This document shows positions 1 to 44,748 of a stretch of 44,748 nt of DNA, one piece after another. The notes under the pieces are model-generated. The model was given only the letters and a program-made list of their open reading frames with translations, did not search any database and was not told where the DNA came from. This DNA is from a virus, in the IMG/VR virus record IMGVR_UViG_3300044726_000123, positions 1 to 44,748 of that record; one strand, written 5' to 3'. How positions within the stretch are numbered: the stretch's first letter is position 1; every line of letters begins with the position of its first letter. The position numbers were made by a program, and so were the translations under genes.

Positions 1-601
1 GCCTGGCCTTCGTCAGCAACGCCATGGCGTGAGTGGCATCGTAGTGGATGCGCTCGGCATAGAGCTCGTCGCTGTCCTTGTGCTTGGCCAGGTAGAAGGC
101 GCGGGTGAGACTCTTGAGATGCATGTAGATTTGCATCTGCGAAACATGCTCGGGCTTTGCGACCGCAACGCCGTGCTTCTTCAGCTGCTCGAAGGACCTG
201 GTGTTGTGCGTCTTGCATTCGAGCAGATGCGGCGTGACCGGCGCCTCGAGAATGCCGGTAGCTATGCCGTCCAGATGGCCGGCGAAATGCCCGTCAAGTG
301 CGACAACCTCCCATTGCTCTCCGGTATCAGGGTCGACCGCCTGCACCTCGACGCCGGCCAGTCGCAGCCATGCGACCATGCGCATCTCCTCGGCATGACC
401 AGTGTGAAACAGCCTGAGCTTGCGGCCGTCGAACTGCTCGGGCTCGTGCGCCCAGCGGAAGCGGTAGAACAGGTGTCGCTCGCACGGATGGCCGATCGAC
501 GATCCGCGGATGACGTGATCGACGTCTCTGGTCTCAGCCGCAACGACCGCCGCCTCTATGGCAGCGATCGTCGGCGAGATGGTCTGTGGCAACGCAGCCA
601 T
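1..601 (-). CDS. PD-(D/E)XK (YqaJ/Cas4-like) exonuclease, N-terminal part, cut by window edge
   Basis: This is the first 200 residues of a phage recombination exonuclease, starting at ATG 601 and running off the left edge. The active-site signature of the PD-(D/E)XK fold is visible: Asp111 in GHLDG, the E-x-K pair Glu128/Lys130 in LECKTH, and a Gln-rich helix QMQIYM at 155-160. Cys40 in GHPCER, with three more Cys in the C-terminal part at the other window end, fits a Cas4/AddB-style 4-Cys iron-sulphur nuclease. That cluster is inference. The gene starts 3 nt after the stop of the preceding gene and follows SSB-like and Sak4-like genes, so it is probably the end-resecting partner of that single-strand annealing module. 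Its remainder is at 44409-44748. Confidence 0.85.
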   Translation of the reverse strand, partial: MAALPQTISPTIAAIEAAVVAAETRDVDHVIRGSSIGHPCERHLFYRFRWAHEPEQFDGRKLRLFHTGHAEEMRMVAWLRLAGVEVQAVDPDTGEQWEVVALDGHFAGHLDGIATGILEAPVTPHLLECKTHNTRSFEQLKKHGVAVAKPEHVSQMQIYMHLKSLTRAFYLAKHKDSDELYAERIHYDATHAMALLTKAR

Positions 602-604
602 CAG

Positions 605-916
605 TCACAGGTCCAAGGCGCGGGGCTCGACCTGGATCGTGATGAAGGTCGTGCCAGGCTTGCGGTAGGTCGAGAGATCGCCCAGCTTGTCGGCGAGCTT
701 CTTTTCGTCCAGCCCGCCCTTACGCTCCGCCAGCTTCTGGCGGGCGATGAATTCATCTCCCCCAAGGCTGTCCTTGTCGCCCATAAGCGCGGTGATCTCA
801 TCCTTCAGCTCCGTCTCGCGGGCCTGCAGCACCTTGATCGTGGCGCGGATGTTGGCGAGCTGGTCGACAGGATGGCGATTGATGCCGGCCTTGCCGGGCA
901 AAGTCATATCGTTCAT
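605..916 (-). CDS. Small predicted coiled-coil protein of the recombination operon
   Basis: A 103-residue protein starting at ATG 916, preceded by an AAAGGA Shine-Dalgarno about 8 nt upstream; an in-frame TTG at 937 is a less likely start. Residues roughly 20-75 are rich in Lys, Glu, Leu and Ala and look helical or coiled-coil. No catalytic motif is seen. It lies between the SSB-like DUF669 gene and the nuclease, with only 3 nt to the nuclease start, so it is co-translated with the recombination proteins and may be an accessory factor for them. I do not recognise the family and infer the role only from position. Confidence 0.7.
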   Translation of the reverse strand: MNDMTLPGKAGINRHPVDQLANIRATIKVLQARETELKDEITALMGDKDSLGGDEFIARQKLAERKGGLDEKKLADKLGDLSTYRKPGTTFITIQVEPRALDL

Positions 917-1008
917 TGCTGATGTCCTTTCGAGCAATGTTAAAAGCGTTGATCGGGAGAGTGCCGGGCGGTTCGGTTTTCGAGGCCTTGGGCCGCCCGG
1001 CCGCTAGT

Positions 1009-1533
1009 TCATGATGCCCGGCGCCAGGGAGCCGAGCTTCCCGTATTGGATGCCGGCGCGGCCGCGCGCTGCTGTGTGGCAGCAGGGGCCTGGCGCGTCT
1101 GCGCTCCCTGAGCTGCCGACACCGCCTTGACCGACTTCACCTCGTTCTGCTGGTTGTAGCCCTCCTGCGGCTTCGACAGTCCGACATAGGCCTCGCACGG
1201 AATGTGATGCAGCTCAGACGAGTCCTGCGGCGCAATCTTGCCGGTGGCCTGGCGGATCGAGGCGAACTGGGAATTGGCGATCTGGATCACCTTGTCCGTG
1301 TTCGGCCCCATGTTCTCGGCCCACATATTGAGCCGCTGCCAGACGAGCCGGCCGTCATGCGGGCCGGTCTCGACCTGCCACGTCAGCTTGAGGCAGCGCC
1401 CCTTGTTGTCCTTCCTAGAGATATCCTCGACGTCGCTCTCGATGATCTTCATGCGGTAGGTGCCCGCCGGGATCGGCGAGAAGTCGCCAGACGGCTCGGC
1501 CTGTTCGTTGTAGCTTCCTGCGATGTTGGCCAT
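1009..1533 (-). CDS. DUF669-family protein, putative phage single-strand DNA-binding protein
   Basis: A 174-residue protein starting at ATG 1533, 2 nt after the stop of the ATPase gene. The first 110 residues (IPAGTYRMKIIES near the start, then LTWQVE and GRLVWQRLN) resemble DUF669, a phage family that usually sits beside Sak4-type ATPases and is thought to bind single-stranded DNA. The last 40 residues are low-complexity Gln/Ala/Ser, as in the flexible tails of SSB proteins. Its neighbours (ATPase upstream, nuclease downstream) support a role in recombination. The reading frame stays open far upstream of 1533, but that extension overlaps the ATPase gene and was rejected. Confidence 0.75.
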   Translation of the reverse strand: MANIAGSYNEQAEPSGDFSPIPAGTYRMKIIESDVEDISRKDNKGRCLKLTWQVETGPHDGRLVWQRLNMWAENMGPNTDKVIQIANSQFASIRQATGKIAPQDSSELHHIPCEAYVGLSKPQEGYNQQNEVKSVKAVSAAQGAQTRQAPAATQQRAAAPASNTGSSAPWRRAS

Positions 1534-1535
1534 GA

Positions 1536-2351
1536 TCAAGCTGCCTTCTTCTTTGCGGGCTTGGCTGGCTCGACAACGGCAGCGCCCGGCAGATAGGTGG
1601 AAAGGACGGCATAGCCCTGGCCGCGATCGAAGCGGACAGTAGCCGGAATGCCGTAGCGGTTCTTGGCGACGAAGGCCGGCTTGCCGATCGCGTGGATCAG
1701 CACGGCGTCGCCACCTGCAGCCCGGGCGCGCTCCTTGTTGAAGCCCTTGTCCTCGGTTTTGACCGTGACGGGCTGCTTCAGGAGGAAGATCGCGTCCATC
1801 TCGCGCTCGATCGCGCCGACCGACTTGTTGTGCAAGTCGAGCTCGTAGCGGTCGTAGGAGACGGTTTCCGGATCGTCGAAGCGCTCGACCTTGGAATGGG
1901 CGATGAGCACGATGCCCATGCCGCGGTGGTGCCGGAGATAATTGCAGCCCTCCAGGAACTCGCCCCACACGCGCTGCGCGTAGACGTAGCCCTTGCCATA
2001 GCCGAAATCCTCGATGTTGGCCTTGGGGTTGCCCTTGTCGTCGCCGCGTGCGCACGTCTCGGCATAGACGAATCTCTCGAGCTCGGTCACGCTGTCGACG
2101 ACAATAGTCTGGTAAGCGTGATCGTCGGTGTCGAGCGCGGCGAGCGCATCCATGACTTCGCCAAAGCTGTTGAGCTTGCCAAAACTGGTCAGCTCGACAT
2201 CGCCCGGCGTGCCGTCCTCGACCTGGATGAACACCGGCGCCGGAAATTCCGAGGCCAACGTTGTCTTGCCAATGCCCGGCGGGCCATAAATCAGGACACG
2301 TGGCGGTTTATCTGCCCGCACCTGCCTGAGACTACTCAAGGCGATAGCCAT
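1536..2351 (-). CDS. Sak4-like AAA ATPase, phage recombinase/annealing mediator
   Basis: A 271-residue P-loop ATPase. Walker A is GPPGIGKT at residues 23-30 and a Walker B-like stretch TIVVDSV lies near residue 85. The architecture (short N-terminus, RecA-like core, Lys/Ala-rich tail) matches the AAA_24/Sak4 group of phage single-strand annealing ATPases, which act with a phage SSB. The gene overlaps the RusA-like gene by 20 nt, and the DUF669 SSB-like gene starts 2 nt after its stop, as expected for a Sak4 module. A host RadA/RecA role is unlikely, because the protein lacks the L1/L2 DNA-binding loops in recognisable form. The reaction is inferred from the family. Confidence 0.85.
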   Translation of the reverse strand: MAIALSSLRQVRADKPPRVLIYGPPGIGKTTLASEFPAPVFIQVEDGTPGDVELTSFGKLNSFGEVMDALAALDTDDHAYQTIVVDSVTELERFVYAETCARGDDKGNPKANIEDFGYGKGYVYAQRVWGEFLEGCNYLRHHRGMGIVLIAHSKVERFDDPETVSYDRYELDLHNKSVGAIEREMDAIFLLKQPVTVKTEDKGFNKERARAAGGDAVLIHAIGKPAFVAKNRYGIPATVRFDRGQGYAVLSTYLPGAAVVEPAKPAKKKAA

Positions 2352-2856
2352 TATCTTCTCCGTTGGGTTGAGGGGCTCGAATGATCATCGCGCCGCTGGC
2401 CCCGGAGTGCGACGGATGGAAGTCCAGCGTGAATTGCTGGATTGGGAAAATCTGCACATGCGCCAGCCCATTGGCAGGCGGAACCTTGGTCACCATCATA
2501 GCCGTGACGAAGCGGTCATCGTCGATCACGCCGGCCTTCACGATGGCGTCCTCGGCGGCCTTGATCCGGTTCGATACGTCGGCCTGGCTGGACGCCAGCT
2601 CGAAGGCAAACAGAATGACGACATAGCCGGCGATCGGCTTGACATTCTGCCGACGAATGGCGGTGACCGCCATCATCGTGAAGTCGTCATAGGTCTTGGT
2701 CTTGACCCTGCCGACACCCCGGACGTTCTTGAACAGATGGTTGGTCGAGGGCGGCATTGGGATTTGAAAGCTGACCGGCGACGGCAGATCAGCCACGCTG
2801 CTGCCGCCGGTCAAGCGTGGCCCTGCCGGGGCCGTTATCAGGGCTGAAGGGATCAT
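2332..2856 (-). CDS. rusA: RusA-like Holliday-junction resolvase
   Basis: A 174-residue protein with the RusA signature: PPSTNHLFKN at residues 35-44, a basic stretch with TKTY, then ADVSNRIKAAEDAIVKAG (92-109) followed by IDDDRFV (111-117). The acidic residues in the last two blocks form the Mg2+ site in this family. It cleaves four-way junctions made during recombination or replication, consistent with the Sak4/exonuclease genes downstream. Two starts are possible: ATG 2856, which overlaps the upstream stop as ATGA, or GTG 2796, since recognisable homology begins only at about residue 27. The choice depends on which of the two overlapping frames upstream is real. Confidence 0.85.
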   Translation of the reverse strand: MIPSALITAPAGPRLTGGSSVADLPSPVSFQIPMPPSTNHLFKNVRGVGRVKTKTYDDFTMMAVTAIRRQNVKPIAGYVVILFAFELASSQADVSNRIKAAEDAIVKAGVIDDDRFVTAMMVTKVPPANGLAHVQIFPIQQFTLDFHPSHSGASGAMIIRAPQPNGEDNGYRLE

Positions 2857-3010
2857 CGGCCAGAAGCTCGGGAGCCCAGTCCTCGGCCTGCTCCCTCACC
2901 CGCGTCAGCAGTTTCAGGGCGTCCACGCGCAGCGTTTCCGATCGCCTGATCATTCGATTCGCGCGCAATTCCGCTGAACGCTTCAATAGTTTCGCGATGA
3001 AATTCCTCAT
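2789..3010 (-). CDS. Possible small overlapping gene (alternative frame)
   Basis: A frame of 73 residues starting MRNFIAKLLKR (ATG 3010; ATG 2953 is an alternative) overlaps the end of the 2853-3377 gene and the start of the RusA-like gene. Judged by eye, its third-codon positions are richer in G and C than those of the competing frame over 2860-2990, which is the normal sign of real coding in this genome. The predicted protein is basic, then acidic (ELLADDPFSP), with no known motif. Either it is a genuine overlapping gene, or a frameshift at about 2960-3010 has split one longer protein. No good Shine-Dalgarno is seen. Confidence 0.35.
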   Translation of the reverse strand: MRNFIAKLLKRSAELRANRMIRRSETLRVDALKLLTRVREQAEDWAPELLADDPFSPDNGPGRATLDRRQQRG

Positions 3011-3377
3011 CCTGAATGGCAAGAGCCGTCGCCAGTCGTGCGGTGCGCGCGATGAAATCTGCATGGGATTTGCGTGCCTCTTCCAGTTGCTTGCGGGCCG
3101 CACGCTCGACCTGGGCGACCTCGGCAAGCTCGACCATTTCGTGGTAGCGGACGCCGGCTGCCTCGCGGTGCCAGAAGGAGCGCAGACGGCGGCGCGTCCA
3201 GCGCCTGGCGATCTCGATGCGGCCGGCACGCCTGAAGTGATCGACGACAGCGTCATGAACGCTGTCGATCATCGCCTCCTTACCGTTCCAGCAATCGCCG
3301 GCGATCTCGGCAACGAGGTTTCTGGCTAGCGCTACATCAGACACATGCGCCTCCGAATTTTCGGACGAAATTCCCAT
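2853..3377 (-). CDS. Unknown early-operon protein
   Basis: A 174-residue protein starting at ATG 3377 behind a clear AGGAGA site. The open frame extends further upstream, but that part overlaps the preceding gene. The middle (residues about 40-130) is strongly charged and helical, with Arg/Glu-rich runs, and could form a coiled coil. The stop overlaps ATG 2856 of the RusA-like gene as ATGA, which favours this frame being translated to the end. However, the last 45 residues are Gly/Ala/Arg-rich with poor third-position GC, suggesting that another frame is used there (see 2789-3010). I do not recognise the family. Confidence 0.6.
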   Translation of the reverse strand: MGISSENSEAHVSDVALARNLVAEIAGDCWNGKEAMIDSVHDAVVDHFRRAGRIEIARRWTRRRLRSFWHREAAGVRYHEMVELAEVAQVERAARKQLEEARKSHADFIARTARLATALAIQDEEFHRETIEAFSGIARESNDQAIGNAARGRPETADAGEGAGRGLGSRASGR

Positions 3378-3618
3378 GATTGGTTTCTCCTGAGCCGTTA
3401 GCTTCACCCTCATTGGATGTGACGGAGCTGAGGGCTCGCGGAGAGAAGTCCGGGTAGGCGCGATTGGCGTCGCGGCCGCCCGGCAGAATGCGAAGGAGGG
3501 AAAAGGATTTACGGCGCTGGATTTCGACCAGCGCCTCGGAGACGGATGGCGCGGAGACAACACCGAGATCGGGGTCGTTTACCAGCGCCGTGCCGTCTTG
3601 GGAGATGAAGAAGCTCAT
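3337..3618 (-). CDS. Unknown small protein following the Cro-like gene
   Basis: A 93-residue protein whose ATG (3616-3618) overlaps the stop of the Cro-like gene as ATGA, so translation is coupled. The N-terminal half (MSFFISQDGTALVNDP, then SVSEALVEIQRRKSFSLLRIL) has good third-position GC and looks like a compact alpha/beta domain. The C-terminal third is Ser/Asn/Gly-rich. It overlaps the next gene by 41 nt. No function can be assigned. Being second in the leftward early operon, it is repressed in the lysogen if the operator model is right. Confidence 0.6.
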   Translation of the reverse strand: MSFFISQDGTALVNDPDLGVVSAPSVSEALVEIQRRKSFSLLRILPGGRDANRAYPDFSPRALSSVTSNEGEANGSGETNHGNFVRKFGGACV

Positions 3619-3827
3619 GCGGCGCGCTCCGTGTGAGCGGCGACAAGGTCGTCATTGGTCAATTCAATGCCTTGGGAGGCAGCAAATCTTACAAGAGACG
3701 GCCAGTATTGAACTGGAATCGAGCGGCGACGACGCATCTCCGAAATCGCCGATGGCTTGGCGTCGATCCCGCGAGCAACCGCCGCGTTCCCCCCCAAGGC
3801 ATCCAGAATAGCTGAAATCGATTGCAT
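3615..3827 (-). CDS. Cro-like helix-turn-helix regulator (YdaS-type fold)
   Basis: A 70-residue protein starting at ATG 3827. The region ILDALGGNAAVARGI-DAKPSAISEMRRR (about residues 6-35) is a helix-turn-helix of the YdaS/Cro kind found in phage immunity regions. It is the first gene of the leftward early operon and diverges from the S24 repressor gene, the standard cI/cro arrangement. It probably binds the same operators at 3835-3880. The ATG lies only about 8 nt from the predicted -10 region and has no Shine-Dalgarno, so the message may be nearly leaderless. A TTG at 3845 could extend the protein by six residues but falls inside the operator. Confidence 0.75.
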   Translation of the reverse strand: MQSISAILDALGGNAAVARGIDAKPSAISEMRRRRSIPVQYWPSLVRFAASQGIELTNDDLVAAHTERAA

Positions 3828-3834
3828 GCGAGCG

Positions 3835-3857
3835 ATCTGACACAATCCATGTCAGCA
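3835..3857. promoter_or_regulatory. Repressor operator O1, overlapping the -10 of the leftward promoter
   Basis: The core is CTGACA-N7-TGTCAG (3837-3842 and 3850-3855), a perfect 6-bp inverted repeat with a 7-bp spacer. It matches the design of the perfect operator at 6435-6457. Its centre lies 23 bp from the centre of the neighbouring site O2, about two helical turns, which allows cooperative dimer binding. It covers the predicted leftward -10. Confidence 0.6.
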
Positions 3858-3863
3858 TGTCAA
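3835..3863 (-). promoter_or_regulatory. Leftward early promoter
   Basis: On the minus strand a perfect -35 TTGACA (3863 to 3858) is followed after 17 nt by TCAGAT (3840 to 3835), a weak -10. The -35 is part of operator O2 and the -10 part of O1, so a bound repressor would exclude RNA polymerase. It would drive the Cro-like gene and the recombination/replication operon. Confidence 0.5.
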
Positions 3864-3880
3864 CATGATTTATGTCGCCA
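3858..3880. promoter_or_regulatory. Repressor operator O2, overlapping the -35 of the leftward promoter
   Basis: Read on the minus strand this site matches the perfect 23-bp operator at 6435-6457 at 18 of 23 positions, including the shared block GACATAAATC. One arm, TGTCAACA (3858-3865), is identical to the consensus arm; the other is degenerate. It directly abuts O1. Confidence 0.6.
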
Positions 3881-3900
3881 CGGCCATTAAAGTGCGAGGC

Positions 3901-4659
3901 ATGGAGACAATGGGTGAGCGGCTGCGGGCTGCGCGAGAGCGCAAATTTTCATCGGCTTCCAAGGCTGCTGAAGCTATGGGCGTATCGGCGTCAACGTATA
4001 GGGCGCACGAAAACGGGCAGAATGATTTTGGCCCGGAAGAGGCTGACCTCTACGCCAAGAAATTCGGAACCAGCGCCGGATATCTATTAACCGGGAAAGG
4101 GCCATGGCACTCATCAAAGGGGAGCGAGGCTAAAGTCGTCGCGACGTATGATCCGGATGATGAAGCGGCCCCTTCGTATTTTCGAGACAATTGGAAGCCC
4201 AATGTAAAGGGCTCGATCCCTGAACTTGATGGCAAGCTGGGAGCCGGTCAGGGCGTCGCAGGAGATCTGATCGCCCTACCTATTGGCGGTCAACTCTATA
4301 CCGGCCATCGGGTGGTGGCCGAGTGGTTGTTACCAGAAACTTTCTTGCGCCATGAAGCGAAGGCCTCATCAAAAAGCTCAGTCGTAATGGAGGTCACAGG
4401 CGATTCCATGCTGCCGAGCTATCTGCCAGGTGACCGGGTCATCATCGATCTCGGGCAGAGCACTCTTTCGGTCGACTCCGTCTATGCAATTAGCGACGGG
4501 CAAAGCGAACCTCAAATCAAGAGGTTGCAGCGAGTGCCTTTCAGTAACCCCGTCCAGGTTCGCATTATTTCCGACAATACAGCTTTTCAGATGGACACAG
4601 TCGATCTCTCTCGACTCACGATTATCGGTCGCGTGTGCGGTCATATCGCTCGCCGTTAG
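3901..4659 (+). CDS. S24/LexA-type phage repressor (CI-like)
   Basis: A 252-residue repressor. Residues about 6-40 form an HTH_3-type DNA-binding domain (RLRAARERKF, then AAEAMGVSASTYRAHENG). The C-terminal half is an S24 peptidase fold: Ser169 in GDSM is the nucleophile and Lys207 in QIKRL the general base. Ala120-Gly121 in QGVAGD is a candidate self-cleavage site, so the protein should be inactivated by RecA-type SOS signalling. It lies opposite the Cro-like gene and the paired operators. I took ATG 3901; ATG 3910 with GGAG just upstream is equally possible. ATG 3865 is inside operator O2 and was rejected. It maintains lysogeny by repressing both early operons. Confidence 0.9.
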   Translation: METMGERLRAARERKFSSASKAAEAMGVSASTYRAHENGQNDFGPEEADLYAKKFGTSAGYLLTGKGPWHSSKGSEAKVVATYDPDDEAAPSYFRDNWKPNVKGSIPELDGKLGAGQGVAGDLIALPIGGQLYTGHRVVAEWLLPETFLRHEAKASSKSSVVMEVTGDSMLPSYLPGDRVIIDLGQSTLSVDSVYAISDGQSEPQIKRLQRVPFSNPVQVRIISDNTAFQMDTVDLSRLTIIGRVCGHIARR

Positions 4660-4680
4660 CGTCAAGAGCATGGGGTCAAG

Positions 4681-4986
4681 ATGATGGAGATCGCTGCTTT
4701 TTTTGCCCGGCTCGTCGGACACATGCTTGATCCCTTGATACCTATCATCGTTTGGACGGTGATCTTTGTCCTGGAGAAGTGGTCAATCTGGCTGCGCTTC
4801 GTGATCGCGCTGGCGGCAATGCTTGTTGTCGGGCTGGCCATCCAGCTGGTCAATCAAAACGGATTCCCGGCGGCGGACAAGACAGAGCGAATGGTTTTCG
4901 CATTGCTCGCGACCGCAGCTTGGTTCGGGATCATCGCCGGCTTTCGAAGATGGCGACGTCGCGGCTCCGGGCTGAATTCAGGATGA
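4681..4986 (+). CDS. Small inner-membrane protein in the immunity region
   Basis: A 101-residue hydrophobic protein beginning 21 nt after the repressor stop and probably read from the same transcript. Three membrane segments can be seen at about residues 17-32 (LDPLIPIIVWTVIFVL), 38-58 and 72-88, followed by a strongly basic cytoplasmic tail (RRWRRRG). There are no enzymatic motifs. Genes expressed with the repressor in a lysogen often alter the host envelope or exclude other phages. Superinfection exclusion is a reasonable guess but is inferred from location only. Confidence 0.65.
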   Translation: MMEIAAFFARLVGHMLDPLIPIIVWTVIFVLEKWSIWLRFVIALAAMLVVGLAIQLVNQNGFPAADKTERMVFALLATAAWFGIIAGFRRWRRRGSGLNSG

Positions 4987-5019
4987 CAGATCGCCGATCA
5001 GTCAACTCGGGGGCATAGA

Positions 5020-5562
5020 TTGACGCCTGATCTGGAAAACCAGATCCTCGATGCCTTGGAGCGAATAAGCCAGGCGCAAAAGGCGTTCGATGAAAACCCG
5101 AATTGGGTATCAATATCCGACAACCGTGGCAGCGAACGGCTCGAATTGACGGCAGCTCTGCAGATCAATGGAGTGCTTGGCGGTGGTGTGTCGCTTCGTA
5201 TCAACACACCTCGGAACAGTTGGGAAAAGGACGTTTACGGGCACATCGAGGTTCGCCGTCCTGACATGAAGCCGCACGCGCGCCTCGCTGCCATTGAATG
5301 GCGTCCTCGGCATGATCACACCAATCCGCCCTATGCTCCTTACGGTCTTCGGCTCAAAGTGCTAAGCGACCGATGGCATTCATTCGATGATAACCGGCAT
5401 CTTGGTATAGAGGCATTCACTCAGTCCAAGGCGAGCGTCGCCCGACCACTGCCACGTACAATTCTATCCTTCCGGGAGTATATTGAACTGGCGGCAGAGA
5501 TTTGGAATTTCCCTGAGGCCACGACTATCGAGACACCCGAATGGTCAAGACTGCTACTCTAG
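5020..5562 (+). CDS. Unknown protein, first gene of a two-gene accessory cassette
   Basis: A 180-residue soluble protein starting at TTG 5020 behind a GGGGG stretch. Residues about 30-110 are rich in alternating hydrophobic positions, suggesting a beta-rich fold, with GGGVSLRIN and YGHIEVRR. The C-terminal part is helical (FREYIELAAEIWNF). It overlaps the DUF1828-like gene by 22 nt, so the two are co-translated and probably act together. It may resemble the DUF6978 family, but I am not sure of that name. It sits in the lysogenically expressed part of the genome, where phages often carry defence or toxin-antitoxin genes, and its GC content is somewhat lower than that of the structural genes. 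Confidence 0.65.
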   Translation: MTPDLENQILDALERISQAQKAFDENPNWVSISDNRGSERLELTAALQINGVLGGGVSLRINTPRNSWEKDVYGHIEVRRPDMKPHARLAAIEWRPRHDHTNPPYAPYGLRLKVLSDRWHSFDDNRHLGIEAFTQSKASVARPLPRTILSFREYIELAAEIWNFPEATTIETPEWSRLLL

Positions 5563-6296
5563 TGAGTGACCTGGCCGCAGTTGCCGAGGACGTTGCTCGT
5601 GCTTTGACACATGTCAGCACGGAAGGCGATTCCGCGTTCGTGTCTACATCCGTGAAGTACGCCAACGGCACGTCTGCCGTGATCCGGATATCCCCCATTG
5701 GCGACGGCTATTTCGTCTCGGATGACGGCTATGCCGCACTAATCGCCGACATGATGGGCGCCCTGCCAACTTTCTCGAAGGTGGCTCCTACGGTGGCCAA
5801 GCGCTTCGGCGTGGAATTCGATCATCGCTCCTTCTTCGTCATGCATGTGCAGCGCGATCAACTCCCCGCCGCCGTATCAATTCTGGCGAATGTCTCGGCG
5901 GTGGCGGTAGAGCGGACGATCTGGAGCCTTGAGGCGATCAAGGTGAAGCGCTCGCGCATCTTGTTCGAAGAGCGCCTGCATGAGGCGTATGGCAAACGCG
6001 TGCGGTTTGGTGTTTCCGTGCGCGGCGCTACGCGTCCGTGGGATTTTGACGGCGTAGTTCTGCACGGCAATCAGGTGCAGGCAGTGTTCGAATTCGTCGC
6101 CCCGGCCTTCAATTCGGTCGCGACCGCGAACATGAAAATCGGTGACGTAAGAAGTATGACCGATGCGCCCTATACAGTTGCCGCTTTGGCGGACTACGAC
6201 CGCACCGAGTCTTCGCTACGCGCCGTTCTGTCCAATGTCGCCGACCGAGTAATTCCAGTCTCCACGCCGGCTGATGGTTACAAGCTGGCGGCCTAG
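5541..6296 (+). CDS. DUF1828-like protein, second gene of the accessory cassette
   Basis: A 251-residue protein starting at ATG 5541 inside the previous gene. The N-terminal part carries the motif pattern of DUF1828: a strand-rich segment ending in VIRISPIGDGYFVSDDGYAAL (about residues 47-67), where the ISDDG-like turn is typical. The C-terminal 120 residues contain a second domain (WDFDGVVLHGNQVQAVFEFVAP) with acidic residues and a beta-strand pattern that could be a degenerate nuclease fold; this is speculative. DUF1828 proteins are often encoded beside small partners in variable regions, and an antiphage or toxin-antitoxin role is possible. Function is not established. Confidence 0.65.
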   Translation: MVKTATLVSDLAAVAEDVARALTHVSTEGDSAFVSTSVKYANGTSAVIRISPIGDGYFVSDDGYAALIADMMGALPTFSKVAPTVAKRFGVEFDHRSFFVMHVQRDQLPAAVSILANVSAVAVERTIWSLEAIKVKRSRILFEERLHEAYGKRVRFGVSVRGATRPWDFDGVVLHGNQVQAVFEFVAPAFNSVATANMKIGDVRSMTDAPYTVAALADYDRTESSLRAVLSNVADRVIPVSTPADGYKLAA

Positions 6297-6341
6297 AGCC
6301 ACCACTCCTCTCAACCTAAGCTCCCTTTCTCCGGAAATCGT

Positions 6342-6361
6342 AGCGTCCTGTCACCGACGCT
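6342..6361 (+). terminator. Hairpin after the accessory cassette, weak terminator candidate
   Basis: AGCGTC (6342-6347) pairs with GACGCT (6356-6361) across an 8-nt loop, 45 nt after the stop of the DUF1828-like gene. There is no T run, so intrinsic termination would be weak. It could separate repressor-operon transcription from the rightward early operon. Confidence 0.3.
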
Positions 6362-6434
6362 GGCCCTTTGCCTCGTCATCGCCGTAGGCGACCCTGCGGC
6401 GTTGTGCCCGATGTCAGTTTCCCAACATAATCTG

Positions 6435-6457
6435 TGTTGACATAAATCGTGTCAACA
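6435..6457 (+). promoter_or_regulatory. Perfect repressor operator O3 with embedded -35 of the rightward early promoter
   Basis: TGTTGACA (6435-6442), a 7-bp spacer and TGTCAACA (6450-6457) form a perfect 8-bp-arm palindrome. The left arm contains a consensus -35, TTGACA (6437-6442). Seventeen bases on, CATGGT (6460-6465) is a poor -10. The first rightward gene starts at 6498. The site matches O2 at 18 of 23 positions, so the same repressor should silence this promoter and everything down to the integrase. Confidence 0.7.
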
Positions 6458-6497
6458 TGCATGGTGCTCCTCATCAACGCATGAGGACTGTACCGCA

Positions 6498-6740
6498 ATG
6501 CACTTCGACCTTCCCTCTCAGAACCAGCCCGGCGACCGCGAGGAAGCGCTAGCCCGCGACGATTTCGCCGAGGAGCTGGCCCGCCACATCAGCCGCTATC
6601 CTGCCCGCCACATCGACCTGCGCAGCCGTGTCCGCACCTTGTCGTGCGTTTCGGAGGCCGAGCTGAATCGCCTGGTGCCCGCCGTCGACTACTTCCTCGG
6701 ACTCTACGACTGGCAGCGCACGAAGGGGCAGGTGGCATGA
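6498..6740 (+). CDS. Unknown small protein, first gene of the rightward early operon
   Basis: An 80-residue protein starting at ATG 6498 with GAGGA about 11 nt upstream, 40 nt after operator O3. It is mostly helical, with many Asp/Glu and Arg residues and a C-terminal LVPAVDYFLGLYDWQRTKG segment. No domain is recognised. Its stop overlaps the next ATG as ATGA. As first gene under O3 it is an early lytic product, possibly a host-takeover protein, but this is position-based only. Confidence 0.65.
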   Translation: MHFDLPSQNQPGDREEALARDDFAEELARHISRYPARHIDLRSRVRTLSCVSEAELNRLVPAVDYFLGLYDWQRTKGQVA

Positions 6741-6985
6741 CCACTCGTCTTACGCATGGATGGCTTGAAGGTCATCCTGTTCGCGTGTCCCGCCAGCCGC
6801 ACCGCTGCGAATACTGGCGCGGCGCGAGCGCCGGTGGTCTTTGCCGCAACGTCATTGCCGTTGGCGAGCGTTACGTCGAGGGTGAGCCGAACGACACTGC
6901 CGGCGGCTGGGGCAATGCCCGCTATTGTCTCTGTTGCATGGCCGACGATTACCCTGAACTGATCGCCCGAGAGGTGGTCGCATGA
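6737..6985 (+). CDS. Small Cys-containing protein, putative zinc-binding
   Basis: An 82-residue protein coupled to the previous gene by ATGA (ATG 6737) and to the next by the same device. It contains Cys in RCEYW, GLCRN and a final YCLCCM cluster, plus several His, which suggests a small zinc-binding or structural fold. GERYVEGEPNDTAGGWG lies between the Cys groups. Similar small zinc-binding proteins are common in the early operons of alphaproteobacterial phages. No function can be assigned. Confidence 0.6.
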   Translation: MTTRLTHGWLEGHPVRVSRQPHRCEYWRGASAGGLCRNVIAVGERYVEGEPNDTAGGWGNARYCLCCMADDYPELIAREVVA

Positions 6986-7176
6986 CCATCCAGGAGTGGG
7001 GATCCTGCCCACTGTGCCAGAAGGCGCACCAGATCGAGGATCACACCTACCGCATCAGCATCGACGGCCGGCTGCGCTTCATCTGCCAGTCCTGCCGCCC
7101 GACATCTCCTGCTTCCATGCCTCCTAGCGGCAGACCCAACGGCCCGGCCTCGCATAGAGAGGACAACCACAGATGA
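6982..7176 (+). CDS. Small zinc-ribbon protein
   Basis: A 64-residue protein with two knuckles, CPLC (about residues 9-12) and CQSC (about 35-38), separated by a beta-rich segment TYRISIDGRLRFI. This is the minimal zinc-ribbon pattern. The C-terminus is a Pro/Ser/Arg-rich tail. It overlaps both neighbours by 4 nt (ATGA), so it is translated as part of a coupled series. Nucleic-acid or protein binding is plausible. Confidence 0.65.
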   Translation: MTIQEWGSCPLCQKAHQIEDHTYRISIDGRLRFICQSCRPTSPASMPPSGRPNGPASHREDNHR

Positions 7177-7481
7177 CCTTTCACGCTCCCTCCTTCGGTG
7201 TTCCTGCCTTCGATCCCGTCCTGGCCGACGCCTGGCGCGAAAGCGCGCTGACCGTCGAGCGCAGCATTCGCATGATCCGGCAGCACCTGGACACGATCGA
7301 GCACGCGGACGATCGGCTGCGGTGCGGCGAGCTGCTGCATTCCCGCGCTTATGTTGCGACGTGCCGCAAGCTGCTGCCGTGGCACCTGTCTGTCTACCTG
7401 GCGGCTTTGCGGCAGGTCACCGAGGCCGAGATCAAGATGGGGCATATCGGCATGCCGTTCGCCAAGTCTTCAGAAGGATAA
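7173..7481 (+). CDS. Unknown helical protein
   Basis: A 102-residue protein, coupled by ATGA to the zinc-ribbon gene. It is predicted to be almost entirely alpha-helical (AWRESALTVERSIRMIRQHLDTIEHADD and later WHLSVYLAALRQVTEAEIKMG). No motif is recognised. Its stop is 4 nt before the ATG of the first repeat-bearing gene, which has an AAGGA site inside the end of this gene. Confidence 0.6.
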   Translation: MTFHAPSFGVPAFDPVLADAWRESALTVERSIRMIRQHLDTIEHADDRLRCGELLHSRAYVATCRKLLPWHLSVYLAALRQVTEAEIKMGHIGMPFAKSSEG

Positions 7482-7485
7482 TCCC

Positions 7486-8109
7486 ATGAGCGCCGAGCCG
7501 GCAGACTATATCCACAACATCGAATTCCAGCAGGCGATTGCCAAATGGCAGAACAGCGGCGGCACGTTCGGCGTGGCCTATGCCATGCTGTGCGCCGCCT
7601 ATGGACGGGGAGACGCGGGCCACCGTCAGGTTGCCGAAGAGGCCAGTATCGATGTGCCCGACGCCTCCCCACAAGATGCAGCGGAGGGCCAGAGGACCAT
7701 TGCCGACGAGGCCACCGAGTTTGTGCCCGATGCTGCACCCGAACGAAGCGGAGAGGGCCATTCGACGCATGCCGACAAGGCCATTCATCCTGTGCCCATC
7801 TCCGCTTCGGCCCGTGTCCTGCCCGGACACGCCAAGCACGGCATGGCGTCCATCAGCGCTGTGCAGGGCACCATGTCGAAGTCGCTGTTCGACCGCATCA
7901 AACTCCCGGACGGCCGCACGCTGCGCGAGGTCTGCTGGAGCGAATGCCCTAACCTCGCCACCCGCTACCGGCGCCTCTCGCGCATCCTCATGGCGCTATG
8001 GGCCCATGGAAAGCCGGTCGACCCGAACACGACGGTCGACAACCTCATCAACGATGCGGGGCTGAAGCAGATCGTGGATGCCGTGGAGAAATTCAATGAC
8101 ATACACTGA
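7486..8109 (+). CDS. Repeat-bearing protein with ADKA/VP motifs, unknown function
   Basis: A 207-residue protein starting at ATG 7486 behind AAGGA. Residues about 45-105 consist of three 23-residue units of the pattern G-(H/Q)-x3-A-(D/E)-x-A-x3-V-P. They are encoded by the DNA elements described at 7618-7797. After the repeats a different domain follows (SISAVQGTMSKSLFDRIKLPDGRTLREV, then helical to residue 207), which I cannot name. The gene overlaps the next repeat-bearing gene by 14 nt. Outside the repeats the two proteins are not alike, so the repeat has moved between unrelated contexts or been selected as DNA. Confidence 0.7.
   Translation: MSAEPADYIHNIEFQQAIAKWQNSGGTFGVAYAMLCAAYGRGDAGHRQVAEEASIDVPDASPQDAAEGQRTIADEATEFVPDAAPERSGEGHSTHADKAIHPVPISASARVLPGHAKHGMASISAVQGTMSKSLFDRIKLPDGRTLREVCWSECPNLATRYRRLSRILMALWAHGKPVDPNTTVDNLINDAGLKQIVDAVEKFNDIH
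7618..7797 (+). repeat. GGCCA-N9-TGCC element array A (6 copies in 3 units of 69 bp)
   Basis: GGCCA boxes start at 7618, 7641, 7687, 7710, 7756 and 7779, each followed after exactly 9 bases by TGCC. Within a unit the two elements are 23 bp apart, and units repeat every 69 bp (three times 23). All six copies are exact. Each element is also an imperfect inverted repeat (GGC-A against T-GCC), so hairpins are possible in single-stranded DNA or RNA. Confidence 0.85.
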
Positions 8110-9505
8110 TACGAATGGAGCGAAGGGCCGTCACCCCACTGCCGTCGAGGCCAGTCGACGAGTGCCCGACGCTCCACCCAATGACGGGGAGGGCCAAATC
8201 GCAGCTGCCGACAAGGCCAAGTTCGGGGTGCCCGACCCGTCGCCCAGCAACAGCAGAGCGGGCCATTCACGGAATGCCGACAAGGCCACTGCGGGAGTGC
8301 CCGTCTCTGCTGACCCGAACGATGGCGGAGATGGCCTCGGTCCGTCTGCCGACAAGGCCAAGCAACGTGTGCCCTCCTCGCCATCACCAAACAGTAGAGC
8401 GGGCCAAAGGCATGGTGCTGACAAGGCTAAAGGAGCGCTGCCCGTCTCTGCTGTGCTTGCCAAGCTTTACGAGCTGCAGGTCCGCCGCAAGTTCTACATC
8501 TCTGTCGTCAACAAGCAGACCAACGCCGCCAAGGCGCTTGTCCGCCGCGCGCTCGGTTGGCGCTACGACAGCGATGAAGGCTCCCGCACAAAGATGAACG
8601 GCAAGGCCGCGCGCATCGTCGCCGCGGCGATCGCCGGCAAGCCGCAGCGCCAAGAAGACGAGATCGCCTTCGCCTCGCTCTGGGACGACCTCCTGGTGGT
8701 CGCCGGGTCCATTGAGCCCTGCGCTGAGGCGCGGCATGACATCGAGCTGGCCATGGAGCGGGCCGTTCGCGGCCTGCCTGTCTACGCCTGGGCGAAAGAA
8801 GTGAAAGGACTCGGCGAAAGAGGCCTCGCCGTCATCCTGGCGGAAGCCGGCGATCTGTCTGGCTATCCGAAGAAGGGCCACCTGTGGAAGCGGCTCGGCC
8901 TCGCTCCCTTCAAGGGCAAAGCCTGTTCGACCTGGCGGCGCGAGGGCGGCCTGTCGGCCGCCGAGTGGGTCGAGGCCGGCTATTCGGCGCCCCGCCTTGC
9001 CCAGATATTCGCTGTCATCTCGAAGCCGCTCCTACAGGCGCAGCTCGTCAGCAAGGAGAAGTCCAGCACGAAGCACGGGCAGGCCAAAGGTCCGTATGGC
9101 GCGATCTACGTGCGTCGCCGCGAGCATCTGGACGAAGCGCACCCCGACTGGACGCCGAAGCACTGCCAGATGGATGCGCTAAGGGTGATGACGCAGATCC
9201 TGCTGCGCGACCTGCTGCGCGAATGGAAAGCAACAGAGGACCATCCCGGCGTTGCCAACGAGGCCAGAGTGGAAGTGTCCTCTGCTAAACGCCGGGAGGC
9301 CATCCCTGCCGTGCCGACAAAGGCTAGAGCGTGGTTGCCTCCCGGCGAGACGGACGGGCGGACGGCTATTCGGCCCGTGTCTGAAAGGACCATTCGGAGG
9401 TTGCCGTCTGCCCGCGCCGTCGAGAAGGCCAGCAATGTCGTGCCAGAAATGGCCAATCAAGCCTTGCCTTCCGACGGCGCTGACTTGCACGAAGGCGTGG
9501 GATGA
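8096..9505 (+). CDS. Helix-hairpin-helix protein with IS110-transposase-like C-terminal domain, flanked by repeats
   Basis: A 469-residue protein starting at ATG 8096 (GGAGAA upstream). Residues about 10-115 and 380-458 consist of repeat peptides (ADKA, VP and LP motifs) encoded by arrays B and C. The central domain (about 118-378) is basic. At 234-272 it contains VKGLGERGLAVILAEAGDLSG followed by LWKRLGLAPF, which closely resembles the helix-hairpin-helix of the IS110/IS116/IS902 transposase C-terminal domain (PF02371). The N-terminal DEDD catalytic domain of IS110 enzymes is not seen, and no transposon ends flank it, so it is not an insertion sequence. It probably binds DNA. Recognition of the surrounding arrays is a testable guess. 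Confidence 0.75.
   Translation: MTYTDTNGAKGRHPTAVEASRRVPDAPPNDGEGQIAAADKAKFGVPDPSPSNSRAGHSRNADKATAGVPVSADPNDGGDGLGPSADKAKQRVPSSPSPNSRAGQRHGADKAKGALPVSAVLAKLYELQVRRKFYISVVNKQTNAAKALVRRALGWRYDSDEGSRTKMNGKAARIVAAAIAGKPQRQEDEIAFASLWDDLLVVAGSIEPCAEARHDIELAMERAVRGLPVYAWAKEVKGLGERGLAVILAEAGDLSGYPKKGHLWKRLGLAPFKGKACSTWRREGGLSAAEWVEAGYSAPRLAQIFAVISKPLLQAQLVSKEKSSTKHGQAKGPYGAIYVRRREHLDEAHPDWTPKHCQMDALRVMTQILLRDLLREWKATEDHPGVANEARVEVSSAKRREAIPAVPTKARAWLPPGETDGRTAIRPVSERTIRRLPSARAVEKASNVVPEMANQALPSDGADLHEGVG
8126..8443 (+). repeat. GGCCA-N9-TGCC element array B (10 copies in 5 units)
   Basis: Boxes start at 8126, 8149, 8192, 8215, 8261, 8284, 8333, 8356, 8402 and 8425. Every one has the 9-base spacer to TGCC or TGCT. 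Units are 66, 69, 72 and 69 bp apart, always in whole codons. Four of the ten copies carry a single-base change in a box (8126, 8333, 8402 and 8425). The array encodes the N-terminal repeat region of the helix-hairpin-helix protein. Confidence 0.85.
9239..9468 (+). repeat. GGCCA-N9-TGCC element array C (8 degenerate copies)
   Basis: Elements begin at 9239, 9262, 9298, 9322, 9364, 9388, 9427 and 9451, with spacer 9 in all. Box sequences vary more here (GACCA, GGCTA, TGTC), but the pair at 9427 and 9451 is exact. From 9298 on, pairs are spaced 24 rather than 23 bp and the first element of each pair is read in the other frame, giving A-x3-V-P peptides twice instead of G-H-x3-A then A-x3-V-P. Confidence 0.75.
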
Positions 9506-9537
9506 GCGCGCTTAGGAAAAACCAACAGGAGAAACCG

Positions 9538-9882
9538 ATGACCGAGATGGAACGCGCCCTGAACCAGGCGATAGACGAGGACAACATGTCGCCGCCGGAG
9601 CCGGTGAAGCTGCGCACCGCCCGGCCGCTAACGCTGGCCGAGATGGCCTCGACGATCGACCGCGCCCACATCGACATGGCGGCGCGCTTGCGCAAGGAAG
9701 GCATCGACGCCCAGTGCCTTGCCGAGGAGCGGGTGACCGCTGCCCATGCGAAGTATGCCCGCCTGTTATCCGAAGAGACGGCCCGCCTAACGCGCGAAAG
9801 AGACGACGCCATACGCCTGGCTGAGGTAGACTACCGCAACAAGCTTCACGAGCTCGCGGGTCTAGTCAGGCAACGCCCGTGA
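9538..9882 (+). CDS. Small coiled-coil protein
   Basis: A 114-residue protein starting at ATG 9538 with AGGAGA 5 nt upstream. An in-frame ATG at 9502 overlaps the previous stop as ATGA and would add 12 residues. It is helical throughout, with a long charged coiled coil over the last 70 residues (AARLRKEGID, then EETARLTRERDDAIRLAEVDY). The first 40 residues are acidic and proline-bearing. No function can be assigned. It is followed by a 205-bp non-coding stretch. Confidence 0.6.
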   Translation: MTEMERALNQAIDEDNMSPPEPVKLRTARPLTLAEMASTIDRAHIDMAARLRKEGIDAQCLAEERVTAAHAKYARLLSEETARLTRERDDAIRLAEVDYRNKLHELAGLVRQRP

Positions 9883-9980
9883 GAGCAAGCTCACCGGGTC
9901 GATCCCCAAACCCGCCCGGCGGGCGAGCCGCGCGCCTAATTCCCCCAAATGCCGGCGCGCGGCAGCTCTCGCTTCGCCTC

Positions 9981-10015
9981 CCCGCAGCCGGTTTCCTGTC
10001 CTTTGCGGCTGCGGG
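9981..10015 (+). other. GC-rich hairpin in the 205-bp gap at 9883-10087
   Basis: CCCGCAGCCG (9981-9990) pairs perfectly with CGGCTGCGGG (10006-10015) around a 15-nt loop. GCCTC (9976-9980) and GAGGC (10022-10026) can extend the stem. No T run follows, so it is not a simple terminator. The gap holds no convincing gene and ends with the Shine-Dalgarno of the next gene. It may be a transcript-processing or attenuation structure. Confidence 0.4.
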
Positions 10016-10087
10016 TGTTGGGAGGCGGGTCGCCTTGTCGCCATCGCCACACCGCGGCCCGCCTTCCCTTTCGGAGAGAACAAGCAA

Positions 10088-10282
10088 ATGACCGTCACCC
10101 GGCAGACTCTGCATAACCTGCTCTGGAACTACGGCGTCGAGAACAACGAGCTTCTCGATGCCTTGGCCTGGAAGTTCGCCAAGCTGATGGATGAGCACGA
10201 CGTGGTGCGCGAGGAGCGAGACCGGCTGCGTGAGGAATTGAAGGCTCTCAAGGGCGATGCGTGGGAGGAGGCGGAGCAATGA
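10088..10282 (+). CDS. Tiny coiled-coil protein (cassette 1)
   Basis: A 64-residue protein starting at ATG 10088 with CGGAGAG upstream. The N-terminal half is a compact helical segment (LLWNYGVENNELLDALAWKFAKLMDE). The C-terminal half is a heptad coiled coil with REERDRLREELKAL. It is the first of a series of small genes ending in a near-identical junction sequence and sharing the LREERDRLRE peptide. Its stop overlaps the next ATG. Unknown function. Confidence 0.6.
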   Translation: MTVTRQTLHNLLWNYGVENNELLDALAWKFAKLMDEHDVVREERDRLREELKALKGDAWEEAEQ

Positions 10283-10500
10283 GCGACGCCGACATCACCA
10301 TCGAAGACAAGATCACCGCGCTGAAGGGGGCGCTGCGTTGGCGCGAGGAAGTCTTGGCTCTACGCGCCGAGAACGCCCGGCTGCGCGAGGCGCTGGAGAA
10401 GATCGCAGAGTTGGATGGTGATGGGCTGGCCTCGTGCACGCCACAGGCAATAATGAAGATAGCCCGCGCCGCACTGGCGAAGGAGGAGGAGGAGAAATGA
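10279..10500 (+). CDS. Tiny coiled-coil protein (cassette 2)
   Basis: A 73-residue protein whose ATG overlaps the previous stop (ATGA). The middle is a heptad coiled coil (RAENARLREALEKIAEL). The end is a helical AIMKIARAALAKEEEEK tail, closely similar to the end of the 11127-11486 protein (AALAKEAGQ). The GGAGGCGGAG ribosome-binding context at its start recurs at the following genes. Unknown function. Confidence 0.6.
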   Translation: MSDADITIEDKITALKGALRWREEVLALRAENARLREALEKIAELDGDGLASCTPQAIMKIARAALAKEEEEK

Positions 10501-10706
10501 GCGACGATGCCAAATATGTTGACGCGCTGCTGGCGAATGGACGGCTGCGCGAGGAGCGTGACCGGCTGCGCGAGGAGGCGGAACATCACCGCAAGCAAGC
10601 CGCCTACTGGCACGCCCGCTACGCTGAGATATGTAAAAACCGTGGCAGGCTGGACGCTCTCAACAAGGCTCCAATTCTCGGAAGTGCGAAGGAGGCGGGG
10701 CAATGA
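10497..10706 (+). CDS. Tiny coiled-coil protein (cassette 3)
   Basis: A 69-residue protein starting at ATG 10497 (MSDDAKYVDALLANG), overlapping the previous stop. It contains LREERDRLREEAEHHRKQA, shared with the first gene of the series, then a short helical tail ending KEAGQ. Its last 20 bases and the next start codon belong to a 25-bp sequence repeated exactly at 11466-11490. Unknown function. Confidence 0.6.
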   Translation: MSDDAKYVDALLANGRLREERDRLREEAEHHRKQAAYWHARYAEICKNRGRLDALNKAPILGSAKEAGQ

Positions 10707-10984
10707 GCGACAACTATGAAGTCCGCGTGACAAATGAATTCTGGGTGTCAGCCAGCACGATGAAGGACGATGCGCCAAAGGATTGCGAATACTTTCTAGT
10801 ATTTCGTCGCGGCGGTGAGCGGCTGGGGGAGTTGGTGATCAGGGCGGATCAGATCGGCCTTGCCCGCTACGTTCCCGACGACCGAACTGGCTGGCGGCTG
10901 GAAACGAACGGGCAGTTCGGATTGTCAGAACCGACGCACTGGGCGAAAATTCCAGCGCCCCCCAAAACGGAAGAGGAGGTCTGA
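10703..10984 (+). CDS. Unknown small beta-rich protein (cassette 4)
   Basis: A 93-residue protein starting at ATG 10703, coupled by ATGA. Unlike its neighbours it is not a coiled coil: residues 5-60 alternate hydrophobic and polar (YEVRVTNEFWVSA, then EYFLVFRRGGERLGELVIRADQIG), suggesting a small beta domain. It ends in a Pro/Glu-rich tail. Its stop overlaps the next ATG by one base (TGATG). Unknown function. Confidence 0.6.
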   Translation: MSDNYEVRVTNEFWVSASTMKDDAPKDCEYFLVFRRGGERLGELVIRADQIGLARYVPDDRTGWRLETNGQFGLSEPTHWAKIPAPPKTEEEV

Positions 10985-11130
10985 TGCTACTGCATCGCAC
11001 AGGCTACGCAGCGACGCTGCTCGGTACACGCAAACTTATCCGCCTATGGCCAAGCCGCTGGTGGCTGGTGCGTGGGCGCGACAACAGGAATGGGCGGTTT
11101 TTCATAGGCCTCGCCCGCTACGAGCAATGA
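10984..11130 (+). CDS. Very small basic protein, 48 residues
   Basis: This short frame runs from ATG 10984 (TGATG overlap with the previous stop) to TGA 11130, and its stop overlaps the next ATG (11127) as ATGA. Coupling at both ends is the main evidence that it is real. The product is very basic and aromatic, with KLIRLWPSRWWLVRGRD in the middle and GRFFIGLARY near the end. This fits a small nucleic-acid-binding or membrane-surface peptide. Function unknown. Confidence 0.5.
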   Translation: MLLHRTGYAATLLGTRKLIRLWPSRWWLVRGRDNRNGRFFIGLARYEQ

Positions 11131-11486
11131 GCGACATCAACACTGGCCGCACTGGCACTCCGCTTGATGATGCTCTGCGTGAGATTGCCGAACTTCGCGG
11201 CCTGCTCGCTGAGACTGTCCCTGACCCGGAATACCGCAGGATGCAGGACATCGAGATTGAACGACTGCGTGAGGAACGGAAGCGGCTGCGCGAGGCACTG
11301 GAGAAAGCACAAGGGGGAGTGACGGATTACGCAAAGCAGTATGTGGCGCTCCGTGCCGAGATCGACCGGCTGCGCGAGGCGCTGGAAGACATCAGGCGAT
11401 GGGCCGTCGTCATTACCAACGATCACTGGGTAAAGACAGTTCTCGGCAAGATCGACGCCGCGCTGGCGAAGGAGGCGGGGCAATGA
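11127..11486 (+). CDS. Small coiled-coil protein (cassette 6)
   Basis: A 119-residue protein starting at ATG 11127. After a short N-terminus it has two coiled-coil blocks, IERLREERKRLREALEKA (about 48-65) and EIDRLREALEDIRRW (about 82-96), clearly related to cassettes 1-3. It finishes with KIDAALAKEAGQ. It looks like a fusion or duplication of the same heptad modules. Its end and the next start lie in the 25-bp repeat 11466-11490. Unknown function. Confidence 0.6.
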   Translation: MSDINTGRTGTPLDDALREIAELRGLLAETVPDPEYRRMQDIEIERLREERKRLREALEKAQGGVTDYAKQYVALRAEIDRLREALEDIRRWAVVITNDHWVKTVLGKIDAALAKEAGQ

Positions 11487-11749
11487 GCGAAATCAGAACC
11501 CTGCGGCCCATTAGCGAAGCGTGGCGCGACAAGACCACTGCCAATATCGTTGAAATTTTGAAGGACTTTCTGGTTCGAGCGGAAGCAGGCGATTTCACTG
11601 GCCTTGCTATCGTTGCGACCGAGCGTGACGGCAGCATCACGCATCAGGTCAGCACGACAGAGGATTATATTCGGATGACGGGTGCGTTGCAGATTGTTCT
11701 TTACAGACATTTGCTCAGCAACCCGACCGAGGAGGTGGGGCAATCCTGA
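11483..11749 (+). CDS. Unknown small protein
   Basis: An 88-residue protein starting at ATG 11483, coupled to the previous stop by ATGA. The segment TTANIVEILKDFLVRAEAGDFTGLAIVATERDGSI is a helix followed by strands and resembles small phage proteins with a Gly-Leu-Ala-Val-Val strand core, but I cannot name the family. The stop overlaps the excisionase-like ATG at 11749. Unknown function. Confidence 0.6.
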   Translation: MSEIRTLRPISEAWRDKTTANIVEILKDFLVRAEAGDFTGLAIVATERDGSITHQVSTTEDYIRMTGALQIVLYRHLLSNPTEEVGQS

Positions 11750-12174
11750 TGAGCCGCGCGCTGGCCCCTCTGACGCTTGACCAAGCAGCCGAAGCCTTGG
11801 GGATAACTGTGGAGGATGCTGCAAATCCAGCCCGCCACGTCCGCGATCTCATCCGCCGGCACGGCATACCCTTTACGCGGTGCGGCCGCACGGTAAAGCT
11901 TCGTGCCGATCAGCTTGCGGCTCTAGCCGAGAGAATGGTTCAATGCCCCTCAAACTCTGGCAGCACGACAACGGCTTCTGGTACGTCACCGGAACCGTCA
12001 CCGCCTGGAGGAATGGACAACCTCATTCAAGGGAGGTTCGACGCTCTACCCGGACCCGCGACGAAGCCCAGGCAGACGGCATCCGTCGTCAGATTGACAA
12101 CGCGGAAGCCGAGCAAAACATCACCGGTCGTGAACCCGTTCTCACGTTCCGCCAAGCGGCAGCGAGATACGTAA
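11749..12174 (+). CDS. Excisionase-like HTH protein with a long overlap into int
   Basis: Residues 8-64 form a MerR/Xis-type winged helix-turn-helix: LTLDQAAEALGI, then HVRDLIRRHGIPFTRCGRTVKLRADQLAALAERM. The position directly upstream of the integrase fits a recombination directionality factor. The frame stays open for 231 nt inside the integrase gene, and that C-terminal half (Ser/Thr/Pro-rich, no fold visible) looks like a shadow of the integrase frame. Either the true protein is short and a frameshift has removed its stop near 11945, or the overlap is real. Confidence 0.65.
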   Translation: MSRALAPLTLDQAAEALGITVEDAANPARHVRDLIRRHGIPFTRCGRTVKLRADQLAALAERMVQCPSNSGSTTTASGTSPEPSPPGGMDNLIQGRFDALPGPATKPRQTASVVRLTTRKPSKTSPVVNPFSRSAKRQRDT

Positions 12175-13007
12175 AGAACGGCGGCGAGGAACGCTACATC
12201 GAAGCGACGGTGAGGCGGCTCGGCCGGCTTCGCATCAACGAAATCACCCAACAGCTATTGGACGATGCGGCGCGGGCCCACTATCCGATCGCCGCCGACT
12301 CCACGATCCGCCGCTCGTTTCACGGGCCAGTCATCGCCGTCCTGCGCGCCAACGGCATCAAGGAGTTGTTCAGCCGGCCGCCCGACGGCGAGAAGCGCAC
12401 CATCTTCTTCCGGCCCGAGCAGGCCGACAGGACGCTGAAGCAGATCGGTATCAGCCGCTATCCCAACCCATGGGCCGGCGCATTCGCTACCTTTCTCTTC
12501 GGGCAAGGAAGCCGCGTCAGCGAGACGCTGGCAATCGACGGGCGCGACGACATCTCGCTCGAGCACCGCTATGCCATCCTGCGCGACACCAAGAACGGCA
12601 AGGAGCGGATGGTCACGCTTTGCCCCCGCACGATCGCCGCGGTGTCGACTATCCCGAATCTCGGCCGTAAGGGACCGCTGTTCCTTCGCTATGACGGCAG
12701 GCCTTACGATGCCAGGAACGGCAACGGCTACCAGTTTTCCTTCTGGAAGCGCGCCGTCACGGCAGTCGAGCTCGATCCGCACGACTTCACCCCGCACACC
12801 GCCCGGCATTCGTGGGCGACATGGTTCTACAGCCAAACGAAGGACGTGGTTCGGCTCAAGGCCGAAGGCGGCTGGGACAGTTCGGAATGGGAGAGATATG
12901 TGAAGCTTGCAGCGCCAGGATTAGGCCATGCCGCGATGCAATATGGCTTCAGCTTTTCTGAAATTCCGCAAAGTGGTGCTTTGTCCACAGCGGCTAATAC
13001 AGCATAA
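11943..13007 (+). CDS. int: Tyrosine-family phage integrase
   Basis: A 354-residue site-specific recombinase starting at ATG 11943. The catalytic residues are in place: Arg191 (GQGSRVSET), a Lys in the beta-hairpin (Lys217 or Lys220, DTKNGKERM), His285 and Arg288 (PHTARHSW), Trp311 and the nucleophile Tyr319 (SEWERYVK). The N-terminal 60 residues carry an Arg-rich AP2-like or arm-binding segment; residues 65-150 are the core-binding domain. The gene ends 46 nt before a serine-tRNA fragment that must be attP. As the last gene of the O3-controlled operon it would be repressed in the lysogen and induced together with the excisionase-like gene. Confidence 0.92.
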   Translation: MPLKLWQHDNGFWYVTGTVTAWRNGQPHSREVRRSTRTRDEAQADGIRRQIDNAEAEQNITGREPVLTFRQAAARYVKNGGEERYIEATVRRLGRLRINEITQQLLDDAARAHYPIAADSTIRRSFHGPVIAVLRANGIKELFSRPPDGEKRTIFFRPEQADRTLKQIGISRYPNPWAGAFATFLFGQGSRVSETLAIDGRDDISLEHRYAILRDTKNGKERMVTLCPRTIAAVSTIPNLGRKGPLFLRYDGRPYDARNGNGYQFSFWKRAVTAVELDPHDFTPHTARHSWATWFYSQTKDVVRLKAEGGWDSSEWERYVKLAAPGLGHAAMQYGFSFSEIPQSGALSTAANTA

Positions 13008-13053
13008 AATATTGAAATAAATAGATAAAACGGCGTCAAGAAAACTCGACTAA

Positions 13054-13098
13054 ACGCCCTTAGCAGGGGCGCGCCTTCGACCGCTCGGCCACCTCTCC
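13054..13098 (-). other. attP core: 5' half of a tRNA-Ser(GCU) gene
   Basis: Read on the minus strand from 13098, the sequence begins GGAGAGGTGGCCGAG and runs through D-arm and anticodon arm with the loop CTGCTAA (anticodon GCT, complement of 13062-13064). It stops matching a tRNA just after the anticodon stem; no variable arm or T-arm follows. A 45-bp tRNA segment next to the integrase, with phage genes on both sides, is best read as the phage attachment site. Most tRNA-targeting phages carry the 3' half, so the 5' half is unusual. Confidence 0.75.
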
Positions 13099-13144
13099 GT
13101 CGCGTCCTGCTACCCCGCGAAGCCTTGGGAAACAAGCGGTTTTT

Positions 13145-13171
13145 CAGTTATTGCAGAAAATGCAACAACTG
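13145..13171. repeat. Inverted repeat beside attP
   Basis: CAGTTATTGCA (13145-13155), a GAAAA loop and TGCAACAACTG (13161-13171) form 11-bp arms with one mismatch. No T run follows on either strand, so termination is doubtful. An arm-type site for integrase or excisionase is possible. The rest of 13008-13285 holds attP and no convincing gene. Confidence 0.4.
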
Positions 13172-13285
13172 AGGGTGTGACGGCCCGAAGCGTGAACAAA
13201 CAGCCCAAAACGTGCCGTTCCATCTTAAATTCCGCAAAATTTGTTCGGGGAAGGTTCTGTTGGGCACTCGCTTCACGCACATGCT

Positions 13286-13378
13286 CTAGCTGGGCGGCAG
13301 TAGGCCGAACAGGATGGCGGCAATGAAGACGATCGCCAGAATCACGATCGCCACCGACAGCCACCAGGCGGGATGCAT
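13286..13378 (-). CDS. 30-residue single-pass membrane peptide
   Basis: A short frame from ATG 13378 to TAG 13286. It encodes a peptide starting MHPAWWLSVAIVILAIV that is one hydrophobic helix with a Pro-Pro-Ser end. It follows two other membrane-protein genes of the lysis cluster in the same direction, 31 nt downstream, and has good third-position GC. It could be a holin accessory or antiholin. The weak ribosome-binding site keeps confidence moderate. Confidence 0.45.
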   Translation of the reverse strand: MHPAWWLSVAIVILAIVFIAAILFGLLPPS

Positions 13379-13409
13379 CAGGCAGCTCGTCGTTCACCCA
13401 CATAAATAA

Positions 13410-13637
13410 TCATGCCGGGCCTGGTATCTGAAAGCCGCTACTGCCTATCCACATCAGCAACCAGATGATCACCAGCAGGGCGAAACACCCCCAGATGATC
13501 TGGATGGCGCGCTGCGGCAGCGGCAGTTGCAGGATCGTGCCGAGGAACCAGATGATGACGTAGACCACCGCCACGCCGACACCGATGTAGAGCAGTATCC
13601 ACAGTAGCTGGATGATGGGGCCTAGCATAGCTTGCAC
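13410..13637 (-). CDS. Holin-like membrane protein
   Basis: A 75-residue protein with two long hydrophobic helices at about residues 5-32 (PIIQLLWILLYIGVGVAVVYVIIWF) and 42-68 (AIQIIWGCFALLVIIWLLMWIG), a short polar turn between and very few charges. Size, topology and position downstream of the lysozyme gene fit a class II-type holin. Upstream lies a single-pass membrane protein and then GH25. Function is inferred from context. Confidence 0.55.
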   Translation of the reverse strand: MQAMLGPIIQLLWILLYIGVGVAVVYVIIWFLGTILQLPLPQRAIQIIWGCFALLVIIWLLMWIGSSGFQIPGPA

Positions 13638-13652
13638 TCCTTCTTTCCTAGC

Positions 13653-14081
13653 CTATCGGATCGGGATCGTAGACGGCGGGAAGATCGCGGTATCGCCGCC
13701 CGGGAAGACCGGGCTGGGCTTGGTCCTGTCCCGCGCATATTCAAGGATCGAACCCAGCACGTTGCAAAGCGCTACAGCCTGATTGGCGTCCGGCTCGTTC
13801 GGCGTCTCGATCGAGATCACCCACCTGTCTCGCCCGCTGTAGGCGAACGGCCGGCTGACGCGATAGTCCTCCGTGCCGCCGCTCACGCTGGCGATCCGCA
13901 TGAAGCAGTCGGTCGCGGGGATCGTGGCTTCGCTATAGGTTGAGAAGAAGATGCTGGCGAATTCCTTGTCGTTCATCAGCCGGTACATGAAGTAGCCGGG
14001 GATCGCGACCGCCGCGAGCGCGAGGATCACCGCTACGTTGCGGAGCGACAAGTCCTTCAGATAGTGGAGCCAATCTGCCAC
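13653..14081 (-). CDS. Single-pass membrane protein of the lysis cluster
   Basis: A 142-residue protein with an N-terminal membrane anchor at about residues 14-32 (RNVAVILALAAVAIPGYFMY) followed by a soluble, presumably periplasmic domain of about 105 residues, which includes two Cys (TDCFM, ALCNV). The arrangement resembles an i-spanin, but the domain is not clearly coiled-coil, so the role is uncertain. It starts 5 nt after the lysozyme stop and is probably co-translated with it. Confidence 0.5.
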   Translation of the reverse strand: MADWLHYLKDLSLRNVAVILALAAVAIPGYFMYRLMNDKEFASIFFSTYSEATIPATDCFMRIASVSGGTEDYRVSRPFAYSGRDRWVISIETPNEPDANQAVALCNVLGSILEYARDRTKPSPVFPGGDTAIFPPSTIPIR

Positions 14082-14085
14082 CCCT

Positions 14086-14787
14086 TCAGCCGATCAGAAC
14101 CCCGTTGACGTAGACCTTGACGCCACCCTGCGTCTCGATCCGCACGATCGCCTCGTCGGGCTCCGGTGCCGGCGCGGTCGTGGACAAACCCATCCACGCT
14201 TTGAATGCATCGGCGCTGCCGTTGAAGCGGTTGGCATCGACCGGCTTGGAAACCCCGGGCACCGTGGCCTTGTCAGTCCACTGCCAGAGGCTCCACTGCG
14301 GCCATGTCGACGTCGGCCACGAAGGGGCAGGAGCACTGGTGTACTGCGCAATCCATAGGCTGGTGTTTTCTGCCAGGTAGGCGCTCCTCGTCCCGGCTAA
14401 CTGCTCCTTGATCAGGTGCCCGGAATAGATCGTGATCTGCAGATCGGGCCGCATCTCCTTGATATTTCCGACCGCATCTTCAAGCTGGTCGAGATATACC
14501 CCGGGATCTTCGTGATCGAGCACCACCCGCTCGCCCTGCCTCGGGTCGATGGTCGAGAGGTAGTGGTCCATCTGCTCGTACATGCCGCCCGGCCTGAGGA
14601 AATGATAGGTCGACCAGAGCAGCCCAGCATCCATCGCCGGTCGCGCGCGGGCGAATAGCTGGTCATCAACGTAGGTCTTGGACTCCGTCGCCTTGTGGAT
14701 CACCCCCTCGCAGCCGGCCGCCCTTAGCTGGCTCCAGTTGGGTGTCGGGTTCCAATGGGAAATATCTATGCAGATCGGTGCGGTCAT
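14086..14787 (-). CDS. GH25-family lysozyme (endolysin)
   Basis: A 233-residue glycoside hydrolase family 25 muramidase. CIDISHWNP near the start gives the conserved Asp8. The catalytic D-x-E is Asp91/Glu93 in VVLDHEDPG. Later strands IYSGHL, LWIAQYT and LWQWTDKATVPG, with the DANRFNG block, match the family barrel. The last 35 residues form a small extra beta segment. It cleaves the MurNAc-GlcNAc bond at host lysis. No signal peptide is seen, so export would need the adjacent holin-like protein. Confidence 0.9.
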   Translation of the reverse strand: MTAPICIDISHWNPTPNWSQLRAAGCEGVIHKATESKTYVDDQLFARARPAMDAGLLWSTYHFLRPGGMYEQMDHYLSTIDPRQGERVVLDHEDPGVYLDQLEDAVGNIKEMRPDLQITIYSGHLIKEQLAGTRSAYLAENTSLWIAQYTSAPAPSWPTSTWPQWSLWQWTDKATVPGVSKPVDANRFNGSADAFKAWMGLSTTAPAPEPDEAIVRIETQGGVKVYVNGVLIG

Positions 14788-14875
14788 TTGCCATCGCTCG
14801 AGACGGCCAGTCCAGTTGGACAGGTCATGGCAGTACTCTTGAAAGGTTTGGGGTTTTGACGTTCAGTACACGGCT

Positions 14876-15085
14876 ATGCAAAAACCGCTATTGGGCTTCG
14901 TCGTCGCCGCCGTGATCGGCGCGGTTCTCTTCGTGATCGTCGGCTATTTCGCCTATGCAGCGTCTAGCGATGCCGTCGGCTTTGCCTACTGGGTCAGGCG
15001 CCCGCTTCAGTTCAGCGGCCTCTATTGGGCCCTGCTCGGAGCGGCAGTTGGCTGCGGCCTCCGATATCTCCAGACAACGCGGTGA
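14876..15085 (+). CDS. Small membrane protein, rightward, between lysis and ejection genes
   Basis: A 69-residue protein with two membrane helices at about residues 6-28 and 46-64. It runs opposite to all surrounding late genes and diverges from the lysozyme gene across an 89-bp gap. Its stop overlaps GTG 15082 of the next gene (GTGA). Isolated reverse-oriented genes in late regions are often morons transcribed in the lysogen. No family is recognised. Confidence 0.6.
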   Translation: MQKPLLGFVVAAVIGAVLFVIVGYFAYAASSDAVGFAYWVRRPLQFSGLYWALLGAAVGCGLRYLQTTR

Positions 15086-15321
15086 AAGACTTCCTCGCCT
15101 TCATCGTCTTCGCGCTGGCGTGGTCGGCTGGCGCCGGGCTGCTGCTCGAGACAAAGCTTGTAAACCCCTATGCAATCTTCGCCGTCTGGACCGTCGGCTT
15201 CGTCTGGGGCGTCGGCTACATCGCGGCTGGCAATCGCGAGGCGGCTGACTATCTGTTGAAGATCTGGCTCGGCATGATGGCGACCTGCGGCTTGCTCGCC
15301 CTGATGGTCTTTCTCAATTGA
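15082..15321 (+). CDS. Small membrane protein, partner of the preceding gene
   Basis: A 79-residue protein starting at GTG 15082, overlapping the previous stop by 4 nt. It has three hydrophobic segments (FLAFIVFALAWSAGAGLLL, PYAIFAVWTVGFVWGVGYIAAG and IWLGMMATCGLLALMVFL). It ends 8 nt inside the convergent ejection-protein gene. The two genes form a small operon of envelope proteins. Altered host surface or superinfection exclusion is a guess from position. Confidence 0.6.
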   Translation: MKDFLAFIVFALAWSAGAGLLLETKLVNPYAIFAVWTVGFVWGVGYIAAGNREAADYLLKIWLGMMATCGLLALMVFLN

Positions 15322-17848
15322 ACGGCGTCAGTGGAGCCGGGAAGACGCTGGTTTGCCCGTATTCCTTCTTGCGCCGGCCTTCGTTGCGCCTCAGATACCC
15401 GGGGCTTGCCGCTTCCCTGAGCGAATTCATGAACAGGAAGTCGAGCGCGGGTTTCACGTAGAACAGGTTCGCGAACGGCGTGTTGCCGGTGGCAACCGTT
15501 AGCAGCTCGCCGAACTTGAACTCCTCGTCGGAACTCAAGCCGGCGGTGCGAGCCCTCTGCGCCATCTCGATCAACTGCGACGCGGTACCGGCCGTCGGGC
15601 CGACTACGGTTTCCAGCACGTCGCCGCCGAAGCGGTTCACCCTGCCAAACAGGAAGTCGCCATAGATGCCGGCGGCACCGCCCTGGATAAATGCCGCGGC
15701 CCAGGTTCCCGGATCTGACAGGTCGCGCGGCGGCCAATTGCCTTTTATCAGATCCTTGAAGGTCATCGAGACATAACCGGCCATGGTCAGGCCAGCGATC
15801 AGTGTGCCGATGTGGGCGGACTTCTCCAGCATGCCCGCACCTGAGCGATGCCCGAACAGAGCACGTCCGCCAACCCTTTGCGTGAAGGCCATCGGGAAGC
15901 CCTTGAACTGGCCCATAAAGCGCAGGGCCTCGCCTGCTACAGTTCCAGGCCGGGTGCCGAGCGTCATTGTCCTGCGGGTGCGCGGATCGACCTCGACGAC
16001 ACCGTAGCTGGTTTCATCCGCGAAGAAGCGTAGCACCGCCAGTTCAAGCTTACGGCGACCGTCGGCGGCATCGCGGCCGAGTCCGGCGACCATTTCATCA
16101 GGCAGTTCCCTGATCCTGTCCGGCGTGATGTAGCTCTTGCCGTCGATCTGGCGCGCACCGATCTTGCGGATGGCGTTCCATTTCGCCTCGTCGATCGAGT
16201 GCAGGCCGAGCACATGGCGGTAGTTCGCCGGCAGATCGGCATAGGCCGTCTTTGCCCGCATGCCCATTTCAGCGGCGATCACACGGCCGGCCGTGGCGCG
16301 CTGAATGTCCGTCCACCAGGATAGTCCGTTCCAGCGGAAGAACCGCTCCTGCAGCCCCGCCACCTTCCCCACAGGGCCATCTACAGCGGCAGCCGGGGCG
16401 ACGATGTGACCGATGATGCCGTCGAACCCCTCACCGGTCAGGAAGGAGATCTCCGCCAGCTCGCCCTTCGGCCTGCCCCGGCGCAGCCCGTTCAACTGCG
16501 CAAAGAAGCCCTTGAGAAAGCCGGAGCCGCGAAACTGCGCTGCCGCACCCGCCGTCACGGTATCGGAGATGGACGAAAACACCGCCCCGCCGAGCTTGGC
16601 CATCGACTGCACGGCACGGATGTCGGCGCTGATCTTCGCCCCGGTGACATTGACCGGCCGCGAGACAAGCCCCGTAGCGATGTCCATTGCCTGCCGGATG
16701 CCGCCTCCATCGAAAGTGAGCGAGTTGATCTGCTTGCTCTTCTGCGCGTCCGACAGCTTCGGGTTTTCCTTGATCTGGCGCTTCATGCTGTCGACCAGCG
16801 AACCGAACATCACTTCCGGGTTTGGCCCCAGCGCGTCCATGTTCGCCGCCAGCTTCGCCGAGTTCCTGAGATGCGAGATCATGCCCGAAACGGTGTTGCC
16901 GTAGCCGAACTGCTCCCGATAGGCCAAGGCCCCCTGAGCGTCCTTGAAATGCAGCACCCTCGACTTGCCGAGCGATTTCGCCAGGTTGGCCGGATTGACG
17001 CGCTGGCCCTTTTCCCGCGGCGTTGGCTTGTTGCCCAGCCCGGTGATGATCGTGTCGTAGATCCCGGACAGGGCCTCCTCTATCTCCTTCGCCGATTCCA
17101 CATCCGGGAAGGTGCGCGCCATGTCGAGCTTCGGCAGGATGGACTTGACCCACGCATCCTTGCCGGCCGCGATCATCTTCACGTCGTCATGCGTTTGCGT
17201 TCCAGACCAGCCGTCCAGCTTGCCGATCGAGGCTCCCAGCCCGTTCAGGTCCGTGCGGCTCATCTCGGCATAGGAGGCGAAGACCTTGGCGATGTATTTC
17301 GCGTCGGCGTTTCCGGTGATGCCTGGCTTGCCGCCCTCGCGCAGCTCCGACATTTCGATGGTGATGTCGGCGTCCATCTTCTGGTCGCGCAGGGAATGGA
17401 TCAGGTCCGGGCGATTGGCCTGCAATTCTCCGAACAGACCACCCAGATAGCGCGCCTCATAAGCGCCGTTCAGAGCCGCGACGGAATTGCGCCCGCCCTC
17501 TACGCCCTGCTGTGTGCCCTCAAGAATGGCCAGCAGCGCCTTCCTCGGCGTCATCCCTGCTTTCATCATCGACGTGACGGCCTGGTCGAGCCTGTCGCGG
17601 GCGAGGATGTTGAGCGATGCGTGGCGCTTCTGCATCGCGGCGGCAACGCGGGTGCGTTCCGCTTCCCGCTCGGCGAAGGCGCGCAGCTTGTTCGGCAGAT
17701 CGGTAATTGCACCCTCAGCCTGCAGTTTCGCCTTGTAATCGGCAACACGCTGGAAGGCGTCGTCGATCGCCTCGCGATTAAGGCGCTGGCCGGATGCCGC
17801 ATTGGCAGCATCGAAGCATTCCGGCCCGAGCTTGGGACGGATGTTCAT
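15314..17848 (-). CDS. Large internal virion (ejection) protein
   Basis: An 844-residue protein. I chose ATG 17848 because it overlaps the preceding stop as ATGA. The N-terminal 350 residues are helical and charged. The central part (about 400-520) is Ala/Gly-rich with amphipathic helices, and the C-terminal 200 residues contain hydrophobic stretches (GTLIAGLTMAGYVSMTF). Size and placement as the last of four virion genes after the tail tube B gene match T7-like podoviral internal core or ejection proteins, which form the DNA-ejection channel. No transglycosylase motif is seen; that activity is on the 1054-residue neighbour. Confidence 0.7.
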   Translation of the reverse strand: MNIRPKLGPECFDAANAASGQRLNREAIDDAFQRVADYKAKLQAEGAITDLPNKLRAFAEREAERTRVAAAMQKRHASLNILARDRLDQAVTSMMKAGMTPRKALLAILEGTQQGVEGGRNSVAALNGAYEARYLGGLFGELQANRPDLIHSLRDQKMDADITIEMSELREGGKPGITGNADAKYIAKVFASYAEMSRTDLNGLGASIGKLDGWSGTQTHDDVKMIAAGKDAWVKSILPKLDMARTFPDVESAKEIEEALSGIYDTIITGLGNKPTPREKGQRVNPANLAKSLGKSRVLHFKDAQGALAYREQFGYGNTVSGMISHLRNSAKLAANMDALGPNPEVMFGSLVDSMKRQIKENPKLSDAQKSKQINSLTFDGGGIRQAMDIATGLVSRPVNVTGAKISADIRAVQSMAKLGGAVFSSISDTVTAGAAAQFRGSGFLKGFFAQLNGLRRGRPKGELAEISFLTGEGFDGIIGHIVAPAAAVDGPVGKVAGLQERFFRWNGLSWWTDIQRATAGRVIAAEMGMRAKTAYADLPANYRHVLGLHSIDEAKWNAIRKIGARQIDGKSYITPDRIRELPDEMVAGLGRDAADGRRKLELAVLRFFADETSYGVVEVDPRTRRTMTLGTRPGTVAGEALRFMGQFKGFPMAFTQRVGGRALFGHRSGAGMLEKSAHIGTLIAGLTMAGYVSMTFKDLIKGNWPPRDLSDPGTWAAAFIQGGAAGIYGDFLFGRVNRFGGDVLETVVGPTAGTASQLIEMAQRARTAGLSSDEEFKFGELLTVATGNTPFANLFYVKPALDFLFMNSLREAASPGYLRRNEGRRKKEYGQTSVFPAPLTPFN

Positions 17849-19638
17849 AGCAAACACCCCACAACCGACTTGAGCGCCTCGCCATAAGCCTTACCGTCCT
17901 CGAACGCGGCTTGCGCGTCAGCAAGATCGGCCTCGTCGTCCGCGGTCAGCCGCCCTTCGGTCCTGACACGCTGAACGTCGGCCTCTTCCACGAAGGTTCC
18001 AGCTTCGGGATCGACGCCGTACTGGGCGGACATCGCCTTGTAGTCGTCGGGCTTGGCGATGCGGGTTTCGGCTGGCTGCCGGTCCTCGGGAATGGGCTCA
18101 GGACGGGGCGCGCTGTTGTCGACGGCGATCGGACGGGCTACATTGGCTTCGGGAGCGAAGCCTGCTGGCGCCTGCGGTGATATCGCCGTGGCAGGCAGGA
18201 TAGCCCCCACCGGCCTATCTGGCGCGCGAGCGAAAGACGCCAGATCAGTATCCCCGGTTGAACCTTTGGCAGGTTCGCCGGGGGATCGCCGGGGCGAAAT
18301 CTGCCTTCCTGGCTCTACATGCACAGTCACCAGCCCACGCTCGCCGCCGCGTTCGGCTATCGGACGATCCCCATAGACGACTGTTCTGCCGTCCGCCTTT
18401 TCAACAACCCAGTTCCTGCGGACGACGCCGCGTTCCTCCGTTATGAAAGGCTCGAACGACCGGATCACATCAGGGAAATCCATGATGTCCTGCTTTGTGA
18501 TCGCTTCGCCTTCCGGCTTGCTCGACAACTCGCCATGCTTCACCGCAAACTTGACCAGGCCGTATCCGGCGCCCCTTACTTCAATATCGCCCTTTCCCTT
18601 GTAGCCCCCGCGCGCAACGAATGACCCTTCGATATCCTCTGGCGTGACATGAACGATCGGGTCGAACTTGTCGCCAGCAAGCCCCGCCCGAACGTCGGCT
18701 ATGCTCCGGTCATAGGCGCGGGACAGTTCGTCCACTTCGCGCGCTACCCTGGCCAGCGGCTCCGTCGCATTCGGGCTGAGCGCGACGTCCTCACCCCGAG
18801 CCAGTCCGCCGATCGCCTCATTGAGGGCAATGCGGGCTTCCTGGGTGGTCTTCAGCGTGGCAAGGCGGTCTTCTATGGTCTGGCGCGACTTCGCGTCAGC
18901 ACGCCCTCCCCACGCCCCGCCAATGGCTCCAAAAGCTCCACCGATCAGAGCAGCAGTCGCGATCTCCGAGACCGTCGCTTGCCATGAGACATCGTCACCG
19001 TAGGAGGCGCGCCTGTCACGGGTGGCAATGCTGAAGATGGCCGTGTTGCCGGCGGCATCAAGCGCGCCCGCAAGAGCCGTTCCGCCAATCCTGCCGGCCC
19101 GCGCTACCGCAGCGGCTTTGACCGCCGGCCCGCCAACCGGGACATAGTTGATCGGATCAAGGGCTTGCCCGGCCATGTTGCCGACGAAGGACCAGATCGG
19201 CCGTTTGGCGGCATAGAACTCCCGGACCTTCCTCGCGTCGACGCCCATCGCCAGCGCCGCCGCGCGGTCCTCCGTCATGCCGGCATCCCAGGGGATATCG
19301 TCCCGGAAGTAAGGTGAGGTCTTGTAGGCATCCTCGCTAAGCGCCGGGCTGTCTTCCCGAAACGCTTGTGCCGTCCGGCGCGTAATCTCATAGCCGGTGG
19401 TTAGCGGGTTCACCAACCGGAACGCGTCGCCAATCCGGCTTTGCGTCGTCGGCGCACCTTCCGGAATAGTAAAGTCCTTGATGGCTGTGCCCAGCCCGAA
19501 GCTCTCCAGCGCGCCGCCCTTAGCCTGGTCGAAGAGTGTCCACGGCACGCTCATCGGCTGTGCCATCGCGGATTCGAACATCTCCTGCCGCGTGGCGCCG
19601 CGATAGGTTGGGCCGCCATCGAAGCCGAAGACGCTCAT
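17845..19638 (-). CDS. Internal virion (ejection) protein
   Basis: A 597-residue protein coupled to both neighbours by ATGA overlaps. Residues about 150-250 are Ala/Gly-rich and moderately hydrophobic (SFVGNMAGQALDPINYVPVGGPA, AALIGGAFGAIGGAWGG), a common pattern in proteins that insert into the host envelope during DNA ejection. The C-terminal half is polar and Pro-rich, with two beta segments and an acidic end. It is the middle member of the ejection-protein set. Enzymatic motifs are absent. Confidence 0.65.
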   Translation of the reverse strand: MSVFGFDGGPTYRGATRQEMFESAMAQPMSVPWTLFDQAKGGALESFGLGTAIKDFTIPEGAPTTQSRIGDAFRLVNPLTTGYEITRRTAQAFREDSPALSEDAYKTSPYFRDDIPWDAGMTEDRAAALAMGVDARKVREFYAAKRPIWSFVGNMAGQALDPINYVPVGGPAVKAAAVARAGRIGGTALAGALDAAGNTAIFSIATRDRRASYGDDVSWQATVSEIATAALIGGAFGAIGGAWGGRADAKSRQTIEDRLATLKTTQEARIALNEAIGGLARGEDVALSPNATEPLARVAREVDELSRAYDRSIADVRAGLAGDKFDPIVHVTPEDIEGSFVARGGYKGKGDIEVRGAGYGLVKFAVKHGELSSKPEGEAITKQDIMDFPDVIRSFEPFITEERGVVRRNWVVEKADGRTVVYGDRPIAERGGERGLVTVHVEPGRQISPRRSPGEPAKGSTGDTDLASFARAPDRPVGAILPATAISPQAPAGFAPEANVARPIAVDNSAPRPEPIPEDRQPAETRIAKPDDYKAMSAQYGVDPEAGTFVEEADVQRVRTEGRLTADDEADLADAQAAFEDGKAYGEALKSVVGCLL

Positions 19639-22600
19639 TTTGGCAGCACCACAGGATTGCCGAACTCATCGACAGACGGGCCGGCGCCTGCCTCTGGCGT
19701 GCGCTCTCCATAGTCGCTGTCCGTGACTGGGCCTTTTTGCCTCGGCGGAACCTTCGCGGGCTTGAAGATGATCGGCTCGCCTGTCGCATCTGAAATCGCC
19801 GCGCCAGTGTACGGATCGATGAACACATAGCTGTCATCGGCCTCGGCGTTGCGGAAGTAGCCTTGAGTCATGACGTTGTCGGCGTGGTTCTGCGTCACCG
19901 CATCGAGCACGGCCTTCGTGCCGTCGCTGGTTTTCACCTCGGACGGCACGGCAAGAGTAGCCTCAACCGCCGTGCGCACGGCCGGCATTTGCGCCTCCAG
20001 CCCGTCGATGATCGGCTCGGGGTTCTCGCCAGCCGGCATCAGGATCTGCATGTTCGCGCGGCCGTCGCCCGTCACGATCTGCACGTCGCCATAGAGGTCC
20101 TTCGCCACTGCCGCGACCGCAGACTCCAACTCCTCGCCCTGGCGCAGGCGCATGTTGACAGCATTCGTCATCAGCTTGGCATCGCGCTCGGCCTTGACGA
20201 AGTTCTCGGCGACGCCATCAGACAGCCCGTAGTAGATGTCGCCGACCTGACCTTCCTGCATAAGCGCATCCTGGATGGACTGCTCAATGACGGCCGGGGT
20301 CTCCGCCACCTTGCCGGGCAGTTTCGTCGGGTCGACGATGGAAGCCTGGAACAAGCGCCGCGCCGCGCCCTCATCGCCGCGCGACAGCGCCCGAAACGCG
20401 CCCTGCGTGATTTCCGGCATGCCGGCGTCGACCAGTTGCTCGAATATGGCCTGCTGCTGCTTGGGATCTGGCGTCGAGGCCACCGCCACCGCGGCAGCTT
20501 GGATGCGATCCTCTTCCGGCACGTTCACGTCCTTGAAGACCTTGACCGCATTGTCGGCGATGTTCTTCGGCAGTGGCTGCACATCTTCCGACTTGATGCC
20601 GAGCTGCTCCTGCGCGGCGATCGAGGCGGCGACCGCCCGGCTGTAGGCGTCGGCGCGCTGGTTAGGGGCCGCCCGCGAAGCGCTTTGCCAGGCTTGCTGG
20701 ACGTTCGGGAAGGCGTTTGAGACATAGCCAGCCGGATCCGCCGCCCGCGCCTTCATGGTGGCTTCCGCGGCCGCCTCGAGCGAAGCGTATTTCGCCGCCC
20801 CCAGGGCTGCCGCGTCGCCAGTCGCCAGCGGCGCCGCCGCCTTCAGCATCGACTGGATCTCGGCCTCTGGCATCTTCTGCATGGCGTAGACGGACTCGGC
20901 CGTCTCGACCGAGGCCTGGAAGGTGCGGTATTTGTCCGGCCCGGTATCGGCCCCGTAGGCCTTTATGAAGTCCTCCTGGCCAGGCATCGTCGCGCCGGTG
21001 TAGACGCCGGTATTCTGGATGGCGACCGGCGCGTTGGTGGTGATAACGTCGAGGTCAGCGCGCAATGCCGCCATCTGCTCGGCAACCGCGGAATCCGCGG
21101 CATTGGCCAGCGCCAGCCGCTGCTCCAGCGTCAGGTTGCCGAAGCGGGGATCGATCGCGCCGGCACCGCCGCCGGTGGCAGCCACTCCCGGGCCACCCAT
21201 CTTTTCGGCCGCCCAGTCCTTGATCCAGCCGACCGTCTTGCCCTGAAGGTGCGGATTGGCGTTCATGGTCGCCGCGTCCAGCACGCTCGCCAGCTGGGAT
21301 TCGTCACTTGCCTTGAAGATCGCTTCGGCGCCTCCCTGGCCAGCGAAGTGCGCCAGGTAGATGTTAGCCTCCGTCACCGGAATGTCTTTGCCGCGAAGGA
21401 ACTCTGCGTTGTCCTTTGTAAGCGCCGTCGTCATCTCGCGGCCGAGCGCGCGGTCGGTCTTCATCGCCAGCAGGACGCGGTCGCCGAGGCCCGCCGCCAG
21501 GTCGGGGCGGTGCTTGCGGATGGTGGCGAGCCAGGTGCCGTCCGTGAATTGCCCCAGCCCAGACGCGCTCGACCGCTCGTTCTTGGCAGTAGGGTCGCCG
21601 CCCGATTCCGCACCGATGATCTTGTTGACGACGTTGGCGACCGGATCGCCACCGCCACCGGTCAACTTCCCGGCACGGTGGTCCGCGATGATGTCAGCGT
21701 AGGCTTCGGGAACGTCAGCGCCGCCGGCGCTCGTACGGTAGCCCCACGCCCTGCGGCGCCCCATGTCGGCATGGATCGTGGTGTTGCCGATGCCGATGCC
21801 GGTGACGCCCGCAGCAGACAGGGCAGCGACGATGCGGCGGCGCTCATCAACGCTATAGCCGGATACGTCGATGTCCATGGCGTTGGCGTCGAGATGCTGC
21901 GAATCTTCAGCGCCGCCGACAGCTTTGTTCTTGGCCTCAGAACGGTAGCCGGAATTTATCTTCGCGCCGCCTATGCCGAGACCGGCGAAAGCCTGCTTCA
22001 CGGCACCGACCAGTCGGGGATTTAGCTCGGCCTCGCCGCCAGACTTGAAATCCAGCCTGACATTACCGCCGCCACCACCTTCCCCAGGCTTCGGCATGCC
22101 GAGCAGCCCGCGCACCCGCGATGGGTCTTTCGTGGTCATCGCCAGCGCCAGCGCCTTCTCGGCGTTCTGGTTCCACTCGACGATCGCCTTTTCCTTGTCC
22201 AGCGCGTCCATGTCGCGGGCGTTGATCATCGCCTCGCCGCGCGCCTTGAAATCGGCAATGATCTTCGGATCGTCCGGATCTGCCTGGGCGATCTCGTTCA
22301 TGAATTTCGTGGTCTGCTTCTGGGTCTCGAACTCCTCATACTCCCGCCGCCTGGAGATCTGCAGCGGCGCCATCTTCTGCTGCCCCTTCAACCGGTACAG
22401 CTCGCGCTTCTTCAGGAAATCGTCGCGCACCTTGCCTTCCGGCATCCTCGCGGCCGCTTCGTCGAAGCGCTTGTCGAAGGAGCCCGGCTTGACCACTGCG
22501 CCGGTCTTCGGGTCGACCTCGCCGTAGAGTCCGGCGACCATGTCGGAGCCATCAGACGGCGCATTGGCCACCGCGTCCTGTTGGCTGAGCGCTTCCCCGC

Positions 22601-22799
22601 TCAGGTATTCTTCTTCCCTGAGATTGCCGTCGAAGATGTCCTGCCGCTGCTTGCGCGCCTGGTAGGCGCCGGCGACCGCGGTAATCTGCGAGCCGAACTC
22701 GGTGAGCGCCGCGCCAATTGGGCCGCCACCCTGCGGATAGCTGACGCCGGGATCGCGAGCGAGCTGCGGCCGAGCCACCGACAAAGGAATTCGGGCCAA
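19635..22799 (-). CDS. Internal virion protein with M15 peptidase and lytic transglycosylase domains
   Basis: A 1054-residue virion protein with two peptidoglycan-cutting domains in tandem. Residues about 250-355 are an M15-type L,D/D,D-peptidase: SGYRS at 283-287, zinc ligands His302 and Asp309 (SQHLDANAMDID) and His343 (IHAD). Residues about 385-500 are a soluble lytic transglycosylase: catalytic Glu398 in GAESGGDP, then SSASGLGQF at 410-418. A Gly-rich linker joins the helical N-terminus to the enzymes. The remaining 550 residues are Ala-rich helices. It should open the cell wall locally during DNA injection. Its stop overlaps the next start (ATGA). Confidence 0.85.
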   Translation of the reverse strand: MARIPLSVARPQLARDPGVSYPQGGGPIGAALTEFGSQITAVAGAYQARKQRQDIFDGNLREEEYLSGEALSQQDAVANAPSDGSDMVAGLYGEVDPKTGAVVKPGSFDKRFDEAAARMPEGKVRDDFLKKRELYRLKGQQKMAPLQISRRREYEEFETQKQTTKFMNEIAQADPDDPKIIADFKARGEAMINARDMDALDKEKAIVEWNQNAEKALALAMTTKDPSRVRGLLGMPKPGEGGGGGNVRLDFKSGGEAELNPRLVGAVKQAFAGLGIGGAKINSGYRSEAKNKAVGGAEDSQHLDANAMDIDVSGYSVDERRRIVAALSAAGVTGIGIGNTTIHADMGRRRAWGYRTSAGGADVPEAYADIIADHRAGKLTGGGGDPVANVVNKIIGAESGGDPTAKNERSSASGLGQFTDGTWLATIRKHRPDLAAGLGDRVLLAMKTDRALGREMTTALTKDNAEFLRGKDIPVTEANIYLAHFAGQGGAEAIFKASDESQLASVLDAATMNANPHLQGKTVGWIKDWAAEKMGGPGVAATGGGAGAIDPRFGNLTLEQRLALANAADSAVAEQMAALRADLDVITTNAPVAIQNTGVYTGATMPGQEDFIKAYGADTGPDKYRTFQASVETAESVYAMQKMPEAEIQSMLKAAAPLATGDAAALGAAKYASLEAAAEATMKARAADPAGYVSNAFPNVQQAWQSASRAAPNQRADAYSRAVAASIAAQEQLGIKSEDVQPLPKNIADNAVKVFKDVNVPEEDRIQAAAVAVASTPDPKQQQAIFEQLVDAGMPEITQGAFRALSRGDEGAARRLFQASIVDPTKLPGKVAETPAVIEQSIQDALMQEGQVGDIYYGLSDGVAENFVKAERDAKLMTNAVNMRLRQGEELESAVAAVAKDLYGDVQIVTGDGRANMQILMPAGENPEPIIDGLEAQMPAVRTAVEATLAVPSEVKTSDGTKAVLDAVTQNHADNVMTQGYFRNAEADDSYVFIDPYTGAAISDATGEPIIFKPAKVPPRQKGPVTDSDYGERTPEAGAGPSVDEFGNPVVLPK

Positions 22800-22828
22800 G
22801 GATCAGCCTCCCGCGAACACGTTCTGTT

Positions 22829-23293
22829 TCACTTGAACGGGCTCTGGCCCATGCGCACGGCGCTGCCGACGCCGGAAAGCAGCGTGCTGGCGCCGGCGAT
22901 GTAGCTCGCCTGACGCGCCTGCTTGCCGCTGAACTGCGAAATGCCGGCCTGCGTGTTGAGCGCGTTCGACCGCAACTGCGTGCCGTAGCGCATTGCCTGC
23001 ACGTCAAGCTCGCCCTGCCGGGCGTTGGCCGACAGCACCTCGGCCGGCGAGCCGGTGAGCGCCACACCCGATGCGCCGGCCTGAGCGCGGGCCGCCGACT
23101 GCGCCAACTCCTGCCGGTGGCGCTCGCGATCCCGCTCGTAGGCCGAAGCCTGCGACTCCTGCAGCGCCTGGCGCTTGTAAACCTGCGCCTGCATCTCGGC
23201 CATGGCCTGCGCCTGCTTGCCTTGCATCAGCGCGCCGCCGGCTGAGACCGCCGAGCCGGCTATTGCCATCATAGTAACGGGGTCAACGCACAT
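22829..23293 (-). CDS. Small internal virion protein, T7 gp14-like
   Basis: A 154-residue protein starting at ATG 23293, 1 nt after the stop of the tail tube B gene. It opens with MCVDPVTMMAIAGSAVSAGGAL, a hydrophobic segment, followed by a long helical stretch full of Gln, Ala and Arg (QAMAEMQAQVYKRQALQES). It ends with a second Gly/Ser-rich hydrophobic part. Small proteins of this design at this position in podoviruses correspond to T7 gp14, an ejected protein that forms a pore in the outer membrane. Assignment is by architecture and order. Confidence 0.65.
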   Translation of the reverse strand: MCVDPVTMMAIAGSAVSAGGALMQGKQAQAMAEMQAQVYKRQALQESQASAYERDRERHRQELAQSAARAQAGASGVALTGSPAEVLSANARQGELDVQAMRYGTQLRSNALNTQAGISQFSGKQARQASYIAGASTLLSGVGSAVRMGQSPFK

Positions 23294-23294
23294 T

Positions 23295-25751
23295 CTACGG
23301 CTCCGCGTCAAAGACGGGCATGGCTCCCCTGATCGTGCAGGGAGTGGGGTTGATGTGGGTGAGCTGGATCTTGCCCATGCCAGACCAGGAGTCGTCGATC
23401 GGAACCTCGACATTGCCGGTGAACAGCGAAACGGTGCCGTCCGGCGCGACGACCGAGGGAATGCGCACTCTCTCCCAGGCGCCGCGCTGCAGCGAGCGTA
23501 TCGAGAGGCCGGAAGTGTCGGTCTCGAGCAAGGAGAGAATAACCTTGGCGACTTTCTTGCGTCTTCCGAGCAGGCTCCCGTCCTTGGCGCCGACGTCGAG
23601 CTCCAGCGTGTCCGCTTCGGCCGAGAAGGGCAGCCCGACATGAATACTTGTCGCGGTATCCCCGCCTGGCAGCGTCACCGAGCCACCCGATACTGTCAGC
23701 CCCTTGTGAACCTTGTTGTCGGCAAGAGCGTCCACTGTCTCCCCGTTCAGGTGCGACAGGCCGGTGACGGCGCCCGTCGCAACGCCGGAATAGCTCAGCC
23801 CGCAGTCGACCGCGAAGCTGTCGGCCAATACCCCGTTTTCCATCGGCGCCGTCAGCAATTCGATGTAGCGCTTGGTAGCACCGCCGATGCTGCGCCTGAC
23901 GATCAGCCAGACATCGTCGTTCATGCCGTCCTGGCCGGGCGTGACCGCGACACTCTCGACAAAAGGCCAGCTCTGGCCGCTGAGAGCCCCGCCCATGCGG
24001 TGCCGGTGCATGCCGCGGACTTCCTGCGCCGGCTGGTGGGTGTAGCCGCCGAGCTCGCCGTTATCGAGCGGGAACCACAGGATCGGATCCGGGTCGGTCT
24101 GGTAGGCTATCTGCCTGATGCCCTGCTTCGGAATGTGCTCCGAAATCTGGCTGACATCCTCCGAGGTGAAGCGGCCAAACTGGTTCATCGTCAGCTCGGC
24201 GATCGACATGCGGGACCGCGTGACATAGAGGAATGATGGCCCGGCATTTATCGGGGCGATCTCGGCGCAACCAAAGGTGCGGGAACTGCGGTTCTTGAAG
24301 GAGGAAGGCGTCAGCGCCTCGTCTATGCCCGAGCCCGACAGCGCCCTGACACCGCCCGTGGTGGCCAGCAGCAGCGAACCGTCGGCGTCGGCGATCCACA
24401 CGATATTGTTAGCCTGTCCGCCGCCGGCATTGCGGAACTCCAAGCCGTCGTCGTCGGCCTCGCCCGGCGTGAAGGTATCGAGCACGAAGGTTTTGGAGAG
24501 AAACACCGAATAGCGCTGCGCAATCGCCAGCCGCTCCTCGAAGATCGTCACCGCGCTTGCGTTGTTCCCCACTTCCAGCGCCGACATCCGCCAGGTGAGT
24601 ATAGGGCTCAGATCAGGCAGGACGTGACCGTACAAGCGGATCGTCACAACAGTGGTGCTGACGCGCGAAACAATGCGCGCCCAGCGCCACCGACCGTCCC
24701 CGCCTTGAAGACGAAGGCTCCGGCCGACGTCAGTGGTCTGAAAGCCGGTGTCGTCGTTAATGCCGACGATCGAAGAAGCCGTCAGGTTGAAAGGCGTCTG
24801 CTCGTCGCCGTCCTGGTTGATCCGGATTTCAGCAAGGGCGCTGTTAAGGGCGTCGGGATCCTGGATGGCGCTCCAGTCGAAACGATACTTCTGGAACGCC
24901 GTCTTGTTGTTGAACTCGTAGTAGCGAGTCTGACCGCCGTGCCAGCCGTCCTCGCCTTCGCGCGTGTCGAGCGTCACCCAGGCCGAGCCGTTCCAGCCCT
25001 GGAACTTCCACGTCACGGGAGCAGCAGACCCGCCAATACTGGAAGGAACGGTCACCGAATAGGCGTTGGCGGTTCTGGTGGGGCCGCCGAGATCATATAC
25101 CACGTCGCCTGAGAGGCCTGTGATCGCAATTCCTGTTGCTACGTCCTTGTCGAAAAGCTTCCAGGCATCGGGAGATCCGTCCGAAGCCGTGACCGTGCCT
25201 GCCGGCGCCGTGAGGCCGGTCATCGTCGGCACCGACGAACCGTGCGCGGCCGGCGTCAGCGTCGTCGACGTCTCGTTGAACGGAAGATACGGCCCATCCT
25301 TGAACGCCGCGGCGGCAAGGCTCCAGGTGGTGTGGGCCTCGCGGGTCAGGATGTAAGGCTCGTAGTTCGCGTGAACGAGCCACATCTGATCGGCGGACTG
25401 GTAGTATTTCAGCTTCGGAAGATCGGCCGTCGTCCACGGCGTCACCACCTCGACGGTTCCGACCCGGGCCCCATAGGCATAGACGCGCAGGTAGAGATTG
25501 CCAAACTCGAGGCAGTAGGCCTGCTCGGAGGAAAAGATGAAGGGGATCAGGTAGGTGAGAGCGGAAGAGGTCTTCACCTCGCCGACAAAGCGCGTACCGC
25601 CGCGCTTCCTCAGGCCGCCATGCGGCAGCGTCAGGAAATTGAGGCACTTCGCCAGGGCGGCCCGATAGAGATCCAGCGAAGCGCGGGCGTGCAATCGCGG
25701 GCTGATTTCTCCACGCGTAAAGGCGTCCTGGAGCGGGTAAAGCGTGGCCAT
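23295..25751 (-). CDS. Tail tubular protein B / nozzle (T7 gp12-like)
   Basis: An 818-residue protein with the characteristic start of podoviral tail tube B: LQDAFTRGEISPRLHARASLDLY, then KCLNFLTLPHGGLRKRGGTRFV at about 35-56. The rest is beta-rich, with repeated short strands and Gly turns, as expected of the nozzle propeller. The family forms the hexameric distal tube that docks on the host and guides DNA out. The gene lies between tail tube A and the small ejection protein, the usual order. Confidence 0.85.
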   Translation of the reverse strand: MATLYPLQDAFTRGEISPRLHARASLDLYRAALAKCLNFLTLPHGGLRKRGGTRFVGEVKTSSALTYLIPFIFSSEQAYCLEFGNLYLRVYAYGARVGTVEVVTPWTTADLPKLKYYQSADQMWLVHANYEPYILTREAHTTWSLAAAAFKDGPYLPFNETSTTLTPAAHGSSVPTMTGLTAPAGTVTASDGSPDAWKLFDKDVATGIAITGLSGDVVYDLGGPTRTANAYSVTVPSSIGGSAAPVTWKFQGWNGSAWVTLDTREGEDGWHGGQTRYYEFNNKTAFQKYRFDWSAIQDPDALNSALAEIRINQDGDEQTPFNLTASSIVGINDDTGFQTTDVGRSLRLQGGDGRWRWARIVSRVSTTVVTIRLYGHVLPDLSPILTWRMSALEVGNNASAVTIFEERLAIAQRYSVFLSKTFVLDTFTPGEADDDGLEFRNAGGGQANNIVWIADADGSLLLATTGGVRALSGSGIDEALTPSSFKNRSSRTFGCAEIAPINAGPSFLYVTRSRMSIAELTMNQFGRFTSEDVSQISEHIPKQGIRQIAYQTDPDPILWFPLDNGELGGYTHQPAQEVRGMHRHRMGGALSGQSWPFVESVAVTPGQDGMNDDVWLIVRRSIGGATKRYIELLTAPMENGVLADSFAVDCGLSYSGVATGAVTGLSHLNGETVDALADNKVHKGLTVSGGSVTLPGGDTATSIHVGLPFSAEADTLELDVGAKDGSLLGRRKKVAKVILSLLETDTSGLSIRSLQRGAWERVRIPSVVAPDGTVSLFTGNVEVPIDDSWSGMGKIQLTHINPTPCTIRGAMPVFDAEP

Positions 25752-25757
25752 TCAGGA

Positions 25758-26363
25758 TCAGGCGCGCCAGTGCCTGAGATCGCCCCGCTGGGTGGCCCAG
25801 GAGGCCCGGTAGAGCGCGCCATACTGTTGCACAGCATTCACCCGCATCGCTGACCTCAGCGCCAGCTGGTAGGCCTGCTGGGCCAGCTGCAGCATGCCGG
25901 TCTTGTGGGTCAGCGGCAGCGCCAGCTTGATGGCAAGTGCCGCCACCAGCACCTCGGTGAACGGCGCATCCCAGTCGTCGGGATCTTCGAGCGCGGCGAT
26001 GTAGCGGATGGAGCGCGGGCTCGACTGATCGGAATAGAGATGGCCGTCACGCTGCTCAAAGGAGATCGGCACGCCGGAGAGCTCGTTGTCGTAGCTGATG
26101 GGCAGCAGCCGCAGGAAGTCGGGCGGCAGGTCGTATTCCCAGTTGAGCGTGCCATGCCCGCTGCCGGTATCGTAGCCGGTCAGCTCGATCGTGCGCAGCG
26201 CGAACGTCCATGCGTGCTTGGCGAGCTCCGCCTCACGGGTCGTCTCGAAATGCAGATTGAGCAGCCGCGCCGCCTTACTATCCTCCTCGAAGCTACCGAT
26301 CGGCGCCTCGTCGAGGACGGCCAGGGCCTGGTTGGCAATGTCGAGCTGGGTGAGGTTGCTCAT
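25758..26363 (-). CDS. Tail tubular protein A / adaptor (T7 gp11-like)
   Basis: A 201-residue protein with the family pattern: QLDIANQALAVLDE near the start, then RLLNLHFETTREAELAKHAWTFALR at about 34-58, followed by the LPPDFLRLLPIS segment. These are hallmarks of the podoviral gp11-like adaptor, a dodecamer sitting between portal and nozzle. It starts 3 nt after the small basic gene upstream and ends 6 nt before tail tube B. Confidence 0.85.
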   Translation of the reverse strand: MSNLTQLDIANQALAVLDEAPIGSFEEDSKAARLLNLHFETTREAELAKHAWTFALRTIELTGYDTGSGHGTLNWEYDLPPDFLRLLPISYDNELSGVPISFEQRDGHLYSDQSSPRSIRYIAALEDPDDWDAPFTEVLVAALAIKLALPLTHKTGMLQLAQQAYQLALRSAMRVNAVQQYGALYRASWATQRGDLRHWRA

Positions 26364-26366
26364 CGC

Positions 26367-26555
26367 TCAGACCTTGTCGGGAAGCGGATGCAGCTTCGGC
26401 CTAGAGACGCGCGGCTTGCGCTTGACGTTGGGATCGTCCGGCTTGCGCTTGCCGCGCAGCACCCGGCTCGGATCGGGCTTCTCCGCGGCTGGCGGTGGCG
26501 CCGATTTCGAAATGAAATTGCGCCGCCCCTTGGCGGCGCCGCTGTAGCGGATCAT
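26367..26555 (-). CDS. Small very basic protein
   Basis: A 62-residue protein starting at ATG 26555 (MIRYSGAAKGRRNF). More than a third of it is Lys, Arg or Pro, with KRKPDD and KRKPRVSRPK motifs. It lies between the major capsid and tail adaptor genes, 3 nt before the latter. Its charge suggests binding to packaged DNA or a flexible capsid-interior role. The family is unknown to me. Confidence 0.55.
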   Translation of the reverse strand: MIRYSGAAKGRRNFISKSAPPPAAEKPDPSRVLRGKRKPDDPNVKRKPRVSRPKLHPLPDKV

Positions 26556-26577
26556 GTGGGAACTCCATGCGAATGGA

Positions 26578-26603
26578 GGGCGGCCAACCAAAGCCGGCCG
26601 CCC
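26578..26603 (-). other. Strong hairpin after the major capsid gene
   Basis: GGGCGGCC (26578-26585) and GGCCGCCC (26596-26603) form a perfect 8-bp GC stem with a 10-nt loop, in the 100-bp gap between the capsid gene and the next gene. No T run follows in the transcribed direction. It may be a partial attenuator or an RNA-stability element that keeps capsid mRNA abundant. A smaller palindrome CTTCTTTAAGAAG is at 26626-26638. Confidence 0.45.
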
Positions 26604-26655
26604 CCGCTCCCTGAGAGTGAACCTTCTTCTTTAAGAAGCAGAGCTAAGTCTTTGA

Positions 26656-27645
26656 TTATACTTCAGTCGTCTTCAGGGCAAGGAAGGCCGTGTTCTTAAC
26701 ACTCGTCGCCGTCCTGTCCCAGTTCACCGCCAGTGCCAGCTCGGCGTCGGTCGCGAACTCGCCGGCCGTCGAGGCGTCCATCCACTTGAAGCCCTGGGTA
26801 TGCGGCACGAAGTGACGCCGCGACACCATCTCGGTAACGCCACCGCCATGCGCCTGCCGCGGCTTTCTGTCGAACTCCAGCGGGCCGCCTTCGGTAGCGA
26901 CCGGCAGCTCGTTCCACATGACCGCCCGGTCCTTGAACATGAAGGCGGTATACTCGCCAGTCGACACCGGAATATCGTCGTCGACCAGCACCCTGAGCCC
27001 CATGTAGAACGGGATCATCACCGGCCCCTGCTCGCTCGACGGTACGAAGTCGATCAGGTCGGCGGTCTTCAAAACCTTCATCTGCTTGGAATGCACCCAG
27101 AGGGTCTTGAAGTCGTCGGCGCGGTCGCCGTGCAGGTAGGCGGCATTGATGATGTCGACGTCTACGATCGAGGCGTTGGTGTCGCGGACCATGTCGCTGG
27201 CATCGTTGGCGATGTTGTCGGCGATGATGCCCTGCAGCATCTTGATCAGCGTCGCCTTGTGGGCACGCTGCCAATAGCTGGTCTGGCGCCGCACGATGAC
27301 CTTTAGCGGGTCGTCGCCGGCCAGGATAGCGGTGAGGTCCGGAATGCCCCAGGCCTGTGCCCGGACGTGCCTCGCCGCGACTTCACGCCGCGTGCCGATC
27401 TTCTTCATCTCGATCGAATCGGTGGGATCGTCGTTGACCGGCTCGGAGGGATCGGCTCCCAGATCCTTCCATCCCGGCATGTCGACGGAACGGCCGCCCA
27501 TCGACAGCTTGGAGGTGACGGCCGGGTCGGAATAGAGAATTCCGGCCTGGTAGATGTCCATCTTCTGGACATGTTCCTCAAACGAGTACTGCGCATAGAC
27601 CGACGGCACGATGACGTCAGTCAGTTTGGTATAGGCATCAGCCAC
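26656..27645 (-). CDS. Major capsid protein
   Basis: A 329-residue protein starting at GTG 27645 with AAGGAAG upstream. It follows the scaffold gene, is free of membrane segments, and has the mixed alpha/beta composition of an HK97-fold coat protein: an N-terminal arm (YSFEEHVQKMDIYQAGIL), a long spine-helix region (YWQRAHKATLIKMLQGIIADNIAN) and a C-terminal beta part (TGEYTAFMFKDRAVMW). Order portal, scaffold, coat, tail adaptor supports the call. Motif similarity alone would not be decisive. Confidence 0.8.
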   Translation of the reverse strand: MADAYTKLTDVIVPSVYAQYSFEEHVQKMDIYQAGILYSDPAVTSKLSMGGRSVDMPGWKDLGADPSEPVNDDPTDSIEMKKIGTRREVAARHVRAQAWGIPDLTAILAGDDPLKVIVRRQTSYWQRAHKATLIKMLQGIIADNIANDASDMVRDTNASIVDVDIINAAYLHGDRADDFKTLWVHSKQMKVLKTADLIDFVPSSEQGPVMIPFYMGLRVLVDDDIPVSTGEYTAFMFKDRAVMWNELPVATEGGPLEFDRKPRQAHGGGVTEMVSRRHFVPHTQGFKWMDASTAGEFATDAELALAVNWDRTATSVKNTAFLALKTTEV

Positions 27646-27685
27646 TGTAGTCTTCCTTCAGGTGAAGCGAAGGCCCGTTCCGGAG

Positions 27686-28591
27686 CTACCAGGGGTTGCT
27701 TGAAATCCAGAGGTCGGGGTTTTCGCCGGCCTCGCGGGCCAGGCGCTTCGCGCGCTCGGGGTCGCTTTTCACCAGGGCACTGATGCCAGCCACGTCGCGC
27801 TCGCCGTTGGCCATCCGCTTGAACGGATTTTCGCCGGCCGGCCGCCCGCCGCTGCCGATCGTATCGTCCCGAAACATCGTCTCGCCGACCGCCTTGAATG
27901 CCAAGGCGACCTGCGGATCGGTGAGGCTGCCGTCCGGCAGAAGGATGCCCTTCGCCTTATAGACGTCAGCCAGGCCGAGTTTCTTCAGCGCCCGGTCGGC
28001 GAGCTCCAGGTTCGTCTTGAACCTGTCGCTATCGAGCGGTCCCCAGTCCTTGACCAGCGCGTCATGGGTATTCTTGACCTGCTCGGCGACGACGGTTGCT
28101 TGAGCCTTCGCCTGCTCGGCCATGTAGGTGACGAACTTGTCGTGGACGACCTGCGCCTGCTTCGACGACAGCCCGGCTTCGTGCATCCAGGGTTTGGACG
28201 CCTTGGCGAGCTCGTCGTTGTAGGGCACGTCTTCCGGGTAACCTTCCGGACGCTTGAACTCGAGTTTGTCGGGAGACGCGATCGGCCGCCGCTCCTCAGG
28301 CAGGCGCGAGACGAACTTGTCCCACTCCTCCTGCGGCGCGTCGGCGGCCGGCACGCTGACCGCAGAACCCAGCCTGGACTCCGCGTTCATGCCGCCGGCG
28401 ATGGCGTCGTCGATGGTCTTGTAGCCCTTGGTTTCGACCCACTTCCGGGTGCCTTCGGAAAGACCGGAAAATGGATTGCTTTCGCTTCCTGCAGCTGACC
28501 CGTTCTCTACAGGTTGCGACGGCTCTGCAGGGGTGCCCGCCGGAGCCTGTGCAACAGGTTCCACGGACCCGGCTTGCGCCTGATCTGACAT
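27686..28591 (-). CDS. Capsid assembly scaffolding protein
   Basis: A 301-residue acidic, helical protein directly upstream of the major capsid gene. It has a disordered Pro/Ala/Glu N-terminus (about 50 residues), then a charged helical body, and a C-terminal basic patch (SDPERAKRLAREAGENPD) such as scaffolds use to bind coat protein. The gp9-like position in T7-type gene order is the main support. The protein is expected in proheads and absent from mature virions. Confidence 0.75.
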   Translation of the reverse strand: MSDQAQAGSVEPVAQAPAGTPAEPSQPVENGSAAGSESNPFSGLSEGTRKWVETKGYKTIDDAIAGGMNAESRLGSAVSVPAADAPQEEWDKFVSRLPEERRPIASPDKLEFKRPEGYPEDVPYNDELAKASKPWMHEAGLSSKQAQVVHDKFVTYMAEQAKAQATVVAEQVKNTHDALVKDWGPLDSDRFKTNLELADRALKKLGLADVYKAKGILLPDGSLTDPQVALAFKAVGETMFRDDTIGSGGRPAGENPFKRMANGERDVAGISALVKSDPERAKRLAREAGENPDLWISSNPW

Positions 28592-28633
28592 GAGATGTTC
28601 CTTGGTTGAAGCGGCTCACCCGGCCGCCGGGAT

Positions 28634-28858
28634 TTACGTAGCTGAGATGGCGGCGTTGGTGTCCGCCCTGAGCCAGTTCGTGCCGTTCGAAAACGCCACT
28701 ATCGGCAATCCGGCGGCGCCGTTGCTCACATAGATGAGGCAGCGCGCATACGACGCGGCGGCCGGCACCGTGGCCACGGTATAGGTCAGCAATTTGAGCG
28801 GCGACCCGGTGGTTGACACGGCGGCATTGGTCAGTGTTCTCGGGATCCCTTTGGGCAT
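28634..28858 (-). CDS. Small head protein, decoration or stabilisation candidate
   Basis: A 74-residue protein rich in Thr, Ala and Ser with alternating hydrophobic residues (LKLLTYTVATVPAAASYARCLIYVSNG), ending in the phrase VAFSNGTNWLRADTNAAI. This type of small beta protein often accompanies capsid genes in phages and is annotated as hypothetical or decoration protein. Located between the portal-side genes and the scaffold. Function inferred from context. Confidence 0.55.
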   Translation of the reverse strand: MPKGIPRTLTNAAVSTTGSPLKLLTYTVATVPAAASYARCLIYVSNGAAGLPIVAFSNGTNWLRADTNAAISAT

Positions 28859-28922
28859 CTGGTTGCTCCGTTCTCTGGGGAAAGATTGAGCGGCGAACCC
28901 CGCCGCAGGGACTTTTGTCCGG

Positions 28923-29279
28923 TCAGGCGGCCCGCACTGTCCGGATCCGCTCCAGCCTGGCCGAGCGTTGCAGCTCGATCAGCGCGTCGTCGCTCATCTG
29001 CAGATCGTCCATGATTATCTGCAGCACCTCGGCCCGCGCGTTCGAAAGCGCCGAGTGCAGCTCGAAGCCGTGCGGCGATTTCGTCCTGGAGATCCACTCG
29101 GCATAGGACGGGCGCCGGAAATAGCCGGTGACGTGCGCGAGATGAGTGAGCACGACCTCGGCGTCCTCGGTGCTGCCATTGCCGGCGAACAGCCGCCGGA
29201 AAGCCTCGACCCTTCTGAGCTCAGCAGCCGACAGCCCACCGGCATCGCCGGCACGGGCAAACGGTTTCTTCCTGGTCAT
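28923..29279 (-). CDS. Unknown head-region protein, possibly Bbp19-like
   Basis: A 118-residue helical protein whose ATG overlaps the portal stop as ATGA. The segment VEAFRRLFAGNGSTEDAEVVLTHLAHV followed by an aromatic/Gly stretch and then HSALSNARAEVLQIIMDDL recalls the small Bbp19-type proteins placed next to podoviral portal genes (as in Bordetella phage BPP-1). I am only moderately sure. It may join portal and capsid during assembly. Confidence 0.5.
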   Translation of the reverse strand: MTRKKPFARAGDAGGLSAAELRRVEAFRRLFAGNGSTEDAEVVLTHLAHVTGYFRRPSYAEWISRTKSPHGFELHSALSNARAEVLQIIMDDLQMSDDALIELQRSARLERIRTVRAA

Positions 29280-31000
29280 GCAGGCAGCGCGGCCGGAGCC
29301 TGCATGGCGCCGGGCGGGATCATCCCGGCCTCACGCGCCTGGGCCGCTGCCGGCACCGCGGTCGCCGCAATGTCGGCGCCCTGCTTCAGCGCCGCCATGC
29401 CGGCCTGCGCCTGTTGCGCCTGGGCTCTCGCCTGCCGGATGGCCTCGACCTCATCATCGGTCCGGAGCAGCCGCTGCGGCGCCCTCGAGGCCTCCTTCTT
29501 GATCTTCAGGTATTCGTCGCCGTCGATCCTGTCCAAGATGCTCGGATCCATGGCCGCCTGCGCGTACTGCACGGCCGACGTCACCACCATATCGGAATCG
29601 CGGCTTTCGGCGGCGCGCCGCAATATGTCGAGCGGCGAGGTGAAGGTCGGGCGGATCGGCCTGCCCGCCAGGCTCTGCGGCGGCAGGAACTGCGAGCCCT
29701 CTTCGTAAATCCCCTTCTCCTCCAGGATGGCCAGCTCGCGCTCCAAATTGGCGGCAAAGCCGGCCTGGATGATCGAGCCGGACGGGCCGAGCAAGGCGCC
29801 TTTCTCCTCCTGGCGGATCAGCGCCTCGGTCGCCGTCATCTGCGGGTTCTGGACCAGCGTCTGGAACAGGTTCACGAACATCATGTCGCGGATTTCTTCG
29901 GCTCTGCCGGCGGCGTAGTCGAACGCCATGCGCGGATCCTGGCCGGTGTTGATCGGCGCAATCATCGGCCGGCCAGACTCGTCGATCAGCCCCGGATAGT
30001 GAGCGCCGGGATTGAGGGTGGGGATGTAGTCGAGCTCGGCCTTGGTGGCCAGCGCCGGGTCGGTAGCCTGCTGCAGGCCGCGCAGGCCGGTACGCCTGAC
30101 CGCGTTGATCTCCCTGACCGTGGTCAGCGCCTCGATCGTCGGGCTGATGCCGTAGCTGTCGTTCTCGTAGCGGCGCCAGTTGAAGCAGGCCACCGGGAAG
30201 GCCGAAAAGCCGCTCTCCCTGACGATCGCCTGTTCTTCCTCGAGCACATGGTAGGAGACGAACGCCGAATCCAGATATTCGGTGGCGGCACCCTTGCGGT
30301 AGGTGCGGCGATCGTCCCGGGGCTTGACGCACTGGATCAGGCCGAGCTTGGTCAGACACTTCGCCGGGTCGTTCGCCATCTCCTTCACCGAGGCCGGCAG
30401 CTTGTCGCCGAACTCCTGAGCGCACTGCCGCGCGGTGCGCTCATACTTGCGGTGAAACAGGTCGACGTGGCCCCAGCGATCGCGGCCGATATAGGCCTCG
30501 ACGACGGGGATCGAGGCGTAGTGGATCATCGTCGCCCCGAACCCCTCCTCGGCGTAGAGGTAGCCCGGCCCGTAGCGCACGACGTTCCTCAGGCACGCCT
30601 GGGTGGCCGGCACGAAGTTCGAAGTCGCCGAATAACGCAGCGTGAACAGGAAGTCGCGCAGGTGCTCGGCCCACTCCTTCTCCTCGTCGGTCTCCTCGTC
30701 GTTCATCGCCTCGGTCGACAGATTGTGCCACTTGTCGGACTGCGGGATGATCAGGCTCTCCAGCCCCGCCGCCAGGCGGTTGGCGGCCGAGTTGATGGTG
30801 TTGTCGTAGACCTGCACGGAACGCCGCTCGGAGCGCTCCGGCTGCGAGCCGAAGCCACGCACCGAGCGGTGCGTGTGGATGTCCGGCCCGTCGGGGTCGC
30901 AGAAATCGGCGACCTCCTGCCATACCGCCTCGTATTCGCGGCGCTCGGCTTCCATCTCGTCCTGGCGGGCGAGCACGTCCCTGGCGCGGGTGTCGGCCAT
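29276..31000 (-). CDS. Portal (head-tail connector) protein, T7 gp8-like
   Basis: A 574-residue portal. The N-terminal 150 residues carry the podoviral connector pattern: YEAVWQEVADFCDP, then VYDNTINSAANRLAAGLESLIIPQSDKWHNL at about 64-95, and RYSATSNFVPATQACLRNVVRYGPGYLYAEE. A long helical stem and a Gln/Ala-rich C-terminus follow, as expected of the barrel region. Twelve copies form the DNA entry and exit ring. Tail spike and portal genes are adjacent here. Confidence 0.88.
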   Translation of the reverse strand: MADTRARDVLARQDEMEAERREYEAVWQEVADFCDPDGPDIHTHRSVRGFGSQPERSERRSVQVYDNTINSAANRLAAGLESLIIPQSDKWHNLSTEAMNDEETDEEKEWAEHLRDFLFTLRYSATSNFVPATQACLRNVVRYGPGYLYAEEGFGATMIHYASIPVVEAYIGRDRWGHVDLFHRKYERTARQCAQEFGDKLPASVKEMANDPAKCLTKLGLIQCVKPRDDRRTYRKGAATEYLDSAFVSYHVLEEEQAIVRESGFSAFPVACFNWRRYENDSYGISPTIEALTTVREINAVRRTGLRGLQQATDPALATKAELDYIPTLNPGAHYPGLIDESGRPMIAPINTGQDPRMAFDYAAGRAEEIRDMMFVNLFQTLVQNPQMTATEALIRQEEKGALLGPSGSIIQAGFAANLERELAILEEKGIYEEGSQFLPPQSLAGRPIRPTFTSPLDILRRAAESRDSDMVVTSAVQYAQAAMDPSILDRIDGDEYLKIKKEASRAPQRLLRTDDEVEAIRQARAQAQQAQAGMAALKQGADIAATAVPAAAQAREAGMIPPGAMQAPAALPA

Positions 31001-31044
31001 TCAGGTCAACCGTCCAGGCAGGACGGCGGGGAAATCGCAGCCCG

Positions 31045-33282
31045 TCACAGCACGGTCCCCGCGAAGTCCTTGAGCGGCCCGACCACCTTGCCGTAGGTCT
31101 GGCCGAGCCAATACTGGACGTGAATGTCGCCGTTCTGCCCGCCGCCCTGCGCGGTATAGTCGATCAGGCTGACTGTGGTGTCGCCGTCGTCGAAGGCCGA
31201 GCAGCCCCACAGAAACATCTTCTTGGTGGTGCCAACGCCTTGATAGGCATCGTGCCAAAAGCATGCCTTCGGCGAGCCGGTGCCCTTCGGGCGCGCGGCC
31301 TGCACGTTGTAGTTCAGCGAATGCACGCCATTGACATCGGCAATCACTGCGCCGTTGCAGTCACCGCAGAAGACGTTGGCCCTGACAATGTGCATGCTGT
31401 CATGCGAGGTCGAGCCATTGGAGCTAGCCGAAAGCGCGACCTGGTCCGGAAACAGATTGAAGCCATTGTCGTAAGCACTGCAGTCGTACTCGTAGACGGT
31501 GATGAACTCGCCCTTCTGGCCGGTCGTCACGAAGGAATGGTAGTTGTGCCCGTCGACGTGGGAGTAACGGGCATGGCAGTTCTCCTTCACAATCACGTCG
31601 GCGTCGTAGATTTCAAAACCGTTGCCGTTGCCGTAGGCAAGACAGTTCTTCATGCCCATGCGCGCCAGCGTCGGAGCGCCCGTGGTGACCGGGCGATAGC
31701 GGAAAGCCGCCGTCGAGACCGCACCCGAGTTGGCGCAGAACTCCAGGTTCTCGACGAGGATGACCCCCGCCACCGTGTCCAGCGCCTGCTGCAACTCAGT
31801 GCGATAGGCGCTGCGCGTGTACATCCAGCCATCGGCTGGGTTGGGTTTGCGGTTGTCGATCATATGGACGTAGACTTTGAAGGTGCCGCTATCCCACCAA
31901 AAGGTGCCGGGCGTCGCCTCGCATGCCGCCTGTGACGCTGCGACCACGATCGGCATCGGGATGCCGCGCGCATCGAGGTACTTCCTGTCGAACTGGGCGC
32001 GGTAATAGTCGTTGCTGGTCAACGCGTTCGAGACATACGCACCAGCGCTGCCACTCGCCACGAAATTGAAGAAGGCGGCATCATAGCTCTCGCGCATCGA
32101 CACGAAACGGGTACGCCCTGTCGGACCCTCGCCGATGATCTTGAACTTGCCCGAGAAGACGACGCCGGCGGTGGAACCCGCCGACAGGTAGCCGACCCAG
32201 TCGTCCTTCATGTGGATGACGGCGGGTGATACCGCGTTGACGCGGGCATAGTCCCATGTCTTCCAGGGACTGCCCTCGGTCGTGCCGGGGTTGGCGTTGT
32301 TGCCGGTCGTGTAGTTCACATAGTAATGGTTGCAGGTCTCGGAGAGCGTAAAGTCGATCAGGTCGTAGGGCTTCTGGTAGAAGCGCACGGCGCTGCCGTC
32401 CCAGTAGATCCTCGCATTGAGCGGGTTGTTGAAGGTGCCGGGCAGCGTGATCTCGCCCATCGGCAGGCGGGCGACCGCAGCCTTGCCTAGCGGGTTGCCC
32501 ATCCTGATCCGCACCCAGGCGCCGGCCGAAGCCAGCTTGTCGTCGGCCTTGATGTAGTCGTACTCGTTGGCGTCGGCAGCAACCTGCGTCGAGTAGTTGC
32601 CGCTCCTGAAATGGTAGAAGCCCTCGCGGTTGGCGTCGGTGCGGTAGGCGACCGTGATCGTCGACGAGGCCAGCGCCTTCAGCGTGGTGAGGTTGACCCG
32701 CGGCAGCGCGCCGGTGACCAGCGCCGCTGACGCCGCCGAATCCGCCGCGTCCTGTACAGATTCCGCAACAGCGTCGAGAGCGGCCGCGCCCGCTGCCTCG
32801 ACCGCGTCAACGGCGGCCTCGCCGGCTGCCTCAACCGCATCGACCGCCGCCTCGCCCGCTGCCGTGGCGGCATCGGCCGCATCCTGCAGAGCGTCCTCAG
32901 CGTCACCAACCGTGTCGTAGGACAGGAAGAAGCCGATTGAGATCTCGTCGTGGCCGATCTCCGGCTCCGGCGTCAGGAAAGCGAAGGTCTGGCCCTCGTG
33001 CGCCGTGCCTTCCGCGACATGCACCGTCACGCCCTTGTTGATGGCCCTGGGCGAGCGGGCGTCGCTGGCCCTGTACCATTCACCCTCGCTCGCCCCGTAG
33101 ATGCCGTTCTGGCGCTGGTCCGCCTGGTCCTTGAGCAGCACCCGGTCGCCGGGCTCGACCGTCACCCCGTCGATTGTCAGCAGCCCGCCGGCGGCGGGAT
33201 TGATGTTGCTGGTGCTGGCGACGCGAACCGGCTCTCTCGAACCAGCCAGAAGCCGCGAGGTGGAGGTGGCGGGACGTGCCAT
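31045..33282 (-). CDS. Tail spike / fibre with beta-helix receptor domain
   Basis: A 745-residue protein starting at ATG 33282, 1 nt after the previous stop. Residues 1-125 look like a head-binding adaptor (TIDGVTVEPGDRVLLKDQADQRQNGIY). Then comes an Ala-rich hendecad coiled coil (about 137-170), a linker, and from about 290 a right-handed beta-helix with recurring Asn/Gly/Val turns and scattered Trp and His, similar to polysaccharide-degrading tail spikes. It is probably a trimer that recognises or cuts host surface glycans. No exact catalytic pair can be assigned. Confidence 0.75.
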   Translation of the reverse strand: MARPATSTSRLLAGSREPVRVASTSNINPAAGGLLTIDGVTVEPGDRVLLKDQADQRQNGIYGASEGEWYRASDARSPRAINKGVTVHVAEGTAHEGQTFAFLTPEPEIGHDEISIGFFLSYDTVGDAEDALQDAADAATAAGEAAVDAVEAAGEAAVDAVEAAGAAALDAVAESVQDAADSAASAALVTGALPRVNLTTLKALASSTITVAYRTDANREGFYHFRSGNYSTQVAADANEYDYIKADDKLASAGAWVRIRMGNPLGKAAVARLPMGEITLPGTFNNPLNARIYWDGSAVRFYQKPYDLIDFTLSETCNHYYVNYTTGNNANPGTTEGSPWKTWDYARVNAVSPAVIHMKDDWVGYLSAGSTAGVVFSGKFKIIGEGPTGRTRFVSMRESYDAAFFNFVASGSAGAYVSNALTSNDYYRAQFDRKYLDARGIPMPIVVAASQAACEATPGTFWWDSGTFKVYVHMIDNRKPNPADGWMYTRSAYRTELQQALDTVAGVILVENLEFCANSGAVSTAAFRYRPVTTGAPTLARMGMKNCLAYGNGNGFEIYDADVIVKENCHARYSHVDGHNYHSFVTTGQKGEFITVYEYDCSAYDNGFNLFPDQVALSASSNGSTSHDSMHIVRANVFCGDCNGAVIADVNGVHSLNYNVQAARPKGTGSPKACFWHDAYQGVGTTKKMFLWGCSAFDDGDTTVSLIDYTAQGGGQNGDIHVQYWLGQTYGKVVGPLKDFAGTVL
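32774..32872 (-). repeat. 33-bp (11-residue) tandem repeat inside the tail spike
   Basis: Three imperfect 33-bp copies encode the 11-residue unit AAGEAAVDAVE. An 11-residue period is typical of right-handed or nearly straight trimeric coiled coils. It links the adaptor to the receptor domain and can change in length by unit slippage. Confidence 0.6.
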
Positions 33283-33283
33283 G

Positions 33284-34099
33284 TCAGGCGGCTCCGACAG
33301 CTTGCAGATAGGTGCGCAGCGCGTTGTAGAGGCCAACTCCCTCGGCATCGGTCAGCGCGCCACCGAAGCCGCCCGCCGCGATCTGCCGGGCCGAGAAGTT
33401 GGAACCCTGGGTGAGCAGCGTGATCTGGGCCGCCGGGTTGGCCGCCGATACCCTGGCCACCGTCGTTTCCGGGCCGGCATTGCGCCGCACCTGGTAGTTT
33501 GCGCTGCCGCGGCGGACGAGCAGCGTGAAGCCGACGGAGTCAGCAACCGTCAGCGCCGCGGTATCGGAAGCGGCACTGTTGATGGCGGCATCGACGCCGG
33601 TCGTGTGGCGGCTGTTGATGCGCAAAAACCCGGTCGCCGTGCCAATGTCGCAGGCGGTAGTGCTCGAGGCGTTGGTGCGCGACCAGACGAAGGCCGATGC
33701 GCTGTTCTGCCCGTAGAGCCCGGCCGCCGTCGACGGGATGAAGCCGGTGGCCAGCGACGATGACGAGCCGGTGTAGCCGCGGTCGGCCGCAAACACCGGG
33801 CTGCCGGCCGAGGACAGATTGTAGAGGTCGCTTTTCCAGTTGCGCTGCGATGACTGCACATCGGCCGAAGCCAGCACGTAGAGCGCATCGAGCTTGGCCC
33901 ACACGCCAGCTGACTTCAGCGTCTCGATAAGCGTGTTGATCAGGTTCTTGCGGGCGGAAGTCGGCGGCGTCGTGAACCTGGCGAAGAGATCGTCGGCGGC
34001 TTGATTGAAGTCGAGCCGGCCACGGCGGTCGGCAAGTCTGCGCCACCACCACCACGGCAGGCCGCCGCGGTTCCTAAACGTACGCTGCATGCCGCTCAC
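33284..34099 (-). CDS. Tail-associated protein, possible carbohydrate-binding beta domain
   Basis: A 271-residue protein starting at GTG 34099, which overlaps the upstream stop (GTGA). Residues about 75-250 form a Ser/Ala/Thr-rich beta domain (SSSSLATGFIPSTAAGLYGQNSASAFVW, then GFTLLVRRGSANYQVRRN) resembling concanavalin/LamG-like phage proteins. An N-terminal WWWWRRL patch is odd. It ends 1 nt before the tail spike start, so it is likely a spike-associated virion protein. Function inferred. Confidence 0.55.
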   Translation of the reverse strand: MSGMQRTFRNRGGLPWWWWRRLADRRGRLDFNQAADDLFARFTTPPTSARKNLINTLIETLKSAGVWAKLDALYVLASADVQSSQRNWKSDLYNLSSAGSPVFAADRGYTGSSSSLATGFIPSTAAGLYGQNSASAFVWSRTNASSTTACDIGTATGFLRINSRHTTGVDAAINSAASDTAALTVADSVGFTLLVRRGSANYQVRRNAGPETTVARVSAANPAAQITLLTQGSNFSARQIAAGGFGGALTDAEGVGLYNALRTYLQAVGAA

Positions 34100-34353
34100 G
34101 GCTGCGCGCCCTCGAGATTGACCAGGCGCGCCTCAAGCTGGGCAAACCCCGCCTGCAGCGCGACAACCGCTTCCTCCAGCACGGCGATCCGCGCCTCCCG
34201 GGCGGGGGCAGGTTCCTGCAGGGCGGCGACATCTTCCTCCAGCCCCGCTATGCGCGGCCCCAGCGGATCCAGCTGACGGCTCTTCGGCTCCTGCAGCGCC
34301 GCCTTCGTCACCGCCAGGATCTTCTTCTCCTGGCCCATCTTCAGCCGCGCCAT
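34096..34353 (-). CDS. Small coiled-coil tail-associated protein
   Basis: An 85-residue protein with a strong heptad pattern over residues 35-80 (IAGLEEDVAALQE, then IAVLEEAVVALQAGFAQLEARLVNLEG). Such short coiled coils often trimerise and attach fibres. It is coupled to the beta-domain gene downstream and starts 2 nt after the previous stop. Confidence 0.55.
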   Translation of the reverse strand: MARLKMGQEKKILAVTKAALQEPKSRQLDPLGPRIAGLEEDVAALQEPAPAREARIAVLEEAVVALQAGFAQLEARLVNLEGAQP

Positions 34354-34355
34354 CG

Positions 34356-34568
34356 CTACACTCCGAGCAATACGCGACGCTGCGGCTGCTGCTCAGCGGC
34401 CACCGACTGCGGCGCCAAGTCAGTCTTCACGGTCGCGGCCGTTCCACCGGCCATAGCCATGCGCGCACGCTCGGCCGCCTCGCGCTGCCGCACCTCCTCC
34501 ATTGTGACCGAGGGAGGGGTTGGCAGCGGCGGCATCTTCGGCATCGCCGGTGTTGAGAAAAAGCACAT
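34356..34568 (-). CDS. Small virion protein overlapping the gp13-like gene
   Basis: A 70-residue protein starting at ATG 34568 (MCFFSTPAMPKMPPLPTPP), followed by a charged helical part (MEEVRQREAAERARMAMAGG). It overlaps the end of the gp13-like gene by 149 nt in a different frame, and this frame has the better third-position GC there. Pro-rich MC-starting proteins of this size are frequent beside podoviral internal protein genes. Role unknown. Confidence 0.6.
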   Translation of the reverse strand: MCFFSTPAMPKMPPLPTPPSVTMEEVRQREAAERARMAMAGGTAATVKTDLAPQSVAAEQQPQRRVLLGV

Positions 34569-35028
34569 CGTCGATCGTCCAATCCCAGAGGATGAAGGTC
34601 TCTCCGCCCGTACCGTAACGCGGCAGTTCACAGCGCCGTGTGGCACCCAGATGGCGCAGCAGGGTGTGAGCGGACTTGTGCGACGCCAGTGCCCGCGCTT
34701 CACCACGAAGCGCTCCAGCATTGAGGACGTCTGGCATCAGGACTTCGAGACAGAACCGCTTGATCGCCGGCACGCATCGCCACATGCGATGACTGCCCCA
34801 CGCCCAAATGATCCACAGCCCCGTACGCTGCTCTCGTGCCCCGAAGGCTGCTTCGGGGTTGCCGTCAAGCTCGACGCAGTAGGCGAAGCCCTGCAGGGCG
34901 CTGAGAGCCAATCCAGCCGGGGTCCAGCCGGGGATCTGGCAGCTCACCTCGGCGTGATCGTCAGGCCGGAGGCGAGATGCAACGTAAGAGAGATCGCGAA
35001 GAGTGCCGCCGACAATGCGGACGGGCAT
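34420..35028 (-). CDS. DUF2833-like / T7 gp13-like GNAT-fold virion protein
   Basis: A 202-residue protein. The order of elements (PVRIVGGTLRDLSYVASRLRP, then GFAYCVELDGNPEAAFGARE, LWIIWAWGSHRMWRCVPAIKRFCLEV, and HLGATRRCELP) matches the GNAT-like DUF2833 family that includes T7 gp13, a virion-assembly factor. The last about 50 residues overlap the 34356-34568 gene and may not be conserved. Its ATG directly follows the stop of the upstream gene. Confidence 0.65.
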   Translation of the reverse strand: MPVRIVGGTLRDLSYVASRLRPDDHAEVSCQIPGWTPAGLALSALQGFAYCVELDGNPEAAFGAREQRTGLWIIWAWGSHRMWRCVPAIKRFCLEVLMPDVLNAGALRGEARALASHKSAHTLLRHLGATRRCELPRYGTGGETFILWDWTIDDVLFLNTGDAEDAAAANPSLGHNGGGAAARGGRACAHGYGRWNGRDRED

Positions 35029-35610
35029 TCATTCCTTCCGGTGGAGCGTCTTCCGTTTCGTCTCAGGCTCAGGTTTGCCGCCACGTGCTGGCGCGTCCAC
35101 GACATGGATGTTCACCGACGCTTCCGAGCCGCCAGAACGAACGGTCCAGGTGACGTCTCCAAGCGTCGCCGGCGTGTCGCCGGTGAAGCCCCAGTTCCCC
35201 TCGGCATCGGCCACCGTCGTGGCGTTCGGGGCACTGAGTTCAGGATCACTCCACAACTCGACGTCCGCTCCCGCTCCCGCTCCGATGCCGATGATGTCAT
35301 GCACGGCCGGGACCGTTGCTCCTTCTTCCGGGCTCGTAATGGTCAACACGATGGGCTCCGGCTCCGGCTCCACAGGCTCAGTCTCATCCACATAAGCCCG
35401 CCGATCGCCCTCGCGCCAGCCGAAGCCGCCGACCGATCCCACCGGGCCACCACGGATCATGCCAATCTCAACACCGGCTTCCACCTCTTCAGCGGTCGCT
35501 TCGGCCGTTTCGTCCAGATCCGGCTCGGTGCCTTCCTCCATCTGCTTGATGTCGGAAACCTCTTCCTCGCCCGCGTCCGTGGTGATGATCACCGCCCAGC
35601 GCACCATCAT
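35029..35610 (-). CDS. Unknown protein with duplicated N-terminal domain and Ig-like C-terminus
   Basis: A 193-residue protein. The first about 70 residues (WAVIITTDAGEEEVSDIKQME, then IGMIRGGPVGSVGGFGWRE) are clearly related to the first 64 residues of the 37585-37989 protein. The C-terminal 90 residues look like an immunoglobulin-like beta sandwich (LTITSPEEGATVPAVHDIIGIGAGAGADVELW). Ig-like domains are common on virion surfaces and bind host cells weakly. It sits 13 nt after the terminase nuclease gene. Confidence 0.6.
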   Translation of the reverse strand: MMVRWAVIITTDAGEEEVSDIKQMEEGTEPDLDETAEATAEEVEAGVEIGMIRGGPVGSVGGFGWREGDRRAYVDETEPVEPEPEPIVLTITSPEEGATVPAVHDIIGIGAGAGADVELWSDPELSAPNATTVADAEGNWGFTGDTPATLGDVTWTVRSGGSEASVNIHVVDAPARGGKPEPETKRKTLHRKE

Positions 35611-35623
35611 GTCACGTCTCCTG

Positions 35624-36388
35624 TTATCGTCTGAAATCGGCCAGCGGATCGGCGATCCTTGGCCTGCTCGGGCCCTTCGCCATGCGCAGTACCCTGGGCT
35701 CGACGACCGCCTCGCGGATCATCATCACGCCATAGCGCGTGGCCGACATCAGGTCATCTCGCAGCTTCACGACCCGCCCCTCGGCCCGATGATAAAGCCG
35801 GAACTCCTCGAACCAGTCATTGAGCGTCGAGAACACCTTGAACCTGTTGGTCTGCATGCGATCGAGCATCATCATCAGCCCGGCCTCGACCGACACCGAG
35901 CCATCCTTGAACTGCGCATGAGTGCCAAGCATCCTCAGCCCATGCTCGCGATATTGCCTGGCGAGCGCGATGCCGGCGCCTTCCAGCGTTTCGCGGTGCC
36001 CGTCCCGGGGCCACGCCCATGGCAGCCAGTCGCCCCACGGCTTTAGCGTGATTGCCTGCATGGCCGGCGATTGCTGCGACGCCCGGTAGCACTTGGTGAT
36101 GAAGATCACGTCAGCCTCGGTGTCATAGGCGAGCTCGACGGCCGCCGATGGATGATCCCAGCCGAAATCGAGTGCTCCGAGACGCGGCCAGAACGGCGGC
36201 AGCTTGAACGGGTCGACGGATATTTCTTCCTCGGCAACCGGGAACACACGGCCAGATCCCAGTACCGGAATGCCCCGTGCACGGGCGTCGCGCTCATGCA
36301 GCGGATAGGCTGCGATGATCGCGGCGCGCTCTTGCGGCGTGTAGTGCTCCGCGTCGTCGATGGTCATGAAGGTGACTTGGCGGCTCAT
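35624..36388 (-). CDS. terL: Terminase large subunit, nuclease half
   Basis: A 254-residue protein with the RNase-H-like nuclease of TerL: LGALDFGWDHP (Asp74), WPRDG (Asp129) and KLRDDLMSATRYG (Asp211/212) provide the metal-binding acids. Just before it, HERDARARGIPVLGSGRVFPV matches the linker of single-chain terminases. Its ATG overlaps the stop of the ATPase half as ATGA, and a -1 shift there would give one 497-residue protein, the usual TerL length. It cuts the DNA concatemer during packaging. Confidence 0.85.
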   Translation of the reverse strand: MSRQVTFMTIDDAEHYTPQERAAIIAAYPLHERDARARGIPVLGSGRVFPVAEEEISVDPFKLPPFWPRLGALDFGWDHPSAAVELAYDTEADVIFITKCYRASQQSPAMQAITLKPWGDWLPWAWPRDGHRETLEGAGIALARQYREHGLRMLGTHAQFKDGSVSVEAGLMMMLDRMQTNRFKVFSTLNDWFEEFRLYHRAEGRVVKLRDDLMSATRYGVMMIREAVVEPRVLRMAKGPSRPRIADPLADFRR

Positions 36389-37116
36389 GCTGCCCTCTTG
36401 CTCGCCTTCAGCAGCCGATCCACGTCATCGCCTGTCAGGAACTGCAATACGACTTCGGAGAGCCCCAACAGCGGAGTGCAGGTCATGATCGCAATGCCGC
36501 CGGTAGCGTTCGTCCTGGTCAGGCCCTCGGTGTAGATGTCGAGCGGACTTTCTTCGTCGAACCAGACGCCTTCCAGCGTCTCGCCCTGCCACTTCTCGCG
36601 GCCTCGCTCGTAGCTCTTGAAAGCCAGTACCGAACGGCCCTGTTGCACGTCGGCGCCGCCACCATGCTTGACCACGATGCTGTCCAGGCCGTTTGGAACG
36701 CCGCGGCCTGGGATGACGGTGACGATGGCATCTCCAGGGATCATGCCCGTGCCCCAGGCTTCGGATTGCTGCGGAGGCCCGACCAGGATGCGCTGGGGAT
36801 TGTCGCGGGTCGACTCGCCTGTCACACCAGCCGCCCACATTCGCACCGGCCTGTCGAAGGTCTTGCCAGCCCACCAGGTTGGATAGCGCCCGGTGAGATG
36901 CATCGCCCATTCAGCGCCACCAGCCAGCGTTTTCCCGAGCTGGTTGCCGGCAAGGAACAGGCGCTCGCGATGGACGGCGCCTCCAGCGTGGAACTCGGCC
37001 TGCTTGCGATAGGGACGGTAGCCGGCGAGCTTATTCCTCGTCCTTCTCCGTTCCGTCTCCTCGAGCAGCTGTTGCAACTCCAGCTTTTCCGAGTAGCTCA
37101 GTGATGCGAGCATCAA
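36385..37116 (-). CDS. terL: Terminase large subunit, ATPase half
   Basis: A 243-residue protein with the packaging ATPase motifs: GNQLGKT (57-63) as Walker A, GVWFDEES (183-190) as Walker B with the catalytic Glu, and MTCTP (211-215) as coupling motif. The frame stops where single-chain TerL proteins continue into the nuclease. It overlaps the small-subunit gene by 86 nt upstream. The two halves must associate to package DNA, or are joined by frameshifting. Confidence 0.85.
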   Translation of the reverse strand: MMLASLSYSEKLELQQLLEETERRRTRNKLAGYRPYRKQAEFHAGGAVHRERLFLAGNQLGKTLAGGAEWAMHLTGRYPTWWAGKTFDRPVRMWAAGVTGESTRDNPQRILVGPPQQSEAWGTGMIPGDAIVTVIPGRGVPNGLDSIVVKHGGGADVQQGRSVLAFKSYERGREKWQGETLEGVWFDEESPLDIYTEGLTRTNATGGIAIMTCTPLLGLSEVVLQFLTGDDVDRLLKASKRAA

Positions 37117-37483
37117 GCGCCTCTTGCGGCATCGTCTGGACCGAGCCGGAAAGGTTCATGTCGACGCGATCGCCGTACTTCTTCGGCGCCAGCTTGGACG
37201 CGCGCCACTTTCGCGCGTCAACCCGGATGCGTGCCTTGTTCGGATCCAGCTCGTTGTCCGCGATTTCGATAATTTCATCGGCGGCGCGATCCTGCTGCAA
37301 TTCCCGCGCGCGGGCGTATTGCTGCGCGAATTCAGAGTGCTTTTCCAGCCACTGATAGACTGTTCGCTCTCCAGGAAAGCCTGGCTTTTCGCACACCCTG
37401 TAGAGGGCTGCCCCTTCGATAATAGCCTCGCAGAGTTTATCCGCGATTGCCTCATCGTACTCGGTCGGGCGGCCTCTAGGCAT
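37031..37483 (-). CDS. terS: Terminase small subunit
   Basis: A 150-residue protein. The N-terminal 70 residues are a DNA-recognising helical domain (GRPTEYDEAIADKLCEAI, then GERTVYQWLEKHSEFAQQYARARE), followed by DKLCEA-type helices and the ARKWRASKLAPKKYGDR patch often seen in alphaproteobacterial TerS proteins. It lies directly before the terminase ATPase gene. TerS oligomers choose the pac or cos site and stimulate TerL. Confidence 0.8.
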   Translation of the reverse strand: MPRGRPTEYDEAIADKLCEAIIEGAALYRVCEKPGFPGERTVYQWLEKHSEFAQQYARARELQQDRAADEIIEIADNELDPNKARIRVDARKWRASKLAPKKYGDRVDMNLSGSVQTMPQEALDARITELLGKAGVATAARGDGTEKDEE

Positions 37484-37584
37484 TATCTGGGATCATCCAT
37501 TCCTAAGGCCCCGCGCCAGCGGCTCGAACGGTGACTGGAAAGGTGCGGCGACCCAGTCATCGAGAACCACAGGCGCCGGATTGG

Positions 37585-37989
37585 TTAAGCCGCGGTCTTG
37601 GCCTTCTTGGCATTGGAAGCCTCGGCCTTTTTCTCGGCATCGCGCTGCTCTGCGACGCGCTTGTCAGCGGCCTGCTTCTGAGCGGAGGGCTCACGGGACT
37701 GGCGCTTTTTCTCGACCTCGCGGGCGGCAAGCTTTTCGTCGCGGCGTTCCTGCTCGGACTCGGCGGTCTGCTCGGCGATCGGGCCACGCGCATCGTCGTC
37801 GCGGAATCCGAAACCGCCGACGGCAGCACGGGGACCACCGCGGATCATGCCGATCAGGACGCCGTCTTCGGCCTCCTCGACCTTGGCATCGCTGTCGGGC
37901 TCAGGCGGTGCGCCTTCCATGAGTTTGATATCGGAGACTTCGTCCTCACCGTCGTCGGTGGTGACGATAAGTGCGTAGCGGGTAGACAT
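37585..37989 (-). CDS. Unknown protein paralogous to the 35029-35610 gene
   Basis: A 134-residue protein. Residues 1-64 (YALIVTTDDGEDEVSDIKLME, then IGMIRGGPRAAVGGFGFRDDD) repeat the N-terminal domain of the protein at 35029-35610. The C-terminal 65 residues are a highly charged Lys/Glu/Ala helix, unlike the Ig-like end of its paralogue. It is the first gene after the late terminator-like hairpin. The 100 bp between it and TerS are non-coding. Function unknown. Confidence 0.6.
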   Translation of the reverse strand: MSTRYALIVTTDDGEDEVSDIKLMEGAPPEPDSDAKVEEAEDGVLIGMIRGGPRAAVGGFGFRDDDARGPIAEQTAESEQERRDEKLAAREVEKKRQSREPSAQKQAADKRVAEQRDAEKKAEASNAKKAKTAA

Positions 37990-38021
37990 GGGAGGTTCTC
38001 CTGGAGGTGGGGGCTGAACGC

Positions 38022-38044
38022 AAAATGCCCGCTCGGGGCGGGCA
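38022..38044 (-). terminator. Intrinsic terminator-like hairpin before the late operon
   Basis: TGCCCGC (38026-38032) pairs with GCGGGCA (38038-38044) around a 5-nt loop. In the leftward direction the stem is followed by TTTT (38025-38022). It lies between the 38100-38708 gene and the first late gene, so late transcription must start below it or read through it. Confidence 0.55.
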
Positions 38045-38074
38045 GTTCCTGACGAATTTTCGGGAGTGGCGAAG

Positions 38075-38103
38075 AGTTGTCACAACTGGCGTCCACCTGT
38101 CAA
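38075..38103 (-). promoter_or_regulatory. Possible late promoter
   Basis: A perfect -35 TTGACA (38103 to 38098) on the minus strand is followed after 17 nt by ACAACT, a poor -10 (38080 to 38075) that lies in the palindrome AGTTGT-C-ACAACT (38075-38087). It precedes the terminator at 38044-38022. A weak -10 suggests an activated promoter. Confidence 0.35.
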
Positions 38104-38708
38104 TCGCTGCGGCGTTCGGCACCGAAGAAAGCCTCGGCCATCTGGTCGAGCCCGATCGCCAGCAGCGCGATCAGCGCGTCACGACGCTTGCCGGTTCCGG
38201 TCGATGCAGCACGGATCGACTGGCGCATGCCACAGACATGCTCGACGACGACGATGATATCGGGATGGCTGATTGCCCGATGGGCATGACGGACGGCGCT
38301 GGCGGCGTCGAGGGCGGCTTCGAGGATGTCCTTACCTGCCCTGCCGCCGTCGACCTTGAGATCGAGCGATGGCGGCTTGATCCCGTGTGATGCCAGTGCC
38401 TCGTAGGCTTCGCGATAGCGATTGCCAGCGTTGCGCTGGCGTGACGAGAGCCAGCGCAGCTCGATGAGCGGATCGTAGGAGCTGATGCGAACGACGCCGT
38501 TGCTTTGACTGAGCTGCCGTCCGGCGTCGGCCGTGCCGTTGGGAGCGCGCTCGCGGCCGTGCCCGTCGAGGCGGACGGGCAGGCCGAGGTTGCGGCGGAT
38601 GCGCACCTGCTCTTTTTCCGACTGTGAGATCGGCTTTGGCTTATTGCGCTTGCAGCTCCGGCGATGGTCACGGAGCGGGGCTTCATTGGGTTTGGCTTTC
38701 AATGTCAT
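38100..38708 (-). CDS. Unknown protein, possible late regulator (DUF6456-like C-terminus)
   Basis: A 202-residue basic protein. The first 60 residues are Lys/Arg/Gln-rich with no fold visible. The C-terminal part (SSRQRNAGNRYREAYEALASHGIKPP, later SHPDIIVVVEHVCGMRQSIRAASTGTGKRRDALIALLAIGLDQMAEAF) is a helical domain similar to the DUF6456 region of rhizobial regulators, containing a helix-turn-helix-like end. It sits immediately before a promoter-like site and terminator upstream of the late genes, the place of antiterminator Q in lambda. That role is inference. Confidence 0.5.
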   Translation of the reverse strand: MTLKAKPNEAPLRDHRRSCKRNKPKPISQSEKEQVRIRRNLGLPVRLDGHGRERAPNGTADAGRQLSQSNGVVRISSYDPLIELRWLSSRQRNAGNRYREAYEALASHGIKPPSLDLKVDGGRAGKDILEAALDAASAVRHAHRAISHPDIIVVVEHVCGMRQSIRAASTGTGKRRDALIALLAIGLDQMAEAFFGAERRSD

Positions 38709-38798
38709 CTCCGGTCTGGCGGACTGGGTAGAGATGACCCCGGCAGGGAGTTGGAAGATAGGCTGATTTGTAACGATCGGGCAAGGCGGGCTCGATAG

Positions 38799-39013
38799 CC
38801 TGTGAACCTGTTCCCCTATCTCTATTACCCCCTATATCTCCCCCTCAAAAAATAGGGTGATATGATTCACGGAACAGGTTCACAGGTTCTCTAATATATT
38901 GATATATATATATAATTTATTAGAACCTGTTCCTGAACCTGTGAACCTGTTCCTCTGGTTTGAAAAACCTGTGCACCGATTTTGGAACCCGTTCCCAAGC
39001 AGTCAGGAACAGG
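38799..39013. other. Putative replication origin: iterons around an AT-rich core
   Basis: The GAACCTGTTCC family recurs: CCTGTGAACCTGTTCC at 38799-38814, an inverted 19-bp copy at 38871-38889, a short copy at 38923-38933, a direct 19-bp copy at 38935-38953, and partial copies at 38984-38995 and 39006-39013. The two 19-bp copies are perfect inverted repeats of each other. Between them lies TATATATATATAATTTATTA-type DNA (38890-38922), far more AT-rich than the genome. Position next to the primase-helicase gene supports an origin. The gap 38709-39043 contains no gene. Confidence 0.65.
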
Positions 39014-39022
39014 ATCGGACAG

Positions 39023-39044
39023 AAAAAAGCCCGCCGAAGCGGGC
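39023..39044 (-). terminator. Rho-independent terminator after the primase gene
   Basis: GCCCGC (39029-39034), loop CGAA and GCGGGC (39039-39044) form a hairpin. In the leftward direction it is followed by six T (39028-39023). The stem begins within the TAG stop codon of the primase gene. It would protect the origin region from read-through. Confidence 0.8.
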
Positions 39045-41293
39045 TATGACTGAACCTGATACCAGAAGGTTGACGGGCCGGTTGGGGGCTTCACCTCCTG
39101 CCGCTCGAGCTGCCCGGCCTCGCACATGCTGCCGAGCAGATCACGCAGGTCGCGTGCCCTGATCGAGTTCTTCAAGGACTGCAAGAGATCGCGATAGACG
39201 AGTCTGCCTCCCCTCGCCTTCAGGCAGCGGATGACCTTCTGCGCGTTGGCCTGGTTCTCGTTATCGGCCATATAGTCGCCGGCGCCGGCAGCCATGAGTT
39301 TGGCTGAGCGGTAGGCGATGTCGATTCCGAATTCGATATCGGACTTGCGGACCTGGTCGTCATTCATGCGGCCGATGGCGACGATGGTGGCGATCCGCAG
39401 CGCCATCTCTGCCGAACGCGCGTAAAAGGCACCCTCGCCTACATCCTTGCGCATGATGCGTTCGATCTCAGCCGAGAATGAATTATAGCGCTTGTGCGCG
39501 CCGTCGCCACACCATGGCAGAACGCGCACCCGATTGGCCACCGAGGCGGGATCAGTCAGGGCATCATTGCGATAGGTCATCGCCAGCTCGCCGGAGCGGC
39601 AATAGATCGTGCGCATATTGTCGATGATGATTTCGGGCACGATCGAGGCGTCGTATTCAGGGTCGCGCTCGTCGGGCCGCTCGCGGCCGCCCAGCAGCAG
39701 GAAGCGGTTCAGCGTGCCGTCCTCGATCGACGATCCCTCCATGGACGAATAGAACTGCTCCGGCGTCGAGGCGCCATAGAGCGACATGGCCGGCGAGTAG
39801 ATCGTCTGGCTGTCCTTGCCCGCCCATTCAGGCGTCGGATAGGGCGCGAAGGAGCATGACCACATGGTGCGGATGATTTTGGAGATCGACGCCTCGAAGC
39901 CGCTGGCACGGCGCGAGTTGATGCGCTTCATGAAGCCGCCGAATTCATCCATCGGGCAGACCGACAGGGGCTTGCGCATCAGGAACTTAATGACGGCAGG
40001 CATAGAGATGAACTCGGACGGTCCGAGATGCGCTGTAAGCTTCGCGGCCGCCATGATGCGACTGATCTGCTGCAGGGGATGATCCTTGCCCGTCCCGGTC
40101 GGCGCCAGGCCAAGCACGTATAGATGCGTTCCGGATTTCGTGGGGCCGCAGAACTGCCGCCCAGCGACAGTGCCAACAATCGTCAGCGCCGCACCGAGCG
40201 CGAGCTCTGGCTGAGGCCGGCGCGCAGTATCCACGATCCATTGCGCAATAGTGCCCACGAGGCCGGGCGGAAAATCCGTGTTTGCGGAAGGCTGGGAGGC
40301 GGCTGGATGCAGCTCAACAATCTCGCCGGTCTGAGCGTCGGCCAGCGAGCCGTCGTGGTTCTCTATCAACCTGCGTGCCGCGGCGGCCGCCTCGATCGGA
40401 TCGTACCCCTCTGGCCGGTTATGCTTGATAGCTATCGCCGACAGGTCGGCGCCATATTGGGAGGCGATGTGGGCGAGGGTGGCGATCGTGATGCCGCTAC
40501 GTTTGAATGACCGCCATTTTTTCTCGATCTCCTTCGAGCCCGGGTACTTGTCGCCGCCCCTGGCACTCCACTGGTCGGCAACAGCGACACTGGCGCCGGC
40601 TGAATGCAGGGCCATAAGGACGGCGACCCACTCGTGGTAGCCGATGTCGGCCGGACAGTATGAAAGCAACTCCTCGATCTCGCTGGCGCCAGCAGGCTCA
40701 TGTCGGACGGCAGGCATGGAAGGCTCGGGAGACTTACGAACCGCACCGAGGATGGGCGCCACCTCCTCGAAGAAAAGGGTAATATGATCTTCGGTTATGG
40801 CAGTCAGGTCATCGCGGGTGATTTCGTAGAGATCACGGTCCCGCCATAGAAGCTCGGCGCCCGATGGATGCGTGCCGAAGGCGACAAACTGCTGCCCTTT
40901 GCCAAGGATTTCGATCTTGCCCTTCGTGCCGACAAGCGTGCGCTTTTGCGGCTCCCCCTCGGCAGCGCGATAGACGAGCGTGCAGCGCGAGCTGTTCGAT
41001 CGATATTTTTCGGGCGCGGGGCCAAGCATCCGCAGGGCAATCTCAACGCAGGCCGTCGCTACCTGTTCGTCGTCGATATCCATATCAGCGGATCGAAGGC
41101 CATTGCAGAGCACGCCGGTATTGAGCGCCGTGCCGGTCAGGAGCGGAAGGTTCCCGGTCTGGGCTTGCGCAACCCATGCAAATCCTACTGGCCGCTTGCC
41201 CCCCGTCTGGACAGGCACGGGCGGAAAGCCGGCAGCAAGAAGCGCCGACCGGATGTTGGTTACAACAGCCGGATTGGATGGCAGTACGATCAT
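39044..41293 (-). CDS. Primase-polymerase / helicase replication protein
   Basis: A 749-residue protein. I chose ATG 41293 because GGAGG lies 4 nt upstream. Residues about 15-170 are a bifunctional primase-polymerase domain, with the metal-binding pair in SADMDID (Asp70, Asp72) and FGTHPSG (His142). A PriCT-2-type helical domain follows at about 205-265 (YHEWVAVLMALHSAG, QWSARGGDKY). From about 345 comes a DUF3987-like ATPase with Walker A APTGTGKD (397-404). The combination makes and extends primers and unwinds DNA at the origin downstream. A 155-bp gap precedes it. Confidence 0.85.
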   Translation of the reverse strand: MIVLPSNPAVVTNIRSALLAAGFPPVPVQTGGKRPVGFAWVAQAQTGNLPLLTGTALNTGVLCNGLRSADMDIDDEQVATACVEIALRMLGPAPEKYRSNSSRCTLVYRAAEGEPQKRTLVGTKGKIEILGKGQQFVAFGTHPSGAELLWRDRDLYEITRDDLTAITEDHITLFFEEVAPILGAVRKSPEPSMPAVRHEPAGASEIEELLSYCPADIGYHEWVAVLMALHSAGASVAVADQWSARGGDKYPGSKEIEKKWRSFKRSGITIATLAHIASQYGADLSAIAIKHNRPEGYDPIEAAAAARRLIENHDGSLADAQTGEIVELHPAASQPSANTDFPPGLVGTIAQWIVDTARRPQPELALGAALTIVGTVAGRQFCGPTKSGTHLYVLGLAPTGTGKDHPLQQISRIMAAAKLTAHLGPSEFISMPAVIKFLMRKPLSVCPMDEFGGFMKRINSRRASGFEASISKIIRTMWSCSFAPYPTPEWAGKDSQTIYSPAMSLYGASTPEQFYSSMEGSSIEDGTLNRFLLLGGRERPDERDPEYDASIVPEIIIDNMRTIYCRSGELAMTYRNDALTDPASVANRVRVLPWCGDGAHKRYNSFSAEIERIMRKDVGEGAFYARSAEMALRIATIVAIGRMNDDQVRKSDIEFGIDIAYRSAKLMAAGAGDYMADNENQANAQKVIRCLKARGGRLVYRDLLQSLKNSIRARDLRDLLGSMCEAGQLERQEVKPPTGPSTFWYQVQS

Positions 41294-41352
41294 TATCCTC
41301 CGCACCTCATACGAGGTCCGAAGGCTCGATCTCTAGGGATCGATGATGTCAT

Positions 41353-41392
41353 GGGGCTTATCCTTGGTTGGCTGACCTTAGGATGAAGCCCC
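41353..41392 (-). promoter_or_regulatory. Long inverted repeat upstream of the primase gene
   Basis: GGGGCTT (41353-41359) and AAGCCCC (41386-41392) are perfect 7-bp arms; inner bases TCC and GGA could pair too. It lies in the 41306-41460 gap and could control read-through from the early operon into the primase gene. No other feature is visible in that gap. Confidence 0.35.
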
Positions 41393-41460
41393 GGCAGGGT
41401 GGGAACAGTGATACCGTGACCCGGCAATGGGGTTCAAGCCGTTGCGATCTTTTTCCATAG

Positions 41461-41805
41461 CTAAAACGGCGCCTCGGTCTTCAGCAGCTCGACCAGCCCC
41501 TTGCGGTAGCCGGCCACGATACGCCTCACAAACTCGTACCACTCGTCAGGCGTAAGCTTGGCCAGGTCGGACTTGCCGATGCCGTCGAGGAACGCGCCCC
41601 CCTCCTCCCCGCCCTTGCCGGCAGCCAGGCTTTCCAGTCGTGTGAACCGGTCCTGCTTCATTGCGTAGCTGTCCTTGGCTAGTTGCAGGCACTCGAGATC
41701 GTCGCAAACCCAAAGGATTGTCTGCCCCGTCTTGGGAGCGTAGCCGAAGCCGGTGGCGGTCCTGCCGCACACGCCGCAGAGACTGTCCGAGAAGCGGGTA
41801 ATCAT
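41461..41805 (-). CDS. Zinc-finger protein, DUF6511-like
   Basis: A 114-residue protein whose ATG 41805 overlaps the stop of the GcrA-like gene (ATGA). CGVCG (about 10-14) and CDDLEC (about 34-39) form a four-Cys zinc site. The rest is a helical domain with WYEFVRRIVAGYRKGLVELL. Similar proteins occur in rhizobial phages (I believe as DUF6511) but their function is not known. Nucleic-acid binding is likely. Confidence 0.6.
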   Translation of the reverse strand: MITRFSDSLCGVCGRTATGFGYAPKTGQTILWVCDDLECLQLAKDSYAMKQDRFTRLESLAAGKGGEEGGAFLDGIGKSDLAKLTPDEWYEFVRRIVAGYRKGLVELLKTEAPF

Positions 41806-42176
41806 GCCGCGGCCTGCCTTTTTTCGCGGGGCGCCGACATGGCAATGCGCTGGTGCCGCATGCAATAGACGGCGCCTGGATGAGGCACCTTCGCCGCGCA
41901 AAACGCGAAGCCGCCAGTCAGCGACGGCACCTCGGCGACCGGCCACTTGCACATGCCCGGCTTGAGACCGAGCAATGACACGCCGGCCGGCTCAGGCGCG
42001 GGGCTGTCCGGCAATAGGACCGGCAGCGCTTCTCGACTCCGGGTATAGCGCCTGATGCAACCTGCAATTGCACCGCGGCTGCGGCCGAGCATGGCGGAGA
42101 CTTCGCTATAGGTCGCACCTTCCCTGAGCGCCCGCACCATCGCCTCCACCTCGTCGTCGGTCCAAGGCTTGGTCAT
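41802..42176 (-). CDS. GcrA-like transcription regulator
   Basis: A 124-residue protein with the two-part GcrA layout. Residues 1-46 are an HTH (WTDDEVEAMVRALREGATYSEVSAML-GRSRGAIAGCIRRY). About residues 74-112 match the conserved end of GcrA, with CKWPV, FAFC and YCMRHQRIAM. In alphaproteobacteria GcrA binds sigma-70 RNA polymerase and acts at CcrM-methylated GANTC promoters in the cell cycle. The phage copy may redirect host transcription during infection. It lies two genes from a DNA methyltransferase. Confidence 0.75.
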   Translation of the reverse strand: MTKPWTDDEVEAMVRALREGATYSEVSAMLGRSRGAIAGCIRRYTRSREALPVLLPDSPAPEPAGVSLLGLKPGMCKWPVAEVPSLTGGFAFCAAKVPHPGAVYCMRHQRIAMSAPREKRQAAA

Positions 42177-42190
42177 GCCGCTGCTTCCCC

Positions 42191-43828
42191 CTAAGCCGCC
42201 CTTACCTTTCGCGCATGAAACGACCGCGAAACGATATCGAAAAACCTGCCATTAGGCCTGACACTGATCGTAGCCGGCATGATCAGCTCGCCGTCTTCGG
42301 CACGCTCCAGTGCCTCCGCGACTGTCTTCGGAAACGGCGTTGCGCCGCCGTGCTGGACCCACCATTGCTGGGCCTTCTGTCGGGCATAGCCGCCATGCTC
42401 GATGGCTAGCCACTCGTTGAAGGTGGACAGGCCGGCAATATAGGTGATGCGCACGGTATCCAGAGAACCGAACTTCTCGTGCCGAGCAAAACGCCAGTCG
42501 ACGATCGGCACCATCTGCGGCGGGACCGTCTCGGTCGAGAGAATACCGACTTCCGATTCCGCCTGCGCTTCGTGCCTGGGCTTTTTTTCCTCATGCGGCC
42601 ATTCATAGCCGCAGACCTTGCACATGCTTGCATTCAGCGCCGCCAGCGACTGGCAATCCGGACACTCCTTTGCCCGCACGCTGTCGACGCCAACCTTGCC
42701 GTCGTCGCGGCCGCCACTGTTCTTGGGCAGAACTGACACGGCATCGACAGGACCGTGCATCCGGATGACGTTGGCGAAGTCCAGGATGAGCGCATTCTCC
42801 TTGCCAGGAGCTCGCCTGAAGGCGCGGCCCACCTGCTGGACGTAAAGCCCGGTCGACTGCGTACCGCGCATCAGCGCGATCAGGTCAACATGCGGGACAT
42901 TGAAGCCGGTCGAGAGAACGTTGACCGACGTCAGACAGCGAATGTCGCCGTCGCGGAAGCGACGAATGATGCCGTCCCGCTCGCCCTTCGACATGCCCCC
43001 CTCGACTGCTTCACATGAAACGCCGTGCATCCTGATAGCATCGCGTACGGCATAGGCGTGGTCGACGCCGGCGCAGAAGGCCAGCCATGCGCGGCGGTCC
43101 TGCCCAAACTGCACCAGCTCGGCCACGGCGCGCTCGACCAGGTCGCCCTTCATGGCCGCCTTTTCGAGCTGCGCCGGGATGAAGTCGCCGCCGCGGGAGC
43201 CGATGCCCTTGAGGTCGATCTGCGCCATCGATGCCTTGGAAATGAGCGGAGAGAGATAGCCCTGATCGATCAGGTCGATGACATTGGCTTCATAGACGAT
43301 CCGGTCGAACAGGGCGCCGTTGCCACCATCCAGGCGTCCGGAATCCAGGCGGTAGGGCGTGGCGGTCAGGCCGACGATGCGCATGTCCGGAACCTTCGAG
43401 CGCAGCTGGTCGATGAACTTGCCGTAGGTCGTATCGGTGTTGCGCGAGATCAGGTGAACTTCATCGACGATGAGCACGTCGAATCCGCCGATCAGGTCAA
43501 CCTTGTTCCAGACGGACTGGATGCCGCAAAAGAGGATCCGGTGATGCGTGTCGCGGCGGCCGATGCCGGCGGAAAAAATGCCGGCCGGCGCCTCCAGCCA
43601 GAGCCGCAAGAGCTCCTGAAAATTCTGGGCGATCAGTTCCTTGACGTGCGTCACACAGCCGATGCGCAGCGTCGGGTATTCGGCGAGGAGCTCGCCGGTA
43701 ATGGCGGCCAGCACGATGGATTTGCCTGCGCCGGTCGGCAGGACGATGAGCCCGTTACCGCCGCCGCCCTGCCAATAGGCATAGAGCCCGTCGATGGCAT
43801 CGCGCTGGTATTGGTGAAGGGAGATCAT
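42191..43828 (-). CDS. SF2 DEAD/DEAH-type helicase
   Basis: A 545-residue helicase coupled to the methyltransferase gene by ATGA. Motif I is PTGAGKS (31-37), motif II DEVH (121-124), motif III TATPY near 160, and the second RecA-like domain ends with motif VI, QQVGRAFRRAPGK. A zinc finger with CPDC and CKVC lies near 390-410. The C-terminal 120 residues are unique. Probably unwinds DNA in replication or recombination. Type I restriction translocases look similar but have no partner genes here. Confidence 0.85.
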   Translation of the reverse strand: MISLHQYQRDAIDGLYAYWQGGGGNGLIVLPTGAGKSIVLAAITGELLAEYPTLRIGCVTHVKELIAQNFQELLRLWLEAPAGIFSAGIGRRDTHHRILFCGIQSVWNKVDLIGGFDVLIVDEVHLISRNTDTTYGKFIDQLRSKVPDMRIVGLTATPYRLDSGRLDGGNGALFDRIVYEANVIDLIDQGYLSPLISKASMAQIDLKGIGSRGGDFIPAQLEKAAMKGDLVERAVAELVQFGQDRRAWLAFCAGVDHAYAVRDAIRMHGVSCEAVEGGMSKGERDGIIRRFRDGDIRCLTSVNVLSTGFNVPHVDLIALMRGTQSTGLYVQQVGRAFRRAPGKENALILDFANVIRMHGPVDAVSVLPKNSGGRDDGKVGVDSVRAKECPDCQSLAALNASMCKVCGYEWPHEEKKPRHEAQAESEVGILSTETVPPQMVPIVDWRFARHEKFGSLDTVRITYIAGLSTFNEWLAIEHGGYARQKAQQWWVQHGGATPFPKTVAEALERAEDGELIMPATISVRPNGRFFDIVSRSFHARKVRAA

Positions 43829-44409
43829 GCTGCTGCCTCCCACGAAATGCGGTGAAGCTCGGTCGGCCCGCTATGGTTGGCGTCCCAGACAAACCACGCG
43901 AAGGCCATGGCCGACGTGGCGTGATTGTCCTCCCAGCCCTCGCGATGCATCATCGGGAGCCGCTTGCGGAAGACATGGACGCGAGCGAGTGTGCCACTGT
44001 CGAGGATGCTTCGCCGCTTCTCGCTTTCAAGGAAAGCCAATCTCAGAAGCATGATGACCTTCGGGCATAGCGTCAGCGCCTTGGCAACGAACTCGCCGGC
44101 ATTCTTGAATGGCGGATTCGTGACGATGGCTTCAACACCACTTGGCAGTCGAGACTCCATCAGGAAGTCCCAGCCATGTTCGTCCTGATCGAGTGAGGCG
44201 TAGTCGACAAGATCAGTCGCATAGACGGTAAGGCCGGCACCCCGTAGAACCCGCACAATTGCCCCAGGGCCGCAGGCTGGTTCCCAAATGGTGTTCGGTA
44301 GCCTCTCAGCCCTTAGAAGCGCGTGGACGGCCTCAGGAGGCGATTGGTAGAGGTCATTGTCCCGGTTGCGGACGGCGTGCCTGTAATTGCCTGTGACAAG
44401 CTGAGCCAT
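43825..44409 (-). CDS. DNA N6-adenine methyltransferase-like protein
   Basis: A 194-residue protein starting at ATG 44409, overlapping the nuclease stop by one base (TGATG). Motif I is EPACGPGAI (43-51) and motif IV NPPF (98-101), the signature of N6-adenine DNA methyltransferases. There is no obvious target-recognition domain, so specificity is unclear. No restriction gene is nearby. It may protect phage DNA or alter methylation states read by GcrA-type regulators. Confidence 0.75.
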   Translation of the reverse strand: MAQLVTGNYRHAVRNRDNDLYQSPPEAVHALLRAERLPNTIWEPACGPGAIVRVLRGAGLTVYATDLVDYASLDQDEHGWDFLMESRLPSGVEAIVTNPPFKNAGEFVAKALTLCPKVIMLLRLAFLESEKRRSILDSGTLARVHVFRKRLPMMHREGWEDNHATSAMAFAWFVWDANHSGPTELHRISWEAAA

Positions 44410-44748
44410 CAGACTTTCCCATCGACCCACGTCGAGCCGTCCGGCATCGCGTAGGTCACGGTTCCAGCGCTCTCGTCGGCGTCGGTTTGTTCACCCGGAA
44501 CGAGCGACGGCAAATAGAGATGATTGGTGCAGCCGACCTTCTGATCCTCGATCGACAGCACGCGATCATCCCGCGTGCAGTGCCACGCGCCGGCCGAGCC
44601 GACAGCGCTGTAGAGGCAGGTCCGGCAATTGCGCAGCGCCCATCCGCCGCCATGGCAAATCGCGTGCGAGGAGCACCAGCGGCACTGAAAGAAGTCAGGG
44701 TCGTTGCTGATGCGAGCTGGCGCGTGGTTGGCGTCCCGGATGCGCCTG
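44409..44748 (-). CDS. C-terminal part of the PD-(D/E)XK exonuclease begun at the left edge
   Basis: The last about 112 residues of a protein whose start is outside this end of the window. It opens RRIRDANHAPARISNDP and has FFQCRWCSSHAICHG, a C-x2-C-x5-C cluster typical of the end of Cas4-like phage nucleases, then RNCRTC and a C-terminal tail. Joining it to the frame at 601-1, with the shared five bases GCCTG counted once, gives one 311-residue protein with the expected LLTKARRI junction. Its stop overlaps the methyltransferase start. Confidence 0.8.
   Translation of the reverse strand, partial: RRIRDANHAPARISNDPDFFQCRWCSSHAICHGGGWALRNCRTCLYSAVGSAGAWHCTRDDRVLSIEDQKVGCTNHLYLPSLVPGEQTDADESAGTVTYAMPDGSTWVDGKV

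Follow-up and report, generated by a model that had tools for sequence, protein, structure and literature searches.

What role do the genes lodged between the repressor and the early operon of this virus play? In the window (the whole 44,748-nt stretch of viral record IMGVR_UViG_3300044726_000123), three open reading frames follow an S24/HTH repressor on the plus strand. The initial annotation read them as a lysogenic-conversion or defence cassette composed of a membrane protein, a protein of no recognised family and a DUF1828-like protein. All three frames are present, encoding 101, 180 and 251 aa, and the last two, here called X and Y, overlap as had been described. The features of the region are as follows.

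3615–3845, minus strand: divergent Cro/YdaS-like HTH gene, from the open reading frame list, with weak Pfam matches to YdaS_toxin and P22_Cro
3838–3881, no strand assigned: operator-like region 5' of the repressor (TGTCAGCATGTCAACATGATTTATGTC), inverted-repeat partner of 6434–6460
3865–4659, plus strand: CI-like S24/HTH repressor (Pfam Peptidase_S24, 2.8e-13; PHROG transcriptional repressor, 4.9e-37)
4681–4986, plus strand: predicted membrane protein, 101 aa, from open reading frame and hydropathy; accessory, not found in other loci
5020–5562, plus strand: X, 180 aa, TTG start; probable remote DUF6978/PDC-M24A-like protein
5541–5562, plus strand: X/Y overlap, 22 nt, kept at 22–25 nt in four other records
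5541–6296, plus strand: Y, 251 aa, PDC-M24B-like; remotely related to DUF1828 in its N-terminal part (SDDG motif) and to DUF1829 in its C-terminal part
6425–6460, no strand assigned: second operator-like region, 5' of the early operon, with arms TGTTGACA(N7)TGTCAACA at 6435–6457
6498–6740, plus strand: first gene of the next (early) operon, an open reading frame

The genes are closely packed, with 21 nt between the repressor and the membrane-protein gene and 33 nt between the latter and X. For the repressor, the true start is probably the ATG at 3901 or 3910, and for the Cro/YdaS-like gene the ATG at 3827 is a more likely start than the TTG at 3845. Elsewhere in the window, a minus-strand AAA_24 ATPase gene (1536–2351) and a RusA resolvase gene (2332–2856) form a leftward recombination operon (1536–2856). 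Two overlapping frames at 7482–9505 contain degenerate repeats (ADKAK..VP....); an IS110-like Transposase_20 segment in them falls just short of the Pfam cutoff (E 0.0011). A tyrosine integrase is encoded on the plus strand at 11880–13007.

Composition had been taken to set the pair apart from the rest of the genome. X (54.1% G+C) and Y (59.0%) do fall below the window mean of 62.9%, but so do the repressor (54.6%) and the cro-like gene (57.6%); the low G+C is therefore a property of the immunity region and not special to the pair. On the same ground, composition is rejected as evidence of a recent import.

The X-Y pair in other prophages

Scans of viral contigs and plasmids recover the pair in four further prophage records (L002, L003/L008, L006 and L007), several of them unrelated. 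The nearest annotated relative belongs to Pseudochrobactrum (Hyphomicrobiales), where L002 is a plasmid-borne prophage. Adjacent and co-directional genes in the order X then Y are thus seen in five records including the window, with overlaps of 22 nt (window, L003/L008, L006, L007) or 25 nt (L002). Among the relatives, identity to the window proteins is 42–61% for Y and 36–48% for X. At the upper end stands L009, whose Y (92–847, 61% identical) is so close to the contig end that X is not visible; this Y has SDAG where all the others have the SDDG motif.

Differences from the window, given as fractions at codon positions 1/2/3, are 0.31/0.20/0.67 for Y against L009 and 0.43/0.32/0.61 for X against L002. 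They peak at third positions, so both frames are under protein-level constraint; this pattern and the preserved overlap show that X and Y are genuine genes. The annotated phage collection contains no copy of the pair, and this branch is therefore rare or under-sampled; scans of genome collections for Y also gave no match.

The membrane protein has a different distribution. Its hydropathy peaks, near residues 11–38, 33–60 and 70–89, are consistent with about three membrane segments and so agree with the initial annotation, as judged from the window sequence alone. Conserved membership in the cassette is not supported for it: no homologue was found in the searches, and the gene is missing from the other X-Y loci. 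The membrane protein is an optional extra to the pair and, being absent from those loci, cannot be its general effector.

Linkage to the repressor and operator-like repeats

At every locus where a repressor is visible, X and Y are co-directional with it. In L003, X begins 17 nt past an S24 repressor, and in L007 it follows an HTH gene. In L002 it follows an S24 peptidase gene, with an annotated gene on the opposite strand between repressor and X. The start of X in L006 shares 4 nt with a partial frame 5' of it; Pfam gave no match to this frame, which by eye resembles the last part of an S24 repressor.

The pair is also flanked by operator-like repeats. In the window, 3855–3881 and 6434–6460 form a 27-nt inverted repeat with 81% complementarity, and positions 6435–6457 contain perfect 8-bp arms (TGTTGACA-N7-TGTCAACA), for which 100 shuffles give a chance expectation of 0 matches. 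Local alignment of the upstream against the downstream flank scores 17 in the window, in inverted orientation and by a narrow margin over the maximum of 16 in 60 shuffles. The corresponding scores are 27 against 21 in L002 and 25 against 14–15 in L007, and the same alignment found no such repeat around the L003 pair. The repeats differ in sequence among the window, L002 and L007. L002 and L007 share a further feature: past Y, and before the second operator region is reached, there is a hairpin with T after it (a palindrome in L007).

Because the pair lies between operator-like repeats in three unrelated phages, it probably belongs to the immunity operon. Its position in the repressor/immunity region is well supported, and the layout suggests that X and Y would be transcribed together with the repressor. 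The region from the repressor to N is a recognised moron site for accessory loci such as rexAB (PMC7067206).

Remote kinship of Y with DUF1828/DUF1829

For Y, the Pfam (even at E 10), PADLOC, PHROG and NCBIfam models return no match. The gathering scores of DUF1828 and DUF1829 (PF08861/PF08862) are not reached, and the PADLOC M24B model misses Y and five relatives alike. To what extent, then, is Y DUF1828-like, as had been proposed? A DUF1828-like consensus served as bait and retrieved 18 phage records, several of them annotated as DUF1828. The profile comparison used 17 real DUF1828 sequences only, and real members then found the plasmid copies. Aligned with hhalign, Y and the 17 DUF1828 proteins score 32.0 (P 6.5e-4) over 217 columns, colinear through DUF1828 and DUF1829; none of 200 column shuffles scores as high (maximum 22.9), and the reversed profile gives 11.8. 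In an earlier comparison with fewer sequences, P was 0.02 for both matched pairs and 0.13–0.17 for the mismatched ones.

The AlphaFold model of Y, built from an alignment in which four sequences could be used, has a mean pLDDT of 52 and is confident only in part of the N-terminal half. Foldseek searches of BFVD nevertheless match it to the DUF1828 protein of Siphoviridae ctRg81 (E 2.9e-6, prob 1.00) and to a 135-residue viral protein (TM 0.75 on the target); sequence and fold searches of the PDB gave nothing significant. Structure prediction had been suggested for the C-terminus; the C-terminal half is too weakly modelled to read, including for a degenerate nuclease fold that was considered there.

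HMMER models of DUF1828 and DUF6978 score X and Y no better than shuffles, and the homology of Y therefore rests on the profile-profile and fold comparisons. Together these make it well supported that Y is a remote DUF1828/DUF1829 protein, though one that falls below every membership threshold: the initial assignment stands at the remote level, but not at that of Pfam membership. No DUF1828 gene turned up in a selection of E. coli K-12 prophage regions, examined after the family search gave a signal in a control E. coli genome.

X is a probable DUF6978 relative

X likewise has no match among the Pfam, PADLOC, PHROG and NCBIfam models, and the PADLOC M24A model recognises neither X nor four relatives. 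Its conserved residues are R88, E93, W94, H100, N102, R118, W119 and H120; the structural model (mean pLDDT 47) is too poor for a fold search. Against DUF6978 (PF22398), X scores 21.6, with none of 150 shuffles as high (maximum 20.2), on two short aligned motifs only (HxNP and A-PLP). The mismatched pairings, X with DUF1828 and Y with DUF6978, score within their shuffles. By eye, the invariant R77, H85 and N87 of DUF6978 correspond to the invariant R88, H100 and N102 of X, and the R...HxNP...RWH core of X is comparable with R...HxNPDG...HxH in DUF6978. The motif match and the shared gene order make X a probable relative of DUF6978, a supported but weak assignment. Pfam detects no TumE domain in X; one of 10 DUF6978 members (Humcor1 DUF6978) gives a TumE match, under the cutoff (E 0.0028).

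A related candidate defence pair

The gene directly 5' of DUF1828 encodes DUF6978 in all 10 sequences tested, nine from phages or plasmids of bacteria and one from an archaeal virus, and these neighbours correspond to PADLOC PDC-M24A and PDC-M24B. At other DUF1828 loci the upstream DUF6978 is missing, unannotated or replaced. In phages of Staphylococcus, Streptococcus and Lactobacillus, DUF6978 and DUF1828 follow the repressor and precede the integrase; one Lactobacillus prophage with the pair is Lj965. The conjugative IncP plasmid pRSB223 (L027, 2031–3232) carries the pair with a 4-nt overlap and no phage repressor beside it. In two staphylococcal plasmid records (L029, 1217–2250; L030, 1216–2250), DUF1828 again precedes an integrase and its upstream neighbour is a 78-aa protein other than DUF6978, a possible case of partner swapping.

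PDCs are candidates obtained through guilt-by-embedding, most of them untested (PMC12988326), and the literature searched contains no paper on PDC-M24 and no published test of it. The remark that X and Y have no described role must accordingly be qualified: PADLOC lists their DUF6978/DUF1828 relatives as a candidate for defence, although a published test of those relatives was not found.

Possible functions of the pair

Why would a phage place these two genes behind its repressor? Our preferred reading, to which we give about an even chance of being correct, is that X and Y together serve in defence as accessory ("moron") genes of the repressor operon, and that the pair is a far-diverged relative of PDC-M24. 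In the lysogen, the repressor would hold the operator-like sites at both ends and keep the lytic operons silent, while its transcript would extend across the membrane-protein gene and cover X and Y, with the 22-nt overlap coupling translation of Y to that of X. When another phage infects, the pair would block superinfection, most likely by arresting the infected cell (abortive infection). X would be the likelier effector, a toxin role suggested by its motif and by the one marginal TumE match in its family, and Y may be the partner, a sensor or antitoxin that restrains or triggers X. The defence function itself is suggested by position, by the link to PDC-M24 and by spread over phages and plasmids. 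A lysogenic-conversion or defence cassette, as first proposed, remains the reading with the best support, given the co-direction with the repressor, the operator-like flanks in three phages and the PDC-M24 kinship, but without the membrane protein as a conserved member.

A bolder and more tentative proposal is that X and Y form a distinct two-protein immunity system of Gram-negative temperate phages, carried as rex-like cargo of the repressor operon, with a new effector chemistry and a deep common ancestry with the DUF6978/DUF1828 pairs found in archaeal viruses and in those of Gram-positive bacteria. If true, one ancient lysogeny-linked immunity pair would span bacteria and archaea.

Alternatively, X could be a growth-arresting toxin and Y its antitoxin, a toxin-antitoxin module that maintains lysogeny by punishing prophage loss, with defence a mere by-product. 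The conserved overlapping bicistron would fit this arrangement, as would the overlapping genes of the related pair on pRSB223 and the weak TumE match in X-like DUF6978, given that TumE-TumA is a validated translation-targeting toxin-antitoxin system (PMC10584680). However, no DNA-binding antitoxin domain is recognised in Y, which is also the larger of the two proteins, the TumE similarity is marginal, and the 78-aa neighbour of DUF1828 in the two staphylococcal plasmid records would be odd for a strict antitoxin; we consider this alternative rather unlikely. Less probable still is a role confined to the phage's own lysis-lysogeny decision, with the pair acting as anti-repressor or repressor accessory and contributing nothing to host defence. 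Constant linkage to a repressor and a location between operator regions are what such a role would predict, but the repressors beside the pair are not of one kind (S24 or HTH-only) and the operators vary in sequence, as expected of independent cargo, and the related pair occurs on plasmids with no adjoining repressor. Could the three genes instead be a counterpart of lambda RexAB, the membrane protein acting as effector in the place of RexB and X/Y as sensor in that of RexA? The pair sits at the same place in the immunity region as rexA-rexB, a small membrane protein is present, and a RexAB-type system of P. putida has a membrane protein without detectable RexB homology (PMC12894663). None of the other X-Y loci, however, has the membrane gene, and neither X nor Y has detectable sequence similarity to RexA or RexB, on which ground Rex homology of the pair is rejected; a functional counterpart appears very improbable.

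Comparison with known systems

The likeness to lambda RexAB is one of setting. In lambda the order is OR, cI, rexA, rexB, OL: the two accessory genes run in the direction of the repressor gene and lie between its operators. Cargo of the repressor operon placed between operator-like sequences is likewise found in the window, L002 and L007. The difference lies in the proteins, X and Y being unlike RexA and RexB and having no predicted membrane partner at the other loci. TumE is a translation-inhibiting toxin for which RNase activity is proposed and unproven (PMC10584680). TumE-TumA resembles X-Y in being bicistronic and in the marginal TumE match of one member of the X-like DUF6978 family; it differs in that X itself has no TumE match and Y is assigned to no known kind of antitoxin, RelB-type or other.

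PDC-M24 shares two adjacent co-directional genes, a small protein first and a second of roughly 250 aa, a place behind the repressor in temperate phages, and a second protein related to Y by profile and fold. It differs in that X and Y both fail its HMMs, that X has 180 aa against about 140–155, that X-Y hosts include alphaproteobacteria, and that X-Y lies between operators beside the early operon instead of between repressor and integrase. HMM-based defence finders at present overlook the X-Y branch. What is known, then, is a candidate prophage defence pair, and what is new is a strongly diverged branch missed by HMMs, together with its rex-like setting in three phages. A previously unannotated pair of Gram-negative prophages is now tied to the widespread candidate defence system PDC-M24, and offers a compact, testable locus for how a prophage may guard its host from the position of lambda rex.

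Follow-up and report, generated by a model that had tools for sequence, protein, structure and literature searches.

The window analyzed in this study, meaning the whole stretch of DNA considered here, spans a complete virus record of 44.7 kb. This record represents a temperate phage and carries genes for an S24/CI-type repressor, an integrase, a primase and a helicase, as well as podovirus-like structural genes. Two adjacent genes on its plus strand, a partner gene referred to as gene 1 and a downstream gene referred to as tasA, contain repeated elements of the form GGCCA-N9-TGCC. Fifteen exact copies are present on the plus strand between positions 7600 and 9500, while dinucleotide shuffles contained on average 0.02 copies and at most one. 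Spacer lengths of 3 to 15 other than 9 together gave a single match to the box pattern, located in the same region (7600-9500). When nine inexact copies are included the total rises to 24 elements, and the spacer has a length of 9 in all of them. An earlier note on this DNA had described 24 elements, 15 of them exact, with a fixed 9-base spacer. This description is borne out by the comparison of the pattern count with the shuffles and with the other spacer lengths; the note's nine inexact elements and its division into three arrays, with the coordinates given there, were confirmed as well.

The 24 elements are half-units that form 12 units, distributed over array A (3 units), array B (5 units) and array C (4 units). 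The units start at positions 7618, 7687 and 7756 in array A, at 8126, 8192, 8261, 8333 and 8402 in array B, and at 9239, 9298, 9364 and 9427 in array C. The spacing between units is 69 bp in array A, 66-72 bp in array B and 59-66 bp in array C, which refines the usual spacing of 69 bp previously proposed for the pairs in A and B. Every unit follows the same plan: one GGCCA-N9-TGCC element, a loop of 5 or 6 nt (usually GACAA-like), a second GGCCA-N9-TGCC element, and inverted-repeat arms on the outside. The spacers are 9 nt long in 12 of the 12 units in the window, and likewise in relatives. Three units of array C have a 6-nt loop (a 24-bp offset between the halves) and a codon phase differing from that in arrays A and B. 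The earlier note had counted nine elements read in one way and fifteen in another, which is correct, and had concluded that the same DNA is used in two frames. The split itself stands, but for arrays A and B it follows from the 23-bp distance between the two halves of a unit, and it is the three 6-nt-loop units of array C that sit in another codon phase. The genes and units are as follows, with the two spacers of a unit separated by a slash.

7486..8109, plus strand: gene 1, upstream partner gene (207 aa), an open frame in which array A occupies a mid-gene position, flanked by conserved N- and C-terminal domains
7837-8103, plus strand: C-domain of gene 1, detected in 35 of 48 tasA loci
8096..9505, plus strand: tasA, an ORF of 469 aa with the predicted Nop-domain core at about 8456-9232, array B in-frame in the N-terminal part and array C in the C-terminal part
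7607..7670, plus strand: array A unit 1, core 7618-7658, arms 7607-7617 / 7659-7670, spacers CCGTCAGGT / GTATCGATG
7677..7737, plus strand: array A unit 2, core 7687-7727, spacers GAGGACCAT / CCGAGTTTG
7744..7809, plus strand: array A unit 3, core 7756-7796, spacers TTCGACGCA / TTCATCCTG
8116..8176, plus strand: array B unit 1, core 8126-8166, spacers TCACCCCAC / GTCGACGAG
8183..8241, plus strand: array B unit 2, core 8192-8232, spacers AATCGCAGC / AGTTCGGGG
8251..8312, plus strand: array B unit 3, core 8261-8301, spacers TTCACGGAA / CTGCGGGAG
8321..8385, plus strand: array B unit 4, core 8333-8373, spacers CGGTCCGTC / AGCAACGTG
8391..8454, plus strand: array B unit 5, core 8402-8442, spacers AAGGCATGG / AAGGAGCGC
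9234..9284, plus strand: array C unit 1, core 9239-9279, short arms CAGAG/CTCTG, degenerate boxes GACCA and TGTC
9290..9347, plus strand: array C unit 2, core 9298-9339, 6-nt loop, arms CGCCGGGA/TCCCGGCG, codon phase 2
9355..9414, plus strand: array C unit 3, core 9364-9405, 6-nt loop, arms CGGGCGGAC/GTCTGCCCG, codon phase 2
9417..9477, plus strand: array C unit 4, core 9427-9468, 6-nt loop, arms CCGTCGaGAA/TTCcCGACGG, codon phase 2

The arm sequences vary from unit to unit, and within every unit the two arms are complementary. Among 121 units that were picked by their boxes alone, own arms pair at a mean of −19.9 kcal/mol, compared to −10.9 kcal/mol when arms are swapped between units. In an alignment of 24 units, the covariation score of the outer helix is 0.324, as opposed to 0.141 after shuffling and 0.08-0.19 in slid registers, and 50 compensatory cells were counted where 22 are expected. 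Ten units of the window have RNA fold z-scores from −2.2 to −4.8. In the predicted fold, an internal loop is formed by the two opposing 9-nt segments, with the arm helix below and a short apical hairpin above. An Rfam scan of positions 7000-10000 gave no match close to the gathering score, and sigma-70 promoters and terminators were found around the arrays at chance level only.

In the window and in many relatives, the tasA start overlaps the gene 1 stop, upstream of the N-terminal array. Array C ends within tasA, the stop codon of which overlaps the ATG (9502) of the next gene. For the coding test, we took the reading frame from the conserved C-domain of gene 1 alone, such that the frame was fixed by homology; a count of stop codons in the frame of tasA would be circular and was left out. 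Among the relatives, 58 of 59 distinct upstream units lie in one open frame with this C-domain, the sole out-of-frame unit (L066:3088) being located outside the ORF. In the same test, the in-frame spacer codons include no stops (0 of 238), whereas the two alternative frames have 23 stops in 588 codons (p about 7e-5). Units between the gene 1 stop and the tasA core are in the open frame of tasA in 25 of 32 cases, as are 21 of the 31 units located 3' of the core. The remaining units of these two sets lie outside the tasA ORF, which means that the family covers both placements. Indeed, a minority of relatives has intergenic arrays, either upstream (L058, L071 and L079) or downstream (L063, L066 and L074), so coding placement is common, yet not obligatory. 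Where the boxes are translated they are maintained at synonymous positions: the last-box proline codons are CCC in 8 of 8 cases (background 23%), the box alanine codons are GCC in 14 of 16 cases (background 46%), and the box glycine codons are GGC in 8 of 8 cases (background 56%). The C-domain of gene 1 has no match in Pfam and no fold match in the PDB, and its matches in PHROG are weak and to families of unknown function.

Profile scans with TasA identified 44 viral loci and three bacterial ones, in a Bauldia MAG, Aminobacter and Mesorhizobium; within the order to which the Mesorhizobium locus belongs, just 2 of 397 sampled genomes have a tasA locus. In the 48 loci, 121 box-exact units are located near tasA and on the tasA strand, three lie elsewhere on the plus strand, and two are on the opposite strand anywhere. 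At least one unit is present in 44 of the 48 tasA loci, and three or more in 32. In related phages, the units occur within about 1.5 kb of tasA and are strand-specific. The exact DNA pattern was found in none of 84,980 bacterial genomes because the letters of the boxes and loops vary among relatives; the tasA profile then recovered three genomic loci. Searches of phages and plasmids with blastn and tblastn gave no match to the arrays and a single TasA homologue, in Rhizobium phage RHph_X2_25, and the locus of this cultured homologue contains no recognizable unit.

The evolution of the spacers can be followed in four close relatives (L042-L045), in which gene 1 and tasA align nearly gap-free. 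Mean pairwise identity among these loci is 26.5% for spacer A and 31.8% for spacer B, where 25% is expected at random, compared to 90% for the boxes, 93% for the arms and 94% for the other gene sequence. All changes are in-frame, and there are no indels. Since the flanks, including synonymous sites, are about 94% identical and the spacers are near random, the spacers evolve far faster than the adjacent sites, and such turnover amid conserved genes is incompatible with selection on the peptide. Substitution accounts for the change of at least a subset of the spacers, because a few pairs between relatives have only 2-3 differences in 9 positions. The contrast between spacers and flanks identifies the spacers as the rapidly changing part of the units that bears information, as guides should be; that is to say, hypervariable predicted guides are located within genes.

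The core of the tasA product spans approximately residues 120-380 and has a weak, partial match to Transposase_20 (PF02371) as well as matches to transposases in PHROG. A core profile built from seven relatives matched two families in the PDB, TasR (9mty; E 9.6e-6) and TasH (E 2.9e-5), and the same profile gave no match to IS110 recombinases in the PDB. The AlphaFold model of TasA has a mean pLDDT of 78, residues 138-167 being poor (pLDDT below 50). In a Foldseek search with this model TasR 9mty ranked first (E 2e-4, probability 1.00), followed by ISCro4/IS621, with Nop5 and Prp31 far weaker than TasR; the TM-scores of the model to TasR are about 0.5. By profile and fold comparison TasA is thus assigned to the Nop superfamily. 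No fused nuclease domain was matched, Pfam giving only the partial Transposase_20 hit, and the tasA product therefore corresponds to TasA. The N-terminal part of the protein is the peptide encoded by the array.

TIGR-Tas systems were described in 2025 (Faure et al., Science 2025, PMC12045711). According to the main text of that paper, TIGR RNA units contain two spacers of about 9 nt (8-12 nt), each between a box C (CCA) and a box D (UG), the two spacers, A and B, pair with opposite DNA strands, and arrays are placed upstream or downstream of tas genes. Two Tas clades have 'stem-loop arrays', in which variable palindromes replace the edge repeats; the example given there is intergenic. For TasA of a Peromyscus leucopus gut contig the paper reports 13 units in three sub-arrays that are processed to single hairpins (PMC12045711). 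In the phage units, the GGCCA and TGCC boxes contain CCA and UG at the positions expected for TIGR units. Based on these sequence comparisons, we consider it very probable that the 12 units are guide cassettes of a TIGR-TasA stem-loop-array system in a temperate phage, placed in-frame in gene 1 and tasA. The sequence-level features of TIGR-Tas are all found at the locus: a Nop protein related to TasR and TasH with no nuclease matched, paired 9-nt spacers, palindromic arms, arrays on the same strand and variable spacers. The present data demonstrate the anatomy of the units, their covariation, their association with one strand and one locus, their coding placement, the hypervariability of the spacers and the Nop-domain homology. 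Being a member of TIGR-Tas, the locus would not represent a new kind of system.

The closest resemblance is to the TIGR-TasA stem-loop arrays of PMC12045711, with which the phage locus shares a solo, nuclease-less Nop protein, two spacers framed by box C/D, variable palindromic arms, several sub-arrays around tasA and a mobile-element setting. It differs in that its arrays lie in-frame, in the middle of the partner gene and at both ends of tasA, unlike the published TIGR-TasA as far as the main text describes it. Further differences are the loop, which is GAYAA-like (5 nt) or 6 nt long and shorter in other relatives, and the 9-nt spacers found throughout the exact-box units of the phage tasA family. 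The Nop fold, the box C/D logic and the tandem 9-nt spacers are shared with the dual-repeat arrays of TIGR-TasR and TIGR-TasH (PDB 9mty; 21kl and related entries), but no RuvC or HNH nuclease is matched in the phage TasA and stem arms take the place of the edge repeats. Box C/D snoRNAs with Nop5 also have paired C/D motifs around guide segments and a Nop-fold partner, whereas the present system is phage-borne and has no L7Ae/K-turn or fibrillarin known; the fold match between the Nop5 structure 3pla and the TasA model is weak (Foldseek E above 1).

Several other explanations have to be weighed against guide cassettes. A protein-level repeat, in which selection for the peptide G-H/Q-x3-ADKA-x3-VP would have produced the DNA pattern as a side effect, has in its favor that the peptides of arrays A and B look repetitive and that the units sit in open frames. 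It is already refuted by the close relatives, which keep the boxes while the spacer-encoded peptides are scrambled, together with the covariation of the arms as base pairs; moreover, in array C the boxes persist in a different codon phase and encode other peptides, the synonymous positions in box codons are fixed, and some relatives carry such units outside any ORF. Its probability is therefore negligible. The earlier note had argued for selection on nucleic acid rather than protein, rightly so, and the test that it had itself proposed comes out in its favor, with box bases fixed at synonymous sites and spacer-encoded peptides scrambled. Of the options that the note had raised, an RNA structure was the right one, as the unit arms are base-paired and covarying. 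A plain binding-site array is disfavored by the strand bias and the arm covariation. In this alternative, TasA or another phage protein would bind duplex DNA sites of an operator, iteron or parS-like type. Conserved boxes that are repeated at a fixed spacing beside a nucleic-acid-binding protein would suit such an array. However, the units are on the tasA coding strand (121 versus 2), the arms change sequence yet stay complementary, of which duplex recognition has no need, the 9-nt segments are wholly variable at constant length, and the closest solved relatives of TasA bind guide RNA, all of which makes this explanation very unlikely.

Palindromic units within open reading frames are known from the Rickettsia palindromic elements, and the earlier note had proposed a coding-tolerant mobile repeat, to which in-frame palindromic units within genes would conform. 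This candidate was rejected because the units are confined to tas loci and are not copies of each other. Arms and spacers differ between units and only the boxes are common, merely 3 of 124 box-exact plus-strand units lie away from tasA, and the exact pattern is unmatched in the bacterial genome collection. Unlike the Rickettsia elements as commonly described, the phage units are not dispersed but occur in one locus type with variable arms and spacers, and we give a mobile repeat practically no chance. It is also highly improbable that the units are bridge-RNA loops of a decayed IS110-family transposon, even though the partial Transposase_20 match, the 'transposase' matches in PHROG and the presence of ISCro4/IS621 among the fold matches point in that direction. 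IS110 elements such as IS621 and ISCro4 do have a distantly homologous RNA-binding domain and guides in internal loops of RNA helices. Nevertheless, the N-terminal DEDD/RuvC domain is not matched in Pfam and the phage TasA thus appears without a DEDD domain, TasR and TasH score far above IS110 recombinases, the three arrays comprise 12 tandem units where a single bridge RNA with two loops would be expected, nothing indicates an element with ends, and the two-gene arrangement is kept in dozens of phages. Finally, the array could be a true TIGR array with spacers that are neutrally drifting dead guides. Point substitution does occur, as judged from the spacer pairs with 2-3 differences in 9 positions, and the target searches yielded no match above chance. 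Against this, the spacers are near random compared to about 94% identity in the flanks, including synonymous sites, and the boxes and arms are maintained, so that we regard dead guides as unlikely. As a whole, the reading of the earlier note is partly supported: it had missed that the elements pair into units with palindromic arms, that the spacers are hypervariable and that the arrays probably encode guide RNAs.

For the target searches on the assumption of functional guide cassettes, we made use of the published cleavage rule. TIGR-Tas cleavage leaves 8-nt 3' overhangs (PMC12045711), which implies that the top strand of the target reads spacer A first and then spacer B in reverse complement. 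The spacers of the window gave no self-target above control in their own phage. No excess of matches was found for 203 distinct units in 1.77 Mb of related phage records, in a search that covered both orders and gaps of 0-2 bp with shuffled spacer pairs as control. An exact scan of IMG/VR with one unit resulted in one match, compared to two for the reversed-order control, and when 41 related records were scanned at up to 3 mismatches with a 20-nt pattern, made from a single guide and a 2-bp gap, the only matches resembled those of its backwards control.

By analogy with the TasR system, the guide cassettes may function as follows. The gene 1-tasA mRNA would double as guide precursor in one message, from which a host RNase would free single hairpins, each of which would then be held by a TasA dimer at its two box C/D sites. 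Spacers A and B would pair with opposite DNA strands, such that a target of about 18 bp is sampled on both of them. The nuclease-less TasA would bind and bend this target without cleavage; its most likely role would be that of a roadblock or repressor acting on a competing mobile element or on a host site. Excision of guides from the tasA message would be predicted to destroy that message, in which case the supply of TasA and the supply of guides would be coupled. More speculatively, the guide arrays could be dual-use sequence in translated genes, subject to a dedicated in-place rewriting of the 9-nt spacers that keeps the frame and introduces no indels, with the TasA and partner mRNA also being diced into guides, resulting in effector-guide feedback; we put this forward only as a tentative possibility.

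Compared to the main text of PMC12045711, the in-frame arrays in the partner gene and tasA, the partner gene itself and the visible in-place turnover of spacers appear to be new, but since this comparison covers the main text only, priority is uncertain. An RNA-guide array superimposed on protein-coding sequence is a placement absent from that main text, and coding-embedded arrays would be overlooked by searches limited to non-coding sequence. The present analysis provides a search pattern for more such systems, namely paired CCA-N9-TG with complementary arms. The close relatives in which all spacers have changed and the rest is fixed make spacer turnover measurable, and the conserved partner gene beside tasA in most loci is a direct lead to the function of TasA. 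The authors of PMC12045711 name three open points, namely where spacers come from and how they turn over, what the native targets are, and what the nuclease-less TasA does, and the tasA family bears on all of them.

Two prophage records, IMGVR_UViG_2894228515_000002 and IMGVR_UViG_2894228515_000005, derive from the same isolate genome, as indicated by their record identifiers. The gene 1-tasA region is nearly identical in these two prophages, while their spacers are entirely different.

The units themselves also vary among the related loci. The segment from box D to the next box C is 9-10 nt long in the units of the window (the loop plus flanking pairs), and 4 nt long in a sub-group of six loci (L047, L057, L065, L066, L068 and L083). 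This 4-nt type accounts for 55 of the 121 box-exact units. In two of these six loci, arrays were found past the stop codon of tasA:

L066, 4884-5168: array downstream of tasA
L057, 4665-5051: array downstream of tasA

Both are located wholly or largely within small ORFs of their own, and the codon phases are mixed among their units. A separate 33-bp tandem repeat (2.5 copies, window 32780-32863) is present inside a virion-protein ORF.

Gene 1 ends in a conserved family domain, which was present in 35 of the 48 tasA loci and had neither a Pfam nor a PDB-fold match:

Window 7837-8103: C-terminal domain of gene 1, ~90 aa, consensus ..DxxKxxDGRxIGDxxxxE..

A tasA homologue is also encoded by Rhizobium phage RHph_X2_25 (MW960032.1, 2540-4606), which was deposited with the named host Sinorhizobium americanum X2_25. 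The preceding gene looks similar to gene 1 when judged by eye, and both genes are annotated as 'hypothetical protein'. Using the present boxes, no recognisable unit was identified. RHph_X2_25 is a possible experimental system.

What the first reader, a model, noticed from the sequence alone, without database searches (positions are those of the whole stretch)
8452..9230. IS110-like helix-hairpin-helix domain flanked on both sides by the repeat arrays
The central domain of the 8096-9505 protein resembles the C-terminal domain of IS110-family transposases (GLGERGLAVILAEAGDLSG followed by GLAPF) but lacks a recognisable DEDD catalytic domain and transposon ends. Arrays B and C lie in its own coding sequence and array A in the gene before. 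A DNA-binding protein encoded inside its own putative target array would be a new arrangement, perhaps autoregulatory or for genome organisation.
Basis: partly seen in the sequence, partly recalled or inferred. Interest (0 to 1): 0.7.

Follow-up and report, generated by a model that had tools for sequence, protein, structure and literature searches.

The report
Guide array inside its own gene
A bacterial virus carries an RNA-guided DNA-binding protein of the recently described TIGR-Tas kind, and the short guide sequences for it appear to be written in frame inside the gene for that protein and the gene before it, so one stretch of RNA may serve as both message and guides.

Summary
The 8096-9505 protein is not a DNA-binding regulator of its own repeats. 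It is a nuclease-less TIGR-Tas effector (TasA, a solo Nop domain), and arrays A, B and C have the anatomy of its guide arrays, of the stem-loop kind described by Faure et al. 2025. GGCCA-N9-TGCC is box C, a 9-nt spacer, then box D. The window holds 12 such hairpins (3 in the preceding gene, 5 before and 4 after the Nop domain). All 28 non-duplicate homologous loci examined carry such units.

What looks new is the embedding. In the window and its six closest relatives, all 46 units above threshold lie in frame inside two overlapping genes. Their spacers carry no in-frame stop (0 against 8.1 expected) and never use the codon phase most exposed to stops. In two relatives no ATG, GTG or TTG lies between the array and the Nop domain, so the array must be translated there. 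Between phages whose flanks are 94% identical, spacers are 28% identical while stems persist.

Most likely the gene A-tasA mRNA doubles as guide precursor. Guide use, processing and targets are not shown; I found no targets. The two TIGR papers whose text I searched do not mention reading frames; supplements were not readable.

The parts
8096..9505 (+). tasA ORF: array B in frame (N-terminal), Nop domain, array C in frame (C-terminal); 469 aa
8450..9232 (+). Nop-domain core (the finding); no nuclease domain found
   Evidence: NF052498 E 1.4e-18; AF2 pLDDT 88; TasH Z 15.4, TasR Z 14.9, IS621 Z 12.4, Nop5 Z 7.4
7486..8109 (+). gene A, partner gene of unknown function: conserved N-domain, array A in frame, conserved C-domain
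   Evidence: alignment of 8 loci, window included (C-domain weak in L010); no Pfam or PHROG hit for the window copy; the 8 loci found with gene A all have tas next to it
8085..8088 (+). GGAG, Shine-Dalgarno-like, ending 7 nt before the tasA ATG
   Evidence: GGAG also before the starts of L003-L008
7607..7670 (+). array A unit 1, spacers CCGTCAGGT / GTATCGATG
7677..7737 (+). array A unit 2, spacers GAGGACCAT / CCGAGTTTG
7744..7809 (+). array A unit 3, spacers TTCGACGCA / TTCATCCTG
8116..8176 (+). array B unit 1, spacers TCACCCCAC / GTCGACGAG
8182..8242 (+). array B unit 2, spacers AATCGCAGC / AGTTCGGGG
8251..8312 (+). array B unit 3, spacers TTCACGGAA / CTGCGGGAG
8321..8385 (+). array B unit 4, spacers CGGTCCGTC / AGCAACGTG
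8391..8454 (+). array B unit 5, spacers AAGGCATGG / AAGGAGCGC
9234..9284 (+). array C unit 1, spacers TCCCGGCGT / GAGTGGAAG
9290..9347 (+). array C unit 2, spacers TCCCTGCCG / GAGCGTGGT
9350..9420 (+). array C unit 3, spacers TTCGGCCCG / TTCGGAGGT
9414..9480 (+). array C unit 4, spacers GCAATGTCG / ATCAAGCCT

Best explanation
The locus is a phage TIGR-TasA system. The 8096-9505 gene encodes a nuclease-less Nop-domain effector, and 12 hairpin units, each with two 9-nt spacers between box C (CCA) and box D (TG), are its guide RNAs. The units lie in frame inside gene A and tasA, so the gene A-tasA message is at once mRNA and guide precursor. Shown here: the family of the protein, the unit anatomy, the pairing of the stems, and reading-frame constraint on the spacers over the window's clade. 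Inferred: the array codons form disordered linkers; a host RNase cuts units out of the mRNA; a TasA dimer carries one unit and binds DNA where spacer A pairs one strand and spacer B the other; without a nuclease it blocks transcription or replication of foreign DNA (probably competing phages) or bends DNA; guide maturation consumes the message, giving negative feedback.
For: Protein: NF052498 TIGR_Tas in 24 of 24 proteins scanned, the window and 23 homologs; PDB profile hits TasR 2e-13 and TasH 4e-8; fold TasH/TasR Z about 15, IS110-type recombinases 12-13, Nop5/Prp31 about 7. Units; self-pairing stems, 0 of 2000 permutations; hairpin folding z -2.4 to -6.1; present in 28 of 28 non-duplicate loci; finder 3, written after looking at three of them, gives 0 on the minus strand and 0 in shuffles in 15 other loci. 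Translation: gene A has conserved domains on both sides of its array in one frame, and after the array substitutions fall mostly at third codon positions (6/4/22 variable columns); tasA start and GGAG upstream of the array are conserved, and L007 and L008 have no ATG/GTG/TTG between 5842/5839 and the Nop domain; in-frame stops 0 against 8.1 expected, P 0.0002, 46 units, other frames 11 and 9 against 10.2 and 11.7; replicate in distant loci 0 against 6.7, P 0.001. Guide behaviour: spacers 27.8% identical between phages with stems and loops 90% and flanks 93.9% identical.
Against: No RNA or binding data. No target found: searches are at control level. The Nop score is below NCBIfam's curated cut-off (67.7 of 100 bits), a model named for endonucleases. 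Box D is CG, not TG, in many relatives. Some units lie outside gene A and tas: 6 of 73, and 66 of 105 in the distant loci are not wholly inside tas. Unit spacing is a multiple of 3 in 30 of 37 cases, not all, with one exception in the window. In the window alone the absence of in-frame stops is not significant (P 0.21). In the gene A part before the array third positions dominate less (4/4/8).
Confidence: 0.8

Rival explanations
1. The guides are real but the ORF overlap is incidental: GC-rich, stop-poor DNA leaves the frame open, and the protein really starts after array B.
For: Other frames and the minus strand are also open over the arrays; a GTG at 8453 could start the Nop domain; the window alone has too few spacers to show stop avoidance.
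Against: Stop avoidance only in the coding frame over 46 units and in a replicate; phase 0 never used in 134 spacers; no later start codon in L007 and L008; gene A has conserved domains on both sides of its array in one frame.
Confidence: 0.06
2. The units are DNA sites bound by the protein or selfish palindromes like Rickettsia palindromic elements inserted in ORFs; the Nop protein is not guided by them.
For: Rickettsia palindromic elements are reported to sit in frame in ORFs (PMC10969869, passages); the units are palindromic.
Against: Two short spacers per unit turn over while stems stay; hits near tas lie on the tas strand with one exception in nine records (L006); always beside a protein whose closest solved relatives bind such RNAs.
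Confidence: 0.04
3. The repeats matter as protein: a tandem disordered peptide (ADKAxxxVP type) that binds a partner.
For: In the window's arrays A and B the peptide repeat is regular.
Against: Two different codon phases give different peptides for the same RNA anatomy; spacer residues are not conserved; arms pair within units; units also occur outside gene A and tas.
Confidence: 0.03

Closest known systems
TIGR-TasA with stem-loop arrays (Faure et al. 2025, PMC12045711; sections 4-10, 24, 44, 49 read)
   Same: Solo Nop effector, often in phages; hairpin units with two spacers (8-12 nt) between box C and box D, variable palindromic flanks; several subarrays around tas.
   Different: Here the units lie in frame inside tasA and the preceding gene. 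The sections read place arrays upstream, downstream or between genes; the main text has no 'reading frame' or 'mRNA'. Partner gene A is not recognisably ParB-like (no supporting Pfam hit).
TnpB / omega RNA (Nety et al. 2023, PMC10278001; abstract and section 11 read)
   Same: The effector's own mRNA is the source of its guide RNA; the wording 'nonoverlapping omega RNA' in section 11 suggests that part of the RNA scaffold overlaps the ORF there too.
   Different: TnpB: one guide per message, 5' end cut by TnpB's own RuvC domain. Here: 12 guides spread through two genes, with the variable guide bases themselves inside codons; Nop protein without nuclease; unrelated RNA.
IS110/IS621 recombinases
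   Same: Nop-like RNA-binding C-terminal fold (Z 12-13); weak Transposase_20 match.
   Different: No DEDD domain found; arrays of many guides instead of one bridge RNA.
Box C/D snoRNP Nop5
   Same: Nop fold (Z 7.4), two guide segments between C and D boxes (as told in Faure et al.).
   Different: snoRNPs modify RNA with fibrillarin; low structural similarity here.
Rickettsia palindromic elements (PMC10969869, passages)
   Same: Palindromic elements in frame inside ORFs.
   Different: Dispersed over unrelated genes, no guide anatomy in the passages read, not tied to an effector.

Membership tests
TIGR-Tas (TasA, stem-loop array) | Nop-domain effector | tested here: met
   The score is below NF052498's curated cut-off (67.7 of 100 bits), an annotation threshold rather than a feature of the family.
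TIGR-Tas (TasA, stem-loop array) | No nuclease domain (TasA) | tested here: met
   No nuclease family in Pfam or NCBIfam; the 261-aa core is a Nop fold and the rest of the ORF is mostly array-encoded. The full-length protein was not folded.
TIGR-Tas (TasA, stem-loop array) | Array units with two short spacers between box C (CCA) and box D (TG) | tested here: met
   12 units in the window; the finders allow 9-nt spacers only; box D is CG in many relatives.
TIGR-Tas (TasA, stem-loop array) | Variable but palindromic unit flanks | tested here: met
   Own arms 7.5 against cross 2.5, 0 of 2000 permutations; folding.
TIGR-Tas (TasA, stem-loop array) | Variable spacers in conserved repeats | tested here: met
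   27.8% against 90% and 93.9% identity in L005-L008.
TIGR-Tas (TasA, stem-loop array) | Transcription and processing into tigRNAs bound by Tas | not testable with these tools
   Needs small-RNA sequencing.
TIGR-Tas (TasA, stem-loop array) | tigRNA-guided DNA binding | not testable with these tools
   No targets found in the sequence sets searched.
IS110 transposase | N-terminal DEDD domain | tested here: not met
   No PF01548 hit at E<=10; the N-terminus is array-encoded.
IS110 transposase | C-terminal Transposase_20 domain | tested here: inconclusive
   PF02371 covers 42 residues, at or below the cut-off (21.3 and 19.8 of 21.3 bits).
IS110 transposase | Mobile element with single bridge RNA | not tested
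   Element ends were not mapped.
TnpB-like mRNA-derived guide | Guide cut from the effector's own mRNA by the effector | not testable with these tools
   The overlap is shown; processing is not.

The most novel reading that the evidence does not exclude
A dual-code guide array: the same nucleotides are read as protein linker and as guide RNA. New spacers are kept only if they leave the frame open, and each guide released destroys one message for the effector, so guide production and effector synthesis regulate each other; the codon phase of each unit and the loop length have co-adapted to reduce stop codons.
Probability: 0.4. Interest if true: 0.85.

Novelty: new variant of a known kind. Interest (0 to 1): 0.68.

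Why it matters
TIGR-Tas was described in 2025, and how its arrays gain spacers, what nuclease-free TasA does and how guides mature are stated as open in that paper. Close phages with nearly the same stems and almost wholly different spacers, all held open in frame, give a natural experiment on spacer turnover. In-frame guides would also couple guide supply to effector synthesis in a way that can be tested directly. The two PHROG families labelled 'transposase' that match here (phrog_4285, phrog_2199) may be TasA rather than transposases, at least in part, so such systems may be under-recognised in annotation (inference).

Tried and rejected
Targets. I derived the target as spacer A + 0-2 nt + reverse complement of spacer B from the cut geometry in Faure et al. 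In 660 kb of related phage and host-locus DNA (29 records), 73 units gave 8 places with at most 2 mismatches, against 9, 5 and 6 for re-paired spacers and 12, 16 and 12 for three other geometries. Exact scans of viral contigs gave 1 and 0 hits for two window units and 1 for a re-paired control. Only 2 of the 12 window units were scanned this way. No target claimed.

DNA operator or genome-organisation reading: not supported, for the reasons under rivals. IS110 transposase: no DEDD domain found. Rfam: no family reached its gathering score in 7000-10000 (one row, E 0.049, 23 of 100 bits, minus strand). Gene A: no family for the window copy; in relatives only weak rows; AF2 model of low confidence, mean pLDDT 46, array part about 32, so no fold claim. 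PADLOC: nothing for the Tas or gene A protein. Host: no megablast match of 20000-44748 in the phage collection; one of 297 genomes of the order of L024's genome carries the protein at E<=1e-20, L024's own. tblastn of the whole ORF: no plasmid match, one phage match. No tRNA in the window.

Limits. The unit finders were designed after looking at these loci (finder 3 after L012, L019 and L021) and allow 9-nt spacers only. Finder 2 at its loose threshold (13.5) gives 0-5 hits per shuffled locus and 0-5 on the minus strand of the 11 loci. At 16 (finder 2) and 11 (finder 3), 432 kb of nine phage records, both strands, gave 12 places away from tas; 60 finder-2 hits lay near tas, one of them on the wrong strand (L006). 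Of one search's 190 units I take window 21533, L020 9938 and L024 10782 as background. In some searches units scoring under 15 were dropped except in the L007 array (dropped: L003 6877, L005 5591, window 42367 and 43873), and L024's hit beyond 10000. L007's counterpart of the second array B unit of L005, L006 and L008 fell below threshold. Starts set without a start codon, frame only: L008 and L009 gene A, and L009 tas, which holds an ambiguous base; its unit at 5428 was counted as non-coding.

Full report
What is there. Window 7486-9505 (+) holds two overlapping genes: gene A (7486-8109) and an ORF of 469 codons (8096-9505) whose ATG lies inside the end of gene A, with a GGAG ending 7 nt before it. 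The central 261 residues (8450-9232) are the domain of the finding. One unit is: 5' arm ending GGC, CA, 9-nt spacer, TGCC-loop-GGCCA, 9-nt spacer, T, 3' arm beginning GCC, with small changes between units.

What the protein is. IS110 is not the nearest neighbour. PF02371 matches 42 residues at E 3.5e-4, IS110 NF033542 at 4e-5, but NF052498 TIGR_Tas at 1.4e-18, and 24 of 24 proteins scanned, the window and 23 homologs, match it. The profile finds TasR (9mty) and TasH (21kl and others) in the PDB and nothing else significant. The AF2 model (pLDDT 88) matches TasH at Z 15.4, TasR 14.9, ISCro4 13.0, IS621 12.4, Nop5 7.4 and Prp31 7.2 (Foldseek ranks TasR and TasH first). No nuclease domain was found, so it is TasA-like. 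The score is under the curated cut-off of NF052498, whose name is endonuclease.

What the repeats are. Faure et al. (PMC12045711, sections 4-10, 24, 44, 49 read; [quoted passage not shown] The window units have this anatomy. The arms of each unit pair with each other and not with others (7.52 against 2.50 beyond the constant GGC/GCC; 0 of 2000 permutations; 44 units of six loci: 7.00 against 2.39, 0 of 2000). All 12 fold better than most shuffles (z -2.36 to -6.06; 0 to 6 of 200 shuffles fold as well). With two finders, 28 of 28 non-duplicate homologous loci hold 3 or more units. In 15 distant loci none of 105 lies on the minus strand and none appears in three shuffles each. In 13 of these 15 the loop is 9 nt in nearly every unit (for example CGAAACCCA), and box D is mostly CG.

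Are the arrays translated? Yes, on five grounds. (1) Gene A has conserved domains on both sides of its array in one frame in 8 loci, window included (the C-domain is weak in L010). In L005-L008 the domain after the array varies mostly at third positions (6, 4, 22 variable columns; before the array 4, 4, 8). (2) The tas start with GGAG lies upstream of array B in the window and L003-L008, and in L007 and L008 no ATG, GTG or TTG follows 5842 or 5839 before the Nop domain. In the Rhizobium-phage group a GGAG-type site precedes a start upstream of the in-tas units. (3) In the window and L003-L008 every unit above threshold (46 of 46) is inside the two ORFs; in-frame stops touching spacers 0 against 8.1 expected from random spacers (P 0.0002), other frames 11 and 9 against 10.2 and 11.7. 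The window alone is too small (P 0.21). For all 67 in-ORF units of 73 in 11 loci: 0 against 11.9; others 15 and 16 against 14.8 and 16.5. In 15 distant loci, 39 units of 105 lie wholly in tas: 0 against 6.7, P 0.001; others 10 and 9 against about 7.7. Choosing in-ORF units biases the last two tests; the 46-of-46 set leaves out no unit above threshold. (4) Of the three codon phases the one with three free codons per spacer is never used in 134 spacers of the 67 units, and by one unit of the 39 in the replicate. (5) Unit spacing is a multiple of 3 in 30 of 37; L005-L008 share ancestry, so these are not all independent.

Not every unit is coding. L010, L011 and L024 have units between or after the two genes, and in the distant group most units lie outside tas (66 of 105 not wholly inside; whether they lie in other ORFs was not tested). 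The embedding is complete, for units above threshold, in the window's clade and partial outside it.

Spacer turnover. L005-L008 are 93.9% identical outside units and 90.0% in stems and loops, but 27.8% in spacers (five units). Of 72 homologous spacer pairs 3 share 7 of 9 bases, which no non-homologous pair does (792 pairs, each counted twice in the call's 1584), so a few spacers still show descent with change; most look replaced. The frame is kept throughout and the stems with few changes.

Context. The window phage looks temperate: CI-like repressor 3865-4659 and integrase 11967-13007 flank the locus; head-tail and tail genes lie on the other strand. In L010 tas is followed by an integrase and preceded by exonuclease and Gp2.5-like genes; in L003 it is followed by exonuclease and RecT/Bet-like genes. 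Gene A, tas and units travel together: all 8 loci returned for gene A have them, six of them known before. tas is rare in bacterial genomes (1 of 297 of one order at E<=1e-20, the query centre's own).

How it most likely works. Shown: family, units, pairing, translation constraint, spacer turnover. Inferred from Faure et al.: units are cut from the transcript by a host RNase with TasA's help, a TasA dimer holds one unit, spacers A and B pair to opposite strands of an 18-bp site, and without a nuclease the complex acts by occupancy or bending. Inferred here: because units are in the tasA message, release of a guide costs a message, and TasA bound to hairpins may slow translation; this is a plausible feedback, not demonstrated. 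A precedent for mRNA-derived guides is TnpB (PMC10278001, abstract and section 11).

Targets. None found.

Novelty. In the library searched, 'tigRNA' occurs in five papers, one of them unrelated; one search from 2025 on with guide RNA, array, Nop domain, phage and coding sequence gives only Faure et al.; 'tandem interspaced guide RNA' with 'open reading frame' gives one gene-therapy review (listing only). Faure's main text has no 'reading frame' or 'mRNA', and the TIGR review PMC12385481 has no 'open reading frame' or 'coding sequence' (term search only). Supplements could not be read. So: a member of TIGR-TasA by protein and unit anatomy, with an in-frame placement that I have not seen described: new variant of a known kind.

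Noticed in passing
phrog_4285 and phrog_2199 matches (window 8096-9502, L002 4551-5603): PHROG families named transposase match TasA proteins; the Rhizobium phage RHph_X2_25 'hypothetical protein' QWY83253.1 is a TasA homolog with stem-loop units in and around its gene. These families may be mislabelled, at least in part.
   Followed up: partly
L006 and L007: Two contigs with the same IMG genome number (2894228515) carry near-identical TasA loci with different spacers, so two prophages of one genome may hold different guide sets.
   Followed up: partly
L012 5271-5818: An array with a 111-nt (37-codon) period alternating two stem types, in frame in tas.
   Followed up: partly
L009 5402-5490: An ambiguous base near the start of tas, where the frame of the first unit and of the rest differ.
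   Followed up: no
window 7486-8109 and homologs: Gene A is a partner gene of unknown family, with a conserved short N-terminal motif (QNNGGTFEQA type) and C-terminal domain.
   Followed up: partly
window 5541-6296: ORF of 251 aa upstream, no Pfam, PHROG or PADLOC match.
   Followed up: no
window 32780-32863 and 15183-15217: Short tandem repeats of 33 and 18 nt, not connected to the finding.
   Followed up: no
L005-L008, last unit (6730-6797): The C-terminal unit overlaps the codons of the last Nop helix (EWRRA), so the RNA stem and conserved protein residues share bases.
   Followed up: partly
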